64,000 nt of DNA, from positions 26,435-90,434 of the forward strand of contig PMON01000052.1 in assembly GCA_003162395.1 (NCBI GenBank). The letters are read 5' to 3'. The DNA comes from Acidimicrobiaceae bacterium. Lineage in GTDB: Bacteria > Actinomycetota > Acidimicrobiia > Acidimicrobiales > RAAP-2. The notes below the pieces were generated by a model. It had not been told where the DNA came from, did no database searches, and saw only the letters and a program-made list of their open reading frames with translations. Positions within the stretch are counted from its first letter, which is position 1. Every line of letters starts with the position of its first letter. A program made the translations under genes and the position numbers. Positions 1-64,000 of the stretch are shown here, in pieces.

Positions 1-1689
1 GCAGCCGGTGCGATCGCGACGACCGGGACACTCGCCGCGGGGGTGTACACGGTGTCCGGTACGGCGAGCGACCCCAACGGCGACAGCGGGACGTTCACGT
101 ACACCCTCACGGTCACAATTTCCCAGATCGCGCCCACGGCGGGCTCGGCAACCGTCACCGGCTCGTCGGCCTTCGCCGACCAGCTCGCCGTCACCGGCAA
201 TGCCGGAGCGGTGACCTTCGCCAAGACCGGCGGCAGCGCCTTCGTGACCGTGTCGGCAAGTGGTGCGATCGCGACGACGGGGACCCTCGCGGCGGGCCCG
301 TACACCGTGACCGGCACGACGAGCGATACCAGTGGCGGAGGTGGGACGTTCACCTACACCCTCACCGTCACGGCCGCCACGATCACGCAGTCCGAGCCCA
401 CTGCGGGCTCGTCGACCGTGACCGGATCGTCGGGTTTTACCGATCAGTTGGCCGCCACCGGCAGCAACGGGGCGGTGACCTACACCAAGTCCGGCGGTGG
501 CCCAAAGCTGAGCGTGTCGGCAAGTGGTGCGATCGCGACGAACGGCACCCTTTCGGTGGGTGTCTACACCGTGACCGGCACGACGAGCGACCCCTTCGGG
601 GACGGCGGGACGTTCACCTACACCCTCACGGTGACGCCAGGCACGATCACACAGTCCGCGCCCACGGCGGGTTCCGTCACAGTGGCGGCATCATCCGGCT
701 TCACCGACCAGCTCGCCGTCACCGGCAACACCGGAGCGGTGACCTACGCCAAGACCGGGGGCAGCACACGCCTCACTGTGTCCGCAGGTGGTGAGGTCGC
801 GACGACCGGCCTCCTGCTGCCCGGCGTGTACACCGCCTCCGGCACGACGAGCGATCCCTACGGCGACAGCGGGACGCTCACCTACGCCCTCACCGTGGGC
901 ACGATCACCCAGGCCGCACCCACTGCGGGCTCGTCGACGGTGGCGGGGTCCTCCACCTTCACCGCGCATCTCGCCGTCACCGGCAACAACGGAGCGATGA
1001 GCTACGCCAAGACCGGCGGCAGCGCGTCCCTCGCCGTGTCGGCAACCGGCACGGTCGCGACCACCGGGACACTCCCGGCCGGGCCGTACACGGTCACCGG
1101 CACGACGAGCGACCCCAACGGCGACAGCGGGACGTTCACCTTCGCCCTCACGGTGACGGCAGGCAAGATCGCACAGGCCGCGCCGACTGAGGGCGGAGCA
1201 TCCGTGCCCCGCTCGTCGGCATTCAACGCCCAGCTGGCCGTCACGGGCAGCACCGGAGCGGTGACCTACGCCAGGACCGGCGGCAGCTCGAAACTGACGC
1301 TGTCAGCACGCGGCAAGGTCTCGACGACCGGCATCCTTGCGGTGGGTGCCGACACAGTGACGGGCACGACGAGCGATTCCTACGGTGACAGCGGAGCGTT
1401 CACCTTCACCCTCCGCGTCACTGCGGTCCCGATCACCCAGACGGGGTCGATCGCGGGTTCGTCGACCGTGGCAGGAGCGCGCACCTATCGGCACCAGCTG
1501 ACCGTCACCGGCAACCTAGGGGCGGTGACCTACACCAAGACAGCCACCAGCACGCACCTGAGGGTCTCGTCGCACGGCGTGATCACGACGACCGGCACCC
1601 TGGCAGCGGGCTCGTACAACGTCCGGGGGACGACGAAGGATCGGTACGGCGACCACGGGACGTTCAGGTTCACCGTCACCGTTCATTAG
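1..1689 (+). CDS. Tandem-repeat secreted/surface protein, 5' truncated by window edge
   Basis: Frame 1 is open from base 1 to TAG at 1687-1689. Repeated ~88-aa units (ITQxAPTAGSSTVxGSSxFTxQLAVTGNxGAVTYxKTGG...TGTLxxGxYTVTGTTSDPxGDSGTFTYTLTVT). Confidence 0.85.
   Translation, partial: AAGAIATTGTLAAGVYTVSGTASDPNGDSGTFTYTLTVTISQIAPTAGSATVTGSSAFADQLAVTGNAGAVTFAKTGGSAFVTVSASGAIATTGTLAAGPYTVTGTTSDTSGGGGTFTYTLTVTAATITQSEPTAGSSTVTGSSGFTDQLAATGSNGAVTYTKSGGGPKLSVSASGAIATNGTLSVGVYTVTGTTSDPFGDGGTFTYTLTVTPGTITQSAPTAGSVTVAASSGFTDQLAVTGNTGAVTYAKTGGSTRLTVSAGGEVATTGLLLPGVYTASGTTSDPYGDSGTLTYALTVGTITQAAPTAGSSTVAGSSTFTAHLAVTGNNGAMSYAKTGGSASLAVSATGTVATTGTLPAGPYTVTGTTSDPNGDSGTFTFALTVTAGKIAQAAPTEGGASVPRSSAFNAQLAVTGSTGAVTYARTGGSSKLTLSARGKVSTTGILAVGADTVTGTTSDSYGDSGAFTFTLRVTAVPITQTGSIAGSSTVAGARTYRHQLTVTGNLGAVTYTKTATSTHLRVSSHGVITTTGTLAAGSYNVRGTTKDRYGDHGTFRFTVTVH
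118..1689 (+). repeat. 264-bp coding tandem repeat, units starting near 118, 382, 646, 904, 1168, 1432 (one unit is 258 bp)
   Basis: ATCACNCAG-type ITQ/IAQ/ISQ codons recur at these positions with spacings 264, 264, 258, 264, 264. Confidence 0.9.
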
Positions 1690-2079
1690 GAAGGTCGGAG
1701 TCCGAACCCCGTAGGCACTCCTCATGCCGACACCCCTGCGGCCGCTCACGACACCCCGACGTCGCGCTCGACCTCGCGTGGTCGAGCGGCACGGCACTCG
1801 GTCCACGACCTCTCTACGACGACGTGCCCTGAGCCAGGAGCTTCTGGCCATCGACGCTCTCGGATCGGCGAGTTCTCAGACGGTCCAAGCGATCGTCACC
1901 ATAGGGCCAGGAACGAGACCCGGCTCGTGGCGCACTCGTCGCCGACGAGCCGGCACTCGTGAAGACTCCCTCGTCAAATATTCGTCCACTTTGTCGCAAG
2001 CATTGCGTGAGCGTAGGGACAGCGTTGGGCTCGCAGAGTGCGCACGTCAGTACGGTGCTTTGCAAAGCGGGGTGAGTCC

Positions 2080-4257
2080 ATGGACAGCAAGGGAACGCTG
2101 GAGCACGCGGAACGGATGCTGCCTCAGGTGCCGACCACGGTGCCACGACCACTCTCGGATCGGATCATCGCTTCGATCACCCTGATGGATCTGTCCGCGC
2201 CGATGGCCGTCCTGGTCATTGCGCTGTTGACCTTCTTCTCGTGGGTCGCGGCGTACTTCCTCGGCGGCGGTACGAACGTCGCCCCGCACTGGTTTTACGT
2301 TCCGGTCTTCCTGGCTGGTGTCAGATTCGGGCCGTTCGGGGCACTTCTGACCGCGGTGATATCGACGTTCGTGGCCGGTCCGCTCCTCCCCGCAGACGTC
2401 GCCACCCACACACCTCAGGCGATGAGCGACTGGGTGAGTCGGGGCATTTTCTTCGTGGTGATCGGCCAGTTCGTGACCCAGCTCTTTCGTGGCGCGCGGC
2501 GGATGTCAGTGCGCGAGATCCATCTGCAGGCAGAAGTGGCGCTGGGCACGACTGAGCTGCAGGCTCGTGAAGCCCGCTTCTCAGCGCTCGTCGAGAACTC
2601 CTCGGACCTCGTCACCATCGTCGACCGAGACGGGCTCATCTTGTTTCAGAGTCCCTCGGTGGCGCGAGTCATGGGCTGGGACGCGGACGGGACCGAGGGA
2701 ACCAACTTTGTCGACGCCCTCCACGACTTCGATCAGGAGCGGTGGCGCACCATTGTCGGTCTCCTCATGGAGGAGTCGGACCACGAGATGGTTGCGGAGT
2801 GGCCGGTCCGTCATGCCGATGGCTCATGGCGCTTCCTGCAGTCCGTCATCACCAATCTCGTCAGCGAGCCCAGCGTCGGCGGGTTGGTGCTCAACAGTCG
2901 AGACGTCTCCGACCAGAAGGCACTCGAAGATCAGCTCCGCCACCAAGCGTTCCACGATCAGCTGACTGGTTTGGCCAACCGTGCCCTCTTCGCAGAGAAC
3001 CTCGATCAGGCACTCCGACGTCAGAGCCGGACCGGCACGGAACTCGCCGTGCTCTTCATCGACCTGGACGAGTTCAAGACCGTCAACGACGTCCATGGCC
3101 ACATGCTTGGCGACGAGCTGCTCAAGCAGGCAGCTGAGAGGCTACGAGCAACCCTGCGTGATGCCGACGTGATTGCACGAATTGGTGGCGACGAGTTCGC
3201 GGCGCTCTTCGAGGGAATCGCGCTCGGCCACGATGCGAGTGCAGCGGCCGAACGCGTCATCGAGTCCTTCGCCCAGCCCTTCATCATCGAGTCATCGGAG
3301 GTCATCGTGACGGCCAGCATGGGGTTGGCGCTCAATGAGACTGGCACTGAGAGCGCCGAGGATCTCATTCGAAACGCCGACCTGGCGATGTACGCCGCAA
3401 AGACGGCGAACAAGGGCCGCTACGAGGTCTTCTCCACCGACATGCACTCGACCATCCTCGACCGCATGAAAATGGAGCGCGATCTGCGACAGGCACTCGT
3501 CCAGAGTGAGTTCGAGGCGTACTACCAGCCCATCGTCACCCTTCCTTCTGAAACCATCGTCGGCGCTGAGGCGCTGATCCGGTGGAACCATCCCGTGCGT
3601 GGCCTGGTCATGCCAGACGAGTTCATCGGCGTCGCCGAGTCTTCGGGGATCATCGTCCAGATCGGTGCCTGGATACTCCATCACGCCTGCAAGGAGTTCG
3701 AGGTCTTGACGCGGGGAGTAGCCGGCGGCCAGAGCCTTGGCCTCAGTGTCAATCTGTCGACTCGCCAGCTCAGCGATCCACTGCTCCTCGGCACCGTCCG
3801 CGACGCTCTCACCAGGTCCGGCTTGGATGCGAGTCGTCTCACGCTTGAGCTCACCGAGAGCGCCATCATGGAGGATGTGGCGAACACATTCCGCGTGCTG
3901 TCCGAACTGAGAAGCTCCGGTGTGAAGATCGCCATCGACGACTTTGGGACCGGGTACTCCTCACTGAGCCTGCTCTGCGAGATTCCTGTCGACACGATCA
4001 AGATCGACCGATCCTTCGTCACCGACGTCGCCACGCGCCCTGAGCCTGGCCGACTGATTCGCGCAATCCAGTCGCTGGCTGGTGACTTTGGCCTCTGCAC
4101 GGTGGCCGAAGGGGTGGAAGACCTCGATCAGCTAGAGGCGATTACGGGGTTGGGATGCGAGGCAGTCCAGGGCTTCTACTTCGCGAGGCCGCAGCCTGCA
4201 TCCAAACTGGCCGAGCTCCTCGAACGTGATGCATCGTTCTCCGTGTCCGTCACCTGA
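2080..4257 (+). CDS. Membrane-anchored PAS-GGDEF-EAL cyclic-di-GMP turnover protein
   Basis: N-terminal hydrophobic segments, PAS domain, RIGGDEF with upstream RDAD (RxxD I-site), EALIRW, LELTES, DDFGTGYSSL, KIDRSF, VAEGVE. ATG at 2080 within ORF 2038..4257. Confidence 0.9.
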   Translation: MDSKGTLEHAERMLPQVPTTVPRPLSDRIIASITLMDLSAPMAVLVIALLTFFSWVAAYFLGGGTNVAPHWFYVPVFLAGVRFGPFGALLTAVISTFVAGPLLPADVATHTPQAMSDWVSRGIFFVVIGQFVTQLFRGARRMSVREIHLQAEVALGTTELQAREARFSALVENSSDLVTIVDRDGLILFQSPSVARVMGWDADGTEGTNFVDALHDFDQERWRTIVGLLMEESDHEMVAEWPVRHADGSWRFLQSVITNLVSEPSVGGLVLNSRDVSDQKALEDQLRHQAFHDQLTGLANRALFAENLDQALRRQSRTGTELAVLFIDLDEFKTVNDVHGHMLGDELLKQAAERLRATLRDADVIARIGGDEFAALFEGIALGHDASAAAERVIESFAQPFIIESSEVIVTASMGLALNETGTESAEDLIRNADLAMYAAKTANKGRYEVFSTDMHSTILDRMKMERDLRQALVQSEFEAYYQPIVTLPSETIVGAEALIRWNHPVRGLVMPDEFIGVAESSGIIVQIGAWILHHACKEFEVLTRGVAGGQSLGLSVNLSTRQLSDPLLLGTVRDALTRSGLDASRLTLELTESAIMEDVANTFRVLSELRSSGVKIAIDDFGTGYSSLSLLCEIPVDTIKIDRSFVTDVATRPEPGRLIRAIQSLAGDFGLCTVAEGVEDLDQLEAITGLGCEAVQGFYFARPQPASKLAELLERDASFSVSVT

Positions 4258-4822
4258 ACATCCGAGACTGGTCGATGCAACAAGCGATCAGAACGACCGC
4301 TGCACCCACGGACGACCCCAGTTCGGATGGTATGCCCCGATTGCCAGAGCGTCAACGGCTCCCGTCGATGCCACGACAGTCGCCGAGGTCCGTCCTCTCA
4401 GCACCCCAGCTCATCTCAGGCTCGACCCGCCACGGCAACGAGGCGTCGCCTCCTGGGAGTGCCCATGTCTCGCGGGTCGGCATCGGCCGTGACGCCGATC
4501 GCGGAGCTGGCGTGCGCCCACCGACAGGGCATGGCCGCCTCTCCGAGTCACGACGCTCGGAGGCTGAGCGGCGTCGTGGTCCACCAGCGAGGCGAGCCGT
4601 CCCGAGGGGCTCGTCCAGGGGCGCGAGGTACACAGGCTCTGGTCAAGCTTGACGCGGTCGACGACGATCGCGTGGTCGTGTGCCCACGTCGCGGAAGCTG
4701 ACGGCGGCTGTCCGTAGACGGCACCACCCCACGCTTGCTCAAGCTCGTACCCAGCCGCAGGCGCGCCAACGGCGTCTTCGAACTCGCGCTGCGCCATGGC
4801 TGACCGTGATCGGGTGTTGACG

Positions 4823-6268
4823 CTACGAGACCAGCCCGGCAATGCCGATGTTGAGGTCGTCGGCGGTCCGCGAACGGTAGACCGCCTGGACCTCGGTGAA
4901 CTCCGAGAGTCCCCACGGACCGTTCTCGACGCCGATGCCACTCCACTTGGCACCGCCGAACGGCTGGGCGGGGCCGAGCGCGAGGTGCGTATTGATCCAC
5001 GCCGTGCCGCACTCGAGCTTGGCGGCAACCGCCGCGGCCCTGTCCGGATCTGCGCTCCAGACCGATCCCGACAGGCCGAAGTGCGTGGCGTTCGCCCGCT
5101 CGATCGCGTCGTCGAGCGAGGTGTAGGCGAGCACGGGCAGGGCCGGCCCGAACTGCTCCTCGGCGACGATGCGGGTGGCGTCGGTTAGCCCCGTCAGGAT
5201 CGTCGGCTCGAAGAAGTAGCCCGGGCGGTCCATGGCGCTGCCACCGGTGACCGCGGTCGCCCCGCCAGAGATGGCGTCGGCGACGAGCTCTTTCACGCGC
5301 TCGTACTGAGGAGCGTTGTTGATGGGGCCGAGCTTGGAATCCGGCTCGGTCCCGTCCCCCACCTTGGTGGCCCTCGCGTGCGCGGCGAGGGCGTCGACCA
5401 CCTCGTCATGGATCGACGCGGGGACGTAGACGCGCTTGATCGCGCTGCAGACCTGACCGTTGTTGTTGAACGCCCCGGCGAAGATCGCCCTGGCGACGAG
5501 CGCGGGGTCTGCGTCGTCCAGCACGATCGCTGGATCGTTGCCCCCGAGCTCGAGCGTCACCCGCTTGAGGTCGGGCGCGGCCGCGAGGGCGACCTTCTTG
5601 CCCGTCTCGATCGAGCCCGTGAAGCTGACCTTGCGCGGCGCGGGGTGCGAGGTCATCCACGCACCGAGGTCGTCGCCGCCGCTCACGGCGCTCAGCACGC
5701 CGGCTGGCACGGTGTCCTGGAGAAGCTCGACCGCCTTCAGGGTGGTGAGAGGGGTGAACGGCGACGGCTTGATCACGAGGGTGTTCCCGGCGAGCAGCGC
5801 GGGGGCGATCTTCCAGAACGCGAGGATGAGCGGGAAGTTCCAGGGCGTGATCGCCGCCACGACGCCAAGCGGGCGTCGCACGACCTGGACAAAGGCGTCC
5901 TGGTCGTCCTGGATGGTCTGCGCAGGCGTCTCGAGATTCGCGAAGTACTGGCACCACATGCCCGCGGCGAACACCTCGAACTGCGCATCAGCGAGCGGCT
6001 TGCCCTGCTCGGAGGTGAGCAGCGGTGCGAGTTCCCCGATGGAGCCCATCAGCACGTCCGCCATGACGAGGAGCGCCTTGCGCCGCTGATCTTCGTCGTC
6101 CCGCCACGCGTCGAAGGCCCTCTGGGCCGAGTCGAACGCGGCGTCGAGCTGGGACCTCGAGCACTCCGGTGCCTGTGCGAACACCTCGCCGGTCGCCGGA
6201 TTGATGACCCCGAACGTTGCCTCTGCGTCGGCCGTCGAACCGCCGATTGACATCACGAAATCGGACAT
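4823..6268 (-). CDS. NAD(P)-dependent aldehyde dehydrogenase family protein
   Basis: TPWNFPL, SFTGSIETGKKV, LELGGNDPAIV, GQVCSAIKRVYV motifs. ATG at 6268 preceded by GAGGAGGTG. Confidence 0.9.
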   Translation of the reverse strand: MSDFVMSIGGSTADAEATFGVINPATGEVFAQAPECSRSQLDAAFDSAQRAFDAWRDDEDQRRKALLVMADVLMGSIGELAPLLTSEQGKPLADAQFEVFAAGMWCQYFANLETPAQTIQDDQDAFVQVVRRPLGVVAAITPWNFPLILAFWKIAPALLAGNTLVIKPSPFTPLTTLKAVELLQDTVPAGVLSAVSGGDDLGAWMTSHPAPRKVSFTGSIETGKKVALAAAPDLKRVTLELGGNDPAIVLDDADPALVARAIFAGAFNNNGQVCSAIKRVYVPASIHDEVVDALAAHARATKVGDGTEPDSKLGPINNAPQYERVKELVADAISGGATAVTGGSAMDRPGYFFEPTILTGLTDATRIVAEEQFGPALPVLAYTSLDDAIERANATHFGLSGSVWSADPDRAAAVAAKLECGTAWINTHLALGPAQPFGGAKWSGIGVENGPWGLSEFTEVQAVYRSRTADDLNIGIAGLVS

Positions 6269-6501
6269 CACACCTCCTCGCTTCGCGCCTCGCGGCAGCC
6301 AGACCCTACTGCCGGCACCGGTGGCTGACCAAGGGGCGAACGGCCTCGTCGTCGTGGCGTCGCTGACAGCACGAGCGGTCGGTCCCCGACACCGACATGG
6401 TGGCTGCTCGCGAGACGTAGGCCTGGACGGCTCGTGCGACCCGACGTTGGCCATCACGGCGGTCACCGTTCCCTCGCCAATGCCTTGTCCGCGCATGCCG
6501 C

Positions 6502-6531
6502 AGGGCCGCGCCCAATGAAGGGCGCGGCCCT
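6502..6531 (-). terminator. Intrinsic terminator-like hairpin downstream of the 6562-7962 gene
   Basis: AGGGCCGCGCCC-AATGAA-GGGCGCGGCCCT, a perfect 12-bp stem with a 6-nt loop; weak T tract. Confidence 0.7.
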
Positions 6532-6561
6532 TGCACCGCATGGCGCGCGCGTGGCGCGTGC

Positions 6562-7962
6562 TCACATGATCGCGAGGTACTCCTTGATCCGCAGCGTTCC
6601 CGAGGGCTCGTCGTGGTTGTTGAACGTGCCGCCGCCGGCAAGCGTCGACAGGGAGCCGGGCGCGGGACCACCACCCGACGAGACGAGGAACGTCCCTTGG
6701 AGCCAGCCGCTCGGCGCGATCGTGCCGTAGGCACGCAGCGTGATCATCCCGGACTGGCCGCCGAAGCTGCACGCGCACGTGAGGTACGCGGTGAACGTCG
6801 ACCAGCCATCGGGGAACGTCGTGGCCAGGACCGCCTCGCCAGTGGCCCCCGGCGGCTTCGTCGGGTCGTAGGTGCCGGTCCCCGTGAGGCCCCCACCGGA
6901 AATGGTGAAGTCACTGATCGACGCGCTGATCGTGTCGCCGGAGCTGGTCGTGACCGATGGCAGGGTTGCCTCGGTCGTCGACGTCGTGGTCCCGTGGGAC
7001 TTCGAGAGCTTCCTCAGGGGCACGCTGATGTGCTCAGCGACGCCAGCGGTCACGCCCGGGCCGGGCGCCGGGTTCGGAGCCGTCACCTTGAAGCCGCACT
7101 CACCAACGGCGTGCCCGCCGACGAGGTTCGTACCAGATCCCCCGTCACCGAACTGCACGGCGGGCGTGTTGTGCACACAGGCCATGTTGCCCTGCACGAA
7201 GTTGCTGTTGACCTCCATCGCGTCAGGGTCCCCGAAGCTGTTGTGGAAGAAGCGTGCGCTTCCCTGGATCTGGTTGCGCAGCGTGCCGAGCCAGCACGTG
7301 TCCAGTCCCACGACGGTGAGGTTCCCACCGATCGTGGTGTCCTCGACGTCGGTGTACACCGGCGTGAAGTTGAGGATCGGGTCCTCCGACCACGGCTCGA
7401 GGTTCGTGACCAGCGGTGCGCCGGCGACCTGGGAGTTGCAGGTGTCCGCGGCCGTGCCGCCACCCCCGCCGATCACCGACACGCTGCCGCCGACGGACGC
7501 TGAGTGCAGCACGACGCCCTGCGCGCCGTATGCCGTCACGTTGCCGCGGATCGAGTCGTACGTGATGGCGGGCGGGGCCGTGCACGTGATGTTGGGCGAG
7601 CAGCCGAACAGCAGCACGCCGCCCTTCCCGACGACGACGTTGCCACCGACGCTGACCGTCGCGGGCACGATCGGACTCGACGTCGGGTCGCCCGCAGTGA
7701 TCGTGTCGAACAGTGCCCCGGGGGCCACGCTCAGGTCGCCTCGAATCGAGACGTTGCCCGCTGACGCGTAACACAGGCCTTTGATGACGACCGACCGGTA
7801 GTTGCCGGCCGGAACGGCGCCGCCCGAGCACACGTAGGTGTGACCGTGACCGTGGTGGTGGTGGTGGTGCCCAGGCGAGGTCGTGGCAGCGGCGATGCCC
7901 GGTGCAGCCAGCAGTCCGGAGAGCGCCAGCCCCACGACCGGTACGAGTTTCAGAAACTTCAT
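6562..7962 (-). CDS. Secreted protein with natural poly-His stretch and beta-helix-like repeats
   Basis: Signal peptide MKFLKLVPVVGLALSGLLAAPGIAAA, then HHHHHHGHGH and repeated GNVSIRGDLSV / VGGNVVVGKGG / GGSVSVIGG. Confidence 0.8.
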   Translation of the reverse strand: MKFLKLVPVVGLALSGLLAAPGIAAATTSPGHHHHHHGHGHTYVCSGGAVPAGNYRSVVIKGLCYASAGNVSIRGDLSVAPGALFDTITAGDPTSSPIVPATVSVGGNVVVGKGGVLLFGCSPNITCTAPPAITYDSIRGNVTAYGAQGVVLHSASVGGSVSVIGGGGGTAADTCNSQVAGAPLVTNLEPWSEDPILNFTPVYTDVEDTTIGGNLTVVGLDTCWLGTLRNQIQGSARFFHNSFGDPDAMEVNSNFVQGNMACVHNTPAVQFGDGGSGTNLVGGHAVGECGFKVTAPNPAPGPGVTAGVAEHISVPLRKLSKSHGTTTSTTEATLPSVTTSSGDTISASISDFTISGGGLTGTGTYDPTKPPGATGEAVLATTFPDGWSTFTAYLTCACSFGGQSGMITLRAYGTIAPSGWLQGTFLVSSGGGPAPGSLSTLAGGGTFNNHDEPSGTLRIKEYLAIM

Positions 7963-8041
7963 GATTGCCCCCCGGCAACGACGTCGGGCCACGCATCGCA
8001 GCAAGCTGCGCGTGGCAGGTGGTGTGTGGAATCCCTAATGG

Positions 8042-8070
8042 ACCGTAAAGATGAATGGACAGTTTGTCAA
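8042..8070 (-). promoter_or_regulatory. Sigma70-type promoter TTGACA-N17-TACGGT for the 7962 gene
   Basis: Reverse complement of 8065-8070 is TTGACA and of 8042-8047 is TACGGT, 17-nt spacer, ~80 bp upstream of the ATG. Confidence 0.5.
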
Positions 8071-8257
8071 CCGGCCATCAGTGGTTACTCGCGATGACGC
8101 AGTGAAGCCGCGTCCGTCGCTACTTGACACACCATTCGCTGAGTTCGACGAGGTTCGCGATCCACGACCGCAGCCTCGTCGGTCTCGTCTCGCATCCCGG
8201 AGAGCTGGTGTCGTCATCCACGTACCGTCAAGAGGTGCGCGCAGCGGAGAACCCAAC

Positions 8258-9154
8258 GTGAAGAAGATTGTTGTCACCGGCGCCACCGGCCTAATCGGCC
8301 GGCACCTGGTCGCAGCGCTGCGCGCCCGCGGCGACGAGGTGGTCGCGTTGAGTCGACACGCGGCTGGACTCGGCGGCGCGACCGCGACGCGCTGGGATCC
8401 ATCGACAAGCCCGCTCCCCGATGCGGCGATCGAGGGTGCCGAGGCGCTGGTCAATCTTGCCGGCGAGCCCATCGGCAAGGGCAGGTGGACCGCCGATCGC
8501 CGGCGACGCATCGATGCGAGCCGCGTGATCGTCACTCGGCGGTGCGTCGACGCCCTCGCTCGTCACGAGACGCCCGTCCTCGTGAACGCGAGCGCGATCG
8601 GCTACTACGGCAGCACCGAGGTTCCCGTCGCCGAGACCGCGCCAGAGGGCGCCGACTTCCTCGCCGGGGTCTGCGGTCGATGGGAGTCCGCCTCGCAGCG
8701 GGGCGATGACCTCGCACGGGTCGTGCAGGTCCGCACCGGCATCGTCCTCGCACGTGACGGGGGTGCCTTCCCGCGGCTGCTCCGGGCAACGCGGCTCGGC
8801 GCCGCGGGCCCACTCGGCTCGGGCCGACAGTGGATGTCGTGGATCCACCTCGACGACGAGGTCGCCGTGCTGCTCGAGTGCATCGACAGCGACACGATGC
8901 GCGGTCCGGTGAACGCGGTTGCGCCAACGCCGATCCGCCAGCGCGAGTTCGCGCGCACACTTGCGCGGCTCGTGCACCGTCCAAGCATCGTGCCCGCTCC
9001 CGCCGCGCTGCTGCGCCTCGTGCTCGGAGAGATGTCGGACCTCCTCCTCGTGGGCCAGCGAGTGGTGCCCGCGGTCCTCACTGCGCGTGGGTTCGTGTGG
9101 GACTTCGTGACACCCGAACAGGCGTGCAGGGACCTAATCGCTCGGGCCCCGTAG
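8258..9154 (+). CDS. TIGR01777-type NAD-dependent epimerase (SDR)
   Basis: VKKIVVTGATGLIGRHLV, LVNLAGEPIGKGRWT, NASAIGYYG, WMSWIHLDDEV. GTG start chosen at 8258. Confidence 0.85.
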   Translation: MKKIVVTGATGLIGRHLVAALRARGDEVVALSRHAAGLGGATATRWDPSTSPLPDAAIEGAEALVNLAGEPIGKGRWTADRRRRIDASRVIVTRRCVDALARHETPVLVNASAIGYYGSTEVPVAETAPEGADFLAGVCGRWESASQRGDDLARVVQVRTGIVLARDGGAFPRLLRATRLGAAGPLGSGRQWMSWIHLDDEVAVLLECIDSDTMRGPVNAVAPTPIRQREFARTLARLVHRPSIVPAPAALLRLVLGEMSDLLLVGQRVVPAVLTARGFVWDFVTPEQACRDLIARAP

Positions 9155-9189
9155 GGCAACGGGGACCGACCCTTGGCCCATCTCAGAAA

Positions 9190-9330
9190 CCCGAGGCTGG
9201 TGTCGATGGTGCCGTAGACCCCGTAGCCGCCCTCGTCGGAAGTGCCCTTGTCGCCCATCCCGCTCGCGCTCTCACCGACGACGCCCGTGCCGAGGGCCGA
9301 CACGCCGTGGACGCCCGTGTTGGTGTCCGG
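9190..9330 (-). pseudogene. Remnant of GVxGxSxxGxGVxG repeat protein
   Basis: NTGVHGVSALGTGVVGESASGMGDKGTSDEGGYGVYGT with no credible start or downstream continuation. Confidence 0.4.
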
Positions 9331-9383
9331 CAGTGCCCGCTGACCTGGCCAAGGAGCCGAGTGGTCTCGCGAGCCACCGCGGG

Positions 9384-10802
9384 CTACCAGCACGCCGGCG
9401 TGCGATGTCCCCACGGCGCGGCGGCCTCCAGCTGCGCGGCGAGCGCGAGCAGCGTCACCTCGTCACCGGGCCTCCCCACGAGCTGGATGCCAATCGGCAG
9501 CTCCTCGCTCGTCCAGTGCAGCGGCACCGACATCGCGGGCTGACCGGTCAGGTTGTAGAAGGCGGTGAATGGCGTGAAGCGCTTCTGATTCTCGAAGTCC
9601 TGCGCAGGATCGGCGTCGTCGCGGAGGCCCCCCACGTTGGCCGGCGGCTGCGCGAGCGTTGGGGTGAGGACGACGTCAAATGTCGACGTCCGATCGAGCT
9701 CTTCTCGGGCCTTGGCCCGAAGCGCCCCGAGCGTCCCAAATGCCTCGGTCGCCGACAACCTCGCACCGCGCTCTCGGAGCCAGCGCGTGAGCGGCCGCAG
9801 ACCGGGTGTCACGGCGTCGGGAATCGGGAGGCACGCGAACTCGACCGCCCAGAGGTCCTCGAACTTGCGCACGAGCTCGGGGCCGCCGAAGGTGTTCTCG
9901 TAGTCCTCGACGCTGTGACCGAGCCGCTCGAGCAATGTCGACGCCAGCTCGTAGGCAGCGACGCACGCCGGATGCACCTCGGCGTCGGCGAGCGGCGGGG
10001 TGATGTAGCGCCCGACGCGAAGGGCCTTCGGATCCAGATCGCAGGCCGCGAGGAACGTACCTGTTCGAGGCGGCGCCTGCCACGTCCAGTCCATCGTCGT
10101 CGGCCCAGCCATGACGTCGAGCAACGCGGCGGCGTCGCGCACCGATCGTGCGAGCGTCCCGTGGACCGCGAGCCCGCTGATGTCCGGATTCCCCGGTGCG
10201 ACCGAGACGCGGCCGCGGCTCGTCTTGATCCCGACCAGCCCATTGACGCTCGCGGGGATCCGCACCGACCCCCCGCCGTCGCTCCCTGGTGCTGCGGGAA
10301 GGAGCCCTGCGGCAACTGCGGTGCCAGCGCCGCCACTCGAGCCGCCGGCAGACCGCGACAGGTCCCACGGAGTTCGGGCCGGTGGATGCCCCTCGGGCTC
10401 GGTGTAGCAAGGCGCGCCGAACTCCGGCGTCGCTGTCTTGCCGAGGCTGATCGTTCCCGCCGCTCGCAGTTTGGCGACGAACGCCTCGTCGAATCCTCCC
10501 GCCATCGGCGGGAACGCCCCGGTTCCGAAGCCGGTCGGCATGTCGGCGGTCATGTACAGGTCCTTGATGCCCGTCGGCACGCCGTGCAGCGCCCCGAGCT
10601 GCGCACCGTCGGCGACTGCCCGATCCGCGGCGCGCGCACCTTCGCGGGCCAGGTCAGCGTCGAGGTACACGAAGGCGCCGACGTCGTCGTTGAGACGGTC
10701 GATCCGCTCGAGGTAGTGGTCGACGAGCTCGACCGCTGAGACGGTTCTGTCGCGCACCGCCGCTGCCTGTTCGAGCATGCTCAGATCGTGCAGGTCGCCC
10801 AT
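9384..10802 (-). CDS. Amidase-signature family protein
   Basis: ISLGKTATPEFG, SRSAGGSSGGAGTAVAAG, SDGGGSVRIPASVNGLVGIK. ATG at 10802. Confidence 0.9.
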   Translation of the reverse strand: MGDLHDLSMLEQAAAVRDRTVSAVELVDHYLERIDRLNDDVGAFVYLDADLAREGARAADRAVADGAQLGALHGVPTGIKDLYMTADMPTGFGTGAFPPMAGGFDEAFVAKLRAAGTISLGKTATPEFGAPCYTEPEGHPPARTPWDLSRSAGGSSGGAGTAVAAGLLPAAPGSDGGGSVRIPASVNGLVGIKTSRGRVSVAPGNPDISGLAVHGTLARSVRDAAALLDVMAGPTTMDWTWQAPPRTGTFLAACDLDPKALRVGRYITPPLADAEVHPACVAAYELASTLLERLGHSVEDYENTFGGPELVRKFEDLWAVEFACLPIPDAVTPGLRPLTRWLRERGARLSATEAFGTLGALRAKAREELDRTSTFDVVLTPTLAQPPANVGGLRDDADPAQDFENQKRFTPFTAFYNLTGQPAMSVPLHWTSEELPIGIQLVGRPGDEVTLLALAAQLEAAAPWGHRTPACW

Positions 10803-10889
10803 TCGCGCCACGCTAACTGCAGCGCGAGCGGCAGACTCGACCTCGTCCCGGGACCGTGGGGCACGAGATCGTCTGCAGCAGCGCCCTCG

Positions 10890-11090
10890 TGAGCGAGCCC
10901 TCGGAGCGTGTCGACGCAGATCCGATGCCACGTCACGCCGCTGTCCAGGCCCTTGTGGGTCTGTAGGCCCGAGGTCGTGAGTCCGCCGGAGCCCTGGGCC
11001 GTTCCACGTAACCGCGCAGCAGGCGATCGCGCTCGGACAGTTGACGGCGGTGACAACCGACGCGTTGGCGGGCACCGCTCGGGCGTCCAC
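10890..11090 (-). pseudogene. Frameshifted fragment resembling secreted 'VxCPSxxxCxAV...DxGxTW' repeat proteins
   Basis: VPANASVVTAVNCPSAIACCAVTWNG in one frame continues as TAQGSGGLTTSGLQTHKGLDSGVTWH in another. Confidence 0.4.
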
Positions 11091-11491
11091 GTGACCCCGC
11101 CGTTGCCGGGCCAGCGACGATGCCATCGCCGCTGGGGTGGTCATCCCCGGAGGCACTCCGTGGCGCTGGGTCATCTCGCCAATCCATCCTTGATGCCGGG
11201 CGTCGGTGCCGTGTCGAGGATGTGCCACGCATAGGACACGCGCGGCCGTCCAAAGGACGCGCCAGGGTCGCGATGCTCGTGATGAGGGCGAAGCACGCAC
11301 CTGCAAGGTGGAGCCGAAAACTCTCGAGCCCCCCCGCATCGCCCTCCCTCGCTCGTCGCCGGGGAGCGGTGTCGAGCGTGGCTCGCGGAGCGATCAGTAT
11401 CCACTGGTTGCGTCGGGCAATGACGGCTGAGCGGTGCGCCCCGTCGCCCGCGGCTGCGTCACTACGATGTGCGTGAGGACAAGGAGGTGAG

Positions 11492-11599
11492 ATGAGAACA
11501 GCGTTCGTTTCCAGGACGAAGTGCACGACGACTTCAAGGGGAATGACGCTTGTCTCGAACTCTCAATCTCGGTGTCCTGGCGCACGTCGACGCCGGTAA
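11492..11599 (+). CDS. Candidate 35-aa leader ORF overlapping the TetM-like gene start
   Basis: AAGGAGG at 11481-11487, ATG at 11492, MRTAFVSRTKCTTTSRGMTLVSNSQSRCPGARRRR, TAA at 11597-11599, out of frame with the 11550 ORF. Confidence 0.4.
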   Translation: MRTAFVSRTKCTTTSRGMTLVSNSQSRCPGARRRR

Positions 11600-13574
11600 G
11601 ACCACGCTCTCAGAGCACCTCCTCTTCGCAGCGGGCTGCATCGCCGAGCTCGGCAGCGTCGACGAGGGCACGACGCAGACCGACTCGATGTCCCTCGAGC
11701 GCCAGCGCGGGATCACGATCCGCTCAGCCGTGGCGACCTTCGCCATCGGCGAGCTCACGATCAACCTCGTCGACACCCCGGGCCACCCTGACTTCATCGC
11801 CGAAGTGGATCGCGTGCTCGGCATCCTCGACGGCTGCATCCTCGTGGTCTCCGCGGTCGAGGGGGTCCAGCCACAGACGCGAGTGCTGATGCGTGCGCTC
11901 CGGCGACTGCAGGTCCCGACGCTGATCTTCGTCAACAAGATCGACCGCTCGGGCGCTGCTTCCGAGCAGGTGCTCCGCGAGATCGAGACCCGGCTGACGA
12001 ACTCGATCGTCGCGATGGGATCGACCGTCGGCCTGGGCACGAGGGACGCTCGATTCGAGTCGTGGGCCGAGCATGACGACGCGGCGTGGCGTCGGCTCGC
12101 CGAGGTGCTGGCCGAGCACGACGATCGCATCTTCTTGGCGCTGGTCACGCCAGCAGCACGCCTCTCGGTGCCCGATCTCGCCGAGCAGCTCACGGCCCAG
12201 ACCCGACGCTCGCTCGTCTACCCCGTCTTTTTCGGATCGGCGATCACCGGCGCAGGGCTCGACGCGTTGATGGACGGCATCGCCGGACTGCTCGGCGAGG
12301 CGGACAGCGACCACGGGCTGGCGCTCGACGCGAGGGCCTTCAAGGTCGAGCGAGGTATGCGCGGTGAGCAGCTCGTCTACGTCCGGGTCCGCGCCGGCAC
12401 CATGCGTCTCAGGGAGCGCGTCCACTTCGGGCAGGCACGATCCGGCACGGTGACGTCGATCCGAGCGTGCGCAGTCGGCGGCGACGCTCCCTCGACGTCA
12501 CTCGTCGCCGGCGAGATCGGCAAGGTGTGGGGGCTGCGCGGCATCCGCGTCGGCGACGAGATCGGCGCGTCGGCAGCCCCACGCATCGTCCAGCACTTCG
12601 CGCCGCCGACCCTCGAGACCGTGGTGCTCGCGTCACGGCGAGTCGACCGCACGCGGCTCCACGCCGCCCTCGAGCGGCTCGCAGAAGAGGACCCCCTCAT
12701 CAACCTTCGATTCGACGAGTCCCGAGACGAGATTGCGGTCTCCCTCTATGGCGAGGTCCAAAAGGAAGTGCTGCAGGCACGCCTCGCCATGGACTTCGAC
12801 CTCGACGTGTCGTTCCGCGAGACGACCACGATCTACGTCGAGCGCCTGCTCGGGACCGGCTCGGCCGCCGAGTTCCTGGGCGTCGCGCCGAATCCGTTCC
12901 TCGCCACCGTCGGGCTGCGCGTCGAGCCTGGTGCGTCCGACACGGGCGTCGCCTACGACCGTGAGCCAGGCGTGCTGGGCCTCATGCCCATCGCGTTCTT
13001 CCGCGCGGTCGAGGACACCGTGCGCGAGGCGATGCGACACGGCCTCTTCGGGTGGGAGGTGATCGACTGCAGGATCACCATGACCCATGCGGGCTATCTC
13101 GGCAAGCACGGCCTCGGCCACCAGCGATTCAACAAGAGCATGTCGAGCACCGGCGAGGACTACCGCAAGCTCACCCCGCTCGTGGTCACCGCCGCCATGC
13201 GCGAGTCCGGCACCGAGGTGTGCGAGCCGATCCACCGATTCAGCATCGAGGCGCCCACGTCGACGCTCGACGTGGTCACCCCGACGTTGAAGCGACTCCG
13301 CGCCCGCACGACCGCTCAGGCGGCAGCCGGCGGCATGACGACACTCCTCGGTGACATTCCCGCGGGCCGCATCCACGAGCTGCAGCGACGCCTCCCCTCA
13401 CTCACCCAGGGCGACGGCGTGGCTGAGTTCGAGTTCGACGGCTACGAGCGGGTGCGAGGCGCCGTGCCAACCCGACCGAGGTCGGGTCCGGACCCGCGCG
13501 ATCGTCGCGAGTACCTCTTGGGTCTCTCACGACGCGGAGCACGCGTCGCTGAGTCTCGCGACCCCGACAGTTGA
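11550..13574 (+). CDS. TetM/OtrA-type ribosomal protection GTPase (EF-G-like)
   Basis: AHVDAGKTTL, RGITIRSA, DTPGHPDF, NKID G motifs and EF-G-like C-terminal domains. TTG start with AAGGGG upstream. Confidence 0.85.
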   Translation: MSRTLNLGVLAHVDAGKTTLSEHLLFAAGCIAELGSVDEGTTQTDSMSLERQRGITIRSAVATFAIGELTINLVDTPGHPDFIAEVDRVLGILDGCILVVSAVEGVQPQTRVLMRALRRLQVPTLIFVNKIDRSGAASEQVLREIETRLTNSIVAMGSTVGLGTRDARFESWAEHDDAAWRRLAEVLAEHDDRIFLALVTPAARLSVPDLAEQLTAQTRRSLVYPVFFGSAITGAGLDALMDGIAGLLGEADSDHGLALDARAFKVERGMRGEQLVYVRVRAGTMRLRERVHFGQARSGTVTSIRACAVGGDAPSTSLVAGEIGKVWGLRGIRVGDEIGASAAPRIVQHFAPPTLETVVLASRRVDRTRLHAALERLAEEDPLINLRFDESRDEIAVSLYGEVQKEVLQARLAMDFDLDVSFRETTTIYVERLLGTGSAAEFLGVAPNPFLATVGLRVEPGASDTGVAYDREPGVLGLMPIAFFRAVEDTVREAMRHGLFGWEVIDCRITMTHAGYLGKHGLGHQRFNKSMSSTGEDYRKLTPLVVTAAMRESGTEVCEPIHRFSIEAPTSTLDVVTPTLKRLRARTTAQAAAGGMTTLLGDIPAGRIHELQRRLPSLTQGDGVAEFEFDGYERVRGAVPTRPRSGPDPRDRREYLLGLSRRGARVAESRDPDS

Positions 13575-13601
13575 ACCGGCCCCGCCGTGCTCGTCGTGCC
13601 G

Positions 13602-14615
13602 CTAGGCCGTGGGCAGCGCATTGGCCTGCAGCTGGCGGAGCACCTGGCGGAACGTGGCGGTGAGCGTGTCCTCGCAGTAGCCGAGACCACCCTCGATACA
13701 AAAGGCGCGGACGATGCGCTGCGCCCGAGCAAGGTTCGGTCGAGGCATCGAGGGGAAGAGGTGGTGCTCGATCTGGTAGTTGAGGCCGCCCAGCATGAAG
13801 TTCGTCAGCGGGCCGCCGGCGATGTTCCGAGACGTCGACACCTGGCGCCGGGCGAAGCTCATCTCCTCGCCGGCGTCGATGACGGGCATCGCTTTGTGGT
13901 TGGGGGCGAAGCTGACGCCGAGGTACACCGAGAAGATCGCCTGTTGCACCGCGATGAAGGCGAGCGCCTTGAGCGGTGAGAGCACCCACAGCACGATCGT
14001 GAGGTAGAGCCCGACGTGCAGCGCGATCAGTGACGCCTCCACGGCTGCCGCACGGTCCCGGTTCTTCAAGAGCCGCTGGATCCCGTAGAAGTGGAGGCCG
14101 GTGCTGCGCAGCAGCATCAGGGGGAAGAAGAGCCATGCCTGCCAGCGTGCGAACGCCGCGGCGACGCCGTGCATCGGCATATCCTCGGCACCAGGTCGCG
14201 CGGGAACGAGTGCGGCGTCCAGGTCGGGGTCGAGCCCGACGGTGTTGGGGTTCGCGTGGTGCGCGCTGTGCTTCGGGACCCACCAGCCGAAGCTGAGCCC
14301 GATCAGCGCGTTGCCGACACCGAGGCCGAGGAGCCAGTTGGCGCGCCGGGATCGGAACACCTGCTGGTGGCCGACGTCGTGGCCCACGAAGCCGAGCTGG
14401 GTGAACATGAAGCCGAGAAACGCCGCGATCCCGAGCGCGCTCCACGAGTTGCCGACGAGGAACAGCCCGAACCAGCCGAGTGCGAACGCGAGGACCGTAA
14501 AGCCGATCTTCACGCCGTAGTAGGCGGGCCGGTATTCGAGCAGGCCGGCTCGGCGAATCTGCGTGGCAAGGATTCGGAAGTCGCCGTGCGTGCTCTCGAT
14601 GGTCGTTGCCGTCAC
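13602..14615 (-). CDS. Membrane fatty acid desaturase
   Basis: Histidine boxes HDVGHQQ, KHSAHH, QIEHHLFP. GTG at 14615. Confidence 0.9.
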   Translation of the reverse strand: MTATTIESTHGDFRILATQIRRAGLLEYRPAYYGVKIGFTVLAFALGWFGLFLVGNSWSALGIAAFLGFMFTQLGFVGHDVGHQQVFRSRRANWLLGLGVGNALIGLSFGWWVPKHSAHHANPNTVGLDPDLDAALVPARPGAEDMPMHGVAAAFARWQAWLFFPLMLLRSTGLHFYGIQRLLKNRDRAAAVEASLIALHVGLYLTIVLWVLSPLKALAFIAVQQAIFSVYLGVSFAPNHKAMPVIDAGEEMSFARRQVSTSRNIAGGPLTNFMLGGLNYQIEHHLFPSMPRPNLARAQRIVRAFCIEGGLGYCEDTLTATFRQVLRQLQANALPTA

Positions 14616-14854
14616 GGCATCTCGTCTCGGTCTGTCCGAGTGCGGTGGGCGCCGGGGGCCGGGGCGCGAGTCACAACGCTCGTGCGAATTGCCCAACCTA
14701 GTCCTGATGCCACGCCTCGCGAGGTTGCTCGCGAGTCGGGACTCGCGTGAGCTCGAGTTGGCGACAAACCGCTGTTTTCAGTGCACGTGGCGCACCCGGG
14801 CCGGGGCGGGCGTGACGCCGGGGTCCCGCACGCCCCAGGGATAGCGTCCACTCG

Positions 14855-15589
14855 ATGGCGCAGACGACCGCAGCCGTCGTCGCGACGATGCTCGTCGTGC
14901 TCCTCGTCGCCGTCCAGCCGCTCCGGGGTCGCCAACGATACCGGCGGCTCCTCGTCGAGCTCGAGAAGAACCCCGATGCGAGACGGCGCTTCTACCTGCG
15001 CGGGATCGCGACTTCCTGGATCGCCGTCGGAGTCGTCGCGGTCATCGGCGCGCTCGCCGGGCGGGGTCCCGCGTCGATCAGGCTCACGCTCCAACACCTG
15101 CAACCAGACGCGACGCAGCTCATCGTCCTGTACGTCGGCGTCGCTGCGTTCGCGCTGGGCGCCTCGCTCATCGTGCTCTGGCGAGGCAACGAGCGCCAGA
15201 TCGACCGCTTCCGGCGCCAGCTCGGGGGGTTCGTGGCGATCATTCCCCGGACGCGCGTCGAGCGACTGACCTTTGCCCTGGTGGCGGTCACGGCCGGCAT
15301 CTGCGAGGAGGTCCTGTATCGGGGGTTCGGCATCGCCTACGTCAGGTGGCTGCACCCGAGCGCCGGGTCGGCTCTCCTCGTCGTGGTCATCGGGATCTGC
15401 TTTGGCATCGCCCACCTCTACCAGGGGCCGCGAGGCGTCGTGCTCACCGGGCTCATCGGCGGCTTCTTCACCTGGATCACGCTCCTCACCGGCACGCTGG
15501 CGCCCGCGATCCTGATCCACGTGCTGGTCGACCTGCGCGTCGTCGCGCTGCCGTCGACCCTCTCCGAACCCGTCGCGGCGCCTCGCTGA
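14855..15589 (+). CDS. CPBP-family intramembrane glutamic protease
   Basis: EEVLYRGF (EExxxR) and FGIAHLYQGPRG motifs, several TM segments. Confidence 0.85.
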   Translation: MAQTTAAVVATMLVVLLVAVQPLRGRQRYRRLLVELEKNPDARRRFYLRGIATSWIAVGVVAVIGALAGRGPASIRLTLQHLQPDATQLIVLYVGVAAFALGASLIVLWRGNERQIDRFRRQLGGFVAIIPRTRVERLTFALVAVTAGICEEVLYRGFGIAYVRWLHPSAGSALLVVVIGICFGIAHLYQGPRGVVLTGLIGGFFTWITLLTGTLAPAILIHVLVDLRVVALPSTLSEPVAAPR

Positions 15590-15832
15590 GCCCAGCCAGC
15601 CAGCTCGAACCGCGCGGATGCACCGCGGGGACACGACGACACCGCGCTGCCACGGCGTCTCGAGCGGTCGGCAAGCGCCGCCGGGGCACCGTGCCCCAGG
15701 AGCGACGGCATGGCTGTTCACGGCCGATCACGACGGGCGCCGGCTCCCCCTGGGTCACGGGCAACCCTCCGGTAGCGTGGTGAGTACACCCAATCCACGT
15801 GCACGACACCCGCAGCTGGCCGAGGAGGCGCG

Positions 15833-16597
15833 ATGCCGTTCGTTGACCCTTCGATCCCGAAGATGAACTTCGACTCCCCCGACGAGGAGCGCCTTCACCG
15901 AAAGCAGCGGCTCGCGGCGGCATTCCGACTGTTCTCGAGGTTCGGTTTTGACGAGGGCATCGCCGGGCACATCACGGCCCGGGACCCAGAGCGGCTCGAC
16001 CACTTCTGGGTGAATCCCTTTGGCACCCATTTCGGGCACATCCGCGTCTCGGATCTGATCTTGGTCAATCACCTCGGCGAGGTCGTTGAAGGCGACAAGC
16101 CCGTGAACACCGCGGCGTTCGTCATCCACTCGCAGATTCACGCGGCACGCCCCGACGTCGTCGCCGCGGCGCACGCCCACTCGGTCTACGGGAAGTCCTG
16201 GTCGTCGCTTGGGCTCCTGCTCGATCCGATCACCCAGGACGTCTGCGCCTTCTACGAGGACCACGCGGTCTTCGACGACTACACGGGCGTGGTCCTCGAC
16301 CTCGAGGAGGGCAAGCGCATCGCCCACGCCCTCGGCGAGAACAAGGCCGCGATCCTGCGGAACCACGGGCTGCTGACCGTCGGACACTCCGTCGAGGAGG
16401 CAGCGTGGTGGTTCATCACGATGGAGCGCTCGTGCCAGGCGCAGCTCCTCGCGTCCTCGGCAGGCACACCGGTCCAGATCAGCCCGGACATGGCACGCCT
16501 GACGAGGACGCAGGTCGGGTCGCACCTTGCGGGCTGGTTCAGCTTCCAGCCCCTCTTCGACCGGATCTCGCGAGAGCAGCCCGACCTCTTCGACTGA
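15833..16597 (+). CDS. Class II aldolase/adducin family protein
   Basis: GHITARDPE, WVNPFGTHF, AAHAHSVYGKS, LRNHGLLTVG. Confidence 0.9.
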   Translation: MPFVDPSIPKMNFDSPDEERLHRKQRLAAAFRLFSRFGFDEGIAGHITARDPERLDHFWVNPFGTHFGHIRVSDLILVNHLGEVVEGDKPVNTAAFVIHSQIHAARPDVVAAAHAHSVYGKSWSSLGLLLDPITQDVCAFYEDHAVFDDYTGVVLDLEEGKRIAHALGENKAAILRNHGLLTVGHSVEEAAWWFITMERSCQAQLLASSAGTPVQISPDMARLTRTQVGSHLAGWFSFQPLFDRISREQPDLFD

Positions 16598-16680
16598 CGC
16601 GGCTCGGCCGACCCGCGAGCGCCGCCGCCGAGTGCGGCCGTCATGGCCGATCGCGGCGAGCGCCGACCTAACCTTGCGCG

Positions 16681-17469
16681 ATGTCGAACGCTGACGGTGA
16701 CGCCCCAGGGGCCACGGACATCTCTGAGCAGGTCCTCGGGCTCACTCGACGGACGCTGACCGCGCTCGCCGAGCGGGTCGAGGACTTCGAGCACGGCTTC
16801 GCCGCCCGAACCAGGTCGCTCCCCCAGGTCTGGACGCTCAATCAGGTCCGGATCGTCGGGCCGACCACCGCTGGCGAGGTCGTCGCGCTCGCTGATCGGT
16901 TCCAGGACGGCCTGCAGTTCCGTCATGTCGTCATCGACGGCGAGCGTGGGGCTGCGCTCGTCGACGAGCTGGTCGCCGCGGGCTGGCAGTCCGAGCGCGA
17001 GGTGGTCATGGCCATGACCCGCCCGGTCGCCCGGGGGATCGACACGAGCCAGGTCGTCGAGCTGAGCGAGGCCCAGATGCTGGCCCTGATGCGCGAGTGG
17101 CTGCTCGAGGAGCGCGATGGGATGGCCACCGACGCCCTCGACCAGGTGACCGAGTACAACCGGCTCGAAGGCGCCCTCTTCGACGAGACCAGGCTCGGTG
17201 TCGTCGTCGCCGAGACCCCGCTCGCGGTGACCAAGCTCCGATCGATCGACGGCATCGCGTGGGTCGAAGACGTCTACACGTCACCCTCGGCGCGTGGCCA
17301 GGGGCTCGCTCGAGCCCTCCTCGCAGAGGCGGTCCGGAGGGCGTGGGACCTGCGACCAGGGTTCGTCTACATCATCGCGGACGACAACGACTGGCCGAAG
17401 AACTTCTATGGCCGTGCTGGGTTCGCTCCCGTCGGGCTCGCCTACACGTTCCACCGAGACGTCGCCTGA
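16681..17469 (+). CDS. GNAT family N-acetyltransferase
   Basis: C-terminal VEDVYTSPSARGQGLARALLAEAVRRA acetyl-CoA motif. Confidence 0.8.
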   Translation: MSNADGDAPGATDISEQVLGLTRRTLTALAERVEDFEHGFAARTRSLPQVWTLNQVRIVGPTTAGEVVALADRFQDGLQFRHVVIDGERGAALVDELVAAGWQSEREVVMAMTRPVARGIDTSQVVELSEAQMLALMREWLLEERDGMATDALDQVTEYNRLEGALFDETRLGVVVAETPLAVTKLRSIDGIAWVEDVYTSPSARGQGLARALLAEAVRRAWDLRPGFVYIIADDNDWPKNFYGRAGFAPVGLAYTFHRDVA

Positions 17470-17519
17470 ACGACCTGCGTCACGGCGCTCCTGGCTCGCC
17501 GACGGGATGAGCCGGTGGC

Positions 17520-18365
17520 CTACCCGATCTCGTCGAGCGCAGCCTGGTCGAGGATGACCTCGGCCGCGGCGAGGTTCTCCTCGAGGTGCGACGGCGAGGA
17601 CGTGCCGGGGATCAACAGCACGTTGGGGGCGAGGTGCACCAGCCACGCGAGTGCGACCTGGGCGGGCGTCACGCCGAGTCGTCGGGCGGCCCCGGTGACC
17701 GACGCGGCGCCGAGGACGGGATTCTCGGCGTTGAACGCCGAGCCCAGCGGGAAGAACGGGACGTAGGCGACGCCGTCGTCCCGGGTCGCGTCGAGCACGT
17801 CCTGCCCGGAGCGGTCCGCCAGGTTGAACGCGTTCTGCACGCAGGCGATCTCGGTGCGCGAGCGCGCGAGCCGGTACTCGTCGAGCGTGACGCTGCTGAG
17901 CCCGATGCCGCCGATCAACCCCTCCTCGCGCAGCTCGATCATGGCGTCGAGCTGCTCGTCGAGCGGCACGACCGACCCGGGGTGACGGCGAAGGTTGACG
18001 ACGTGCACCGACTCGAGGCCGAGCGACTTGAGGTTCGCGTGCACCCCGGCTCGCAGCTCCTCGGGTCGCTGCGCGGGCAGCCACGAGCCCGTCGCGTCCC
18101 GCGTCGCCCCGACCTTCGAGACGAGCACCAGGTCCTCGGGATACGGGTGCAGCGCGTCATGGATCAGGTCGTTCGCGACGTCGGGGCCGTAGAACTGGGC
18201 GGTGTCGATGTGGTTCACGCCCGCCGCGACGGCGCGGCGCAGCACGGCGACCGCAGTGTCACGATCCCTCGGCGGGCCGAACACGCCTGGCCCTGGGAGT
18301 TGCATCGCGCCGAAGCCCATCCGCCACACGGTGTTGCCGGCGAGGTCGTGCGTCGTGTTGTCCAT
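17520..18365 (-). CDS. Aldo/keto reductase
   Basis: GFGAMQLPGP, NHIDTAQFYG, IGLSSVTLDEY, IPGTSSPSHLEEN. Confidence 0.9.
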   Translation of the reverse strand: MDNTTHDLAGNTVWRMGFGAMQLPGPGVFGPPRDRDTAVAVLRRAVAAGVNHIDTAQFYGPDVANDLIHDALHPYPEDLVLVSKVGATRDATGSWLPAQRPEELRAGVHANLKSLGLESVHVVNLRRHPGSVVPLDEQLDAMIELREEGLIGGIGLSSVTLDEYRLARSRTEIACVQNAFNLADRSGQDVLDATRDDGVAYVPFFPLGSAFNAENPVLGAASVTGAARRLGVTPAQVALAWLVHLAPNVLLIPGTSSPSHLEENLAAAEVILDQAALDEIG

Positions 18366-18545
18366 GCTGTCCACCTGACTGTTCGGCGTCGACGCGGACG
18401 CGAGTGCGAGCTCGCGGTCGTCGCATGCTTCGGCTCGTGGACAGTACCGGCGTGGCGCAAGGCTCGACGACAGTCCGCTGCGGGTCGACCTTGCGCGAGG
18501 GGCGGGACATGGCAATGCTGGGCGTCCGACTCCAGGGGGTGTCCG

Positions 18546-18962
18546 ATGCCAAGCGCCGCCTACCCGAGGCTCGTGCAGGTGGTCCTCGACGCCGTTGACG
18601 TTCGGGGGCTCGCCGAGTTCTATCGAGAGCTGCTCGGGTTCGCGTACCGTGCCGGCGACGAGCCGTCCGGCGACGCAGGGTCCGAGCTTGACTGGCTGGT
18701 CCTCGAGTCCGACGCCGGCGCACTCGCGTTCCAAGAGGTGGACGAGCTGGCTGGCGCGACCTGGCCGACGGGCGAGCGGCCCCAGCAGCTGCACCTGGAC
18801 CTCGCGGTCGCCTCGAAGGCGGACCTGGACGATCAGCACGAACGAGTCATGCAACTTGGCGGACGCCTGCTCGATGACCGCTCCGAGGATCCCGACGAGG
18901 CGCTCCGCGTCTACGCGGACCCAGCGGGCCATCCGTTCTGCATCTTCGTTGCTGCCAGCTAG
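18546..18962 (+). CDS. VOC/glyoxalase family protein
   Basis: VVLDAVDVRGLAEFYRELLGF, QLHLDLAV, VYADPAGHPFCIF. Confidence 0.85.
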   Translation: MPSAAYPRLVQVVLDAVDVRGLAEFYRELLGFAYRAGDEPSGDAGSELDWLVLESDAGALAFQEVDELAGATWPTGERPQQLHLDLAVASKADLDDQHERVMQLGGRLLDDRSEDPDEALRVYADPAGHPFCIFVAAS

Positions 18963-19149
18963 CGACGTATCGCGGCGCGCCACGCGGGCGACGTCGACGT
19001 CACAACTGGCGCGGACATCACGGTCACGCTGCGCAACAATTGCTCATTCCCTAGGGATCCAAGATCTCGCACGTTACGGTTCGCCGGTGCGTGCAGGGCG
19101 CCGTCCTCAGACGATTCCTCGTCGAGCCCCAGCTTCAGGCGCGGGCCGG

Positions 19150-19665
19150 ATGATTGACGCGCTGGATGAGCACACGTCGAGCAACTAGCGGTTCGCTCGC
19201 CTCCTCGAAGAGCTGCCCGAGACCGTCGTCGTGCTCGACTCGGTGGGCACGCTGGTCTGGGCGAACGCCGCCGCCGAGTCGCTGTTCGGACGCTCCCTCT
19301 ATGAGGCGATCGGCGTCTCTGCGACCGACTTCGTCCACCCCGACGACCTCGAGCTCGCGCTGCTCTCGCTCGAGTCCGTGCAGGGCAGAGAGGTCGGCAA
19401 CAGCCTCGAGCTTCGCATCCGCGTGGGCGACGAGTTGGCGCCTGGTCGAGGTCATCGGGCACCCGATTGGTTCGAGGACGGCGGACTCGGCCCAGGGGAT
19501 CGTGCACCTGTCGCGGACCCTCGGGCTCAGAGCGATCGCCGAGGGCGTGGAGAGCGACGCCCAGGTCGACTGCCTGCTGCAGATGGGCCGCACGATGGCG
19601 TCCCGCTCGACGCCACCGCGACCGCCGCCCTGCTCGTCTCGAGGCGGCTCGCGCCGGCGCGCTGA
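19150..19665 (+). pseudogene. Decayed PAS-[GGDEF deleted]-EAL signalling gene
   Basis: In-frame TAG at 19186 before RFARLLEELPETVVVLDSVGTLVWANAAAESLFGRS (PAS). Frame jump to WRLVEVIGHPI then IVHLSRTLGLRAIAEGVESDAQVDCLLQMG (EAL C-terminus), then a frame return to PLDATATAALLVSRRLAPAR. Confidence 0.75.
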
Positions 19666-19667
19666 GC

Positions 19668-20729
19668 TCAGAGATTGAACGGTGCGTTGATCGCCGCCTT
19701 GCAGGCCGCGGTGATCGGCCGCCCGGTTGGTGCGAGGAGCCTCGAGAGCACGCCGCCCGCGGGCGCGAGCCCGCGCGGTGCGCGCTTCCCGATGCACCCG
19801 ACCAGCGACCCGAACGAGCGGGCAAGCGACTGGACGTAGGCAGCGGACAGATGCCAGCGGTCGGCATGGACCAGCGTGTTGTGCAGGACGTCCGGGCACG
19901 AGTTCCCGCACAGGAGCATCGAGACGTTGACCACGAAGGCGTGCGACCCCCGGACCGCCGAGGTGATCTTCATGTCGGCGGGCTTGGCGAACGCCTCGTG
20001 GAGCGGGGTATCGCACGCCTGCACGTCGCTCGCGTGCGCCGAAAGGCACTGACTCGGATCCACCTTCGCGGCGGGGAGCCCGACGATCACGCCGACAGGG
20101 AAGCGGTGCACGGCGAGCTGGCGCAGCGTGTGCCCGACGGCGGCCGCCCACTGCCTCGACGAGATGGAGGAGCCATCAGGTGCGGTGCGGTAGAAGTCCT
20201 CGGCGGCGAGCACGACCTGGGGAGCCGGTCGCAGCCCGTTGATCGCCGTGACCACGTTGCCCCTGAAGGAGAGACAACCGGTGTCGACCGAGCCGAGGAA
20301 GTCCCGCACCGACTTGTCCGCGAACGGGCAGCCGATGCGCACGAAGACGAGCAGCTTGAAGTGATCGGCGTCGGCCAATTGGCTGAGGGCCGGGACCCAC
20401 TGCAGCGCGAAGGAGTCGCCGTAGAGCACGACGGTCTGGGTCGCGGTCGTGTCCCCGAACGCGCACGCCGTCGCCGTCGACGATCCACCCGGGCCGGTGT
20501 CGCAGCTGTCGCCCCAGAACATCGACTTCGGCTCGGCGGGGAGCTCGCCCTGCAGCGAGGAGCTCAGGGACGTCGTGCTCGAGGAGTGCAGGATCCATGC
20601 CAGCACCGGGGGCACGCCCGGCAGCCTGCTGACCGTCGTGTAGGGCGACGCCGAGGCCAAGCCGGCCGACACGACGAGCGAGAGACCGACCCCGGCGACG
20701 ACCGCTCGCGCCTTTCGTCCGCATCGCAT
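19668..20729 (-). CDS. Secreted stand-alone SGNH-domain protein (OatA/acyltransferase-3 C-terminal-like)
   Basis: Signal peptide, then TQTVVLYGDSFALQWVPAL and C-terminal DVLHNTLVHADRWHLSAAYVQSLA. Confidence 0.7.
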   Translation of the reverse strand: MRCGRKARAVVAGVGLSLVVSAGLASASPYTTVSRLPGVPPVLAWILHSSSTTSLSSSLQGELPAEPKSMFWGDSCDTGPGGSSTATACAFGDTTATQTVVLYGDSFALQWVPALSQLADADHFKLLVFVRIGCPFADKSVRDFLGSVDTGCLSFRGNVVTAINGLRPAPQVVLAAEDFYRTAPDGSSISSRQWAAAVGHTLRQLAVHRFPVGVIVGLPAAKVDPSQCLSAHASDVQACDTPLHEAFAKPADMKITSAVRGSHAFVVNVSMLLCGNSCPDVLHNTLVHADRWHLSAAYVQSLARSFGSLVGCIGKRAPRGLAPAGGVLSRLLAPTGRPITAACKAAINAPFNL

Positions 20730-21108
20730 TCGGTGGAGAGTACGCCGTACCCGCTGGTCGCTGCGAGCACCCCTCCGAGGTCGTGTCCTCGAGGGTCCAC
20801 GGGCCGTGCAATTCATGGCGTTCTGCGGACGTCGCGAGGCGAGGCGAGTGGGGTGCGTGGGCCGGTCGGCTTTCGGCTTCACAGCCTGGGCGATTGCGCT
20901 CAGAACATTCTTTCGATTCCCTCGGCACCCCAGCGCGCAGGCCGACGTGCGCGAGGGACCGACCCTCGGTATCGTCACCCGTTCGCGCCCGTCGCTCTTC
21001 TGCGAGGGTGTTGGCCTCGAGAGACCAGTTCGCCACCGCCCGCCAGTGGGATCGTGGAGCCGACTTTGCTGCCCGACGTCCCCCGCCACTTCTAGGAGGA
21101 CCGCTGCC

Positions 21109-21927
21109 ATGTCCCGTCGCATCGCGCTCGTCGGCACCCTGCTCGTCGCACTCACCGTCACGCTCCCCCACGCTGCCAGCGCCTCGGCCACCAAGAGCAC
21201 CGTGTCGAGGACGACGACGGTGTCCTGCTCCCCGCACACGCCATCGTCGAGCGAGCCCTCGCGCCTCGCCCCGCTTGCGGCGAACGCAGTCCCCGGCTAC
21301 TCCCTGGCGTACTGCAGTGACTTCACCGGCTCGCGTCTCCCGTGGGGATGGGAGAAGTTCAGCGGCGTTCCAGGGGGCGACCCGAGTGGCTACTTCGAGC
21401 CGTCGCACGTGGTGGTGCACGGAGGTGTCGTGCAGATCAAGACCTATCGGGACCCGAGCCGCGGCAAGTCCTGGGCAACGGGCGGCATCTGCCAGTGCGG
21501 TGCGCCTCGCACGCACGGGGCCTTCTTCGTGCGCTCGAAGTCGGTCGGCGCCGGCCCCGACGACGTCGAGCTGCTCTGGCCGGTCGCGCACGTGTGGCCC
21601 CCCGAGGTCGACTTCAATGAGTCCTCGGCCCACCCCCTGAGCTCGACGTGGACCGTGCACTTCACGACGAAGAACAAGACCAAAGAGCACACCGCACTGG
21701 TCAACCTCAAGCAGTGGCACACCTGGGGCGTCTTTTGGACGCCCACGACACTCATGTTCACTGTCGACGGCTTCATCTGGGGAAAGGTCAGGTCGTCGCG
21801 CGCGATCCCCACGGGCCCGATGACCCTCGACATCCAGTCGCAGACCTTCTGCGGCATCATGCCGGAGTGCCCGACCGCCCCCGCGTCCTTCGAGGTCGAC
21901 TGGGTGCAGGAGTTCACGAAGAAGTAG
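21109..21927 (+). CDS. Secreted GH16-type glycoside hydrolase (copy 1)
   Basis: Signal peptide; catalytic EVDFNE (ExDxxE); GWEKFSGVPGGDPSGYFEPSHVVV. ATG at 21109, GGAGGA upstream. Confidence 0.8.
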   Translation: MSRRIALVGTLLVALTVTLPHAASASATKSTVSRTTTVSCSPHTPSSSEPSRLAPLAANAVPGYSLAYCSDFTGSRLPWGWEKFSGVPGGDPSGYFEPSHVVVHGGVVQIKTYRDPSRGKSWATGGICQCGAPRTHGAFFVRSKSVGAGPDDVELLWPVAHVWPPEVDFNESSAHPLSSTWTVHFTTKNKTKEHTALVNLKQWHTWGVFWTPTTLMFTVDGFIWGKVRSSRAIPTGPMTLDIQSQTFCGIMPECPTAPASFEVDWVQEFTKK

Positions 21928-21937
21928 CCGCCAGCCC

Positions 21938-22165
21938 CTACTGCTGGTAGTGCTCGACGGTCTCGACGTCGCGGGACGACGCGGCCGACGCGTCGCGGTG
22001 GAACTCGCGCTGTGCGCGGCGCTGGCGCAGGAGGTCCCAGCACTGGTCGAGCGACGCTTCGAGGTGGGCGAGCCGCTCGGGGTCCCGCGCCTCGCCGGAC
22101 TGGCGGAGCGCCTGTTCTTCGTCCACCAGATTCCGGATCCGGTGCAGGATGTCCTCGTCAGTCAT
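21938..22165 (-). CDS. DUF2630-like small protein
   Basis: MTDEDILHRIRNLVDEEQALRQSGEARDPERLAHLEASLDQCWDLLRQRRAQRE. Confidence 0.8.
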   Translation of the reverse strand: MTDEDILHRIRNLVDEEQALRQSGEARDPERLAHLEASLDQCWDLLRQRRAQREFHRDASAASSRDVETVEHYQQ

Positions 22166-22187
22166 GGATGCCCTCTCTTCGGTGATC

Positions 22188-22487
22188 TCACGGATGTGAC
22201 GGTGCCGGCGGGGCCCCGTCCACGTCGAATCCAGTCTCGTCCACGTAGCACCACCACCAGTCCTCGCCCGGCTCGTAGGAGCGGATGAGCGGGTGTCCCT
22301 CGTCGCCGAAGTGGCCCGTCGCGTGCCTGCCCGGGGAGTTGTCGCAGCAGCCGACGTGGCCGCACCCGAGGCAGAGCCGCAGGTGCACCCAGCTCCCGCC
22401 CGAAGCGAGGCACTCCCTGCAGCCTGCCGAGGGCCGCGGCGTCGGGGCGGGGTCCACGCCGTCAAGGTGCGTACAGGTCGCGGTCAC
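22188..22487 (-). CDS. UBP-type zinc finger protein
   Basis: CTHLDGV...GCRECLASGGSWVHLRLCLGCGHVGCCDNSPGRHATGHF...HPLIRSYEPGEDWWWCYVDE. Confidence 0.85.
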   Translation of the reverse strand: MTATCTHLDGVDPAPTPRPSAGCRECLASGGSWVHLRLCLGCGHVGCCDNSPGRHATGHFGDEGHPLIRSYEPGEDWWWCYVDETGFDVDGAPPAPSHP

Positions 22488-22801
22488 GACCGCGACCCCG
22501 GCTGCCACTCGATGGTCGTGGCGCTCGCCACCGAAGGATTGCTGCGCAGCCAGCGGCGCGCGAAGGGGCACCGCGGCACGACCGTGCGTCCCTCGCCATT
22601 GGCACGAGCGACCGCCGCGGCGACCAGCGCGCCCCCGATGCCCCGCCGGCTGATCTCGTCGGGCACCACGACGTGCTCGATGACGAGCCGCTCGCCGGAA
22701 ATCTCGAAGGTGAGCACCGCGGTCGCGCCCTCCTCGACGAACACGTACCGGCCGGCCGCCTCGTCGAGCACCGGCTGTCCTTGGAGTATCTGGTCGACCA
22801 T
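22484..22801 (-). CDS. GNAT-like N-acetyltransferase (YjdJ/PF14542-type)
   Basis: LTFEISGERLVIEHVVVPDEISRRGIGGALVAAAV. 4-bp overlap with the 22487 gene. Confidence 0.8.
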   Translation of the reverse strand: MVDQILQGQPVLDEAAGRYVFVEEGATAVLTFEISGERLVIEHVVVPDEISRRGIGGALVAAAVARANGEGRTVVPRCPFARRWLRSNPSVASATTIEWQPGSRS

Positions 22802-22893
22802 GCGTACCTCCGCGCGAACCCGTCTCGCTGCACCGTATCGGCCCGTCGCGAGCGACGGCTCGAGCGGCCCCGCGCTCGGGTGACGCCGGTATC

Positions 22894-23211
22894 GTGCCGT
22901 TCGTGCAGATACCGATCGCGTGCACGCTCGACGCTCCCGGTCGAGCCGAGCGGGGTGCCGAGTGGCGCTCGTTCCAGCGAGAGGTCGTCGTCGAGCGCGA
23001 GCGGGTCTCGAACGAGCGACTCCGCCTCCGACTCGACCCCGACCTCGAGGGCGCCGTGCCGCGTGCCGTCGACCTCGCGCGTCGCGAGAAGGCGTGCTGC
23101 GGCTTCTTCGAGTTCTCCCTCGTGATCCTCGCCGACGCGACCTGGCTCGAGGTGGTCGTCCCGACCGAGGCATCGGACATCCTCGACGAGTTCGCGGTCC
23201 CCACGGCCTGA
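22894..23211 (+). CDS. Small conserved hypothetical protein
   Basis: ORF with AVDLARREKACCGFFEFSLVI motif; start codon uncertain. Confidence 0.6.
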   Translation: MPFVQIPIACTLDAPGRAERGAEWRSFQREVVVERERVSNERLRLRLDPDLEGAVPRAVDLARREKACCGFFEFSLVILADATWLEVVVPTEASDILDEFAVPTA

Positions 23212-23238
23212 GCGCCCACGGGGCCCCGGCCAGCGCCG

Positions 23239-23388
23239 CTACGTCGAGGTGTCCTCCAGCATCGGCGCATCGTCGGCCGCGGTGCTCTCCAACGCGCGGA
23301 CGACGGCACCGTGTGCGACGAGCAGGTCGCGCACGACGAGGACGAGCAAGCTCGTCGCCACCACGAGCGTGCCGACGAGCTCAGGCAT
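23239..23388 (-). CDS. 49-aa single-TM protein at end of mau-like operon
   Basis: MPELVGTLVVATSLLVLVVRDLLVAHGAVVRALESTAADDAPMLEDTST, ATG 23388, TAG 23239-23241, 8-bp overlap with mauE stop. Confidence 0.45.
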   Translation of the reverse strand: MPELVGTLVVATSLLVLVVRDLLVAHGAVVRALESTAADDAPMLEDTST

Positions 23389-23902
23389 CGGCCATCTCGG
23401 GGCGCGCGCGCGCCATCGGTCCGGAGAGGAACGACGCGGCGAGCAGGGCCGCGACGAACGCCACGGCGATCGACCCTGCGCCGAGTGACGGCGACAGCCG
23501 GACGAGTCGCGCCGCCGACGGTCCGTTGCCCGCAGCGGCAGTGACGAGTCCGGCCGCGAGCACCAGGTCGGTGACCACGTGGCGCCAGCCGATCACCGAG
23601 CCGCTGCGCCCGAAGCACCCGCACGGTTCCGCACGCCCCGCGCTGATCGCGACGATCGAGAAGGCGGCGAAGCCCAGGTAGGCAAGCGCGAGGGCCAGCC
23701 TCGCGAGCCACCCGTCAGTGGCGAGCACGAGCGCACCGAGTGCGACCTCGGCGAGCGCCGCGGCGCGGACCAGCGTGTCGCTCGCGGGGAGTCGAACCGC
23801 CCGCATCGCCTCGACCGCAGTCCGTGGGCTCGCGAGCTTCGCGACGCCTGCTCCGGCCGCGAGCAGCGCGGCGGTCAAGGTGAGGCCAACCGCAATGCTC
23901 AT
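23381..23902 (-). CDS. mauE: MauE/DoxX-type redox-associated membrane protein
   Basis: GAGVAKLASP...VEAMRA...AEPCGCFGRSG and four TM segments. Confidence 0.8.
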   Translation of the reverse strand: MSIAVGLTLTAALLAAGAGVAKLASPRTAVEAMRAVRLPASDTLVRAAALAEVALGALVLATDGWLARLALALAYLGFAAFSIVAISAGRAEPCGCFGRSGSVIGWRHVVTDLVLAAGLVTAAAGNGPSAARLVRLSPSLGAGSIAVAFVAALLAASFLSGPMARARPEMADA

Positions 23903-23924
23903 CGTGCCTCGACTGGTCGCGCGG

Positions 23925-25766
23925 TCATCCAGAGACCCCCTGGCCAGGCACGTAGGTCAGCGTGCCGAACTGGAACGTCGCCTGCTCGTCGCCGTTGCCC
24001 TCGACGATGACCGAGGAGGTGGGCAGGCCGAGCGAGCCCGCCGGTCCGCCTCGCTGCGCGTACGTCGTGAGGATCGGCCCGTACAGGACGCAGCCGCGAC
24101 CCACCGCGCTGTCGAAGAGCGCGCCGGTGGCGAACTGCTGGGAGCGAAGCGCCACGCCGCCGATGACGGGGTCGACCTCGTCGGCGACGGGGACGCCGAG
24201 CAGGCGCGGGCCCTCCTCATCGTCCCGCCACGCCCCATAGAAGGTCCCGAGCAGCGAGTGGGTCCCAAAGACCTTTGACGTCACGATGCCGCCCCCGGTC
24301 CTCACCTTCGCGCCGGTGAGCGGGCTGAACCTCTCGTAGCTCGCCTGGCCGTCGGACGTCGCGACGGGAGCGGCCGTCGGGAATCCGAGCGCGCCGTGCT
24401 CCGCACCGAGCACGACCCACTTCTCGTAGATCGGGCCGTAGACAGGCTGCGCGCCGAACTTGACGGTCGAGTAGATCGCCCCGCGAGACACCACGCTCGA
24501 CGAGTCGATCACCGAGAAGTCGTTGTACGTGGCGCCCGAGGCGCCGGCGTGCAACTCGTCGGACGCGGGGTAGCCGAGCGGGCCGGCCTCAGAACCCAGC
24601 TCGAGGTAGCGCTCGAGGATCGCCCCGCGAAGCCAGTGCGCGCCGACGACCGGATTGGCGTAGATCGCCCCGCGGTAGACAAGGCGACCGTGCGCGAGCT
24701 TCGAGAAGAAGCCGTACGAGCTCGTCTTGTCCGAGGTCGAACGGGTGTCGCGGGAGGGGTAGCCGAGCACGCCGCCTTGCGCGCCGAGCGCTCGCCACTT
24801 GGAGAGCACGGGCTGGGTGACGACGTGGGTGCCCAGGGCCGGGCTCCCGACGGCCACTGCCAGCTCGTCGACGCCGGACCCTCGCCGGTGCCCGAATGCC
24901 TGGGCCCAGCCGTCGCCCTCATGCAGCGTGACGCGGTCCTGGAGCGGATAGCCGATGCTCGTGGGCGTCGATCCGGTCCGCCCCCGAACCGATGCCCACA
25001 CCGGATCCTCGACGAACCTGACCCCGCCCCAGGCGAGGTCGAAGATCGCACCGTACCGGAAGGTCGCCCACGTGCCGTTGCCGAAGGGCAGGCGCTCGAC
25101 ACGTCCGACCTGCGGGCCGAGCGGGCTTCCCGGTCCGCCCAGGTCGGACCACTGCATGATGATCTTCGAGGGCCACGGGTCAGGGAGGCACGGCGCGCTC
25201 TGGTCCACGGTGAACTGGTCGGTGAACGAGGTCGTCGTGCACGACTCGTCCCACACCCACGGCGGCGTGCACGTCACGACCCGGCAGACGACGGGGCTCC
25301 CGTAGTGCTCGGGGATCTCGAGGTTGCAGTTGCCGTAGCGGAACTGCACGCACGCGACGTGGCGGCGGTCGCACGAGGCGGTGTCCGGGCAGTGGCAGTG
25401 CCACGGCCACCCGGCGTTGCCGTTGCAGTCGACGTAGTAGCGCGCCGCGTCCCTGCAGAACGCGGAGCGATCCGCCTTCCAGAACCCGCCGACGAACGTG
25501 CCTTCGGGGCAGACGTTCGCCCCGCGCTGAATCGTGCAGCAAAAGGCCGTGAACCCGCCGCTGCAGTCCGCCTCCGGGCCGCACACGGCCTCGTACGCGG
25601 TGCGGGGCTCGAGCGCGAAGCGCGCGGGATCCATCGCGAGGGCCGAGCCGAGCAGCGACGTGCGGACGAGGAACGACCGGCGTGACCACGTCGCACCACC
25701 GAGCGCGCAGGAGATCCCCCGCAGCACCGCGTCGGACGCCGTCGACAGCGTCGGCGTGACCTTCAT
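23925..25766 (-). CDS. Tat-exported Cys-rich MauA-like domain fused to LGFP repeats
   Basis: WSRRSFLVRTSLLGSAL Tat signal; FCCTIQRGANVCPEGTFVGGFWKADRSAFC...WHCHCP; LGFP-type repeats (LGAEHGALGFPT, LGSEAGPLGYPA, LGAQGGVLGYPS). Confidence 0.8.
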   Translation of the reverse strand: MKVTPTLSTASDAVLRGISCALGGATWSRRSFLVRTSLLGSALAMDPARFALEPRTAYEAVCGPEADCSGGFTAFCCTIQRGANVCPEGTFVGGFWKADRSAFCRDAARYYVDCNGNAGWPWHCHCPDTASCDRRHVACVQFRYGNCNLEIPEHYGSPVVCRVVTCTPPWVWDESCTTTSFTDQFTVDQSAPCLPDPWPSKIIMQWSDLGGPGSPLGPQVGRVERLPFGNGTWATFRYGAIFDLAWGGVRFVEDPVWASVRGRTGSTPTSIGYPLQDRVTLHEGDGWAQAFGHRRGSGVDELAVAVGSPALGTHVVTQPVLSKWRALGAQGGVLGYPSRDTRSTSDKTSSYGFFSKLAHGRLVYRGAIYANPVVGAHWLRGAILERYLELGSEAGPLGYPASDELHAGASGATYNDFSVIDSSSVVSRGAIYSTVKFGAQPVYGPIYEKWVVLGAEHGALGFPTAAPVATSDGQASYERFSPLTGAKVRTGGGIVTSKVFGTHSLLGTFYGAWRDDEEGPRLLGVPVADEVDPVIGGVALRSQQFATGALFDSAVGRGCVLYGPILTTYAQRGGPAGSLGLPTSSVIVEGNGDEQATFQFGTLTYVPGQGVSG

Positions 25767-26269
25767 GACGTCACCGAGACCGCGTGGACACGCGTGCTCC
25801 ACAGCAGTGCGTTCACGTCGTCCAACCCGCGCTGGTACGCCGCTCGTCCGCCGAGGACCACGTAGAGGCAGAACGCCCGGTCCGCGGCGTGGAAGAACCG
25901 CTGGCACCCAGCCTGGCCTCGCAGCGACCGCTGGAGCGTCGACGCGGAGAAGTCGCTCGCCTCCAGGCGCACCGGGACGCCGTGCGAGCCGAACAGGGGC
26001 GTCGTGGCGCCCTCGGGCGCGTACTCGAGCAGCGCCACGAAGACGTGGGGCGGCGCCAACTCGCCGACGACGCCCCCGCCGAACGGTGCCCGGATCGCGG
26101 GGAGCGCGAAGTTCCCCGCGTGCAGGTACGGCTGTGCGTGCCCGCCGTCGTCGAGCCGTGCCGCGGGACCCGTGAACCGTGCCTCCCAGCCGACGGGCAC
26201 GAGCAGCGAGATGCCGTGCGACTCGAGGCGCCGCATGCCGGTCATCGGGGCTCTGACCTCGTCGTGCAC
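25763..26269 (-). CDS. Uncharacterised operon protein between the Tat/LGFP and thioredoxin-like genes
   Basis: ORF with 4-bp stop/start overlap to the 25766 gene. Start is GTG 26269 or ATG 26245. Confidence 0.65.
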   Translation of the reverse strand: MHDEVRAPMTGMRRLESHGISLLVPVGWEARFTGPAARLDDGGHAQPYLHAGNFALPAIRAPFGGGVVGELAPPHVFVALLEYAPEGATTPLFGSHGVPVRLEASDFSASTLQRSLRGQAGCQRFFHAADRAFCLYVVLGGRAAYQRGLDDVNALLWSTRVHAVSVTS

Positions 26270-26276
26270 CTCATGG

Positions 26277-27011
26277 TCACTCGATCCCCGGGGCATGGTT
26301 CGGGTAGAGCGACGGATCCCCCGGCCGGATGCCCGCGTCGAGCAGCAGGCGGTCGACGTCGGTTTCGCGCCGCAGGTCGCTCGCCGGCTTCCTCGCGTCG
26401 TGCCGCATGACCTCGGCGAGCGCGTCGTCGCCCGTGGCGACCGCCGCGAGGTCGAGGACACGAGGCCAGGTCAGCGCCGTGCCTTCGCCGAGCACCGTGC
26501 CCGTCGCCGCACCGACGAGGACGAAGTACGGCGAGCCGGGGACATTGAAGTCCGACCAGGCCTCGCTGGACATCACGACGTCGCACGCGTCAGGGGCGGC
26601 CTCAAGGATCGCGGACGGGCTCTCTTTGTCCGGGCCCTTCGGCACCACGACCAGGCGGAGCTGCGGCGGCAGGACCTCGCCCGAGCTGTCCTCAAGCTCG
26701 CTCCAGAAGCGCTGACACGACGTGCAGGTGCTCGAGAGGAATGCCAGCAGCGTGTCGCGCTCAACGCCGACGAGCGGGATGACCACGCCGTCGCCCCCCG
26801 GGGTCACGCCCGTGACCTGGTGCACCACGGGACCATCGGGCGCCGGGGGCCTCGACGCGGCCAGGCGCTGCGAAGCCACGCGTCGACGCGGCGGCGAGTC
26901 CGAGAGCTCCTCGACCTTGGCGACGAGACCCGCGTAGCTGTGGACGAGGGCGAGGACGAAGACCCCGAGCACGAGCAGGGCCAGCGCCTCGGCGATGACG
27001 AGCCAGATCAC
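26277..27011 (-). CDS. MauD/TlpA-like membrane-anchored thioredoxin-fold protein
   Basis: N-terminal TM; LLAFLSSTCTSCQRFWSEL (CxxC); GSPYFVLVG. GTG 27011 overlaps the 27008 stop by 4 bp. Confidence 0.8.
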   Translation of the reverse strand: MIWLVIAEALALLVLGVFVLALVHSYAGLVAKVEELSDSPPRRRVASQRLAASRPPAPDGPVVHQVTGVTPGGDGVVIPLVGVERDTLLAFLSSTCTSCQRFWSELEDSSGEVLPPQLRLVVVPKGPDKESPSAILEAAPDACDVVMSSEAWSDFNVPGSPYFVLVGAATGTVLGEGTALTWPRVLDLAAVATGDDALAEVMRHDARKPASDLRRETDVDRLLLDAGIRPGDPSLYPNHAPGIE

Positions 27012-27775
27012 CGCGCCGCCAGCGACATCGACGCCTCGGTGCGGGCTTGACGGAGCACGCCCAGGGCCAGGGCGCCGCTCGCGATCGCGCAGCCTGCAAC
27101 GACGGCCGGTTGCCCCGTTGCCGCCGAGAGGTAGAGCAGGATCGCCACCTGCGCACCCGTCGGTGCCGCGACGCTCCACGGGGCGATGCGCGCCACGCGC
27201 GCATGCAGGACGCGCAAGGACGCAGGGGTCGACACGGAGGCGCCGGCGAGCAGGCACGCACCGCGCACGATCCCGAAGACCGTGCCGACCGCGAACGCGG
27301 CCACGGGCGTCAGCGTGACGACCGAGGCGACGATCAGCGCGTAGATCGCATCGGTCATGACGTACGTCGCGATGCCCGTGCCAATCTGCCAGCCGTAGCC
27401 GCTCGAGTACACCCACGGCCGGAATCGGTCGAGCCAGCGCTCGTTCACCTGCCGGGGCCGGTCGGGCAGCCGGAGCCCGCCGAGCCGAGCGTCCCCCGCG
27501 AGGCAGAGGACGACGGCCACCGCGGTGACGACGTATCCCGGACCCTGATGCGAACCCACGAGCGCCACGGCCGCGGCGCCAGCAGACAGGCACGCGCCGA
27601 GGCAGGCACCGCCGGCAGTCGCCCCGACGAGGTACCAGCTCATCGACCACGCGTACGAGTGGCCCCGTGCGCGCTCGCCGAGAGGGGTAATCGTCGACAG
27701 CATGGACAAGCCACACGGCGACCACAGTCCGCGGAAGGCGCACGCGATCGCCAGCACGAGCACGAGCATCGTCAT
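27008..27775 (-). CDS. Polytopic membrane protein, tentatively CcdA/DsbD-like
   Basis: Multiple TM segments; FRGLWSPCGLSMLSTITPLGERARG resembles the conserved Pro-Cys motif of CcdA-type proteins. Confidence 0.6.
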   Translation of the reverse strand: MTMLVLVLAIACAFRGLWSPCGLSMLSTITPLGERARGHSYAWSMSWYLVGATAGGACLGACLSAGAAAVALVGSHQGPGYVVTAVAVVLCLAGDARLGGLRLPDRPRQVNERWLDRFRPWVYSSGYGWQIGTGIATYVMTDAIYALIVASVVTLTPVAAFAVGTVFGIVRGACLLAGASVSTPASLRVLHARVARIAPWSVAAPTGAQVAILLYLSAATGQPAVVAGCAIASGALALGVLRQARTEASMSLAAR

Positions 27776-28001
27776 CGAGTCGCACCTCTCGGGCTTCCGG
27801 AAGCACTCGTCGCGGTCCCGCTCGGCACCCCGCGTTGTCTCGCGCGAGTGGACACGGCCCCGAGAGTACGACCATGAGCGCGCACCGGCGTGCGTCCTCG
27901 AGAATCTTGACCGGGTCCTCGCAAGGAAATGACCCCGGTGGGCGCCCTCTGGTGGCGAGTTCTCGACCACCTCGCTCGGCTCACTCGGGTGCGGACCGCG
28001 C

Positions 28002-28379
28002 TCAGTACGCCAGATCCTCGGGGCGTACGTCCCTGAAGTCGGGGTCCGGCTGGCTCTCGAACCGCACGGCCTCGACGGACGTTCGACCTTCGAGCAGTGC
28101 TCGAGCCACGCGGTGCATCCCGTCCATCACCTGGCCCGCGGCACCGAGGATGATCGGGTACGAGGGGTCCGCCTCGTTGATCAGCCTGAAGTGTTCGACC
28201 ATGATGCGCACCGTCGTCGGACCTCCATCCGCGCCGAACCAGAAGGCGGTGTCGAGCTCCTCGATCGACGAGAGCGGCACGTCGCGCACGGGGAGGTCCG
28301 CCGACAGCGCGACGAGGCGATCAACGTCCCAGGCGTCGAAGCCCCGCTCGGAGGGCACGAAGTGGTACTGCTTTCGCAC
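28002..28379 (-). CDS. ParB-like-fold conserved protein
   Basis: YPIILGAAGQVMDGMHRVARALLEGRTSVEAVRF. Confidence 0.5.
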   Translation of the reverse strand: MRKQYHFVPSERGFDAWDVDRLVALSADLPVRDVPLSSIEELDTAFWFGADGGPTTVRIMVEHFRLINEADPSYPIILGAAGQVMDGMHRVARALLEGRTSVEAVRFESQPDPDFRDVRPEDLAY

Positions 28380-28464
28380 GAGGAGAGTCTCGCGCCTCGT
28401 GCCAGTCGAACGAAAGCATGACCGATGAGTATCGTGCGGGCTGGCTCGAGACGAGGCTGGGCAC

Positions 28465-29091
28465 ATGAAGGCTGACGAGATCTGGACGCACATCCATGCC
28501 GAGCGGTCCGCGATGGCCGAGACCTGGTCCGCGCTCACGCCCGAGCAGTGGAGCACCCCGTCGTGGTGCACGGGCTGGTCGGTCAAGGAGACCGCCGGGC
28601 ACGTCCTCGCGGCCGCTGAGCAGACGACCTTCAACTTCTACAAGGAGCTTGCTGGCGCCGGCATGAAGTTCAACGTCTTCACCGAGCGCGGGGCCAAGCG
28701 GCTCGCCACGCTCGCCCCCCACGAGCTCGTCGAGCGCCTCATGGCTCGAACCACCACCACCAATCACCCGCCGGCACCTGTCATCGCGATGCTCGGAGAG
28801 GTCATCGTGCACGGCGGGGACATCCGCCGCCCCCTGGGCCTCGAGCACCGCACACCGGAGGCCGCGCTCCGGGCAGTGGTCGACAACTGGAAGAAGTCGA
28901 ACATCCTCATCGGCGCCAAGCGGCGAATCGAAGGGTTGCGGCTTCGAGCGACCGACGCCGACTGGGTGCACGGCGATGGACCTGAGGTTGCAGGTCCGCT
29001 CCAGTCGCTCGTGCTCGCGATGACGGGACGCAAGGGCTCGCACGCGGCGCTCAGCGGCGACGGCGTTGCCACGCTCGGGACGCGGCCCTAG
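28465..29091 (+). CDS. Maleylpyruvate isomerase/mycothiol-dependent DinB-like protein
   Basis: LTPEQWSTPSWCTGWSVKETAGHVLAA and EVIVHGGDIRRPLG. Confidence 0.8.
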   Translation: MKADEIWTHIHAERSAMAETWSALTPEQWSTPSWCTGWSVKETAGHVLAAAEQTTFNFYKELAGAGMKFNVFTERGAKRLATLAPHELVERLMARTTTTNHPPAPVIAMLGEVIVHGGDIRRPLGLEHRTPEAALRAVVDNWKKSNILIGAKRRIEGLRLRATDADWVHGDGPEVAGPLQSLVLAMTGRKGSHAALSGDGVATLGTRP

Positions 29092-29291
29092 CCACACCGC
29101 GGTCGATTGCTCGGCATCCGAGCTGCTCGAGCAGGGCTCGGACGCGGTGTCCCGCGCGGACAGGCCACGCGGTGGTGGTTGCTGCTGGTCCGCCTGGCAT
29201 GCACGTGAGGCCGCCGCAATGAGAACCCGGCTCGCGCTCGTGCTTCTGGTAAGACCGACGCCGTAGCGAAACGAAGCACCAGGGAGGCACG

Positions 29292-29705
29292 ATGTTGAAG
29301 GGTTTCCGCAGTTTCCTCCTCCAAGGAGAGCTCATTGTCATCGCCGTCGGACTCGTCGTCGCACTGGCGTTCAGCAACCTGATCAAGGCATTCACGACCT
29401 CGATCGTCACACCGCTCGTGGACGCCGCCGAGGGCGGTGGCCCCGTGAGCGGCGGGCTCGGCTGGACGGTCAACGGGCAGCACGTCGACCTGGGCGCATT
29501 CATCGCCGGCATCGTCTACTTCGTCATTTTCATGGTGGTTGTCTACTTCGCGCTCGTCGTCCCCTATCGGACCTACATGGCGCGGCGCGGGACGAGCGTG
29601 TTCGGTCCCCCGCCTCCGATGAAGACATGCCCGGAGTGCCTGTCGGACGACCTGCCGGTCGCCGCGTCCAAGTGCCGGCACTGCGCAAGCGTGCTGACCA
29701 GCTGA
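29292..29705 (+). CDS. mscL: MscL-type mechanosensitive channel with C-terminal zinc ribbon
   Basis: MLKGFRSFLLQGELIVIAVGLVVALAFSNLIKAF and C-terminal CPECLSDDLPVAASKCRHC. Confidence 0.85.
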   Translation: MLKGFRSFLLQGELIVIAVGLVVALAFSNLIKAFTTSIVTPLVDAAEGGGPVSGGLGWTVNGQHVDLGAFIAGIVYFVIFMVVVYFALVVPYRTYMARRGTSVFGPPPPMKTCPECLSDDLPVAASKCRHCASVLTS

Positions 29706-29725
29706 GCACTCGGCGCTGACGCGCG

Positions 29726-30778
29726 TCACGGGACGATGAGGTGGCTGTCCCCGAACTCGTGCCATCGATACCCCATCGCGAGCGCCGCGTCGTAGGAGCC
29801 GAGCAGCAGCTCGCGCCCCAGCATCGCCTCCAGCATGAACAGGTGGGACGACACAGGCTCGTGCCAGCCCGTGACCATGCCGTCGACTGCCAGCATCTCG
29901 TGGTCCGGGGTGATCACGAGGTCGGTCCAGCCGTCGTACGCATGGACCTGGCCGTCGGCCCCCACGGCGGTCTCGAGCCCCCGAACGACGGTCGTTCCGA
30001 CGGCAATGACGCGCCCACCCGCCACGCGAGTCGCGTTGACCCGCTCTGCGGTCGACGCCGCGAGCTCCAGCCGCTCCGGATAGGGCAGCTCATCACCCTC
30101 CAATGACGCGACGCCCGTGTGCAGCACGATCGGTGCGACGCCGACCCCAGAGGCCGCGAGCCTCGTGAGGATCGCGTCGGTGAACGGCCGGCCCGCGCTC
30201 GGCATCTCCGCGCTGCCCGGCTCGGTTGCGTAGACGTTCTGGTACATGCCGATCGGCCAGCGTCGGCTGACGTAGCCGTACCTGATCGGCCGCCCGTGGG
30301 TCGCCAGCCAGTCGAGCACGCGCTGGCCGACGTCGAGGCGAGCGATCCACAGCCGCTCCCCCGAACCGAGGGGCTCGTCGAGCCACGCGGTCGCCCCGCC
30401 TGCAAGGTGCAGGTGCGAGGTTGGCGGCGACCCGCGCCACCGAGTCGCGACGCCACGATCGAGTCGGCGTGGCTCCACGATCCACCGCCCGTCGTCCAGC
30501 AGGGACGACAAGTGGATCACGAGCCGCTCGCCGTCGTCGTCGGTCGCGTCGATCGCAGCAGGAATCGTCGCCGACGTGTTGATCACGACGAGGTCTCCCG
30601 CTTCGAGGAAGGACGGCAGGAGCTGAAAGGAGCTCGACACCAGCGCTCCGGTCCCTCGAGAGGTGACGAGCATCCGCACGGCGTCACGCGCGAGACCGTG
30701 TGCCTCAGGAGGCTCCGTGGCCTCGAGCGAGCTCGGGAGCTCGAACGCGAAGCGCTCGAGCGCAGCTGTCGCCGTCAC
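29726..30778 (-). CDS. QueA-like (S-adenosylmethionine:tRNA ribosyltransferase-isomerase family) protein
   Basis: FELPSSLEATEPPE, GDLVVINTSATIPAAI, TDLVITPDHEMLAVDGMVTGWHEPVSSHLFMLEAMLG. Confidence 0.75.
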   Translation of the reverse strand: MTATAALERFAFELPSSLEATEPPEAHGLARDAVRMLVTSRGTGALVSSSFQLLPSFLEAGDLVVINTSATIPAAIDATDDDGERLVIHLSSLLDDGRWIVEPRRLDRGVATRWRGSPPTSHLHLAGGATAWLDEPLGSGERLWIARLDVGQRVLDWLATHGRPIRYGYVSRRWPIGMYQNVYATEPGSAEMPSAGRPFTDAILTRLAASGVGVAPIVLHTGVASLEGDELPYPERLELAASTAERVNATRVAGGRVIAVGTTVVRGLETAVGADGQVHAYDGWTDLVITPDHEMLAVDGMVTGWHEPVSSHLFMLEAMLGRELLLGSYDAALAMGYRWHEFGDSHLIVP

Positions 30779-31464
30779 GCGACCACCTCGCTGGAGCGAT
30801 AGCGACCGCTCGGAAGGTCCGACGCGAGGAGGGCTCGCAGCGCCGGGACGACTGACTCGGGCGTCGGCCGATCCGAGATGTCCTCGCCAGGGAACGCGGC
30901 TTGGTGCATGTCGGTGCGCATGTCGCCCGGGTCGAACACGTAGACCCGCAGCCTGGGCTCTTCGACGCCGAGGACCTGATGCAGCTGGTCGAGCGCCGCT
31001 TTCGACGAGCCGTAGCCGCCCCAGCCCTCGTACGCCTCGACGGCGGCGTCCGAGGAGACCGCGACCACGATGCCGCCGCTGCGCTGCAGGAGCGGAAGAG
31101 CCAGCTGCACGAGGGCGAGAGGAGCGATGACGTTCACCTCATAGACGTCCCGCAGCGCCTCGAGCGCCAGCTGCTCGAGCCGGGGCAGCGGCGAAGGACC
31201 GAGCGAGCTCGCGTTGTTGACCAGCAGGTCAAGCGAGCCGAGCTTCTCGGCCGCGCCGACGAGTGCTGCACGGTGCGCGGCCTTGGCGACGTCGCCCACT
31301 ACCGCCTCGACGGATCCACCGATCTCGGCGATCGCGACGCCCACCTCGTCGAGCGGACCGTGGGTGCGCCCGTCGATCACGAGGTCCCAGCCCTCTCCTG
31401 CGAGATCAAGGGCAACCGCTCGCCCTAGGCCCCGAGACGCTCCCGTCACGATCGCTACCGGCAT
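30775..31464 (-). CDS. Short-chain dehydrogenase/reductase
   Basis: VTGASRGLGRAV, VNNASSLG, YGSSKAAL. 4-bp overlap with the QueA-like gene; GAAGGAGA upstream of ATG. Confidence 0.9.
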   Translation of the reverse strand: MPVAIVTGASRGLGRAVALDLAGEGWDLVIDGRTHGPLDEVGVAIAEIGGSVEAVVGDVAKAAHRAALVGAAEKLGSLDLLVNNASSLGPSPLPRLEQLALEALRDVYEVNVIAPLALVQLALPLLQRSGGIVVAVSSDAAVEAYEGWGGYGSSKAALDQLHQVLGVEEPRLRVYVFDPGDMRTDMHQAAFPGEDISDRPTPESVVPALRALLASDLPSGRYRSSEVVA

Positions 31465-31496
31465 CTGGTCCCTCTCCTTCGCTGCGTCACCTGTCC

Positions 31497-31527
31497 ACGA
31501 TAGAAGTTAAAGTAAAGGTGAAGTCAA
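31497..31527 (-). promoter_or_regulatory. MerR-family-type promoter TTGACT-N19-TATCGT
   Basis: Reverse complement of 31522-31527 is TTGACT and of 31497-31502 is TATCGT, with a 19-nt spacer, ~33 bp upstream of the SDR start. Confidence 0.55.
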
Positions 31528-31545
31528 GGCGGGAGGCGAACTTTC

Positions 31546-31983
31546 TTGGAAGAGCATCTGACGATCGGGGAGATCGCGGAACGAAGCGGCCTCGCTCCGT
31601 CGGCGATCAGGTTCTACGAGCGGCGTGGCCTCCTCGCCGCCGAGCGAACCCTGGGGAACCAGCGGCGATATCGCAGGGACGTGCTGCGGCGAATCGCATT
31701 CGTCCGAATCGCACAGCGGGTGGGCTTGTCGCTGGAGGAGATCATCGAGGCACTCGCCTCGCTTCCGGTCGAGAAGGCTCCGAGCGCGCAGGAGTGGCAG
31801 CGCCTCACAAGGGGATGGCGCGAGCGGCTCGACGAGCGGATCGTGATGCTCGAAGCACTTCGTGGTGGGCTGACGAGCTGCATCGGCTGTGGATGCCTGT
31901 CACTTCGCACGTGCTCGCTGGCGAATCCAGGTGACGTCGTCGGCCGCGACGGCCCAGGACCCAGGTACCTGCTCAAGAACTGA
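31546..31983 (+). CDS. soxR: Redox-sensitive MerR-family regulator SoxR
   Basis: MerR HTH (TIGEIAERSGLAPSAIRFYERRGLL) and [2Fe-2S] motif CIGCGCLSLRTCSLANPGD. Confidence 0.9.
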   Translation: MEEHLTIGEIAERSGLAPSAIRFYERRGLLAAERTLGNQRRYRRDVLRRIAFVRIAQRVGLSLEEIIEALASLPVEKAPSAQEWQRLTRGWRERLDERIVMLEALRGGLTSCIGCGCLSLRTCSLANPGDVVGRDGPGPRYLLKN

Positions 31984-32616
31984 CGCAGCCGTCTGTCAGG
32001 CGAGACCGGTCCGATCGAGGGCTCAGCGAGGCACTTGAGCACGCAGATGCGTCACGCCGATCGACGGAGCCACGCGCGCGCTTGAGGTGAGGCGTCGACC
32101 CCACGCCGTCTCCCGAGGCATCGCTGGGGGGCTGGTCGAGCCGGCGTCGTGTCCATGGTCGCGTTGGCGGGACTCGAGGCGCGGATGCTGCTGGCAACTC
32201 TCGTGGCCGAGGGAGCACGTGGCGACCTCGGCGTCGAGGGCCACTGCCGGCCCTTCCTGAGCCCGCATCGTCACGACCATTTCTCGGACTCGCCGGGACG
32301 CTCGCACCCATGCCTGCGAGCGTCATAGCTCCACCAATTGATGACCATGTGGTCAATGCGAGCTCTGAGAGCCACGCCGCACCGTCGATGCCGTGGCGTC
32401 CGAGACACGGGCAATACGCCGCGACCGGCATCGTGACACGCAACTCTCGGGGACACTGGAACGTGTTATTAGCGAACGCGCTTTTGACAAATGCACCACC
32501 GGTTACGGGCACTTTGAGTGCGCCATGTCTGAAGCAATTGGGCCAATTGGGGCCGCGTTGCCGTGTTTTTTCGATCCCTTGTGCTGGGCGTGTGACTGCT
32601 TTCTCATGATGCCCGC

Positions 32617-33570
32617 ATGCAACGGACCATGATCAAGAAGAACAAGGCAAGTGCAGTGACACCCTGTGTCGGTTCTGTCCCTGCGACGGAATCAATTGGC
32701 TCGATTGGCTCGGTGGTGCGTCGCCGCCTCACGAGGCTTCGGCCATTTCTGTCGAATGGCTTGGCACGCAGCCTTGCGGTGTGCTCCGTCTTCTCCTTCG
32801 CGATCGTGACGACGACAGCACCGCACGCCATGACATCGCACATCGTGCGTCACTGGGCGCCGTCGGGCTGCGGGACACAAGGCACGATGCGCAACGAGGT
32901 CTCCAGTCAGCTCCCTCCCCGACGCATGCGCGGGTACGCGCTCGCCTACTGCAACGATTTTCGAGGGTCGAACCTCTCGAGGGGCTGGGGCAGGTTCAGC
33001 GGTGTTCCGGGAGGCGATCCAAGCGGCATGTTCGAGCCCTCGCACGTCGTCGTGGAGAATGGCACGCTCATGCTCAACACCTACCGTGACCCTGCGCACA
33101 ACAACGGCTGGGCAACTGGTGGGCTCTGCCAGTGCGGTGTTGCGCGAACCTACGGGGCGTACTTCGTGCGCTCACGGGTGACGGGACCTGGGGATGACGA
33201 GGTCCAGCTCCTTTGGCCTGCGGCCCACGTGTGGCCACCTGAGGTCGACTTCAACGAGACAGGTCTGCAGTTGACCAAGACGGCCTGGTACGTCCACTAC
33301 CGATCCAGCAACGACCAGGTCGCAAAGACCCTGCACGTGAATCTGACGAAGTGGCACACCTGGGGCGTCATCTGGAAGGCGAGGTCGCTCACCTTCACCG
33401 TCGACGGCGTGGTGTGGGGCATCGTGAGGAACCAGGCGATCATCCCCCACGAAGGGATGACCCTGGACATCCAGCAGCAGACCTGGTGCGGCATTGCGCC
33501 TGAGTGCCCGACCAAGCCGCTGTCGATGCTCGTCGACTGGGTCGCTGAGTTCGTGCCAGCACGCCACTGA
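32617..33570 (+). CDS. Secreted GH16-type glycoside hydrolase (copy 2)
   Basis: PPEVDFNE catalytic motif; extensive similarity to the protein at 21109-21927. Confidence 0.8.
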   Translation: MQRTMIKKNKASAVTPCVGSVPATESIGSIGSVVRRRLTRLRPFLSNGLARSLAVCSVFSFAIVTTTAPHAMTSHIVRHWAPSGCGTQGTMRNEVSSQLPPRRMRGYALAYCNDFRGSNLSRGWGRFSGVPGGDPSGMFEPSHVVVENGTLMLNTYRDPAHNNGWATGGLCQCGVARTYGAYFVRSRVTGPGDDEVQLLWPAAHVWPPEVDFNETGLQLTKTAWYVHYRSSNDQVAKTLHVNLTKWHTWGVIWKARSLTFTVDGVVWGIVRNQAIIPHEGMTLDIQQQTWCGIAPECPTKPLSMLVDWVAEFVPARH

Positions 33571-33592
33571 CCGACGCGGGCCTCGAGCGGGC

Positions 33593-33640
33593 GCGACACA
33601 CCTGGCAACGACCCCGCGTCGTGTGACCAGGTGTGGTCGC
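33593..33640. terminator. Long near-perfect hairpin between convergent genes
   Basis: GCGAC/ACACCTGG pairs with CCAGGTGT/GTCGC (1-nt bulge); inner stem ACGAC-CCCGC-GTCGT. Confidence 0.6.
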
Positions 33641-33873
33641 GGTTGCCGGTCGCACTCGGACACCCGAGCTTCGCGGCCCGGTGGCACTGGCCCCATCTGC
33701 GCTCTGCGTCGACAGTCCGGTCATCGGCCGTGCGCTCGCACCTCGAAGGAGTCGGTGCTCGCCTCGTTCGTGGTCGTGGGCTGTCAGCACCGCCGAGTCG
33801 CTCACCTGCCTGAGAAGCCGTCTCGGGGCAGTCGTCGAGCAGTGCAGCTCTCGATCGGCGGTGCTGATCGGCT

Positions 33874-35175
33874 TCAATCAGCGTGCTCGGCGTCAGCCAT
33901 GATCAGTCGAGGACCGGACGGCCAGTCGAAGTACCGCCACGTCCAGTTGATGAAGACGCGGAGGCGGTTCCGGAAGCCAACCAGGTAGAAGAGGTGCAGG
34001 CCCATCCACGCGATCCATCCCAGAAACCCGGTGATCAGCGGACCTCGCGGCAGCTGCGCCACCGCGGCGTTGCGGCCGATCGTCGCCATAATGCCCTTGT
34101 CCTTGTAGCGAAACGGCGAGGTGGGCCTCCCTTCGACCACGTTCAGGATCTGCCGGCCGCAGTGGCGTCCCGATTGGATGGCGACCTGTGCGAGCTGCGG
34201 GCACGTCGCGCCGCCGGCCGCGGCCGGGACGGCCGCACTGTCGCCCACGGCCCACACGCCAGGGTGGCCGGGCACGGAGAGGTCGCCTCCGACACGTACT
34301 CGTCCCGAGGGCCCCGGATCAGGGCCAACACCCTGCACGATTGTGCCCGTCGCCGTGACGCCTGCTGCCCACACGACGACGCGCGTGGGAATGGTCTCGC
34401 CGCTCGCAAGTCGCACTGCGTCGGTCGTGACCTCCGCGACGGACGTTCCGAGACGGACCTCGACGCCCCGCTTGCGGAGCCGCGCCAGCGCGTAGTCGCT
34501 CGCCTTCACCGAGAAGCCGCCAAGCAGCCGAGGCGCCACGTCGAGGAGCACCACCCGGGTCGAGGCGCGATCGATCTGCATGCGGTCCCTCTCGAGGCAC
34601 ACCTCGAGCAGCTCGAGGACCGCCCCGGCGGTCTCGACGCCGGTCGGGCCGCCGCCCACGATCACGAACGTCAGCTTGCGCGCGTCGACGTCGCCCTCAG
34701 CCTCGGCTTCCTCGAGCGCAAGGAGGAGCTGGTCGCGGAGATGGCGCGCGTCTGCCAGCGTGTACAGGGGCTTTGCGAACTCGTCCGCGCCGGGGATGCC
34801 GAAGAAGTTCGCCACCGCCCCGCTCGCGAAGACGATGTGGTCGAAGGAAAGCTGGGCACCGTCGCTGAGCTGCGCGAGGCGCCGGTCGAGGTCGACCCGC
34901 GCCACCAGACCATGGCGGTACGCGACATTGCCGCTCTTTCGGAAGATCGTCCGAATCGGATACGCGACGTCGGCCGGCTCGAGCCCCGCTGTCGCGACCT
35001 GATAGAGGAGCGGGAGGAAGGTGTGGAAGTTGTGCTTGTCGACGATCGTGACGTGGACTGGCTGGCCGGCGAGCATCCGCACGACCTCGAGCCCCGCGAA
35101 GCCGCCGCCAACGACGAGCACCTCAGGACACACAGAGGCCGTCGGCTCGGCAGGAGCGCTCGGGGTGCCGCTCAC
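33874..35175 (-). CDS. ndh: Type II NADH dehydrogenase (NDH-2)
   Basis: VLVVGGGFAGLEVVRML, FVIVGGGPTGVETAGA, VWAVGDSAAV, membrane-associated C-terminus. Confidence 0.88.
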   Translation of the reverse strand: MSGTPSAPAEPTASVCPEVLVVGGGFAGLEVVRMLAGQPVHVTIVDKHNFHTFLPLLYQVATAGLEPADVAYPIRTIFRKSGNVAYRHGLVARVDLDRRLAQLSDGAQLSFDHIVFASGAVANFFGIPGADEFAKPLYTLADARHLRDQLLLALEEAEAEGDVDARKLTFVIVGGGPTGVETAGAVLELLEVCLERDRMQIDRASTRVVLLDVAPRLLGGFSVKASDYALARLRKRGVEVRLGTSVAEVTTDAVRLASGETIPTRVVVWAAGVTATGTIVQGVGPDPGPSGRVRVGGDLSVPGHPGVWAVGDSAAVPAAAGGATCPQLAQVAIQSGRHCGRQILNVVEGRPTSPFRYKDKGIMATIGRNAAVAQLPRGPLITGFLGWIAWMGLHLFYLVGFRNRLRVFINWTWRYFDWPSGPRLIMADAEHAD

Positions 35176-35365
35176 GTCTCGATGTTAGGGAGCGGGCCTC
35201 AATCGGCCCGTCATGGCGCGGCGGTGCGGAAGGTCCCTGACCACGTCGTCGAGCCGTCCCCCTCGGCGCAGCCGCCGCCGTGCTGCTCTCGATCGTCGAC
35301 GACCAGCTGCTCGGCGCGCCATCGCGGCGCGGGGGCGCCAGCGTGAGAATAGGATTTTCGAGGTC

Positions 35366-35716
35366 ATGGCTGAGTCGATGAGTCCGATGGACGTCGTGAC
35401 GACGTTCGGAGCGGCGTGGGGCGCGCACGACCTCGACGCCGTCCTCGAGCTTGTGACCGACGACTGCGTGTTCGATGCCACGGGTCCCGCTCCAGACGGG
35501 ATGCGCCACGTCGGACGTGACGCGATCCGCGACGCATGGTCGCCCATCTTCATGGAGGCGTCATCGAGCTTCGAGCCCGAGGAGACCTTTTCGGCCGACG
35601 ACCGGGTCATCCAGCGTTGGCGGTACAGCTGGGCGGGCGGCCACATCCGCGGCGTGGACCTCTTTCGCGTCCGTGATGGCAAGGTCGTCGAGAAGTTCTC
35701 GTACGTGAAGGGCTGA
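35366..35716 (+). CDS. SnoaL-like/NTF2-fold protein
   Basis: WGAHDLDAVLELVTDDCVFDATGP...FRVRDGKVVEKFSYVKG. Confidence 0.8.
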   Translation: MAESMSPMDVVTTFGAAWGAHDLDAVLELVTDDCVFDATGPAPDGMRHVGRDAIRDAWSPIFMEASSSFEPEETFSADDRVIQRWRYSWAGGHIRGVDLFRVRDGKVVEKFSYVKG

Positions 35717-35762
35717 CCGGCCGGCGCGAGCAACTTGCAGGTGGGCACACTTCGAGTTCCCG

Positions 35763-35990
35763 CTACGGGGCGACCGACTGCCGCCCGTGAGCCTCGAAGC
35801 GCCGGAACGCGATGAGCATCCAGATCGCCTCGACGACGCCGAACGGCCATGCGCCGGCAAGGAACCCGTAGACGCTCGACAGCCCGCACCCCGCGGCGAA
35901 CGCGAGAACGAACCTCGATCCCCGGCGCTCGAGGGCGTACATGGCCATCATGAACCCGAGTGCGAGAACTCCGTAGATCGTCAGCGCCAT
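35763..35990 (-). CDS. Small membrane protein
   Basis: 75-aa ORF with two to three hydrophobic segments. Confidence 0.6.
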   Translation of the reverse strand: MALTIYGVLALGFMMAMYALERRGSRFVLAFAAGCGLSSVYGFLAGAWPFGVVEAIWMLIAFRRFEAHGRQSVAP

Positions 35991-35999
35991 GGCGGCACG

Positions 36000-36515
36000 C
36001 TACGTCGCCCCCGGCGCGCCGCACTGGTCCAGGTATCCCCTGACGTCTGCGGTCGATCGCAGCTCGACGACGGCCGTGGACGACCGATAGGCATCGATCG
36101 CACCATCCAGTCTCGGGCGACTGTCCAGGGGATACCGCCAGACCCACTTGAAGAAGTGGAGGTCGATCCTTTCGGGACAACCGGCTGCTTGGACCACACG
36201 ACCGTGGTTCATCACCGATCGTCGGACAACCCGAAACAGGCATACCCACCTCGAGGGAGCCAGCACGACGATCGTGTCGGCTCGGTCGAAGCGGAGCTCG
36301 AACGTGCCGCCGTAGTTCCCGTCGACGATCCAGCGATCACCCAGAAGTGCGCGGCTCAGCACGTCCGCCCATTCTTCCTTCGGGGTCTCCACCCATCCGG
36401 GTCGCCAATGGAGCTGGTCGAGGTGGATGACCGGAAGCCCCGTGCGCCGTCCCAGCTCGACGGCGAGCGTCGACTTGCCGGCACCGCCCGATCCGACAAT
36501 CGCGACTCGCTGCAT
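36000..36515 (-). CDS. P-loop 'DNA topology modulation' (FlaR-like) kinase-type protein
   Basis: VAIVGSGGAGKSTLAVELGRRTGLPVIHLDQLHW and WIVDGNYGGTFELRFDRADTIV. Confidence 0.85.
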   Translation of the reverse strand: MQRVAIVGSGGAGKSTLAVELGRRTGLPVIHLDQLHWRPGWVETPKEEWADVLSRALLGDRWIVDGNYGGTFELRFDRADTIVVLAPSRWVCLFRVVRRSVMNHGRVVQAAGCPERIDLHFFKWVWRYPLDSRPRLDGAIDAYRSSTAVVELRSTADVRGYLDQCGAPGAT

Positions 36516-36748
36516 CGTCCGGCCTCGATCCATCGTGCCCGACTCGTCCTGCGCGTCGGTCCTCGCCCACACATCAAAGCGCAGCTGGCGACCCTGGCGG
36601 TGCGAGTGCCCGCTGGCGCGGGGAGAGGCTCTTGGGTCGCCACACGACCGCTTCGGCACGTCGGTCGATTCGGCAGTCGCAGCCTGTCTCTATAGGGTGC
36701 GATGCACCACCACGCGGGCCCAGTCCCGACCACTGCTGAAACGAGGAC

Positions 36749-37897
36749 ATGACGATGGCCACGGCGGAATCAACCTCAGGTCTTGAGTTGCGCTCACTGG
36801 TCACTGCCGAGCGGGTGCTCGAGATCTCCCTGGTCGAGGCCCCGCGACCCGAGCCCACGCCCAGCCAGGTGGTGGTCCGCGTCGAGGCCGCACCCGTCAA
36901 CCCGTCTGATCTCGGCCTCTTGCTCGCCGGTGCAGACATCCAGGCTGCGAGCTTCGAGGGACCGGCCGAGCGCCCGCTCGTCCGCATCCCAGTTGAAGAG
37001 CGCGCGATGCGGTCATTGGCGGGCCGTGTCGGCAAATCGCTGTCGGTGGGCAACGAGGGTGCGGGGGTCGTGGTCGCAGCAGGAGCCGATGCAGCAGCGC
37101 AAAACCTCCTCGGTCGAGTCGTGGCAGTCGCAGGCGGCGCGATGTACGCCGAGTACCGCTGCGTGGAGGCGGCGCAGTGCCTGGCCCTCCCCGAGGGCAT
37201 GACGCCGAAGATGGGCGCGTCGTCGTTCGTCAATCCGATGACGACGCTGGGGATGATCGGGACGATGCGCAACGAAGGCCACTCGGCACTGATTCACACC
37301 GCGGCTGCCTCGAACCTCGGACAGATGCTCGTCAAGCTGTGCGACAAGGAGCACGTCGCACTCGTCAACATCGTCCGCAAGCACGAGCACGAGGAGCTCC
37401 TCAGGTCGATCGGGGCAACCCACGTGTGCAACTCGACGGCACCATCGTTCATGCAGGACCTCATCGAGGCGATCGGCACGACCGGTGCGACCATCGCGTT
37501 CGACGCGGTTGGCGGCGGCCAGCTCGCCAGCCAGATCCTCACCTGCATGGAGGCCGCGTCCGTCGCTTCGATGACCGACTACAGCAGGTACGGCTCGACA
37601 ACCCACAAGCAGGTCTACATCTACGGCGGGCTCGACACGAGCCCGACGGTGCTGACGCGCAGCTTCGGCTTCGCATGGGGCCTTGGCGGCTGGCTGGTCA
37701 GCTCGTTCCTCCAGGGGATCGCACCCGAGGAGTTCCAGGCCCTGCGACAGCGGGTCGTCGCTGGGCTCCCCTCCACCTTCGCGAGCACCTACACGCGCGA
37801 GGTATCCCTCGCCGAGGCCCTGATGCCTGACTCCCTCGCCGGCTATACGAAGAAGGCGACCGGTGAGAAGTACCTCGTGACGCCCTGGAGACGATGA
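36749..37897 (+). CDS. Zinc-binding/quinone oxidoreductase-type dehydrogenase
   Basis: VEAAPVNPSDLGLL, GNEGAGVVVAAG, AFDAVGGGQLASQIL. Confidence 0.85.
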   Translation: MTMATAESTSGLELRSLVTAERVLEISLVEAPRPEPTPSQVVVRVEAAPVNPSDLGLLLAGADIQAASFEGPAERPLVRIPVEERAMRSLAGRVGKSLSVGNEGAGVVVAAGADAAAQNLLGRVVAVAGGAMYAEYRCVEAAQCLALPEGMTPKMGASSFVNPMTTLGMIGTMRNEGHSALIHTAAASNLGQMLVKLCDKEHVALVNIVRKHEHEELLRSIGATHVCNSTAPSFMQDLIEAIGTTGATIAFDAVGGGQLASQILTCMEAASVASMTDYSRYGSTTHKQVYIYGGLDTSPTVLTRSFGFAWGLGGWLVSSFLQGIAPEEFQALRQRVVAGLPSTFASTYTREVSLAEALMPDSLAGYTKKATGEKYLVTPWRR

Positions 37898-37898
37898 C

Positions 37899-38309
37899 GT
37901 GGCCAGCAGGCTCACCGAGGTCATCGTCGACTGCCACGACCTCGAGGTCGTGGCTTCCTTTTGGTGCGAGGTGCTCGGCTACGAGCGAGCTGCCGCAGGC
38001 GAAGGCTGGCTCGCGATCCGCACGCCCGGACAAGAGCTCTCCGAGGACGCGCTCGCCGCCGACGCACAGCCTCCCGCGCTTGCGTTCGTGAACGTCCCCG
38101 AGGCAAAGGCAGGCAAGAATCGGGTGCACGTCGACGTCACGCCGACGGATCGCAGCCAGGCAGCAGAGGTCGATCGGCTGCTCGGCCTCGGCGCACGACG
38201 AGCCGACGTCGGCCAGGTCGAGACGCCGTGGGTCGTGCTGGCCGACCCCGAGGGCAACGAGTTCTGTGTCATGCCGGAGGCCGACGGGGCCGCGTTGATG
38301 CCCGGGTAG
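37899..38309 (+). CDS. VOC family protein
   Basis: VDCHDLEVVASFWCEVLGYE...VLADPEGNEFCVM. Confidence 0.85.
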   Translation: MASRLTEVIVDCHDLEVVASFWCEVLGYERAAAGEGWLAIRTPGQELSEDALAADAQPPALAFVNVPEAKAGKNRVHVDVTPTDRSQAAEVDRLLGLGARRADVGQVETPWVVLADPEGNEFCVMPEADGAALMPG

Positions 38310-38398
38310 GACCTTCGGCACGCTCGCGTTCCTCGTCGTGACGTCGACTGACGGGGCGACCCAGATCTGGCGAGCACGTCAGACGACGGCGACACCGC

Positions 38399-38899
38399 TC
38401 ACTGCATGCTGCTCTCGATTGCTGCCTCAGCGAGTTCCCAGGTGAGCACTGGCTCGATTCCCGGTTTGCTCGATCGGTCCTGCGGACCGAAGAGGTACAG
38501 GTGCGGGACCAACCCGCGCAGCGACTCGAGGACCTGCGGCCGATCGTCGACGAAATGGGTGATCTGGAGCGCTCGGCAGACGGGCGCCTTGTCCTTGCGC
38601 CGCCGCACGAACCGGACGTTGGCCTGTGGAATCGAAGTCGCCGTGAAGAAGTCGTGGTGCGCTAGCCACTTCTCCGTATTCGCCTGGGTCCTCGCTCCTG
38701 CCTTCGAGACGATCCAGACCCGCCTCTCAAAGACGAGACTGAGCCGACCGAGGGAGTGGAAGGCGCCCTTCATGGCGGGCGTGGCGAGCATCACGTCTTC
38801 ATCGCCCTGCAAGAAGGACGTGTCGTCACCGGACGGATGCGACGACGCGTCGTTGATGACGCGACCGAAATCGACCCCCAGCGCGGGCAGCTCAGTCAC
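38399..38899 (-). CDS. HAD-like hydrolase
   Basis: LGVDFGRVIND, VWIVSKAG, THFVDDRPQVLESL. GTG at 38899. Confidence 0.7.
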   Translation of the reverse strand: MTELPALGVDFGRVINDASSHPSGDDTSFLQGDEDVMLATPAMKGAFHSLGRLSLVFERRVWIVSKAGARTQANTEKWLAHHDFFTATSIPQANVRFVRRRKDKAPVCRALQITHFVDDRPQVLESLRGLVPHLYLFGPQDRSSKPGIEPVLTWELAEAAIESSMQ

Positions 38900-39110
38900 G
38901 GGGCCACGACGGCACGAACGCGGGAGCCCGGACGCACGTGCAAGGTCGTCCCTCGCACGGGTCGCCGGGGACCTGGTGACAGCTCGCGTCCGCCCACGCA
39001 CCCTCGCTGAGCCTCCGCACCTGCATCCACGCGGACACTACCAATGGCGTCGGAAGCAGATGGGCTCGTCGGCCACGTGCATCGTGCGAGATCGCGGGTC
39101 GTGCGCGACG

Positions 39111-39650
39111 CTAGGCCGGCCTCGCGGCAGCCCACTCGTGGGCGAGCAGTCCGTAGACGATGTCGTCGTGGAAACGCCCGCTCACCCAGGCCGACTCGCG
39201 CATGGTCCCCTCGGGCGCGAAGCCCACCGATCTCGCAGCACCAATCATCGCCTCGTTGTCCTCAAGGGTCTCGAGCTGGAGACGATGGAGCCCGCGCGTC
39301 TCGAAGGCGTAGGCGCAGAGCACCGCGAGCGCGTCGGTGCCGAATCCCTTACCGCGGGACCTCGGCCGGAGCGAGATGCCGATATGCGCCGATCGATTGT
39401 GCGTGTCGATCCCCCACAGCTGGGCCACGCCGAGCAGCTCGTCCGACGCTCGCTCGACCACCGAGAAGTCGACTCGGTCCTCGCGGGGCTCCTGCGGTCC
39501 GTACGGCGCGGGCTCGCCGACTCCGACGGGTCGCCACGGCGTGCCCCCGGCCCGTGAGCGTGTCGCGACGTCCTCGTGGAGCTCGGCGGTCAACACGTCG
39601 ACGTCGCTTGCGATGCGAGCCCGCAGTGTGACCCGCGCTCCGTGCAGCAT
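39111..39650 (-). CDS. RimJ/RimL-type GNAT acetyltransferase
   Basis: IGISLRPRSRGKGFGTDAL...LHRLQLETLEDNEAMIGAARSVGFAPEG. Confidence 0.88.
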   Translation of the reverse strand: MLHGARVTLRARIASDVDVLTAELHEDVATRSRAGGTPWRPVGVGEPAPYGPQEPREDRVDFSVVERASDELLGVAQLWGIDTHNRSAHIGISLRPRSRGKGFGTDALAVLCAYAFETRGLHRLQLETLEDNEAMIGAARSVGFAPEGTMRESAWVSGRFHDDIVYGLLAHEWAAARPA

Positions 39651-39721
39651 CCTTGCTTCCTACCAGGTTCCGCCTGCACGAGTATCCACGCGGTCCTACG
39701 ATCGACGCCAATGGAAGACCG

Positions 39722-40534
39722 ATGACTGACGAGCTCGCCGACCACCTTCGCGAAGTTGCCGAGGATGGCTTCACCATCCTCGAGGACGTCATCGAGCCGC
39801 CGCTCATCGATGCCATCTCAGGCGACCTCGAGCGCCTCGAAGTTGAGCTCGGCATCGTGCCCGCGGACAATCTCTTCGAGGGCGTCCGGACGGTCAGGAT
39901 CTACAACCTCCTCGTGCACGGCGCGACGTTCGAGTCCATCCCGGTCCATCCAAGGGTCCTCCCTGTCGTGGAGGGCGTCCTTGACCCCGGCCTCTTGGTC
40001 TCGTCGCTCTCCTCCATCGCCATCGGGCCGGATGAAGCGGCTCAGATGCTCCACGCCGACGATCAGCTGATCCCCCTGCCACGGCCGCACGTCCCGATCA
40101 TCTGCAACACGATGTGGGCGATCACGGACTTCACCGAGGCGAACGGCGCGACGCGCCTCGTGCGGGGCTCGCATCTCTGGGCGCACACCCCCGGCTATCC
40201 GGAACACCACAAGACGATTCCGGCGGAGATGTCGAAGGGCAGCGTGCTCGTGTGGGTTGGCAGCCTGTGGCACGGGGGTGGCGCCAACATGACGGGCGAA
40301 CGTCGGACGGGCATCGCGATGAACTACTGCGCTGGCTTCATCCGCCAGCAGGAGAACCAGCAGCTCGGGATCCCCACCGATGTCGCACGGCGATTCTCGC
40401 CCCGACTCCAAGAACTCGTCGGCTACTCCGTCTATCAGGGCCTCGTCGGCCACATCGACAAGGCACATCCACGCGAGGTGGTGCTGGGAGCACGCGCCGA
40501 GCCGAACCTCGTCTGGGACGCAGCGAGGCCCTGA
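39722..40534 (+). CDS. Phytanoyl-CoA dioxygenase (PhyH) family protein
   Basis: MLHADDQ (HxD), NGATRLVRGSHLW, SLWHGGGANMTGERRTGIAMNY. Confidence 0.88.
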   Translation: MTDELADHLREVAEDGFTILEDVIEPPLIDAISGDLERLEVELGIVPADNLFEGVRTVRIYNLLVHGATFESIPVHPRVLPVVEGVLDPGLLVSSLSSIAIGPDEAAQMLHADDQLIPLPRPHVPIICNTMWAITDFTEANGATRLVRGSHLWAHTPGYPEHHKTIPAEMSKGSVLVWVGSLWHGGGANMTGERRTGIAMNYCAGFIRQQENQQLGIPTDVARRFSPRLQELVGYSVYQGLVGHIDKAHPREVVLGARAEPNLVWDAARP

Positions 40535-40581
40535 GTCGGGTCGTGCGCCATGACGCCCGCGCCTCGTCGCAACTGCAGGAC

Positions 40582-41328
40582 CTACGCAGCCTGCGGGTCC
40601 GAGCCGGGAGGTAGCCGCACCTCGTCGATCCCGTCAATGGTTCGCCGAACCACGTACGCGCCGCGCTCCGGATCGGCATCTTTGTAGTCCGAGACGATCT
40701 CGGTCGGCTCGAGTCCTTCGTAGAGGATCCCGATGCCGTTGTCGGTCGCGTACGCGAGCTCGGGCAGGGTGCCGTTCATCATCAGCTCGTGCAGGAGCGG
40801 TCGACGCTGCGCCTCTGCGTCATAGTGGACGCCGTTGGCGTAGGGCAGGAAGCCAAGTCCGTTCGTGACGGGCCGCAGCTGCTGGCCGAAGGAGTCCGTC
40901 GTGCCGCCGACGTGCCAGCACACGCTGCCTGCGGAGACCCCGCCGAGGATCACGCCGTGCTCCCACGCCGCCCGCATCGCGTCGCCGACACCGTGCAGCG
41001 CCCAGACGGCTAGCAGATTGGCCACTGATCCGCCCCCGACCCAGACGAAGTCAGAGCCGCACAGGCGCTCTTCGGGATCGGCCGAGGGCTGGGGGAAGAG
41101 CCGCAGCTGAGTGACGTCGCAGCCCGCGGCGTTGAAGGCCTCGTAGCTCAAGGCGTAGTACAGGTTGTCGTCGCCGGTTGCCGTGTTCACGAGGCAGGCC
41201 CTCGGGCGCGTCTTCCTCGTCAGCTCAAGGCCCCGCAGCACCGTTGCGCCGAGACGCACCTGCTGTTGGACCCCCGAATCCACGAATCCGGCCGAGGTTG
41301 CCATGATCCTGCGTGTTGGTGTCGACAT
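40582..41328 (-). CDS. Peptidase S51 (peptidase E-like)
   Basis: VWVGGGSVANLLAVW and GVILGGVSAGSVCW. Confidence 0.88.
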   Translation of the reverse strand: MSTPTRRIMATSAGFVDSGVQQQVRLGATVLRGLELTRKTRPRACLVNTATGDDNLYYALSYEAFNAAGCDVTQLRLFPQPSADPEERLCGSDFVWVGGGSVANLLAVWALHGVGDAMRAAWEHGVILGGVSAGSVCWHVGGTTDSFGQQLRPVTNGLGFLPYANGVHYDAEAQRRPLLHELMMNGTLPELAYATDNGIGILYEGLEPTEIVSDYKDADPERGAYVVRRTIDGIDEVRLPPGSDPQAA

Positions 41329-41395
41329 GGCGAAACCCTATCGATCGTGGCTCCGCGCGTCACCGACAATGGTGGCAGTAGGGCAGGAGCGGCAG

Positions 41396-41878
41396 TTAGG
41401 CCGATCTCGTGTACGCGGCCTCCGTCGCCTTCGCAGACTCGCCAGACGGCGTGATGTTCCAGGCGGTGATCACGAGCTCGTGTGGCGAGACGTCGATCGT
41501 CGTGCGCCAGCGCCATGGCTCATCAGGTGGCCCGTAGGTCCCTGCCACGTCGATCGCGCTCGTGCCCGTGCCCGTGCCCGTGCAGAACATGATCGAGTTC
41601 CCGCAGTGCCACGTGTCGATCCAGGCCACCTGCCACACGTCGTCGTCGGCATGGCCCACGAGTATGCTCCCCGACTCCGGCTCGTCGCCGTCGGTCCAGT
41701 CGTAGTCGAGCACCACGAAGCGCTCCCTGAGCTGGCACCGGGCGGTCAGGCTCGACGGACCTTCGGTTCGAAGTACTCCTGGCTCGAGCCAGAGGCGGTA
41801 CGTCCCGGACCACTCGCCCGCGAGCAGGCCAATCAGTTGCGCTGGTGTGGTGTCCTCACCCTGTGCGTGCATTGGCAA
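41396..41878 (-). CDS. DUF1579-like protein
   Basis: LAGEWSGTYRLWLEPG...FVVLDYDW...WHCGNSIMFC. Confidence 0.65.
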   Translation of the reverse strand: MPMHAQGEDTTPAQLIGLLAGEWSGTYRLWLEPGVLRTEGPSSLTARCQLRERFVVLDYDWTDGDEPESGSILVGHADDDVWQVAWIDTWHCGNSIMFCTGTGTGTSAIDVAGTYGPPDEPWRWRTTIDVSPHELVITAWNITPSGESAKATEAAYTRSA

Positions 41879-42410
41879 GGCTCCAGTCGCGCGTCCCTTC
41901 CGGCAAGCCTGGCACGACCTCGCGCCAACTCGACGGTTCGAACGCAGTCGACCGATGAACCGTGGCGCGTCGCCAGCTCCTGGCCCTTCAACTCCCCCGC
42001 TGCCCGGATGAAGGGGGGGTTCGACTGGTTGGGCGCTGGTCGCGGCTCAATCGGCTGGGGCCGAGGCGCCTCGCGGTACGTCCAAACGAGCCAGATCGAG
42101 CTCGCGCTTCCCTCGAGATCGCGTGATTCGTGCGCTTCTGGGGCGGGGCGCATTGCATTCGCGTGTGAAGCGCTCATACTGGGGAGAGTGGCTCTCGGAG
42201 GGGCCAGGAGGGGGGTGGCGGTCTGTTTGGATGTAGATGACGAGTCGCATCCAGGGTCGATCGCAAGGGGTTGTACGGGAGCGATCCCGGTAGGCCCACT
42301 GTCCTGACGGCAGGCGATCGTGCACGAGACGCTGCAACACCAGGGAGCGAGGACGCTTCCAGAGGCGCCATTCCCCCATCGCGAATCGACCTTGGAGTAC
42401 AAACAGCAGG

Positions 42411-42448
42411 AGGCGCCCGATCCCCGCGCGCGTGTGGGACGGGCGCCT
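42411..42448 (+). terminator. Hairpin in 5' region of the golvesin-domain gene
   Basis: AGGCGCCC-N22-GGGCGCCT followed by TT, with internal TCCC/GGGA pairing. Confidence 0.45.
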
Positions 42449-42582
42449 TTGCACGTGTGGCGACGTGATGCCTCCGCATCCGCGCTGGCACACACGATCG
42501 GATTGTCAACTCTGTTGGTGGGCCGGTCGGAGTAGTGCCGTGCTTGTGAGTCCATTGACAGGCGTTCGGTACGGTCGAACTC

Positions 42583-44541
42583 ATGCGGAAGAGGGCGGTG
42601 GGCTTCGCCGTGGCCGCCCTGCTCGCCGCGGCGCTCCCGGCCCTGTTCGGCACCACGGGCGCACTCGCCGCGACGGAGTTTCCTGCCAACGGGCTGGCCA
42701 CGAACTACGACTGGGCGTACCTCGTGCTCCAGGACGGCGGCTGGCCCAGCACGGCGAACAACCTCACCGTGATCACCCGGTGGATGGACTCCGAGGAGCC
42801 CGCGACGGACTGGTGGGACCGCAACAACCCGCTCAACAACGGACTTGGCTCCGGCGGCGGCTCGGGGCTCGGCAGGTACGCGAGCGTCGTGGATGCCGCG
42901 TACTTCGTCGCGGCGAACCTTGAGTACCACGGCCTCGGGTACCCCGCGATCGCTGCCGACCTCGCGGCGTCGGCAGCCCCCGGGGTCACGGCGAGGGCGA
43001 TCTGGGACTCGTCGTGGGCATCAGGTCACTACGGGCACGGGAAGAACTGGTTCTCGGGCACCGTGGCAGCTGTCTCGGCGCCACCGCAGGCATGGGGCAG
43101 CGACGTGATCATCAGGTATCCCCCGCACACGATCGGTCCCGGCGCCGACGACGGCTTCACCTTGAACGGTCCACCGCAGTATTGGCACTCGAGCGCACCC
43201 TTCGGTCTCGAGGGTGACGCACGATGGACATACTCGAACGGCGCGACGGGTGCCAACGGCGCGACGTGGGCTCCAACCCTCGCCACGGGAAGCTACAGCG
43301 TGCTCGCCTACGTGCCCGGCAGCTTTGCTGACGCGGTCGTCACCTACGTCGTGACCGACACGAGCGGCACGCACAAGGTGCTGATCGACCAGGCACCGTA
43401 CGCAGGCAAGTGGGTACCGCTGGGGCTGTTCACCGCGGGTGCCTCGCGCTCGATCAGCGTTCACGTCGGCAACACCAGCTCGGACCACGTCGGATCGACC
43501 TACGTCGGCGTGGACGCGATGGAGTTCGAGAGGGCCAGCGGGTCGATGACCTACCCGATGGACATCGTCGGCCCCGGTGGTGCCGGCTTCGTCCTCAGCG
43601 GACCCTCCCAGCCGTGGCACGCGGGCGCTCCCTACGGACTGAAGGGCAACGTCCAGTGGGCGACCTCGGGAGGCGCGTCAGGCAATGCCGCGGCACGGTG
43701 GTCGCCCACGCTCTCGCCGGGCTCCTATGACATCCAGGCATTCGTGCCCGCGAAGTACGCGACCGCCCACGTCACCTACGTCGTGACCGACACGGTGGGG
43801 ATGCACGACGTCGCTGTCGACCAGGCCAAGTTCTCGAACCAATGGGTGAACCTGGGCAAGTTCTCCACAGGGATGAGCGGCGGCATCAGCCTCCAGCTCA
43901 CCAATGCGAGCAGCGATCCCTCTGGCGCCACCGACGTCGGTGCCGACGCGGTGAAGTTCGTCGCGGCGGGAAGGCTCGTCCTCCCCGCGTCGTCGACCTC
44001 GTTCGCCGCGACGCCTGTGCGCAGCCAGTACGGGGCCGAGGTCGCCTACGCCGCGAGCGTCCTGGGCACCGGTGGCGCCCCAGCCGGCACCGTCATCTTC
44101 TCGATCGGCCCTCGAATGCTGTGCCCGGCGCAGATCACGTCCGGCACGGCGCAGTGCCAGACGAGCTACACGCCGGTCGGTGCCCGCGTCGTCACCGTCA
44201 GGTACCTGGGCAGCTCGAGCTTCGCCCCCTCGATGACGACCGGTTCCGTGGTCGTCGTGCGGGCCCCGTCGACGACCACGGTGACTGTGCATCCCGGCGC
44301 CGTGCTCCTTGGTGCCAGCGTCACCTACGACGTCTCGGCCGGTGGCACTGACGCGATCCCGTCGGGTGCCGTGACCATCGGCGTTGACGGGAAGGTCGTC
44401 TGCACCGCGCATCTGGTCGCGGGTGCCGGATCGTGCGCCGCGGTCAGCTCGCAGCGTGGGCGCCACGTGGTCTTCGCTCGCTATGGCGGCGATGGGCACT
44501 TCCTGGCGTCCGCCGACAGGTCGACGCTGACGGTCAGCTGA
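42583..44541 (+). CDS. Secreted lysozyme-like N-domain, two golvesin-type domains, and Ig-like repeats
   Basis: Signal peptide; WMDSEEPATDWWDRNNPLNNGLGSGG...AIWDSSWASGHYG; duplicated VTYVVTDTxGxHxVxxDQ...WVxLGxF units (435-bp period). Confidence 0.75.
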   Translation: MRKRAVGFAVAALLAAALPALFGTTGALAATEFPANGLATNYDWAYLVLQDGGWPSTANNLTVITRWMDSEEPATDWWDRNNPLNNGLGSGGGSGLGRYASVVDAAYFVAANLEYHGLGYPAIAADLAASAAPGVTARAIWDSSWASGHYGHGKNWFSGTVAAVSAPPQAWGSDVIIRYPPHTIGPGADDGFTLNGPPQYWHSSAPFGLEGDARWTYSNGATGANGATWAPTLATGSYSVLAYVPGSFADAVVTYVVTDTSGTHKVLIDQAPYAGKWVPLGLFTAGASRSISVHVGNTSSDHVGSTYVGVDAMEFERASGSMTYPMDIVGPGGAGFVLSGPSQPWHAGAPYGLKGNVQWATSGGASGNAAARWSPTLSPGSYDIQAFVPAKYATAHVTYVVTDTVGMHDVAVDQAKFSNQWVNLGKFSTGMSGGISLQLTNASSDPSGATDVGADAVKFVAAGRLVLPASSTSFAATPVRSQYGAEVAYAASVLGTGGAPAGTVIFSIGPRMLCPAQITSGTAQCQTSYTPVGARVVTVRYLGSSSFAPSMTTGSVVVVRAPSTTTVTVHPGAVLLGASVTYDVSAGGTDAIPSGAVTIGVDGKVVCTAHLVAGAGSCAAVSSQRGRHVVFARYGGDGHFLASADRSTLTVS

Positions 44542-44615
44542 CCGGCGGCACGTCGGTCTGGCCCATTTGCCAGCGGTCTTCGATCGCTCGGCCCGCACTC
44601 GGTAGCGTGCCTCGA

Positions 44616-45512
44616 GTGCCAGGTCTGTTGGAGCTCCAGGGTCTGGACCGGAGCTTTGGCACGATCCACGCGCTGCAGGACCTCACCTTTGCCGTGCCGA
44701 CCGGCAAGGTCGTGGGATTCCTCGGTCCGAATGGCGCCGGCAAGACGACCGCGATGCGCGCGATCTTCGGACTCGTCGACCTCGACGCGGGCGCCGTGCG
44801 GTGGAACGGGGACCCGGTCGATCAGGCCACCCGGCGCAGGTTCGGCTACATGCCAGAAGAGCGCGGCCTGTACCCGGGGATGCTCGTGGGCGAGCAAGTC
44901 GAGTACCTCGGCCGGTTGCACGGCATGACGGCGGTCGCCGCGATGACGGCCGCGACGACCTGGCTCGAGCGCCTCGGCATCGCCGATCGGTCCCGTTCCA
45001 AGCTCGAGGCGCTCTCCCACGGTAACCAGCAGCGCGTCCAGCTCGCGGGAGCGCTCGTGCACGGCCCTGAGATGCTGATCCTCGACGAACCGCTCGCGGG
45101 GCTCGACCCGCCGGGCATCGACGCCATCGGCGCCGTGCTGCGTGACGAGGCGCGCTCGGGCACCTGTGTGCTCTTCTCGAGCCACCAGCTCGATCAGGTC
45201 GAGGACCTCTGCGAGGAGGTCGTCATCATCGATCACGGCCACCTCGTCACCGCCGGGAGTGTCGACGAGCTCGCGACGAGTGGGTCGAGCCGACTCGTCG
45301 TGCGCGTCGACGAGGATCGGGACGGCGTCTGGGCTCGTGACCTGCCGGGCGCGACGGTGTCCGAGGTGGTGGGTGGCGAGGTGCGCCTCGTTCTCGGCGA
45401 GGCAGGGGATCCCCAGCTCGTGCTCCGTGCGGCGATGCGAGCCGGCACGGTCTCCGAGTTCGTCGTCGAGCGACGGCGGCTCTCTGAGGTGTTCCGAGAG
45501 GCGCTCGCGTGA
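44616..45512 (+). CDS. ABC transporter ATP-binding protein (NatA-like)
   Basis: GFLGPNGAGKTTAMR, LSHGNQQRVQLAGALVHGPEMLILDEPLAGLDP. GTG at 44616. Confidence 0.9.
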   Translation: MPGLLELQGLDRSFGTIHALQDLTFAVPTGKVVGFLGPNGAGKTTAMRAIFGLVDLDAGAVRWNGDPVDQATRRRFGYMPEERGLYPGMLVGEQVEYLGRLHGMTAVAAMTAATTWLERLGIADRSRSKLEALSHGNQQRVQLAGALVHGPEMLILDEPLAGLDPPGIDAIGAVLRDEARSGTCVLFSSHQLDQVEDLCEEVVIIDHGHLVTAGSVDELATSGSSRLVVRVDEDRDGVWARDLPGATVSEVVGGEVRLVLGEAGDPQLVLRAAMRAGTVSEFVVERRRLSEVFREALA

Positions 45513-46810
45513 GCTTCCTCGTCATCGGTGCCGTCGTGGTGCTCGTCGCGATCCGGGTGTGGCTCCGCCGGCGGCGAACGCCACGGACGGTTGCGCCCTC
45601 CCCGCTCTGGCTCGGTCCCTTCACCGGCGACGTCGCGATGATCTCCGCGCGTGAGATACGAGAGCGTCTCCGAGGTCGCGTGCTCCGCGTCGGCACACTG
45701 ATCATCCTCGGGGTCATCGCCGCCGCGATCGTGATCCCGGTGCTCGACAAGTCCACCAGCACGCCCGAGCACGTGGGTGTCGTCGGGCCGGTTACCGCGC
45801 TGCAGGCCGAGCTGATCCGCTCTTCGTCCACCGAGGTCGGGACGGACTTCACCCTGCTCCATGTTGCCAGCGTCGGCGCCGCACGGGCCAAGCTGCGCGC
45901 CGGGCAGCTCGACTTCGCGATCGTCGACGGGCGCCAGCTCATGGTGCTGGCGGCGATCAGCCCGACAGACTCGTCCACCAACGCGCAACTCGTTGAGGCG
46001 CTCGCGAAGAACCTCGGTATCGCACGGGCGATCGTCGACGCGGGGATCTCACCTGCGCAGGCATCAGCGGTGCTGACGGCCAAGTCGCTCCCGGTGCTCG
46101 CGCTCGAGCGCGGGTCGCCAACGAAGTCGCCGGTCCACTCGGTGTCGATATTCGGGTTGGTCATTGTCTTCGTGATGCTGACGCAGTACAACACCTGGAT
46201 CCTCATGGGTGTCATGGACGAGAAGTCGAGCCGTGTCGTCGAGGTGCTGCTCGCGGCGGTCCGGCCGATGCAGCTCCTCGCGGGCAAGGTCCTCGGCATC
46301 GGGCTCGTCGCGTTCGCCCAGGCGACGCTCATCTTGGCGTTCGCCCTGCTGCTGGGCGACGCGGTCGGCTCGTCGTTCCTCCACGGCACGGGGTCCGCGA
46401 CGCTCGCGGCGACGCTGTTGTGGCTGGTGCTCGGCTATGCCTTCTACTGCTGGGTCTACGCCGCCGCGGGCTCCACGGTCGAGCGACAGGACCAAGTCCA
46501 GAGCCTCGCGTTCCCCCTCAGCCTGCCCATCATCTTCGGCTACATCATGGCGATCACCACGGTCTCGACCGGCAGCGCGTCGGGTCTCTTCAAGGTGCTC
46601 GCCTACGTGCCGCCGACCGCGCCCTTCGCGATGCCGGTCCTCGTCGGCTTCGGGGAGGTGACGTGGTGGGAGTTCGCCGGCTCCGCGCTGATCAGCATCG
46701 GCTGCACCGTTGTCGTTGCCAGGGTGGCCTCGACCATCTACCGACGGGCGATCCTGCGAACCGGTCGGCGGGTCCAGCTTCGCGAGCTCTTCAGCGCGAG
46801 TTCGCGCTGA
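45509..46810 (+). CDS. ABC-2 type transporter permease (NatB-like)
   Basis: Multiple TM segments; EKSSRVVEVLLAAVRPMQLLAGKVLGIG. 4-bp overlap with the ATPase gene. Confidence 0.88.
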   Translation: MSFLVIGAVVVLVAIRVWLRRRRTPRTVAPSPLWLGPFTGDVAMISAREIRERLRGRVLRVGTLIILGVIAAAIVIPVLDKSTSTPEHVGVVGPVTALQAELIRSSSTEVGTDFTLLHVASVGAARAKLRAGQLDFAIVDGRQLMVLAAISPTDSSTNAQLVEALAKNLGIARAIVDAGISPAQASAVLTAKSLPVLALERGSPTKSPVHSVSIFGLVIVFVMLTQYNTWILMGVMDEKSSRVVEVLLAAVRPMQLLAGKVLGIGLVAFAQATLILAFALLLGDAVGSSFLHGTGSATLAATLLWLVLGYAFYCWVYAAAGSTVERQDQVQSLAFPLSLPIIFGYIMAITTVSTGSASGLFKVLAYVPPTAPFAMPVLVGFGEVTWWEFAGSALISIGCTVVVARVASTIYRRAILRTGRRVQLRELFSASSR

Positions 46811-46814
46811 TCGA

Positions 46815-47240
46815 TCAGCACGAGCGCCAGCCGATCGAGTCGAAGAAGTCCCGGAGGACCGCGGCGCCCTCGGCAGGCACCTGGAGCGCCCACCAATGCC
46901 CCAGTCCCTCACGGACGTGGACCGTGGCGCCACGCGACGTCGCCGCGTCGCGCGTCGGGGGCACGTCGCCGAAGGGCTCCCCGGTCGCGATGAGGACGAG
47001 CCCGGGCGCCGATGGCTCCAGGTCGCGTAGGGATTCGGCATGGCCGAGCGACAGAGATCAAGGACGCAGGACGCCATGGCCTCGTCGATCCTCGACAGCA
47101 TCTCGACGGCCTCGGGGCCCCGAAGCCGGGGCAGGGACAGCGCGACCGACTCCAGCTCGAGGCTGGAACGAACCTGGTCCCAGATTGCCGCTGTCTCGGG
47201 AACACCGTGCACGAAGGCGATCGTCGCGCGACGCTCGCGC
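46815..47240 (-). pseudogene. Internally deleted and frameshifted alpha/beta hydrolase
   Basis: ATIAFVHGVPETAAIWDQVRSSLELESVALSLP joins the C-terminal cap MLSRIDEAMASCVLDLCRSAMPNPY. A frame jump leads to LEPSAPGLVLIATGEPFGDV...LGHWWALQVPAEGAAVLRDFFDSIGWRSC-stop. Nucleophile region absent. Confidence 0.75.
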
Positions 47241-47268
47241 CGGCGGCTCCGCGGTGGATTCCCGCTCG

Positions 47269-47898
47269 CTACGCGCCTTCCGCGTCAGATTCGACCGCGT
47301 CAACTCCTGGGAGCGTCTGCTGGGGGTCGGTCGCGCGGGGCAGCTGTCCGATGCCAGCGGCGAGCACGGCGGAGTTCGGCAGCTTCAGCAAGCCGTCCTC
47401 GGTCCGGACCGTCACGTAGGTCAGTCCGACCTCGAGGACCCACACGTCCAGCACGCCGCCCATCGCGCCGGACCTGATCTGTATGTGATCGCCGACTGTG
47501 AACGGCCTCGCGAAGAGCAGCACGATCGCGGCGAAGACGTTGCCGAGCGACTGCTGCGCGGCAATGCCCAGCACAATGCCGGCGAGTCCCGCGCCGATCA
47601 GGAGATGGCTGACCGACACGCCCAAGACGGCGAACACGCCGAACAGGACGAAGACAAAGCCCACGCCGGTCAGGACGAGACGAACAGCCGCGCCCGCCGT
47701 CGCGAACGTACGCCTGGTCGCGAGACCACCCAGTCCCGATGCCAGGCTGCGAGCGGCCACGATCCCGAAGACAAGGAGCACCGCCGCAGAGACCCAGGCG
47801 TAGATCTTGGGGTGGAGCGCCGGGCCGTTGAAGCCGCCTTCCTCGGAGCCGACGATCAACGCGGCAACGGCGACAGAGCCGGCACTCGCTCCGAGCAC
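47269..47898 (-). CDS. MscS-type mechanosensitive channel (short form)
   Basis: LGIAAQQSLGNVFAAIVLLFARPFTVGDHIQI and VWVLEVGLTYVTVRTEDG. Confidence 0.85.
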   Translation of the reverse strand: MLGASAGSVAVAALIVGSEEGGFNGPALHPKIYAWVSAAVLLVFGIVAARSLASGLGGLATRRTFATAGAAVRLVLTGVGFVFVLFGVFAVLGVSVSHLLIGAGLAGIVLGIAAQQSLGNVFAAIVLLFARPFTVGDHIQIRSGAMGGVLDVWVLEVGLTYVTVRTEDGLLKLPNSAVLAAGIGQLPRATDPQQTLPGVDAVESDAEGA

Positions 47899-48154
47899 GA
47901 ACTCGTGCTCGCGAATGCGCTGCTGTCGGGAGATTCCGGCACGGGACTCGATCGTGCGATTTTACTGACGGATCCCGGCATCACCTTGATCCACCGTTCG
48001 ATCGCCTGTGCACTGGGCAGAATCGGGGGGCGCGACACGCCAGTGGTGCCAGAGTGGCAGCACCCGCGCCGCGGCGCGTCGGTCGAAGGTTGAGAACGGA
48101 GAGGCCCATGAGCGTGCAGCACGAGCGCCGCGACGAGCACCAGGCTGGTGCGCC

Positions 48155-48898
48155 ATGACCGACGCTCGACGAGTGGCGCTCGTCGCCAGCACTGCGGGCT
48201 ACGTCGGCCCAGATCTCGCACGGAGCCTCGCGGCACGTGGACACGACCTCGTCATCGGTGATCCCGTTGACGGTCTCGTCGACGAGCTCACTGGCCTCGG
48301 TGCGACGGTCGAAGCCGTCACCGGCGTCCACAACCTGGCATCGCTTGCGTCAGCGACTGCGCTCGTGGAGGCCGCGGTCAGCCGATTCGGACGGATTGAC
48401 AGCGCGGTCGCCGCGACCGGGCGGATCGTCGTCGGCCGGTTCTTGAAGTCGAGCGTCGAGGACCTGCGCGCAGCCGTGGTCGGATGCCTCGAGGCGCCCT
48501 ACAACTTCCTGCGCGCCGTGGTGCCCGAGATGGTCGCCAAGGGCGAGGGTCAGGTGCTCGTGATCACGAGCGCGTCGGCGGTGCGACCCACGCCCGGCGC
48601 GCCGCTCTACTCATCGGCCCGGGCTGGTGCCAACATGCTCGTGCGCAACGTGGCCGATGAGATCGCCTCGACCGGGGTGCAGGTGAACTCGGTCGGCACC
48701 AACTTCATGGACTTCCCCGAGTTCCTCGCCGCGAGCAAGGCGACGACACCAGAGGGTCGAGCTCGTGTGGAGGCCCAGGTGCCGATGGGCAGGCTCGGGA
48801 CGATGCAGGAGTTCGCGTCGTTCTGCATGCCGTACCTCGACGGGACCAGCCGATTCACCACGGGCCAGTTCGTCGCCTACGCGGGCGGGTGGGCCTGA
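48155..48898 (+). CDS. Short-chain dehydrogenase/reductase
   Basis: SDR fold pattern: VLVITSASAVRPTPGAPLYSSARAGANML. Confidence 0.85.
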   Translation: MTDARRVALVASTAGYVGPDLARSLAARGHDLVIGDPVDGLVDELTGLGATVEAVTGVHNLASLASATALVEAAVSRFGRIDSAVAATGRIVVGRFLKSSVEDLRAAVVGCLEAPYNFLRAVVPEMVAKGEGQVLVITSASAVRPTPGAPLYSSARAGANMLVRNVADEIASTGVQVNSVGTNFMDFPEFLAASKATTPEGRARVEAQVPMGRLGTMQEFASFCMPYLDGTSRFTTGQFVAYAGGWA

Positions 48899-48941
48899 TC
48901 GCTCGCGAAGCCCCGAGGAGGTCTTCGTCGCGAGTCGACCG

Positions 48942-49577
48942 TTGACTGCGCGAGACTTGCACCAACGGCCGCAACCGGCCGAGATCGTCGAGGAGGCTGG
49001 CTTGGCACGGATCGACCCGCTCACTCCCCCTTACGAGCCCGACGTCGCCGAGCGACTCGAGTCGATGATGCCGCCGGGTGCCCCTCCGTTGCTGCTGTTC
49101 CGCACGTTCGTGCGGAACCTGCCCATGGCCACGGCAATGGGAACCTGGGGAGGCTACGAGCTGAGCAAGCGCCTGTCGCTCTCGATGCGGGACCGCGAGG
49201 TCCTGATCGACCGCACCTGTGCGCGGTGCGCGTGCGAGTACGAGTGGGGCGTCCACGTGGCGTTCTTCGCGGACCGTGTGGGGCTCACCGGCGCACAGGT
49301 CACGTCGCTGACCCATGGCGACTCGACGGACCCCTGCTGGGACGAGGAGCGTGACCGCGTGCTGATCGACGCGGCCGATGCGCTCCACGAGACCGCAGGG
49401 ATCGACGATGCCCTCTGGACGCGCCTCGCGGGAGTCTTGTCCGAGCCCGAGCTGCTCGATCTGCTCATGCTCTGCGGGTGGTACCACGCGATCAGCTTCA
49501 CCGCGAACGGCATCGGGCTCCAGCTCGAAGACGGCGTCCCTCGATTCGCCGACGTTCGCCAGGGTCCCGTGGCCTGA
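48942..49577 (+). CDS. Carboxymuconolactone decarboxylase/AhpD-like protein
   Basis: REVLIDRTCARCACEYEWGVHVAFF. TTG start assumed. Confidence 0.8.
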   Translation: MTARDLHQRPQPAEIVEEAGLARIDPLTPPYEPDVAERLESMMPPGAPPLLLFRTFVRNLPMATAMGTWGGYELSKRLSLSMRDREVLIDRTCARCACEYEWGVHVAFFADRVGLTGAQVTSLTHGDSTDPCWDEERDRVLIDAADALHETAGIDDALWTRLAGVLSEPELLDLLMLCGWYHAISFTANGIGLQLEDGVPRFADVRQGPVA

Positions 49578-49672
49578 GCGCGACCCGTCGATGCGACTCG
49601 TTCGCAACGGGTACTCGCCTGGGCGAGTCAACAGACTGTTCACGTGACCGCCCCAGAGGCACACGATCACGA

Positions 49673-49903
49673 TCATCGGCATGACAACGACCACGACACC
49701 GCCCCGCGCGGCGTCCTCGGCATCCTGCGAGGAATCTTCGCCCCGCACGCAGCGCCGAGATCGGTCGCAGGGACGAGCGTGGCCTCGAGGCAGGATTGCA
49801 GCGCTCTGCCGATCGTGGTCGTCCCGGAGCTCGATCCGCCGTTGAGAACGAGGACATAGCCCGGCGAGACCGCGCTGCCCATCGCCCCTCGACGTCGGGT
49901 CAC
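49673..49903 (-). pseudogene. Truncated chloramphenicol-phosphotransferase-like P-loop remnant
   Basis: YVLVLNGGSSSGTTTIGRALQSCLEATLVPATDLG; the Walker A Lys position reads Thr and the ORF ends early. Confidence 0.5.
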
Positions 49904-50071
49904 TGCGCAACGTCGGGACCCACGGATGGGTCACTGAGCGATGAGACCCGGCGACAGATTCTCCTCCGGGTCCTCGCTGCAAGCCTCGGAGCGCGAACTC
50001 CATCCGGTGGCTGACCGTGGTCGAACTACGATGGGAACCCCCACGCGGTGCGAAAACCGAGAGCTGGTGCG

Positions 50072-50782
50072 ATGGCCTCGATCGTGACTCAAGATCTGTC
50101 GCGAGTTGCCCTGGCGCCGCCAGCTCGGCGTCACCTCCTGATTCGACTCGCCGTCTCGTTGACGGCCCTGCTGTGCGGGGTGGTAACAGCCGCGATCGTG
50201 TCGATCTGGTTCCCGTGGACAGCGCATGCGCCGTACATGCTGGGGAACGGACTGGGCGGCGGATATGGCGCGCCCTTCGCTTCGGCGGGAGAGGGAGTCG
50301 CCTTTGGCTATCCCCTGACAAGTCCGACCGGCCCCTACCGCGTCCGCGTCACCGGCGTGCGGCTCATTGCCGAGGGTGACGCCCCTGTGCCGAGGCTGCT
50401 CGATGTCGGCCTGACACCCGAGGCGGCGCTTGCCCACGCGTCATCGTGCGACGTGTTGATGGGCTGCTCGCAGTTCGAAGGGGCGTGGCAGTACTGGCCG
50501 CCGCGCGAGGTACTCGGCCCTCACGGCACCGTCATCCACGTGCCGATCCTGGGCCTCGATCGCCAGATCGTGATCGGCAACGTGCCGGCGAGCGACTCGT
50601 GGAGCCTCGTCGTGAACGTCCTCGGGCCTCGGCCCAACACCACGTACCGGTTCCAGGTTGCGATCTCGGTGCTCTGGCGGGGCCAGGCGAGCGAGCAGCT
50701 GCTGCCGATGGATGGTTGGGTCCCGACCGGCGCCGGCTCCTGCCATGGGACGCTGACGTCTCCGAACTCCGCCTGCGCGTAG
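50072..50782 (+). CDS. Hypothetical membrane-anchored exported protein
   Basis: N-terminal TM LIRLAVSLTALLCGVVTAAIVSIWF followed by an extracytoplasmic domain. Confidence 0.65.
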   Translation: MASIVTQDLSRVALAPPARRHLLIRLAVSLTALLCGVVTAAIVSIWFPWTAHAPYMLGNGLGGGYGAPFASAGEGVAFGYPLTSPTGPYRVRVTGVRLIAEGDAPVPRLLDVGLTPEAALAHASSCDVLMGCSQFEGAWQYWPPREVLGPHGTVIHVPILGLDRQIVIGNVPASDSWSLVVNVLGPRPNTTYRFQVAISVLWRGQASEQLLPMDGWVPTGAGSCHGTLTSPNSACA

Positions 50783-50853
50783 GGAGCGTTGCGTCCACGC
50801 GCCCGCGCCCCAGCTGCGCGTCGCTACGCACTTCCCTCCTCGAGCAGCGCCCG

Positions 50854-51765
50854 CTAGGTCGACTCCGAGACGAGGTCCTTGGCAAGCCTCAGAATGATCC
50901 CGGTTGCGTCGAGCTCACTCGAGATGGGACCGGCAGCCCGGGCGGGGAGATACTGCGGCCCACCGGGCCAGCCGTGTCCGCCGCCGTTCAGGCGATACAG
51001 CCAGACGGGGAGATGCCCATCGGCGGTCCAGCTCAGCAGCGTGCTAGGGACATGCCCGGGCCGACCTGGCACCGGCTGGACCAAGGGCGGCGTCTCGACG
51101 CCATTGGCTGCTGCCCACTCCCCGGCCAGTGTCTCGGCTGCGACCGCCACGGGCCGGTCCCTTAGACGACGATGGCTCCGACGGTCGACCATGCGGCCGA
51201 TGAGTCCTGTTCCTCCGATGGGACCTCCGAGATAGGGCGTCACCTTGTCGTTCGTGCCGGCGAAGCAAACGACCGCGGTCGCCTGCCCAGGCCGCGGGCA
51301 CGTGCGGCGGCTCTGCGCACTCGTCGTCCCCGAGACGAGGGCGAGCAACGTGACGGTCAAGATGGCGTGGCGAGCGAGGAACTCTGCGAACAGCGCGCCA
51401 TTTGACAGTCCCGCGACGATGACGGCTCCAGGACGAGCGACCTCGACGGCCGTCAGGTGCTGCACCAGCCCCGAGATGAATGCGGGATCGTCGACCCCTG
51501 CCCGTCTCGGGTCGTGCTGCTCGCCATCCCAGCGCTGCCCGCACCCGTCGGGGAACACGGTGGCGAATCCGGCTGCTAGACCCCGCTCCGCCAGGCCGGT
51601 GAGCGCGTCCATGTCAGGACCGGTCATGCCGAGTCCGTGCAGCGCGATCAGCAAGGGCGCCCGGGGCTCGGGTCGCGGTGCGAGCCAAAACGTCCGACGC
51701 AGGCCGTTCACCTCGAGGGACCCTCTCGTGAGACCAGTCGGCGTTCCCGGCTTTCGACTGGGCAT
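50854..51765 (-). CDS. PHB-depolymerase/LpqC-like esterase
   Basis: LLIALHGLGMTGPDMD, VAGLSNGALFAEF (GxSxG), GGGHGWPGG. Confidence 0.85.
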   Translation of the reverse strand: MPSRKPGTPTGLTRGSLEVNGLRRTFWLAPRPEPRAPLLIALHGLGMTGPDMDALTGLAERGLAAGFATVFPDGCGQRWDGEQHDPRRAGVDDPAFISGLVQHLTAVEVARPGAVIVAGLSNGALFAEFLARHAILTVTLLALVSGTTSAQSRRTCPRPGQATAVVCFAGTNDKVTPYLGGPIGGTGLIGRMVDRRSHRRLRDRPVAVAAETLAGEWAAANGVETPPLVQPVPGRPGHVPSTLLSWTADGHLPVWLYRLNGGGHGWPGGPQYLPARAAGPISSELDATGIILRLAKDLVSEST

Positions 51766-51881
51766 TGGACTCCCGCTCCCTGGCCGCTGATCGGCCCGGC
51801 GTGGCCCGTTCGCCTCCGACACACTCGAGCACTGCGAGATCGGGACGAGCTCGATGCCCGATCGCCGCAGCGGACCTCGAT

Positions 51882-52715
51882 CTAGGCCGTCTGGAAGTGC
51901 GCGGAGAACTCCTCGACAAACCCGTCGAAGAGATCGGGCGGCAAGTCGTGGCCCATGCCAGGCACGAGCTTCAGGCGCGCACCGGGGATCGCCGCGGCCG
52001 TTGCCTCACCGCCAGAGGGTGTCACGAGCGGATCGGCCGCACCGTGAATCACGAGGGTGGGAACCTTGACCCCACCCAGGGCCGCGGTCCGATCAGGCTG
52101 GGACATGATCGCTGCCAGTTGGCGTGCGAACCCTGCCGGATTGAACGAGCGGTCGTAGGTGGCCGCAGCTCGGTCCCTAACCGCTTCCTCGTCGTACGGG
52201 TAGCCCGGCGAGCCGATGAGGCGCCAGACCCTGAGGCCTGCCTCGATCGCCTCGTCGCGAGTGGCAGGGGCCGGTGCAAGGAGGGCGGCGAGGGCGTCCG
52301 GGGTGGGCTGCCCGACGGTCTGGTTCCCCGTCGTCGACATGATCGAGATGAGCGTCCGGGTCTTCGCAGGGTGCTCGATCGCGAACGTCTGGGCGATCAT
52401 CCCGCCCATCGACGCACCGACGATGTGCGCGGACTCGATCCCGAGCGCGTCGAGGAGGCCGGCTGCGTCGGTGGCCATGTCGCTCAGCGTGTAGGCAGGC
52501 GACGCCGTGGCATCCTCGAAGGTCGTCGAGAGGCCGACGTCGCGATTGTCGAACCGAATGACGTAGTAGCCAGCCTTCGCCAGGCCGGTGCAGAACCGCT
52601 CATCCCACATGGTGAGCTGCGCGCCGAGACCCATGATCAGCAGCACGGGCGGCGAGAACGCGTCACCGAAGGTCTCGTACTCGATGGTTATGCCATTGGC
52701 CTTGATAGCGGTCAT
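51882..52715 (-). CDS. Alpha/beta hydrolase
   Basis: VLLIMGLGAQLTMWD, IVGASMGGMIAQTFAIEHP, VIHGAADPLV, GMGHDLP. Confidence 0.9.
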   Translation of the reverse strand: MTAIKANGITIEYETFGDAFSPPVLLIMGLGAQLTMWDERFCTGLAKAGYYVIRFDNRDVGLSTTFEDATASPAYTLSDMATDAAGLLDALGIESAHIVGASMGGMIAQTFAIEHPAKTRTLISIMSTTGNQTVGQPTPDALAALLAPAPATRDEAIEAGLRVWRLIGSPGYPYDEEAVRDRAAATYDRSFNPAGFARQLAAIMSQPDRTAALGGVKVPTLVIHGAADPLVTPSGGEATAAAIPGARLKLVPGMGHDLPPDLFDGFVEEFSAHFQTA

Positions 52716-52771
52716 ATCGTGACAGTACTCCGAGCCGCGACCTGACCTCTCCAGAGCCACAAGGAGGAGAC

Positions 52772-53503
52772 ATGAACACCTTCGTCGTCGAGATCCGCGA
52801 CACGATCTTTCCCAGCCTTTCGAGCAAAGATGGTCCGCTGCCCCCCCTGTTGGTGGCGATGACGCTCGTCACGGGTCTGGTGGACGCGTACAGCTACCTC
52901 GTGCTCGGGCACGTCTTCGTCGCCAACATGACGGGCAACGTCGTCTTCCTCGGATTCGCGCTGGCGGGGGCACGTGGCTTCTCCATTGGCGCCTCCGCGG
53001 CGGCGATGGCCTCCTTCTGCGCGGGAGCACTCGTCGGTGGGTGGCTTGCCCGGCGAGCAGAGTCGGACCGGGGAGTCCTGTTCACGAGGTCGACCGTCAT
53101 CCAGTCGCTCCTTGTGGCCGTGGCTGTCGCACTCGCGTGGCTCGGCGGGACCGAGGTCGCACCTGGCTATCGGTACGGCCTGATCGCGATGCTCGCGGTC
53201 GCGATGGGGCTGCAGAATGCAGCAGTGCGCAAGCTCGCGGTGCCCGACCTCACGACGACGGTGCTGACACTGACCATGACCGGGCTCGTGGCCGACAGTG
53301 CCCTCGTCGGCGGCCCGGGCTCCAAGGCCGGCCGCCGGCTCGTCGCGGTCTCGGCGATGTTCCTCGGTGCGCTTGCCGGGGCTGCGTGCGTCATCCACTC
53401 GCACGCCGCGATCTCGCTCTCATGTGCCCTCGCCGTGCTCGCCGCGTGTGGCGCGGCCGCGTTCATGCTCCTCAAGTCGCGTCCCGCGTGGGCGGGGGCC
53501 TGA
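52772..53503 (+). CDS. DUF1275 (YoaK-type) membrane protein
   Basis: GLVDAYSYLVLGHVFVANMTGNVVFLGF and AMGLQNAAVRKLAVPDLTTTVLT. Confidence 0.85.
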   Translation: MNTFVVEIRDTIFPSLSSKDGPLPPLLVAMTLVTGLVDAYSYLVLGHVFVANMTGNVVFLGFALAGARGFSIGASAAAMASFCAGALVGGWLARRAESDRGVLFTRSTVIQSLLVAVAVALAWLGGTEVAPGYRYGLIAMLAVAMGLQNAAVRKLAVPDLTTTVLTLTMTGLVADSALVGGPGSKAGRRLVAVSAMFLGALAGAACVIHSHAAISLSCALAVLAACGAAAFMLLKSRPAWAGA

Positions 53504-53666
53504 GACGGGGCGTGCAAGGGCGACGAGATCGAGAAGAGGAGCACGAGATGAGCGATGAGGGCATCACGCCAGTAGTGGCCGATCGAGTCCGCTCCATGGC
53601 TCGGTGAGCTCGACGAGGCTCGCTCGCTCGGCGCCTGGCGTACACACCGATTCGATCCTCTAGCGT

Positions 53667-54395
53667 TTGAAGGTGGCAGACGCCTTTGGGACCGCCCTCG
53701 TGGACTGGGTCAAGGGCAGCACCATTCCCGAGACGATCCAGCGCGACGACGGCTACGTCGAAGAAGGTGCTGGGCCGGATGCCTACCTGGCCCAGCCCGC
53801 GGCCTGGCCCGCCGCGGAGCGCACGGCGCTGCGTCACGTCCGTGGACGCGTGGCCGATCTTGGCTGTGGTGCGGGCCGCGTCGCACTTGACCTGCAGCGG
53901 CGGGGCTTCGATGTCGTCGGCTTCGACGCGTCAGCGCTCGCGGTGCGCGCGGCCGGATGCTTCGGTGTCCTCGACGCTCGATGCGCCGCGGCGAGCACCT
54001 TTCATCGTGAGATCGATGACTTCGACTCGATCATCATGTTCGGCAACAACTTCGGGATGTTCGGCACGCCAGAGCGAGCGACGCGGCTCCTCTCGAGATG
54101 GGCGAAGCGCGCCGCCCCCGGCACTCGCATCTTCGCGGAGAGCACGAGTGCCTACGGCGGTGGCGCCCCGATCACTGACCGCGGGTACTACCGACGGAAC
54201 AAGGAGCTCGGGCTTGCGCCAGGGCACACTCGGCTTCGGATCCGGTACCAGGCGGTGACCGGACCCTGGATCAACTGGCTGTTCGTGTCTCGAGGCGAGC
54301 TGCAACGGATCGCTCGAGGCACGGGGTGGACCGTCGCGCGGATTGTCGGCGATGGATCCGCGGAGCCGTACGTGGCGGTGCTGGAGAGGTCGTGA
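53667..54395 (+). CDS. SAM-dependent methyltransferase
   Basis: VADLGCGAGRVALDLQRRGFDVVGFDAS. Confidence 0.85.
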   Translation: MKVADAFGTALVDWVKGSTIPETIQRDDGYVEEGAGPDAYLAQPAAWPAAERTALRHVRGRVADLGCGAGRVALDLQRRGFDVVGFDASALAVRAAGCFGVLDARCAAASTFHREIDDFDSIIMFGNNFGMFGTPERATRLLSRWAKRAAPGTRIFAESTSAYGGGAPITDRGYYRRNKELGLAPGHTRLRIRYQAVTGPWINWLFVSRGELQRIARGTGWTVARIVGDGSAEPYVAVLERS

Positions 54396-54457
54396 GGGGG
54401 TCCCGTCGAGCTCGGTGTATGGGCTCCGCGCCACGTGCGTCGTGGTCCGCCGCCCAG

Positions 54458-54745
54458 TCAGTTGAGACGGACCGTCCGACCGGTCCGCAGATCCGTCGCA
54501 CAGAACGAAACCCGCGTGGATCCAGGCCTCGACGAGACGAGGCGCGTGATGCTGAACACGTCGTCACTGATGGTCCTCGACGTGACGTGCTCGACTTTGG
54601 ACGCCTCCGCATTCGTGCTGGGGAGCGGGGCGGCCGCGACTCGGGGGCTGGGAGTGGCGCCTGCAGTCGTGGTCGCCACAGCAGCGACGCCCACGGACAT
54701 CGCCCCTGCGACGGCGAGTGTCGTGACCGAGTGGATCCTCTTCAT
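54458..54745 (-). CDS. Small secreted protein
   Basis: Signal peptide MKRIHSVTTLAVAGAMSVGVAAVATTTAGA. Confidence 0.6.
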   Translation of the reverse strand: MKRIHSVTTLAVAGAMSVGVAAVATTTAGATPSPRVAAAPLPSTNAEASKVEHVTSRTISDDVFSITRLVSSRPGSTRVSFCATDLRTGRTVRLN

Positions 54746-54946
54746 GGTTGCTCCTCTGGTTGGCTTGCGTCGTCAAGCACTCTGATGCCCCAGTCTGAGA
54801 TTGCGGCAAGGACGATCTAAGAAGCGTCGACATATGTGGTCCTCGGCGGCGCCGATAGACACCGACGTTCCGAACGGCTCCACGCGACCGGTCGCCTCTT
54901 GACCGCCCGCCGCACGTTCTCGGTCAGAAGCCGTGGCGAGAGCCGG

Positions 54947-55927
54947 TCACCTCGACTGTCGGGGGCTCGCGAGGTACGCGACCATCCCCTCTGCAATTGC
55001 GGTTGCAGCCTGACGTTGCCAGCGAGGATCGATGAGCAGTGCGGCGTCGGTGGCGTTGCGCATATTGCCGCACTCAATGAAGACCTTGGGCACTGTCGAC
55101 AGGTTCGTGCCTCCGAGGTCGTCTCGTGGCTCGATGCCGTCCGTGCCGTCGTACGTGGAGACGGGCATTCCCGTGCGAAGGAACGCGGTGCGAAGTGCCT
55201 GAGCGAAGTGGAGCGACGGCGCGATGATTCGGTTGTTGATGCCATCGGCAACGGGTGTGAGGATCGCGAAGCCACGGCCACTTGGAGGTCCCCCGTCGGC
55301 ATGGATCGAGATCGCGACCGACGCATGGGCGCGATTGCCGATCGCGGCACGCTGGGTGATGCAGGGGCCATAGGTGGTGTTGGAGGACCTGGTGAGCACG
55401 ACCGTGGCCCCCAGGTTGCGCAGGTCTGTCTCGAGGTCGAGCGCCACGTCCCAGTTGAACTGCGCCTCTGTGGAGCCAGCGTCCGTCGCGGTCCCCGTCG
55501 TGTCGCAGGCCTCGTCTTCTCGACCGTTCCAGACGAGATGGTTGATGTAGGTGGGATGTGCGTAGTTCTCCCCGTTGTGGCCAGGGTCGATCGCGATGAC
55601 GTCGCCCCGGAGGGGTCCTCGATGGCTCGACGAGAGCGTGATCGGCATCGCGAGCCCACCACCTGGACCATTGAGCCCCGGTGTCGTCGTCGTCGTGGAG
55701 CTCGTGGACGATGACGGTGGTGTCGAGGTCGTGCTCGACGTGGTGGGGGGCGGTCGCAAAGAGGACGTCGTCGTGGTCGACGCGGGGACAGCGGCAGGGA
55801 TGGTGACGAATGCCACGAGGGCCGCTGCGGCTACCAACGCCAAGAGCACGCTCGCAACGAGCACTCGCGACGCTCGTCGAGCTCTTCGACGTCGTCGCCC
55901 TTTACTCACAGCCGCCTCTTTGCGCAC
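54947..55927 (-). CDS. N-acetylmuramoyl-L-alanine amidase (Amidase_3), membrane anchored
   Basis: VIAIDPGHNGEN, SVAISIHADG, FIECGNMRNATDAALL; Thr/Ser/Pro-rich linker. Confidence 0.88.
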   Translation of the reverse strand: MRKEAAVSKGRRRRRARRASRVLVASVLLALVAAAALVAFVTIPAAVPASTTTTSSLRPPPTTSSTTSTPPSSSTSSTTTTTPGLNGPGGGLAMPITLSSSHRGPLRGDVIAIDPGHNGENYAHPTYINHLVWNGREDEACDTTGTATDAGSTEAQFNWDVALDLETDLRNLGATVVLTRSSNTTYGPCITQRAAIGNRAHASVAISIHADGGPPSGRGFAILTPVADGINNRIIAPSLHFAQALRTAFLRTGMPVSTYDGTDGIEPRDDLGGTNLSTVPKVFIECGNMRNATDAALLIDPRWQRQAATAIAEGMVAYLASPRQSR

Positions 55928-56437
55928 GCTCTCGACTCAGGATTGATCCTTGCTGAGCGCTCGTTGGACGACGTCGCTCATCTCGCGCGCGCGCTTGGCA
56001 TGGAGCGCCAGCAACGCCACCGAGGCAGAGGAGGGATCCGAATTGCCATGCATTCAGCGTATCCGTGCTCTTCTTACAAGGACGTGCACGATCAGCGATC
56101 TCGACCGTCGACGACGGCGAGCCGTCTGACTCCATGCGCGTCGAGACTGTCGACGCCGCTCCTGGCACTGAGCCTGGATGGTGGCGCGGGACGCCTGCGT
56201 CCGCTCCTCGTCAGGGCTGGGTCGAACAACCGTGCTCCGATGCAGGTGTCGAAGGCCATGGAAGCGCCGCGTCCGCATCCGTCAGATTGGCCAACGAGTG
56301 AGGGTGGCACCGGGGGCAGGGTCGCCACACATGTCGGTGATCGCCAGTGGTCCCGGAAGGATCGTGGTGCCGCGCGTCAAGCGCTCGCCCACTCGGCCGT
56401 AGGATCGATCGATTGCCATCGCACCGAGAAGGAGATC

Positions 56438-57664
56438 ATGGCGGAGCGAGATGACCACGATCGCCTGACACGACGTCACTTCCTAGGGGCGTCGGCCGCG
56501 ATCGCGGCCGGCGTTGCCGCGATGACCGGCGAAGGCGTCGCAGGTGCGCACGAAGGTCGGCGATCGGGACCGACGCTTCTTGGACGTGCGAGGCGGACAA
56601 GCCCGGTCAAGACGATCGTGGTCAGCTGTCAGGAGAACCACTCCTTCGACAACTACTTCGGGTCCCTCCCCAGGCTCCCCGCTGGCTTCGGCATTCCGAG
56701 GGGATGGCAGAACAGCGGCGTCAAGCCGTTCCACATCGCGACGCTGACCGACAATGGCTACGACCCGGACCACGGCTGGACCGCGACGCACGAAGCCTAC
56801 GCCGGCGGAAGGATGAACGGCTTCGTGAACAACGGCAACGGGAGTGGCGCGATGGGCTACTACACGTCCACCGACATCCCGTACTACTACTCCCTCGCCG
56901 AGAGGTACACGCTCTGCGCTGAGTACTTCTGCGGCGTGCTCACCGACACGGTACCGAACCGCATGGTGCTGTACGCCGGGACGAGCGGGGGCATCACCAG
57001 TGACACGGCACCGCCGCGGGGCGCGCTCAGGTGGCCGAACATCATCACGCTCCTCGATGAGGCAGGCATCACGTACGCCAACTACAACTTCCACTGCCCG
57101 GACGACTACTCCTGCCTCTCGCTCTGGAAGAACGCCTATCGCGCACCGCGAATGAACCAGTCCATGGCGGCCTTCTTCAAGGCCTGCAGGGACGGGACGC
57201 TGCCCCAGGTCGTGTTCATCGAGAAGCAGTCGCCGTGGGACGAGCACCCGCCCGCGAACATCCAGGCGGGCGAGAAGATGATGGAACAGATCTTCAATGC
57301 GATCGAGACGGGACCGCAGTGGGAGCACACGGCGATCCTGCACACCTACGACGAGGGCGGCGGCTTCTTCGACCACCGGGCGCCGGCCAGGCTCGACGCG
57401 TTCGGATCGGGCATCCGGGTTCCGATGATCGTCGCGTCCCCGCTGGCCAAGGAGCGTCACGTCAACACGGCGTACTCGGACCACGGCTCGGTCCTCAAGT
57501 TCATCGAGCACGTGTTCGGCCTGCCGACCCTGGCCTCCATCAACCACGAGTTCGACAGGTCGACGCCGAAAGGGGCTGGTCGAGGTCGCGGCGAGGCATT
57601 CCCTCCGCGTGACGGCAAGTTCAGGATCAGCAATCTGACCCAATGCTTCACGGTGGAGGTCTAG
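56438..57664 (+). CDS. Tat-exported phospholipase C-type phosphoesterase
   Basis: LTRRHFLGASAAIAAG (Tat), CQENHSFDNYFGSLP, HTYDEGGGFFDH. Confidence 0.88.
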   Translation: MAERDDHDRLTRRHFLGASAAIAAGVAAMTGEGVAGAHEGRRSGPTLLGRARRTSPVKTIVVSCQENHSFDNYFGSLPRLPAGFGIPRGWQNSGVKPFHIATLTDNGYDPDHGWTATHEAYAGGRMNGFVNNGNGSGAMGYYTSTDIPYYYSLAERYTLCAEYFCGVLTDTVPNRMVLYAGTSGGITSDTAPPRGALRWPNIITLLDEAGITYANYNFHCPDDYSCLSLWKNAYRAPRMNQSMAAFFKACRDGTLPQVVFIEKQSPWDEHPPANIQAGEKMMEQIFNAIETGPQWEHTAILHTYDEGGGFFDHRAPARLDAFGSGIRVPMIVASPLAKERHVNTAYSDHGSVLKFIEHVFGLPTLASINHEFDRSTPKGAGRGRGEAFPPRDGKFRISNLTQCFTVEV

Positions 57665-57722
57665 TCCCCGACTCGCAGGCCGAGCTGGCGTGAGGACCTG
57701 GAACACGCGTAGCGGCCCGAGA

Positions 57723-58316
57723 TCAGGACTGGCCGTTGGCGGCATGCCCAGGTTGGAGGAGCCTCCACTCGTTCTCCAGCATTGCGAAGTTCACCTCGTC
57801 GGTCCACTCGCCTCGCACCCAGTCGTTCTCGATGAGAAGCGCCTCGCGACGAAAGCCGAGGCGTTCGCTCAACGCGATCGACGGGCCATTGCGAGCATCG
57901 ATCCGGGTGATGACCCGGTGGAGGCCCAGCTCCGCGAACGCGAGGCGCAGTACCGCGACCGCGGCTTCCGTCGCGTAGCCACGACCTAGATGCGCGGGGT
58001 CAAGGACGTAGCCGATCTCGCCAGACCGGTTCTTGTTGCTCGTCCAGCGAAGCATCACGTCGCCGACGAGCTGGCTCGTGGCAGCCAGCTCGACACCGAG
58101 CATGATGATCTGCCCCTCCTCTTCGAGCGTCGACCGTGACCAGTTTCCCTTCGTCAAGCGCTCGAGGATGTTCGCGGCGTCCATCGCCTGCATCGGGAGA
58201 TAACGATGGACCTCGGGGCTCGAGTGGTACCCGAGCAGTGCGTCAAGATCGCCGGTCGTGAGGGGTCGGAGTCGCAGGCGGCTCGTGACGATCGGATAGC
58301 TCGGTCGAAGGTGCAC
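57723..58316 (-). CDS. RimJ/RimL-type GNAT acetyltransferase
   Basis: TSRLRLRPLT...IGYVLDPAHLGRGYATEAAVAVLRLAFAELGLHRV. Confidence 0.88.
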   Translation of the reverse strand: MHLRPSYPIVTSRLRLRPLTTGDLDALLGYHSSPEVHRYLPMQAMDAANILERLTKGNWSRSTLEEEGQIIMLGVELAATSQLVGDVMLRWTSNKNRSGEIGYVLDPAHLGRGYATEAAVAVLRLAFAELGLHRVITRIDARNGPSIALSERLGFRREALLIENDWVRGEWTDEVNFAMLENEWRLLQPGHAANGQS

Positions 58317-58708
58317 GGTGCAGTCTCCACGAGGTCGATTGGTGGCATCGAGGCCGGTTCTCCGTGCCAGTTTGCCCAACCAGTGACCCACGTGCACACC
58401 ATCCCGCATTGGGTCGACCGCGCGATGTTAGGGGGTTCCAGGCTGATCTGGGGGGTGGACTCGATAGCGTTCGGTCGACGAGGACCCCAGAGCGAGCTCA
58501 TGAGGCAGATCCGACTGGCCGTCACTATGCGTTCGATCGCTCGAGAGCCTCCGGCGCTCTCCTTGAGCCACGGTCGTCGCCAGCATGGCGGTGTTCTCCG
58601 CGTGCTTCCTTACCTGTGTGCGCATCGCTCCAGGAGGGTTGGGCCTCAACCTGGTGGAACACGAGGCTGTCTACGCTCTGATCAACCGCCGGCAGAAGGG
58701 GTCCAGAG

Positions 58709-59269
58709 ATGTTGAAGCCACGCCATGAGATGCGAGCCAGCAGACGGACAGTTGTGGCAGGAGCCATCACGGTCGCATTGATTTGTGGTCCCGTGCTCGC
58801 TGCCGCAGCCTCGTCGACACCGTCGGGCGCCACGCTGAACCCGCGAGTCCCCTCCTGCACAAGCGCTGAGCTGGTGGAGTGGCTCGACACGGATGCAAAC
58901 GGGGCGGCAGGGACGATCTACTACAAGGTCGAGTTCACGAATCTCTCGGGTCATTCCTGCACGCTCAGGGGCTACCCAGGCGTATCGGGCATCAGGCTTG
59001 GTGGCGCGCAGCTCGGTAGTGCAGCCTCGAGGAGCGTCGGCACACCGGTTAAGACGGTGACACTTGGGAACGGCAAGACGGCGATCTCGGCGCTTGGGAT
59101 CACGGAAGTTGGCAACTTCCCCGCGTCGTCGTGCCACCCAACCACGGCTGCCGGACTTCGGGTCTACGCGCCGAACCAAACCGCGGCCAAGACAATCCCG
59201 TTCCCGTTCGGCGCATGCGCGAAGCCAGGCGACCTTTACCTCTCCATCCAGGCAGTCAAGCTGTCCTAG
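58709..59269 (+). CDS. Secreted DUF4232-like protein
   Basis: Signal peptide; YYKVEFTNLSGHSCTLRGYPGVSGI. Confidence 0.8.
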   Translation: MLKPRHEMRASRRTVVAGAITVALICGPVLAAAASSTPSGATLNPRVPSCTSAELVEWLDTDANGAAGTIYYKVEFTNLSGHSCTLRGYPGVSGIRLGGAQLGSAASRSVGTPVKTVTLGNGKTAISALGITEVGNFPASSCHPTTAAGLRVYAPNQTAAKTIPFPFGACAKPGDLYLSIQAVKLS

Positions 59270-59477
59270 ATGGGCTGGACCCGAGGGTCGACGTTGGGTC
59301 GGGCGCCTGATCGGTGAGACGTTCGTCGGCAAGCGGACAGTTCGCCTTGACTTGAGGAACACCATCAACGCAGTGAGAACCACTCCCACACGACGAGGAC
59401 TGTTCTCTGCAGATATGTTGCAGCAGTGGAACCTCGGGAGGATGTCGCCTGTCTCCTCTGGGCGTGACCCGACACCA

Positions 59478-61031
59478 ATGCCCTTGATCCCAGATGCGTT
59501 GCGGACGATGGCCGAGCGCTTCCCCCACAGAACGGCAGTGATGGTCGACGGGGGCGGCTCGATGACCTTCTCGGAGTGGGAGCGACGATCGAACGCGGTC
59601 GCCCGCGGATTCGTGGGACGAGGACTCCTGCCTGGTGACCGCGTGGCGATGTTGCTCGCCAACGACGACGCGATCCTCTGCTACGTCGCCTACATGGCTG
59701 CGCAGAAGGCTGGTGGTGTCGCGACGCCGATCAACGCGCGCCTTGCGCGATCCGAGATTGCCCACATATTGGCGATCGCCAAGCCCAAGGTGGTCGTTGC
59801 CTCAGGTCACCAGTTGACTCGTGCTCAAGATGCCGCAATCGGCCTCGACGGCTCCCCGTTCATCGTCGGACCTGACCAGCCAATGGGTCCTGCTGGCTCC
59901 GCCGACTCGCATGCTCTCGACTGGGAGGAGCTCGAATCGAGTGGAGGTGCCGCTTTCCAAGTGGCAACGTCTGCGTCCGACCTCGCAGACCTCCTGTTCA
60001 CTTCGGGCACCACCGGTCTCCCGAAGGGCGTCGCGTCCAACCACGAGAACGTGCTCAGCATCCCGGTGTCTCCATCAGAGCTTGAGAGTGCGTTCCTGCA
60101 TGCCGCACCGCTTGGCACGGCCCTGGGTACCTACGGAGCGATGATTGCGTGTCTCCGGCTGGCGCTCACCAACACCTGCCTGCCGAGCTTCTCCACGTCT
60201 CGATTTGCCGCACTGATCGAGGATCGACGGCCTGGATGGCTGATGGTGGTGCCGGCTCACGTCCACCTGTTGCGCGAGACCGCGGCGCTCGAGGTCACTG
60301 ACACGTCGTCGGTGCAGATCGTCTTGTGCGGCACCGCACCGATGCCGCACGAAACATTCAGGTGGCTCGCTACCACCTTCAGCGAGGCGATGGTCATGAA
60401 CGCGTACAGCTTGACCGAGGCGGGCGACTCGGCGTGCCTCATGTCGTTCGCCGACTCGATCGAGCATCCAGGCTCAGTGGGCAAGCCGATCGCCGGCGGC
60501 GCTGTCCGTGTCCTCGACGAGGCGGGCAGCGACCTCGCGCCCAACGAAGTCGGTGAGCTGACCCTCCGGATTCGCAGCGGCCGGAGGTTCTACTTCGATG
60601 ACCCGGACGCAACCGATGCAACGTGGCGCGACGGATGGGTGCACACCGGGGACCTGGGCTACGTCGACGCCGAAGGCTTCGTCTACCTAGTCGACCGAAA
60701 GAAGGACATGATCATCCGCGGTGGTTACAACGTCTACTCCGTCGAGGTGGAGAACGCCCTCCACGAGCACCCAGCGATCGCTGAAGCTGCCGTCTTCGGC
60801 ATCCCGCACCGGATCCTCGGCCAGGACGTCGCGGCGGTTGCGCGCCTCAAGGAAGGAGCTTCGCTCGATCTTGGGGCGCTCCACGAGTTCCTCGGTGATC
60901 GACTGGCCGACTACAAGCAGCCTCATCAGCTGGTCATCAGCGACGTGGCGCTGCCTCGCACGGCGTTGGACAAGGTCGACAAGATCGCGCTTCGGTCCTC
61001 GCTCGCGCTCGGCACCACGTCCCAGACGTAG
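59478..61031 (+). CDS. AMP-dependent acyl-CoA synthetase/ligase
   Basis: LLFTSGTTGLPKGV, GYVDAEGFVYLVDRKKDMIIRGGYNVYSVEVE. ATG at 59478. Confidence 0.9.
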   Translation: MPLIPDALRTMAERFPHRTAVMVDGGGSMTFSEWERRSNAVARGFVGRGLLPGDRVAMLLANDDAILCYVAYMAAQKAGGVATPINARLARSEIAHILAIAKPKVVVASGHQLTRAQDAAIGLDGSPFIVGPDQPMGPAGSADSHALDWEELESSGGAAFQVATSASDLADLLFTSGTTGLPKGVASNHENVLSIPVSPSELESAFLHAAPLGTALGTYGAMIACLRLALTNTCLPSFSTSRFAALIEDRRPGWLMVVPAHVHLLRETAALEVTDTSSVQIVLCGTAPMPHETFRWLATTFSEAMVMNAYSLTEAGDSACLMSFADSIEHPGSVGKPIAGGAVRVLDEAGSDLAPNEVGELTLRIRSGRRFYFDDPDATDATWRDGWVHTGDLGYVDAEGFVYLVDRKKDMIIRGGYNVYSVEVENALHEHPAIAEAAVFGIPHRILGQDVAAVARLKEGASLDLGALHEFLGDRLADYKQPHQLVISDVALPRTALDKVDKIALRSSLALGTTSQT

Positions 61032-61114
61032 CGACGAGATCGCCCGATTGCCGCAACCGACGCGGGAGCCTCGAGGCCTCGCGCCATCTGCCGGTTCGGG
61101 CATTCGGCGCTTGC

Positions 61115-62065
61115 GTGTCCATGCTCGACGTACGATCGATCGTGGGATTGCGCCGACTCGACCTTGACGAGCGACTCCGCGACACGGTGGCCGGCTCGGT
61201 CGTGATGGTGACCGGAGCCTCGTCGGGCATCGGGGCGGCGGCTGCCCGGTCACTCGGGCGCGCGGGAGCGACGCTGCTGCTCGTGGCACGCTCAGAAGAT
61301 CGCCTGCAGGCCGTGGCGCAGGAGATCGTCGAGGCGGGGGGGTCCGCCAAGGTCCTCCTGACCGACCTCGCTGACCCTGCAGCCACACAGTCCCTCGTCG
61401 ACGGCGTGCAGCGCGACCACGGCGGCGTCGACGTCCTCGTCAGCAACGCAGGACGATCGATCCGCCGCTCGATCGAGCTCTCCTATGGCCGGTTCCACGA
61501 CTTCCAACGCACCATCGACATCAACTACCTCGGGGCGGTGCAGCTCGTCCTCGGCCTCTTGCCCACCATGCGCGAGAAACGACGCGGGCACATCGTGAAC
61601 GTGTCGTCCCTTGGGGTGCTGTTCGGCGCGCCACGCTTCGCCGCCTACCTCGGCTCAAAGTCCGCCTTCGACGCCTTCTTGCGCTGCGTGGCGCCAGAGG
61701 TGCGGGGAGACGGGGTGGCGATCACCAGCATCTACATGCCGCTCGTCCGCACGCCGATGATCGAGGCGACCCAGGTCTATGGGTTGCTGCCAGGTCTGAC
61801 CCCCGACGAGGCGGCGCAGCGGGTCTGCCGCGCCATCGTCGAGCGCCCCGTCTGCATGGCGCCACGGCTTGCGAGGGCCGGGTGCCTCGCTCGAGACATG
61901 GCACCGGCGACCTTCGAGCGACTCCTCGAGTCCGTCTACCGGGTCTCCGACGACTCCGCCGCCGCCCGCGGTGACGGCGATGCCCGATTTGAGGTTCCCA
62001 GGTTTCAGTTCGTGCTCGAGCAGATTGGACGCGTCACGTCGCGTCTGCGATCGCAAGATGCCTAG
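61115..62065 (+). CDS. Short-chain dehydrogenase/reductase
   Basis: VVMVTGASSGIGAAAAR, VSNAGRSIRR, YLGSKSAFDAFL. Confidence 0.9.
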   Translation: MSMLDVRSIVGLRRLDLDERLRDTVAGSVVMVTGASSGIGAAAARSLGRAGATLLLVARSEDRLQAVAQEIVEAGGSAKVLLTDLADPAATQSLVDGVQRDHGGVDVLVSNAGRSIRRSIELSYGRFHDFQRTIDINYLGAVQLVLGLLPTMREKRRGHIVNVSSLGVLFGAPRFAAYLGSKSAFDAFLRCVAPEVRGDGVAITSIYMPLVRTPMIEATQVYGLLPGLTPDEAAQRVCRAIVERPVCMAPRLARAGCLARDMAPATFERLLESVYRVSDDSAAARGDGDARFEVPRFQFVLEQIGRVTSRLRSQDA

Positions 62066-62163
62066 GTGCCTCGTACAACGACGACGTGGCCCGCTCCTCG
62101 ATGTCGAGGTGGTGGGTAACCACGCGTGCCACGCGCCCGGTGCGCGGCTTCCCTCGAGGCGTG

Positions 62164-62395
62164 TCAGCAGCCCAGCGAGCCGACTGCCGCCACCCCAACG
62201 GTCATGACATCGCCGGGCGGTCGTGGCGAGTGCGTCACCCGCATGGCAAGCCCCTGAGAGGTTCCGCCGATGCTGATCGAGACGTTGCTGTCCGCCGACG
62301 TCGCGGCCGAGCACGTGTGCTCTACCTCGATGAGGATCGTTGAGCCGCTCGAGTACTGGCTGGCCTTGTCCAGGTTGATCGAGTCGGCCGCTCCT
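62164..62395 (-). pseudogene. Possible fragment of a secreted beta-sandwich protein
   Basis: ADSINLDKASQYSSGSTILIEVEHTCSAATSADSNVSISIGGTSQGL without signal peptide or complete domain. Confidence 0.25.
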
Positions 62396-62553
62396 CCTCG
62401 TCCAAGGCGCGGTCGACCAGACCGAGCGTCGGCAGTCGATGTGGGACCGCGTGCCCGCAAACTGGCGTGTCACCGCAACTCGCCAGCCGACTCGAGGTCC
62501 TCGCCAACATTGCCGCAGTGCCCCAGTGCTGCATCCTGTGATGGGATAACCCC

Positions 62554-63060
62554 ATGTACGAGACGCCAGAGGAGCTGAGCCGCCTCCAGAGACTGCTTGA
62601 TGCGAGCGCCGAGGCGGCGGGTGCCCACATGCGAGGAATCATCACGAGTGAGCATCGTCTGAGCGCCGAGCAGTTGTCCGGGTGTCTGGTCGGGATGGTG
62701 CTCCTTGCACTCGGAACGGTGACGGGCGACGGTCGGCCCCTCGTCGGTCCCGTCGACGGGTACCTGCTTCACGGGAGCTTCTACTTCAGTTCTGGCCGAC
62801 AGTCGGTGCGGATGCGTCACCTCGCGTCTCGGCCCGCGGTGAGCGCAACTCACCTGCCGAGCGAGGCGCTGGCTGTGACGGTGCACGGCACCGCAGACCT
62901 CTTTGAGATTGCTGACCCGCGTCGTCCGGAGCTTCGTCAGGCGATGCTCGACCACTACCTCCCGCTCCAAGGTCCGTCCTTTGAAGAGTGGCTGGATGCC
63001 GAGGACATCCTCGCGGCGCGCATCGATGCGCAGAAGATGTTTACGTTCCAACTTGCTTGA
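62554..63060 (+). CDS. Pyridoxamine 5'-phosphate oxidase-family protein
   Basis: LALGTVTGDGRPLVGPVDGYLLHGSFYFSSGRQSVRMRHLASRPAVSATH. Confidence 0.8.
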   Translation: MYETPEELSRLQRLLDASAEAAGAHMRGIITSEHRLSAEQLSGCLVGMVLLALGTVTGDGRPLVGPVDGYLLHGSFYFSSGRQSVRMRHLASRPAVSATHLPSEALAVTVHGTADLFEIADPRRPELRQAMLDHYLPLQGPSFEEWLDAEDILAARIDAQKMFTFQLA

Positions 63061-63261
63061 GCGGGCTGCATCCTGCCCGGCGCGATCGACGCCTGGGCGC
63101 CCTTGTCGCCCCGACTGCACTCCTCTCCGGGTCAGGATTCGACCGTGTACCAGCGAATGGCGGCGGCGCGGTGCTGTCAGGAGGTCGCCGATGTCCACTA
63201 GGCCGGATTTCTCTTGCGCGATCTGTGTTCAGGGCGCGCTGACGTGGGGGATGATGCGAAG

Positions 63262-64000
63262 GTGCGCCGCATCCACTACGAGGTCATCGGGGAGGGTCGC
63301 CCGCTCGTGCTCGTGCACGGCTGGGGCGCCAGCGCTCGGCGCAACTGGGTCGACCTCGGCTGGGTCGACGAGCTGGCACCGCTCCGCCGCCTCGTGCTGA
63401 TGGACTCGCGCGGGCATGGTCGCAGCGAGGCTCCAGCGTCCCAGTCCGGGTACGGCTACGCGGCCATGGGCGACGACGTGCTGCGGGTGATGGACGAGCT
63501 TGCCATCGCCGAGGCGGACCTCTTCGGCTATTCGATGGGCGCGTTCATCGGCGTGTCGCTCCTTGGCCACCACCGTGACCGATTCAGCTCGATGGTGCTC
63601 GGCGGCATCGGCGAGGAGACCGAGGAGAGCGCAGCGATGTGCCGCCTTATCGCCGAGTCGTTGCGCGCCGACGACCTCGACGAGATCGTCGACCCAGTTG
63701 GTCGCGCCTACCGGCGCTACGTCGACGCCGACCCGTCGAACGACCGCGAGGAGCTGGCGAGGTCAGCGCTGCAGATGTGGCCCGACGGACACCCCTTGGC
63801 CCTCGGGGGCGCCGGCCTCGCCGACGTCGACATCCCTGTGCTGCTCGTCGACGGCGCCGACGACTATCCCTACGTCGACACTGTCGGACAACTCGCGGCT
63901 GCGATCCCTGGGGCCGAGCTCGTGACGATCGCTGGCGCCGACCACCACACGGTTGTCGGCGACCCGCGCTTCAAGTCCGCTGTCGTGCGATTCCTCAGCC
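63262..64000 (+). CDS. Alpha/beta hydrolase, 3' truncated by window edge
   Basis: VRRIHYEVIGEGRPLVLVHGWGASARRNW, DSRGHGRS, LFGYSMGAFIGVSLLGHHRDRF. Open to the window end, so absent from the ORF track. Confidence 0.88.
   Translation, partial: MRRIHYEVIGEGRPLVLVHGWGASARRNWVDLGWVDELAPLRRLVLMDSRGHGRSEAPASQSGYGYAAMGDDVLRVMDELAIAEADLFGYSMGAFIGVSLLGHHRDRFSSMVLGGIGEETEESAAMCRLIAESLRADDLDEIVDPVGRAYRRYVDADPSNDREELARSALQMWPDGHPLALGGAGLADVDIPVLLVDGADDYPYVDTVGQLAAAIPGAELVTIAGADHHTVVGDPRFKSAVVRFLS

Follow-up and report, generated by a model that had tools for sequence, protein, structure and literature searches.

The operon described here encodes, with a probability that we put at roughly two in three, a dedicated extracytoplasmic thiol-redox maturation system, made up of MauD-, MauE- and MauF-type proteins and a conserved protein (P4), for a Tat-exported client with a 16-Cys head; its MauF would contain selenocysteine (Sec) in most relatives and cysteine here. 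The host is a soil bacterium (Acidimicrobiaceae), and the stretch of DNA analysed, 64,000 nucleotides long, is called the window. The six genes, mauF, mauD-like, P4, client, mauE and P6, form one operon on the minus strand. A sequence-only reading had proposed a Mau-like maturation operon of six nearly contiguous ORFs, with overlaps at three places; all are present in the sequence with overlaps of the sizes it gave, the operon assignment is supported, and MauF now joins MauD and MauE. The features are as follows.

27008..27775, minus strand: MauF homologue, polytopic, 255 aa, WSPCGLSML motif (family profile and hhalign against P. denitrificans MauF)
27713..27715, minus strand: codon of MauF Cys21, TGT; the homologous codon is TGA (putative Sec) in 55 homologues (sequence)
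27008-27011: MauF/MauD overlap, 4 bp
26277..27011, minus strand: MauD-like, membrane-anchored thioredoxin-fold protein with CTSC (C96/C99) (family profile; N-terminal transmembrane (TM) segment 5-23)
25763..26245, minus strand: P4, conserved, 160 aa from the ATG at 26245; alternative GTG start at 26269
25763-25766: P4/client overlap, 4 bp
23925..25766, minus strand: client, 613 aa, Tat signal, 16-Cys domain (CRD) and LGFP repeats
25602..25766, minus strand: client N-terminal region, twin-arginine signal SRRSFLVRTSLLGSALAM (sequence)
25173..25601, minus strand: CRD, client residues 56-198, 16 Cys (Cys count)
23928..25172, minus strand: LGFP repeat array, five LGxP motifs (PF08310)
23381..23902, minus strand: MauE, 4 TM, C94-G-C96 (PF07291, E 6e-16, above cut-off)
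23381-23388: MauE/P6 overlap, 8 bp
23239..23388, minus strand: P6, 49-aa single-TM protein

Maturation genes and their recurrence

The polytopic WSPCGLSML protein, noticed but left unnamed in the sequence-only reading, is by profile comparison a MauF homologue. The profile of the window family matched P. denitrificans MauF at E 1.5e-23, and hhalign gave 98.5% over 169 columns. Residues W18, S19, P20, C/U21, G22 and S24, and further P31, Q109, V110, G128, G132, T137 and R171, are common to the window family, P. denitrificans and Thermomicrobium roseum. The invariant WSP(C/U)G is placed where the first TM segment ends. MauF has one conserved Cys/Sec and no CxxC pair; Cys21, with Sec predicted there in most relatives, is a likely redox residue. 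No NCBIfam model matched MauF, its family profile found only chance matches to GAPDH in the PDB, a plasmid search with a hand-written consensus-like MauF gave no match, and the AlphaFold2 model from three sequences had a pLDDT of 40.9.

In the CTSC protein, called MauD/TlpA-like in the sequence-only reading, a single TM helix is followed by a CxxC domain of the thioredoxin type. Its family profile matched P. denitrificans MauD at E 5.9e-12 (hhalign 94.5%) and supports the name MauD-like, though the MauD equivalog TIGR02661 gave only 15.5 bits, far under its cut-off of 188.6. The original MauE call is confirmed by a PF07291 score of 59.3 against a gathering cut-off of 27 bits, and the CGC motif is kept in 40 of 40 aligned sequences. 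P4 had no match in Pfam, NCBIfam or the PDB and is present in nearly all related loci. A small ORF resembling P6 was seen among five first-pass matches; the distribution of P6 is not interpretable, as the profile built for it came to match the N-terminal helix of MauD.

A single-sequence scan of genome contigs returned two loci. Of 41 distinct related loci within the order, 34 have mauF, mauD-like, P4, client and mauE in one cluster, as do nearly all of 27 further distinct loci at the level of the phylum; for loci lacking mauF, the gene was found elsewhere in every genome tested. The gene set, whose neighbourhood conservation had been suggested as a check, thus co-occurs across order and phylum. 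Household genes were the only recurrent neighbours beyond the operon, and the viral contigs searched held no relative. Considering that the 16 Cys are conserved in relatives and that dozens of genomes carry the gene set, the operon and the CRD are beyond chance. The set of MauD, MauE and putatively Sec-containing MauF also adjoins a second Tat-exported Cys-rich family, unrelated-looking to the CRD clients, an arrangement that speaks for a thiol function of a general kind.

The 16-Cys head and the proposed relay

The description of the client as a 16-Cys Tat substrate fused to LGFP repeats was verified for the twin-arginine signal, the Cys count and PF08310. Exactly 16 Cys lie in residues 56-198, with one more in the signal region and one in the C-terminal part, and among 43 aligned sequences at least 39 retain each of the 16; GWWKAD, RYYxDC, FRYGxC and CRxVxC are further conserved motifs, and an RR motif stands upstream of the CRD in all relatives. 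Searching the PDB with the CRD by phmmer gave chance matches only, and AlphaFold2 with three-sequence input reached a pLDDT of 33.5. The LGFP part matches PF08310 (E 1.8e-36, 124.7 bits versus a cut-off of 22) and is similar to the array of C. glutamicum PS1 (PDB 6swz/6sx4, E 5e-11). LGFP does not hold as the defining partner of the head, since the C-terminal part is swapped in relatives among at least six modules (LGFP, beta-trefoil lectin, DUF4214, GYWLVASDGGIF repeats, FG-GAP-like repeats and GWAIDPD repeats), and some relatives carry none. We predict a modular surface protein family with a common Cys-dense head, widespread in mostly uncultured actinobacteria. In the window lineage, the head would be displayed on the LGFP stalk, which is a probable cell-wall binder; an interaction of LGFP domains with peptidoglycan has been reported (PMC12113857).

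In the relay that we propose, thiols or incorrect disulfides of the client would exchange with the MauD CxxC outside, the MauD CxxC with the MauE CGC, the MauE CGC with the single MauF Cys/Sec in the membrane, and the latter with an electron carrier of the membrane. Client disulfides, of which the 16-Cys head probably has about eight, would in this way be formed or isomerised after export; both the direction of electron flow and the function of the head we infer. Because Tat substrates normally fold before export, when and where the client Cys are oxidised presents a difficulty for this relay. The single conserved Cys/Sec in MauF, three Cys-type genomes with tRNA-Sec and P4, for which the model gives no account, also count against the model as a whole.

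The 16 Cys could instead bind a metal, e.g. copper or zinc, with MauD/E/F acting as reductants that keep the thiols free, like TlpA/CcdA-type proteins for CuA or cytochrome c sites. MauD is of the TlpA/thioredoxin type, the CRD has conserved CC and CxC pairs, and Sec often favours reducing chemistry. We nevertheless regard metal binding as unlikely: no conserved His or Met stands alongside the CRD Cys, the Cys count is even with all 16 retained, and methylamine dehydrogenase (MADH), the known client of MauD/E/F, has six disulfides.

Clearly less probable still is that the CRD is a true amine-dehydrogenase-like light chain with a tryptophan-derived quinone, matured by MauD/E/F as in MADH, and that the C-terminal part is the heavy chain. 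Homologues of MauF, MauD and MauE are all present, the spacing C-x5-C-x6/7-C-x0/1-C-x7/8-CPxGT-x9/10-W resembles that of MauA, the conserved CRD residue W41 falls at the place of MauA W57 in a weak alignment, and in T. roseum a single locus combines MauA-like proteins and propellers with a MauF whose gene contains TGA. Against this, PF02975 did not match the window client and was over its cut-off in none of 399 genomes; hhalign of the CRD with MauA gave P of about 0.01-0.05, and about 6% of shuffles attained the mean CRD score. The place of MauA W108, as paired in the same weak alignment, has no conserved Trp, and CRD W115 is lost in the relatives L135-L139 and replaced by Tyr in L045 and L055. 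As a homology, the 'light-chain-like' label of the sequence-only reading is left unproven by the missing Pfam match, the profile P and the second Trp of the quinone (TTQ). Its other observation, that no MauB-like heavy chain is encoded nearby, stands, as neither MauB phmmer nor a propeller profile found anything among 829 neighbourhood ORFs. PF06433 was found in 0 of 61 genomes, a count to be read with its control, which likewise gave no match; MauG occurs in only 3 of 61 relatives, and the C-terminal modules are mutually unrelated.

In-frame TGA codons in mauF homologues

The window copy of MauF is the Cys version, therefore the selenocysteine feature is invisible from the window alone. An in-frame TGA replaces the Cys codon of WSPCG in 55 homologues, in 55 of 55 at the same conserved column, and in 0 of 25 Cys-type genes; the TM helix and WSP upstream of it are conserved. 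tRNA-Sec was found in 38 of 39 genomes of the Sec type but in 3 of 26 of the Cys type (p 2.6e-13 by Fisher's test, with no correction for kinship), and SelB was above cut-off in 13 of 15 Sec-type genomes tested. Absence of tRNA-Sec from the window genome is not certain, as that genome is 87% complete.

Two SECIS-like hairpins 3' of the TGA (+12..+27, then just after) gave z values of 10.0 and 7.6 over synonymous recoding in Sec genes, compared with 2.8 and 1.0 at the same positions in Cys-type mauF genes. For the first stem, 96% of cells are paired, covariation is 0.140 versus 0.035 after shuffling, and 11 sequences show a C-G to G-C double change. With alignment A6 alone, the hairpin covariation score was no higher than in slid controls (+2, +3), and support is drawn from the synonymous test and alignment A7. 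The register of the second hairpin differs from subgroup to subgroup, and the firm structural claim is therefore confined to the first stem. A code change with TGA read as Trp was rejected, given that TGA also terminates these reading frames and the motif Trp is TGG.

The RefSeq start of T. roseum MauF, placed downstream of the TGA, would fit an ordinary stop, in a gene that has decayed or ahead of a shorter protein. We give next to no credence to this reading, in view of the 55 TGAs sharing one conserved Cys column, the retained upstream TM helix and WSP, the tracking with tRNA-Sec and SelB, and hairpins above synonymous expectation. For T. roseum, the only case checked, public annotation would thus truncate Sec-type MauF. 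The in-frame UGA at the key Cys of most relatives points to an unrecognised selenoprotein family: selenium would be incorporated into MauF by decoding UGA as selenocysteine in most related actinobacteria, and the window family would use the cysteine form in genomes mostly without tRNA-Sec. We consider the odds to lie somewhat in favour of a broader reading, according to which MauF makes up a selenoprotein family not yet listed, with Sec as the prevailing form in the Actinobacteria sampled. MauD/E/F would then be a machine for disulfide maturation, widespread and linked to Tat, whose clients are of three kinds or more (MauA, the modular surface head with 16 Cys and a 10-Cys 'CGH' family), and the window lineage would have replaced Sec by Cys, in most cases losing tRNA-Sec as well. 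If Sec is confirmed, MauF becomes one more membrane-embedded selenoprotein family.

Comparison with known systems

The P. denitrificans mau cluster contains mauR, F, B, E, D, A, amicyanin, J, G and two ferredoxin-type genes. As in the window, MauF, MauE and MauD adjoin a client with a twin-arginine-type leader that is disulfide-rich, or in the window predicted to be so; the window operon differs in that MauB, MauG, amicyanin and MauJ are not nearby, P4 is added, PF02975 is undetectable in the client and the client is fused to repeat modules. MauF in the phylum of the window is, moreover, mostly of the predicted Sec form. The MADH-like locus on a T. roseum plasmid resembles the window relatives in encoding MauE, a MauD-like protein and MauF with TGA in WSPUGYSM. 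Unlike in the window, the MauA profile finds its clients (E to 1e-25), two copies examined have Trp at each of the TTQ places, and the locus also encodes propeller proteins.

Corynebacterium PS1/MytA has an LGFP array similar by sequence to that of the window client, there fused to a mycoloyltransferase, whereas the window array is fused to the 16-Cys head and most relatives of the head carry other modules.

MauD/E/F, hitherto tied to methylamine dehydrogenase, can be recast as a reusable maturation module. A role of MauE in forming the disulfides of the MADH beta subunit has been speculated on, and MauE/MauD homologues are found without the remaining mau genes in Streptomyces candidate RiPP clusters (decRiPPter; PMC7794033). 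As in the window, these are apart from MADH and thought to act on a different precursor; there the precursors are peptides without a Tat-exported 140-aa head, and the passage on these clusters does not mention MauF (PMC7794033). A 2026 inventory of prokaryotic selenoproteins comprises 119 families, with no MauF-like family in its table (PMC13188914). Its families resemble MauF in that TGA occupies the place of a redox Cys which homologues retain, and share with Sec-type MauF the accompanying tRNA-Sec, SelB and hairpins 3' of the TGA (PMC13188914).

Operon genes and their conservation

The six minus-strand genes and the overlaps described by the sequence-only reading are present as follows, in order of transcription.

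27008-27775, minus strand: polytopic MauF homologue
26277-27011, minus strand: membrane-anchored thioredoxin-fold protein with CTSC, MauD-like
25763-26245, minus strand: P4, an unassigned protein
23925-25766, minus strand: Tat-exported 16-Cys protein with LGFP repeats
23381-23902, minus strand: MauE (PF07291 above cut-off)
Last gene, minus strand: TM protein of 49 aa

Of the Mau-like maturation genes proposed by that reading, MauD and MauE are upheld, and the polytopic protein, which it had left without a name, is MauF by profile. The family profile of the polytopic protein matched P. denitrificans MauF with an E-value of 1.5e-23 (hhalign 98.5%) and a T. roseum protein at 2.5e-15, and the thioredoxin-protein family profile matched MauD at 5.9e-12; together with PF07291, these matches place MauF, MauD and MauE in one operon. 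The closest relative found was an Acidimicrobiaceae MAG. By eye, the downstream neighbour at 20806-21927 (+) resembles a secreted GH16-type glycoside hydrolase, and 29292-29705 (+) an MscL-type mechanosensitive channel, an ordinary neighbour.

The 16-Cys domain (CRD) of the exported client was present in 50 of 200 relatives and in 30/399 genomes sampled from the phylum. CRD, MauD, MauE, MauF and P4 were all clustered, in shuffled order, at 34 of the 41 distinct loci of the order, counting L031 and L033 once as a single contig (35/42 in the raw output); the remaining loci were cut by contig ends, were second copies or had MauF located elsewhere. MauF was present in 13/13 genomes checked. Of 27 additional distinct loci in the phylum sample, nearly all had the same five genes, so that the co-occurrence in relatives that the sequence-only reading had wanted checked was found. 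In five genomes (G122, G142, G194, G198, G330), MauF is remote from the CRD locus or on a different contig, although MauD and P4 remain beside the client. Household genes aside, none of the other families among 829 neighbourhood ORFs recurred; MauB, the heavy chain of methylamine dehydrogenase (MADH), and the T. roseum propellers likewise had no match there, in agreement with the claim that no heavy chain is encoded nearby.

In-frame TGA codons in MauF

Within the order, 15 homologues have a TGA codon in place of the Cys of WSPC, read here as putative selenocysteine (Sec), so that their open frame starts exactly with the Gly codon that follows. TGA occupies the motif Cys column in 55 MauF genes across three sets (Sec-type), the 25 Cys-type genes of these sets, which like the window copy have a Cys codon there, contain no TGA within the match, and no gene of the three sets has TGA at another MauF position except near its own end. 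All 24 readable phylum-level CRD loci carry TGA-type MauF, and 68/399 phylum-sample genomes have a MauF homologue, in most cases with a single TGA inside the match. T. roseum MauF is also TGA-type, its RefSeq gene start lying downstream of the TGA. The T. roseum plasmid locus (L074, 475850-488068 reverse) is MADH-like, with several MauA-like genes and four propeller proteins, of which one is a fusion with MauE; the TGA of its MauF, overlooked by annotation, is at L074:8744.

tRNA-Sec was found in 38/39 Sec-type versus 3/26 Cys-type genomes (Fisher p 2.6e-13, inflated by kinship because the window's family supplies most of the Cys-type genomes), with marginal 47-bit matches in two Cys-type genomes left out of the count. 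The same pattern holds within family f54, where G475 has both TGA and tRNA-Sec and G330 has neither. Of 15 Sec-type genomes tested, 13 had SelB above cut-off, as did one Cys-type genome. In two genomes, G541 (G541:C35:18301-24765) and G139 (G139:C12:193959-202480, L144), no more than about 6 kb separates the tRNA-Sec gene from the mau-like locus; in G139, a SelB-like gene also falls within that distance.

A 6-bp stem (nucleotides 12-17/22-27 after the TGA) is conserved, as is a second hairpin just beyond it. Scored against 300 synonymous recodings, pairing in the first hairpin gave z values of 10.0 at Sec-type CRD loci, 4.3 in distant Sec genes and 2.8 at Cys-type CRD loci; for the second hairpin the values were 7.6, 7.3 and 1.0. 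In the first stem, one base pair differs between the two Sec groups, C-G having become G-C in 11 sequences. The register of the second hairpin differs between subgroups, and a fixed structure is therefore claimed for the first stem alone.

MauF is absent from Table 1 of a selenoprotein inventory published in 2026 (PMC13188914), which covers 119 prokaryotic families and subfamilies. No NCBIfam model matches it, and in the literature searched no title was relevant to MauF or methylamine utilization as selenoprotein, although others may have seen it before.

Client proteins

All 16 Cys of the CRD are conserved, along with GWWKAD, RYYxDC, FRYGxC and CRxVxC, and a twin-arginine motif lies upstream. 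The C-terminal region varies, with LGFP in the window client and its kin and beta-trefoil lectin, DUF4214, GYWLVASDGGIF repeats, FG-GAP-like repeats or GWAIDPD repeats in others, names without a Pfam match being assigned by eye. The LGFP part of the window client likely binds the wall, since it resembles C. glutamicum PS1 and since peptidoglycan is a reported interaction partner of LGFP domains (PMC12113857). In another client (L130:7239-9914, minus strand), LGFP-like repeats are followed, by eye, by cell-wall-binding repeat 2 (ADALAGGVLAG), a possible further wall module. The C-terminal part is missing altogether in five loci (L135-L139), which encode stand-alone CRD proteins with MauD directly after, possibly the ancestral form.

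More distant MauF genes, mostly Sec, adjoin MauD and MauE. At 15/20 of these loci a different Cys-rich, Tat-exported protein lies next to them, which carries 10 Cys (CGHxxTT...GGGWxRCC...DCCS...RINGD) and has no significant similarity to CRD or MauA. Loci of this family (L152-L167, L171; e.g. L154:6892-8001, L159:7857-8375) hold it beside MauD, mostly Sec-type MauF, and MauE. That three client types share one trio argues for a general thiol task of MauD, MauE and MauF.

A putative thiol relay and comparison with MADH

Since 16 Cys allow 15!! = 2,027,025 full pairings, a dedicated oxidase or isomerase for the client is reasonable. MauD has a CxxC outside the membrane, MauE a CGC, and MauF a single Cys or Sec close to where its first TM segment ends; a relay could run client - MauD - MauE - MauF - membrane carrier, in an order and direction that we infer. 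P4 may, as a conjecture, be a chaperone. PMC7794033, with reference to van der Palen et al. 1997, mentions the speculation that MauE helps to form the disulfides of the MADH beta subunit.

The client is unlikely to be an enzyme with the tryptophan-derived quinone TTQ, because the tests against MauA, the MADH light chain, did not establish homology, the CRD has a Trp at the place of W57 and none at that of W108, W115 is not universal, and MauG is rare (3/61 relatives). PF06433 was not seen in relatives, in a search whose control likewise matched nowhere. The description of the domain as light-chain-like is not upheld insofar as it means a MauA, since PF02975 had no match in the window protein and none over cut-off in 399 genomes, hhalign gave P 0.01-0.05, and about 6% of shuffled sequences reached the mean CRD score. 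The CRD does recall MauA in how its first Cys and CPxGT...W are spaced, and the claim that the client works with the same maturation factors is upheld.
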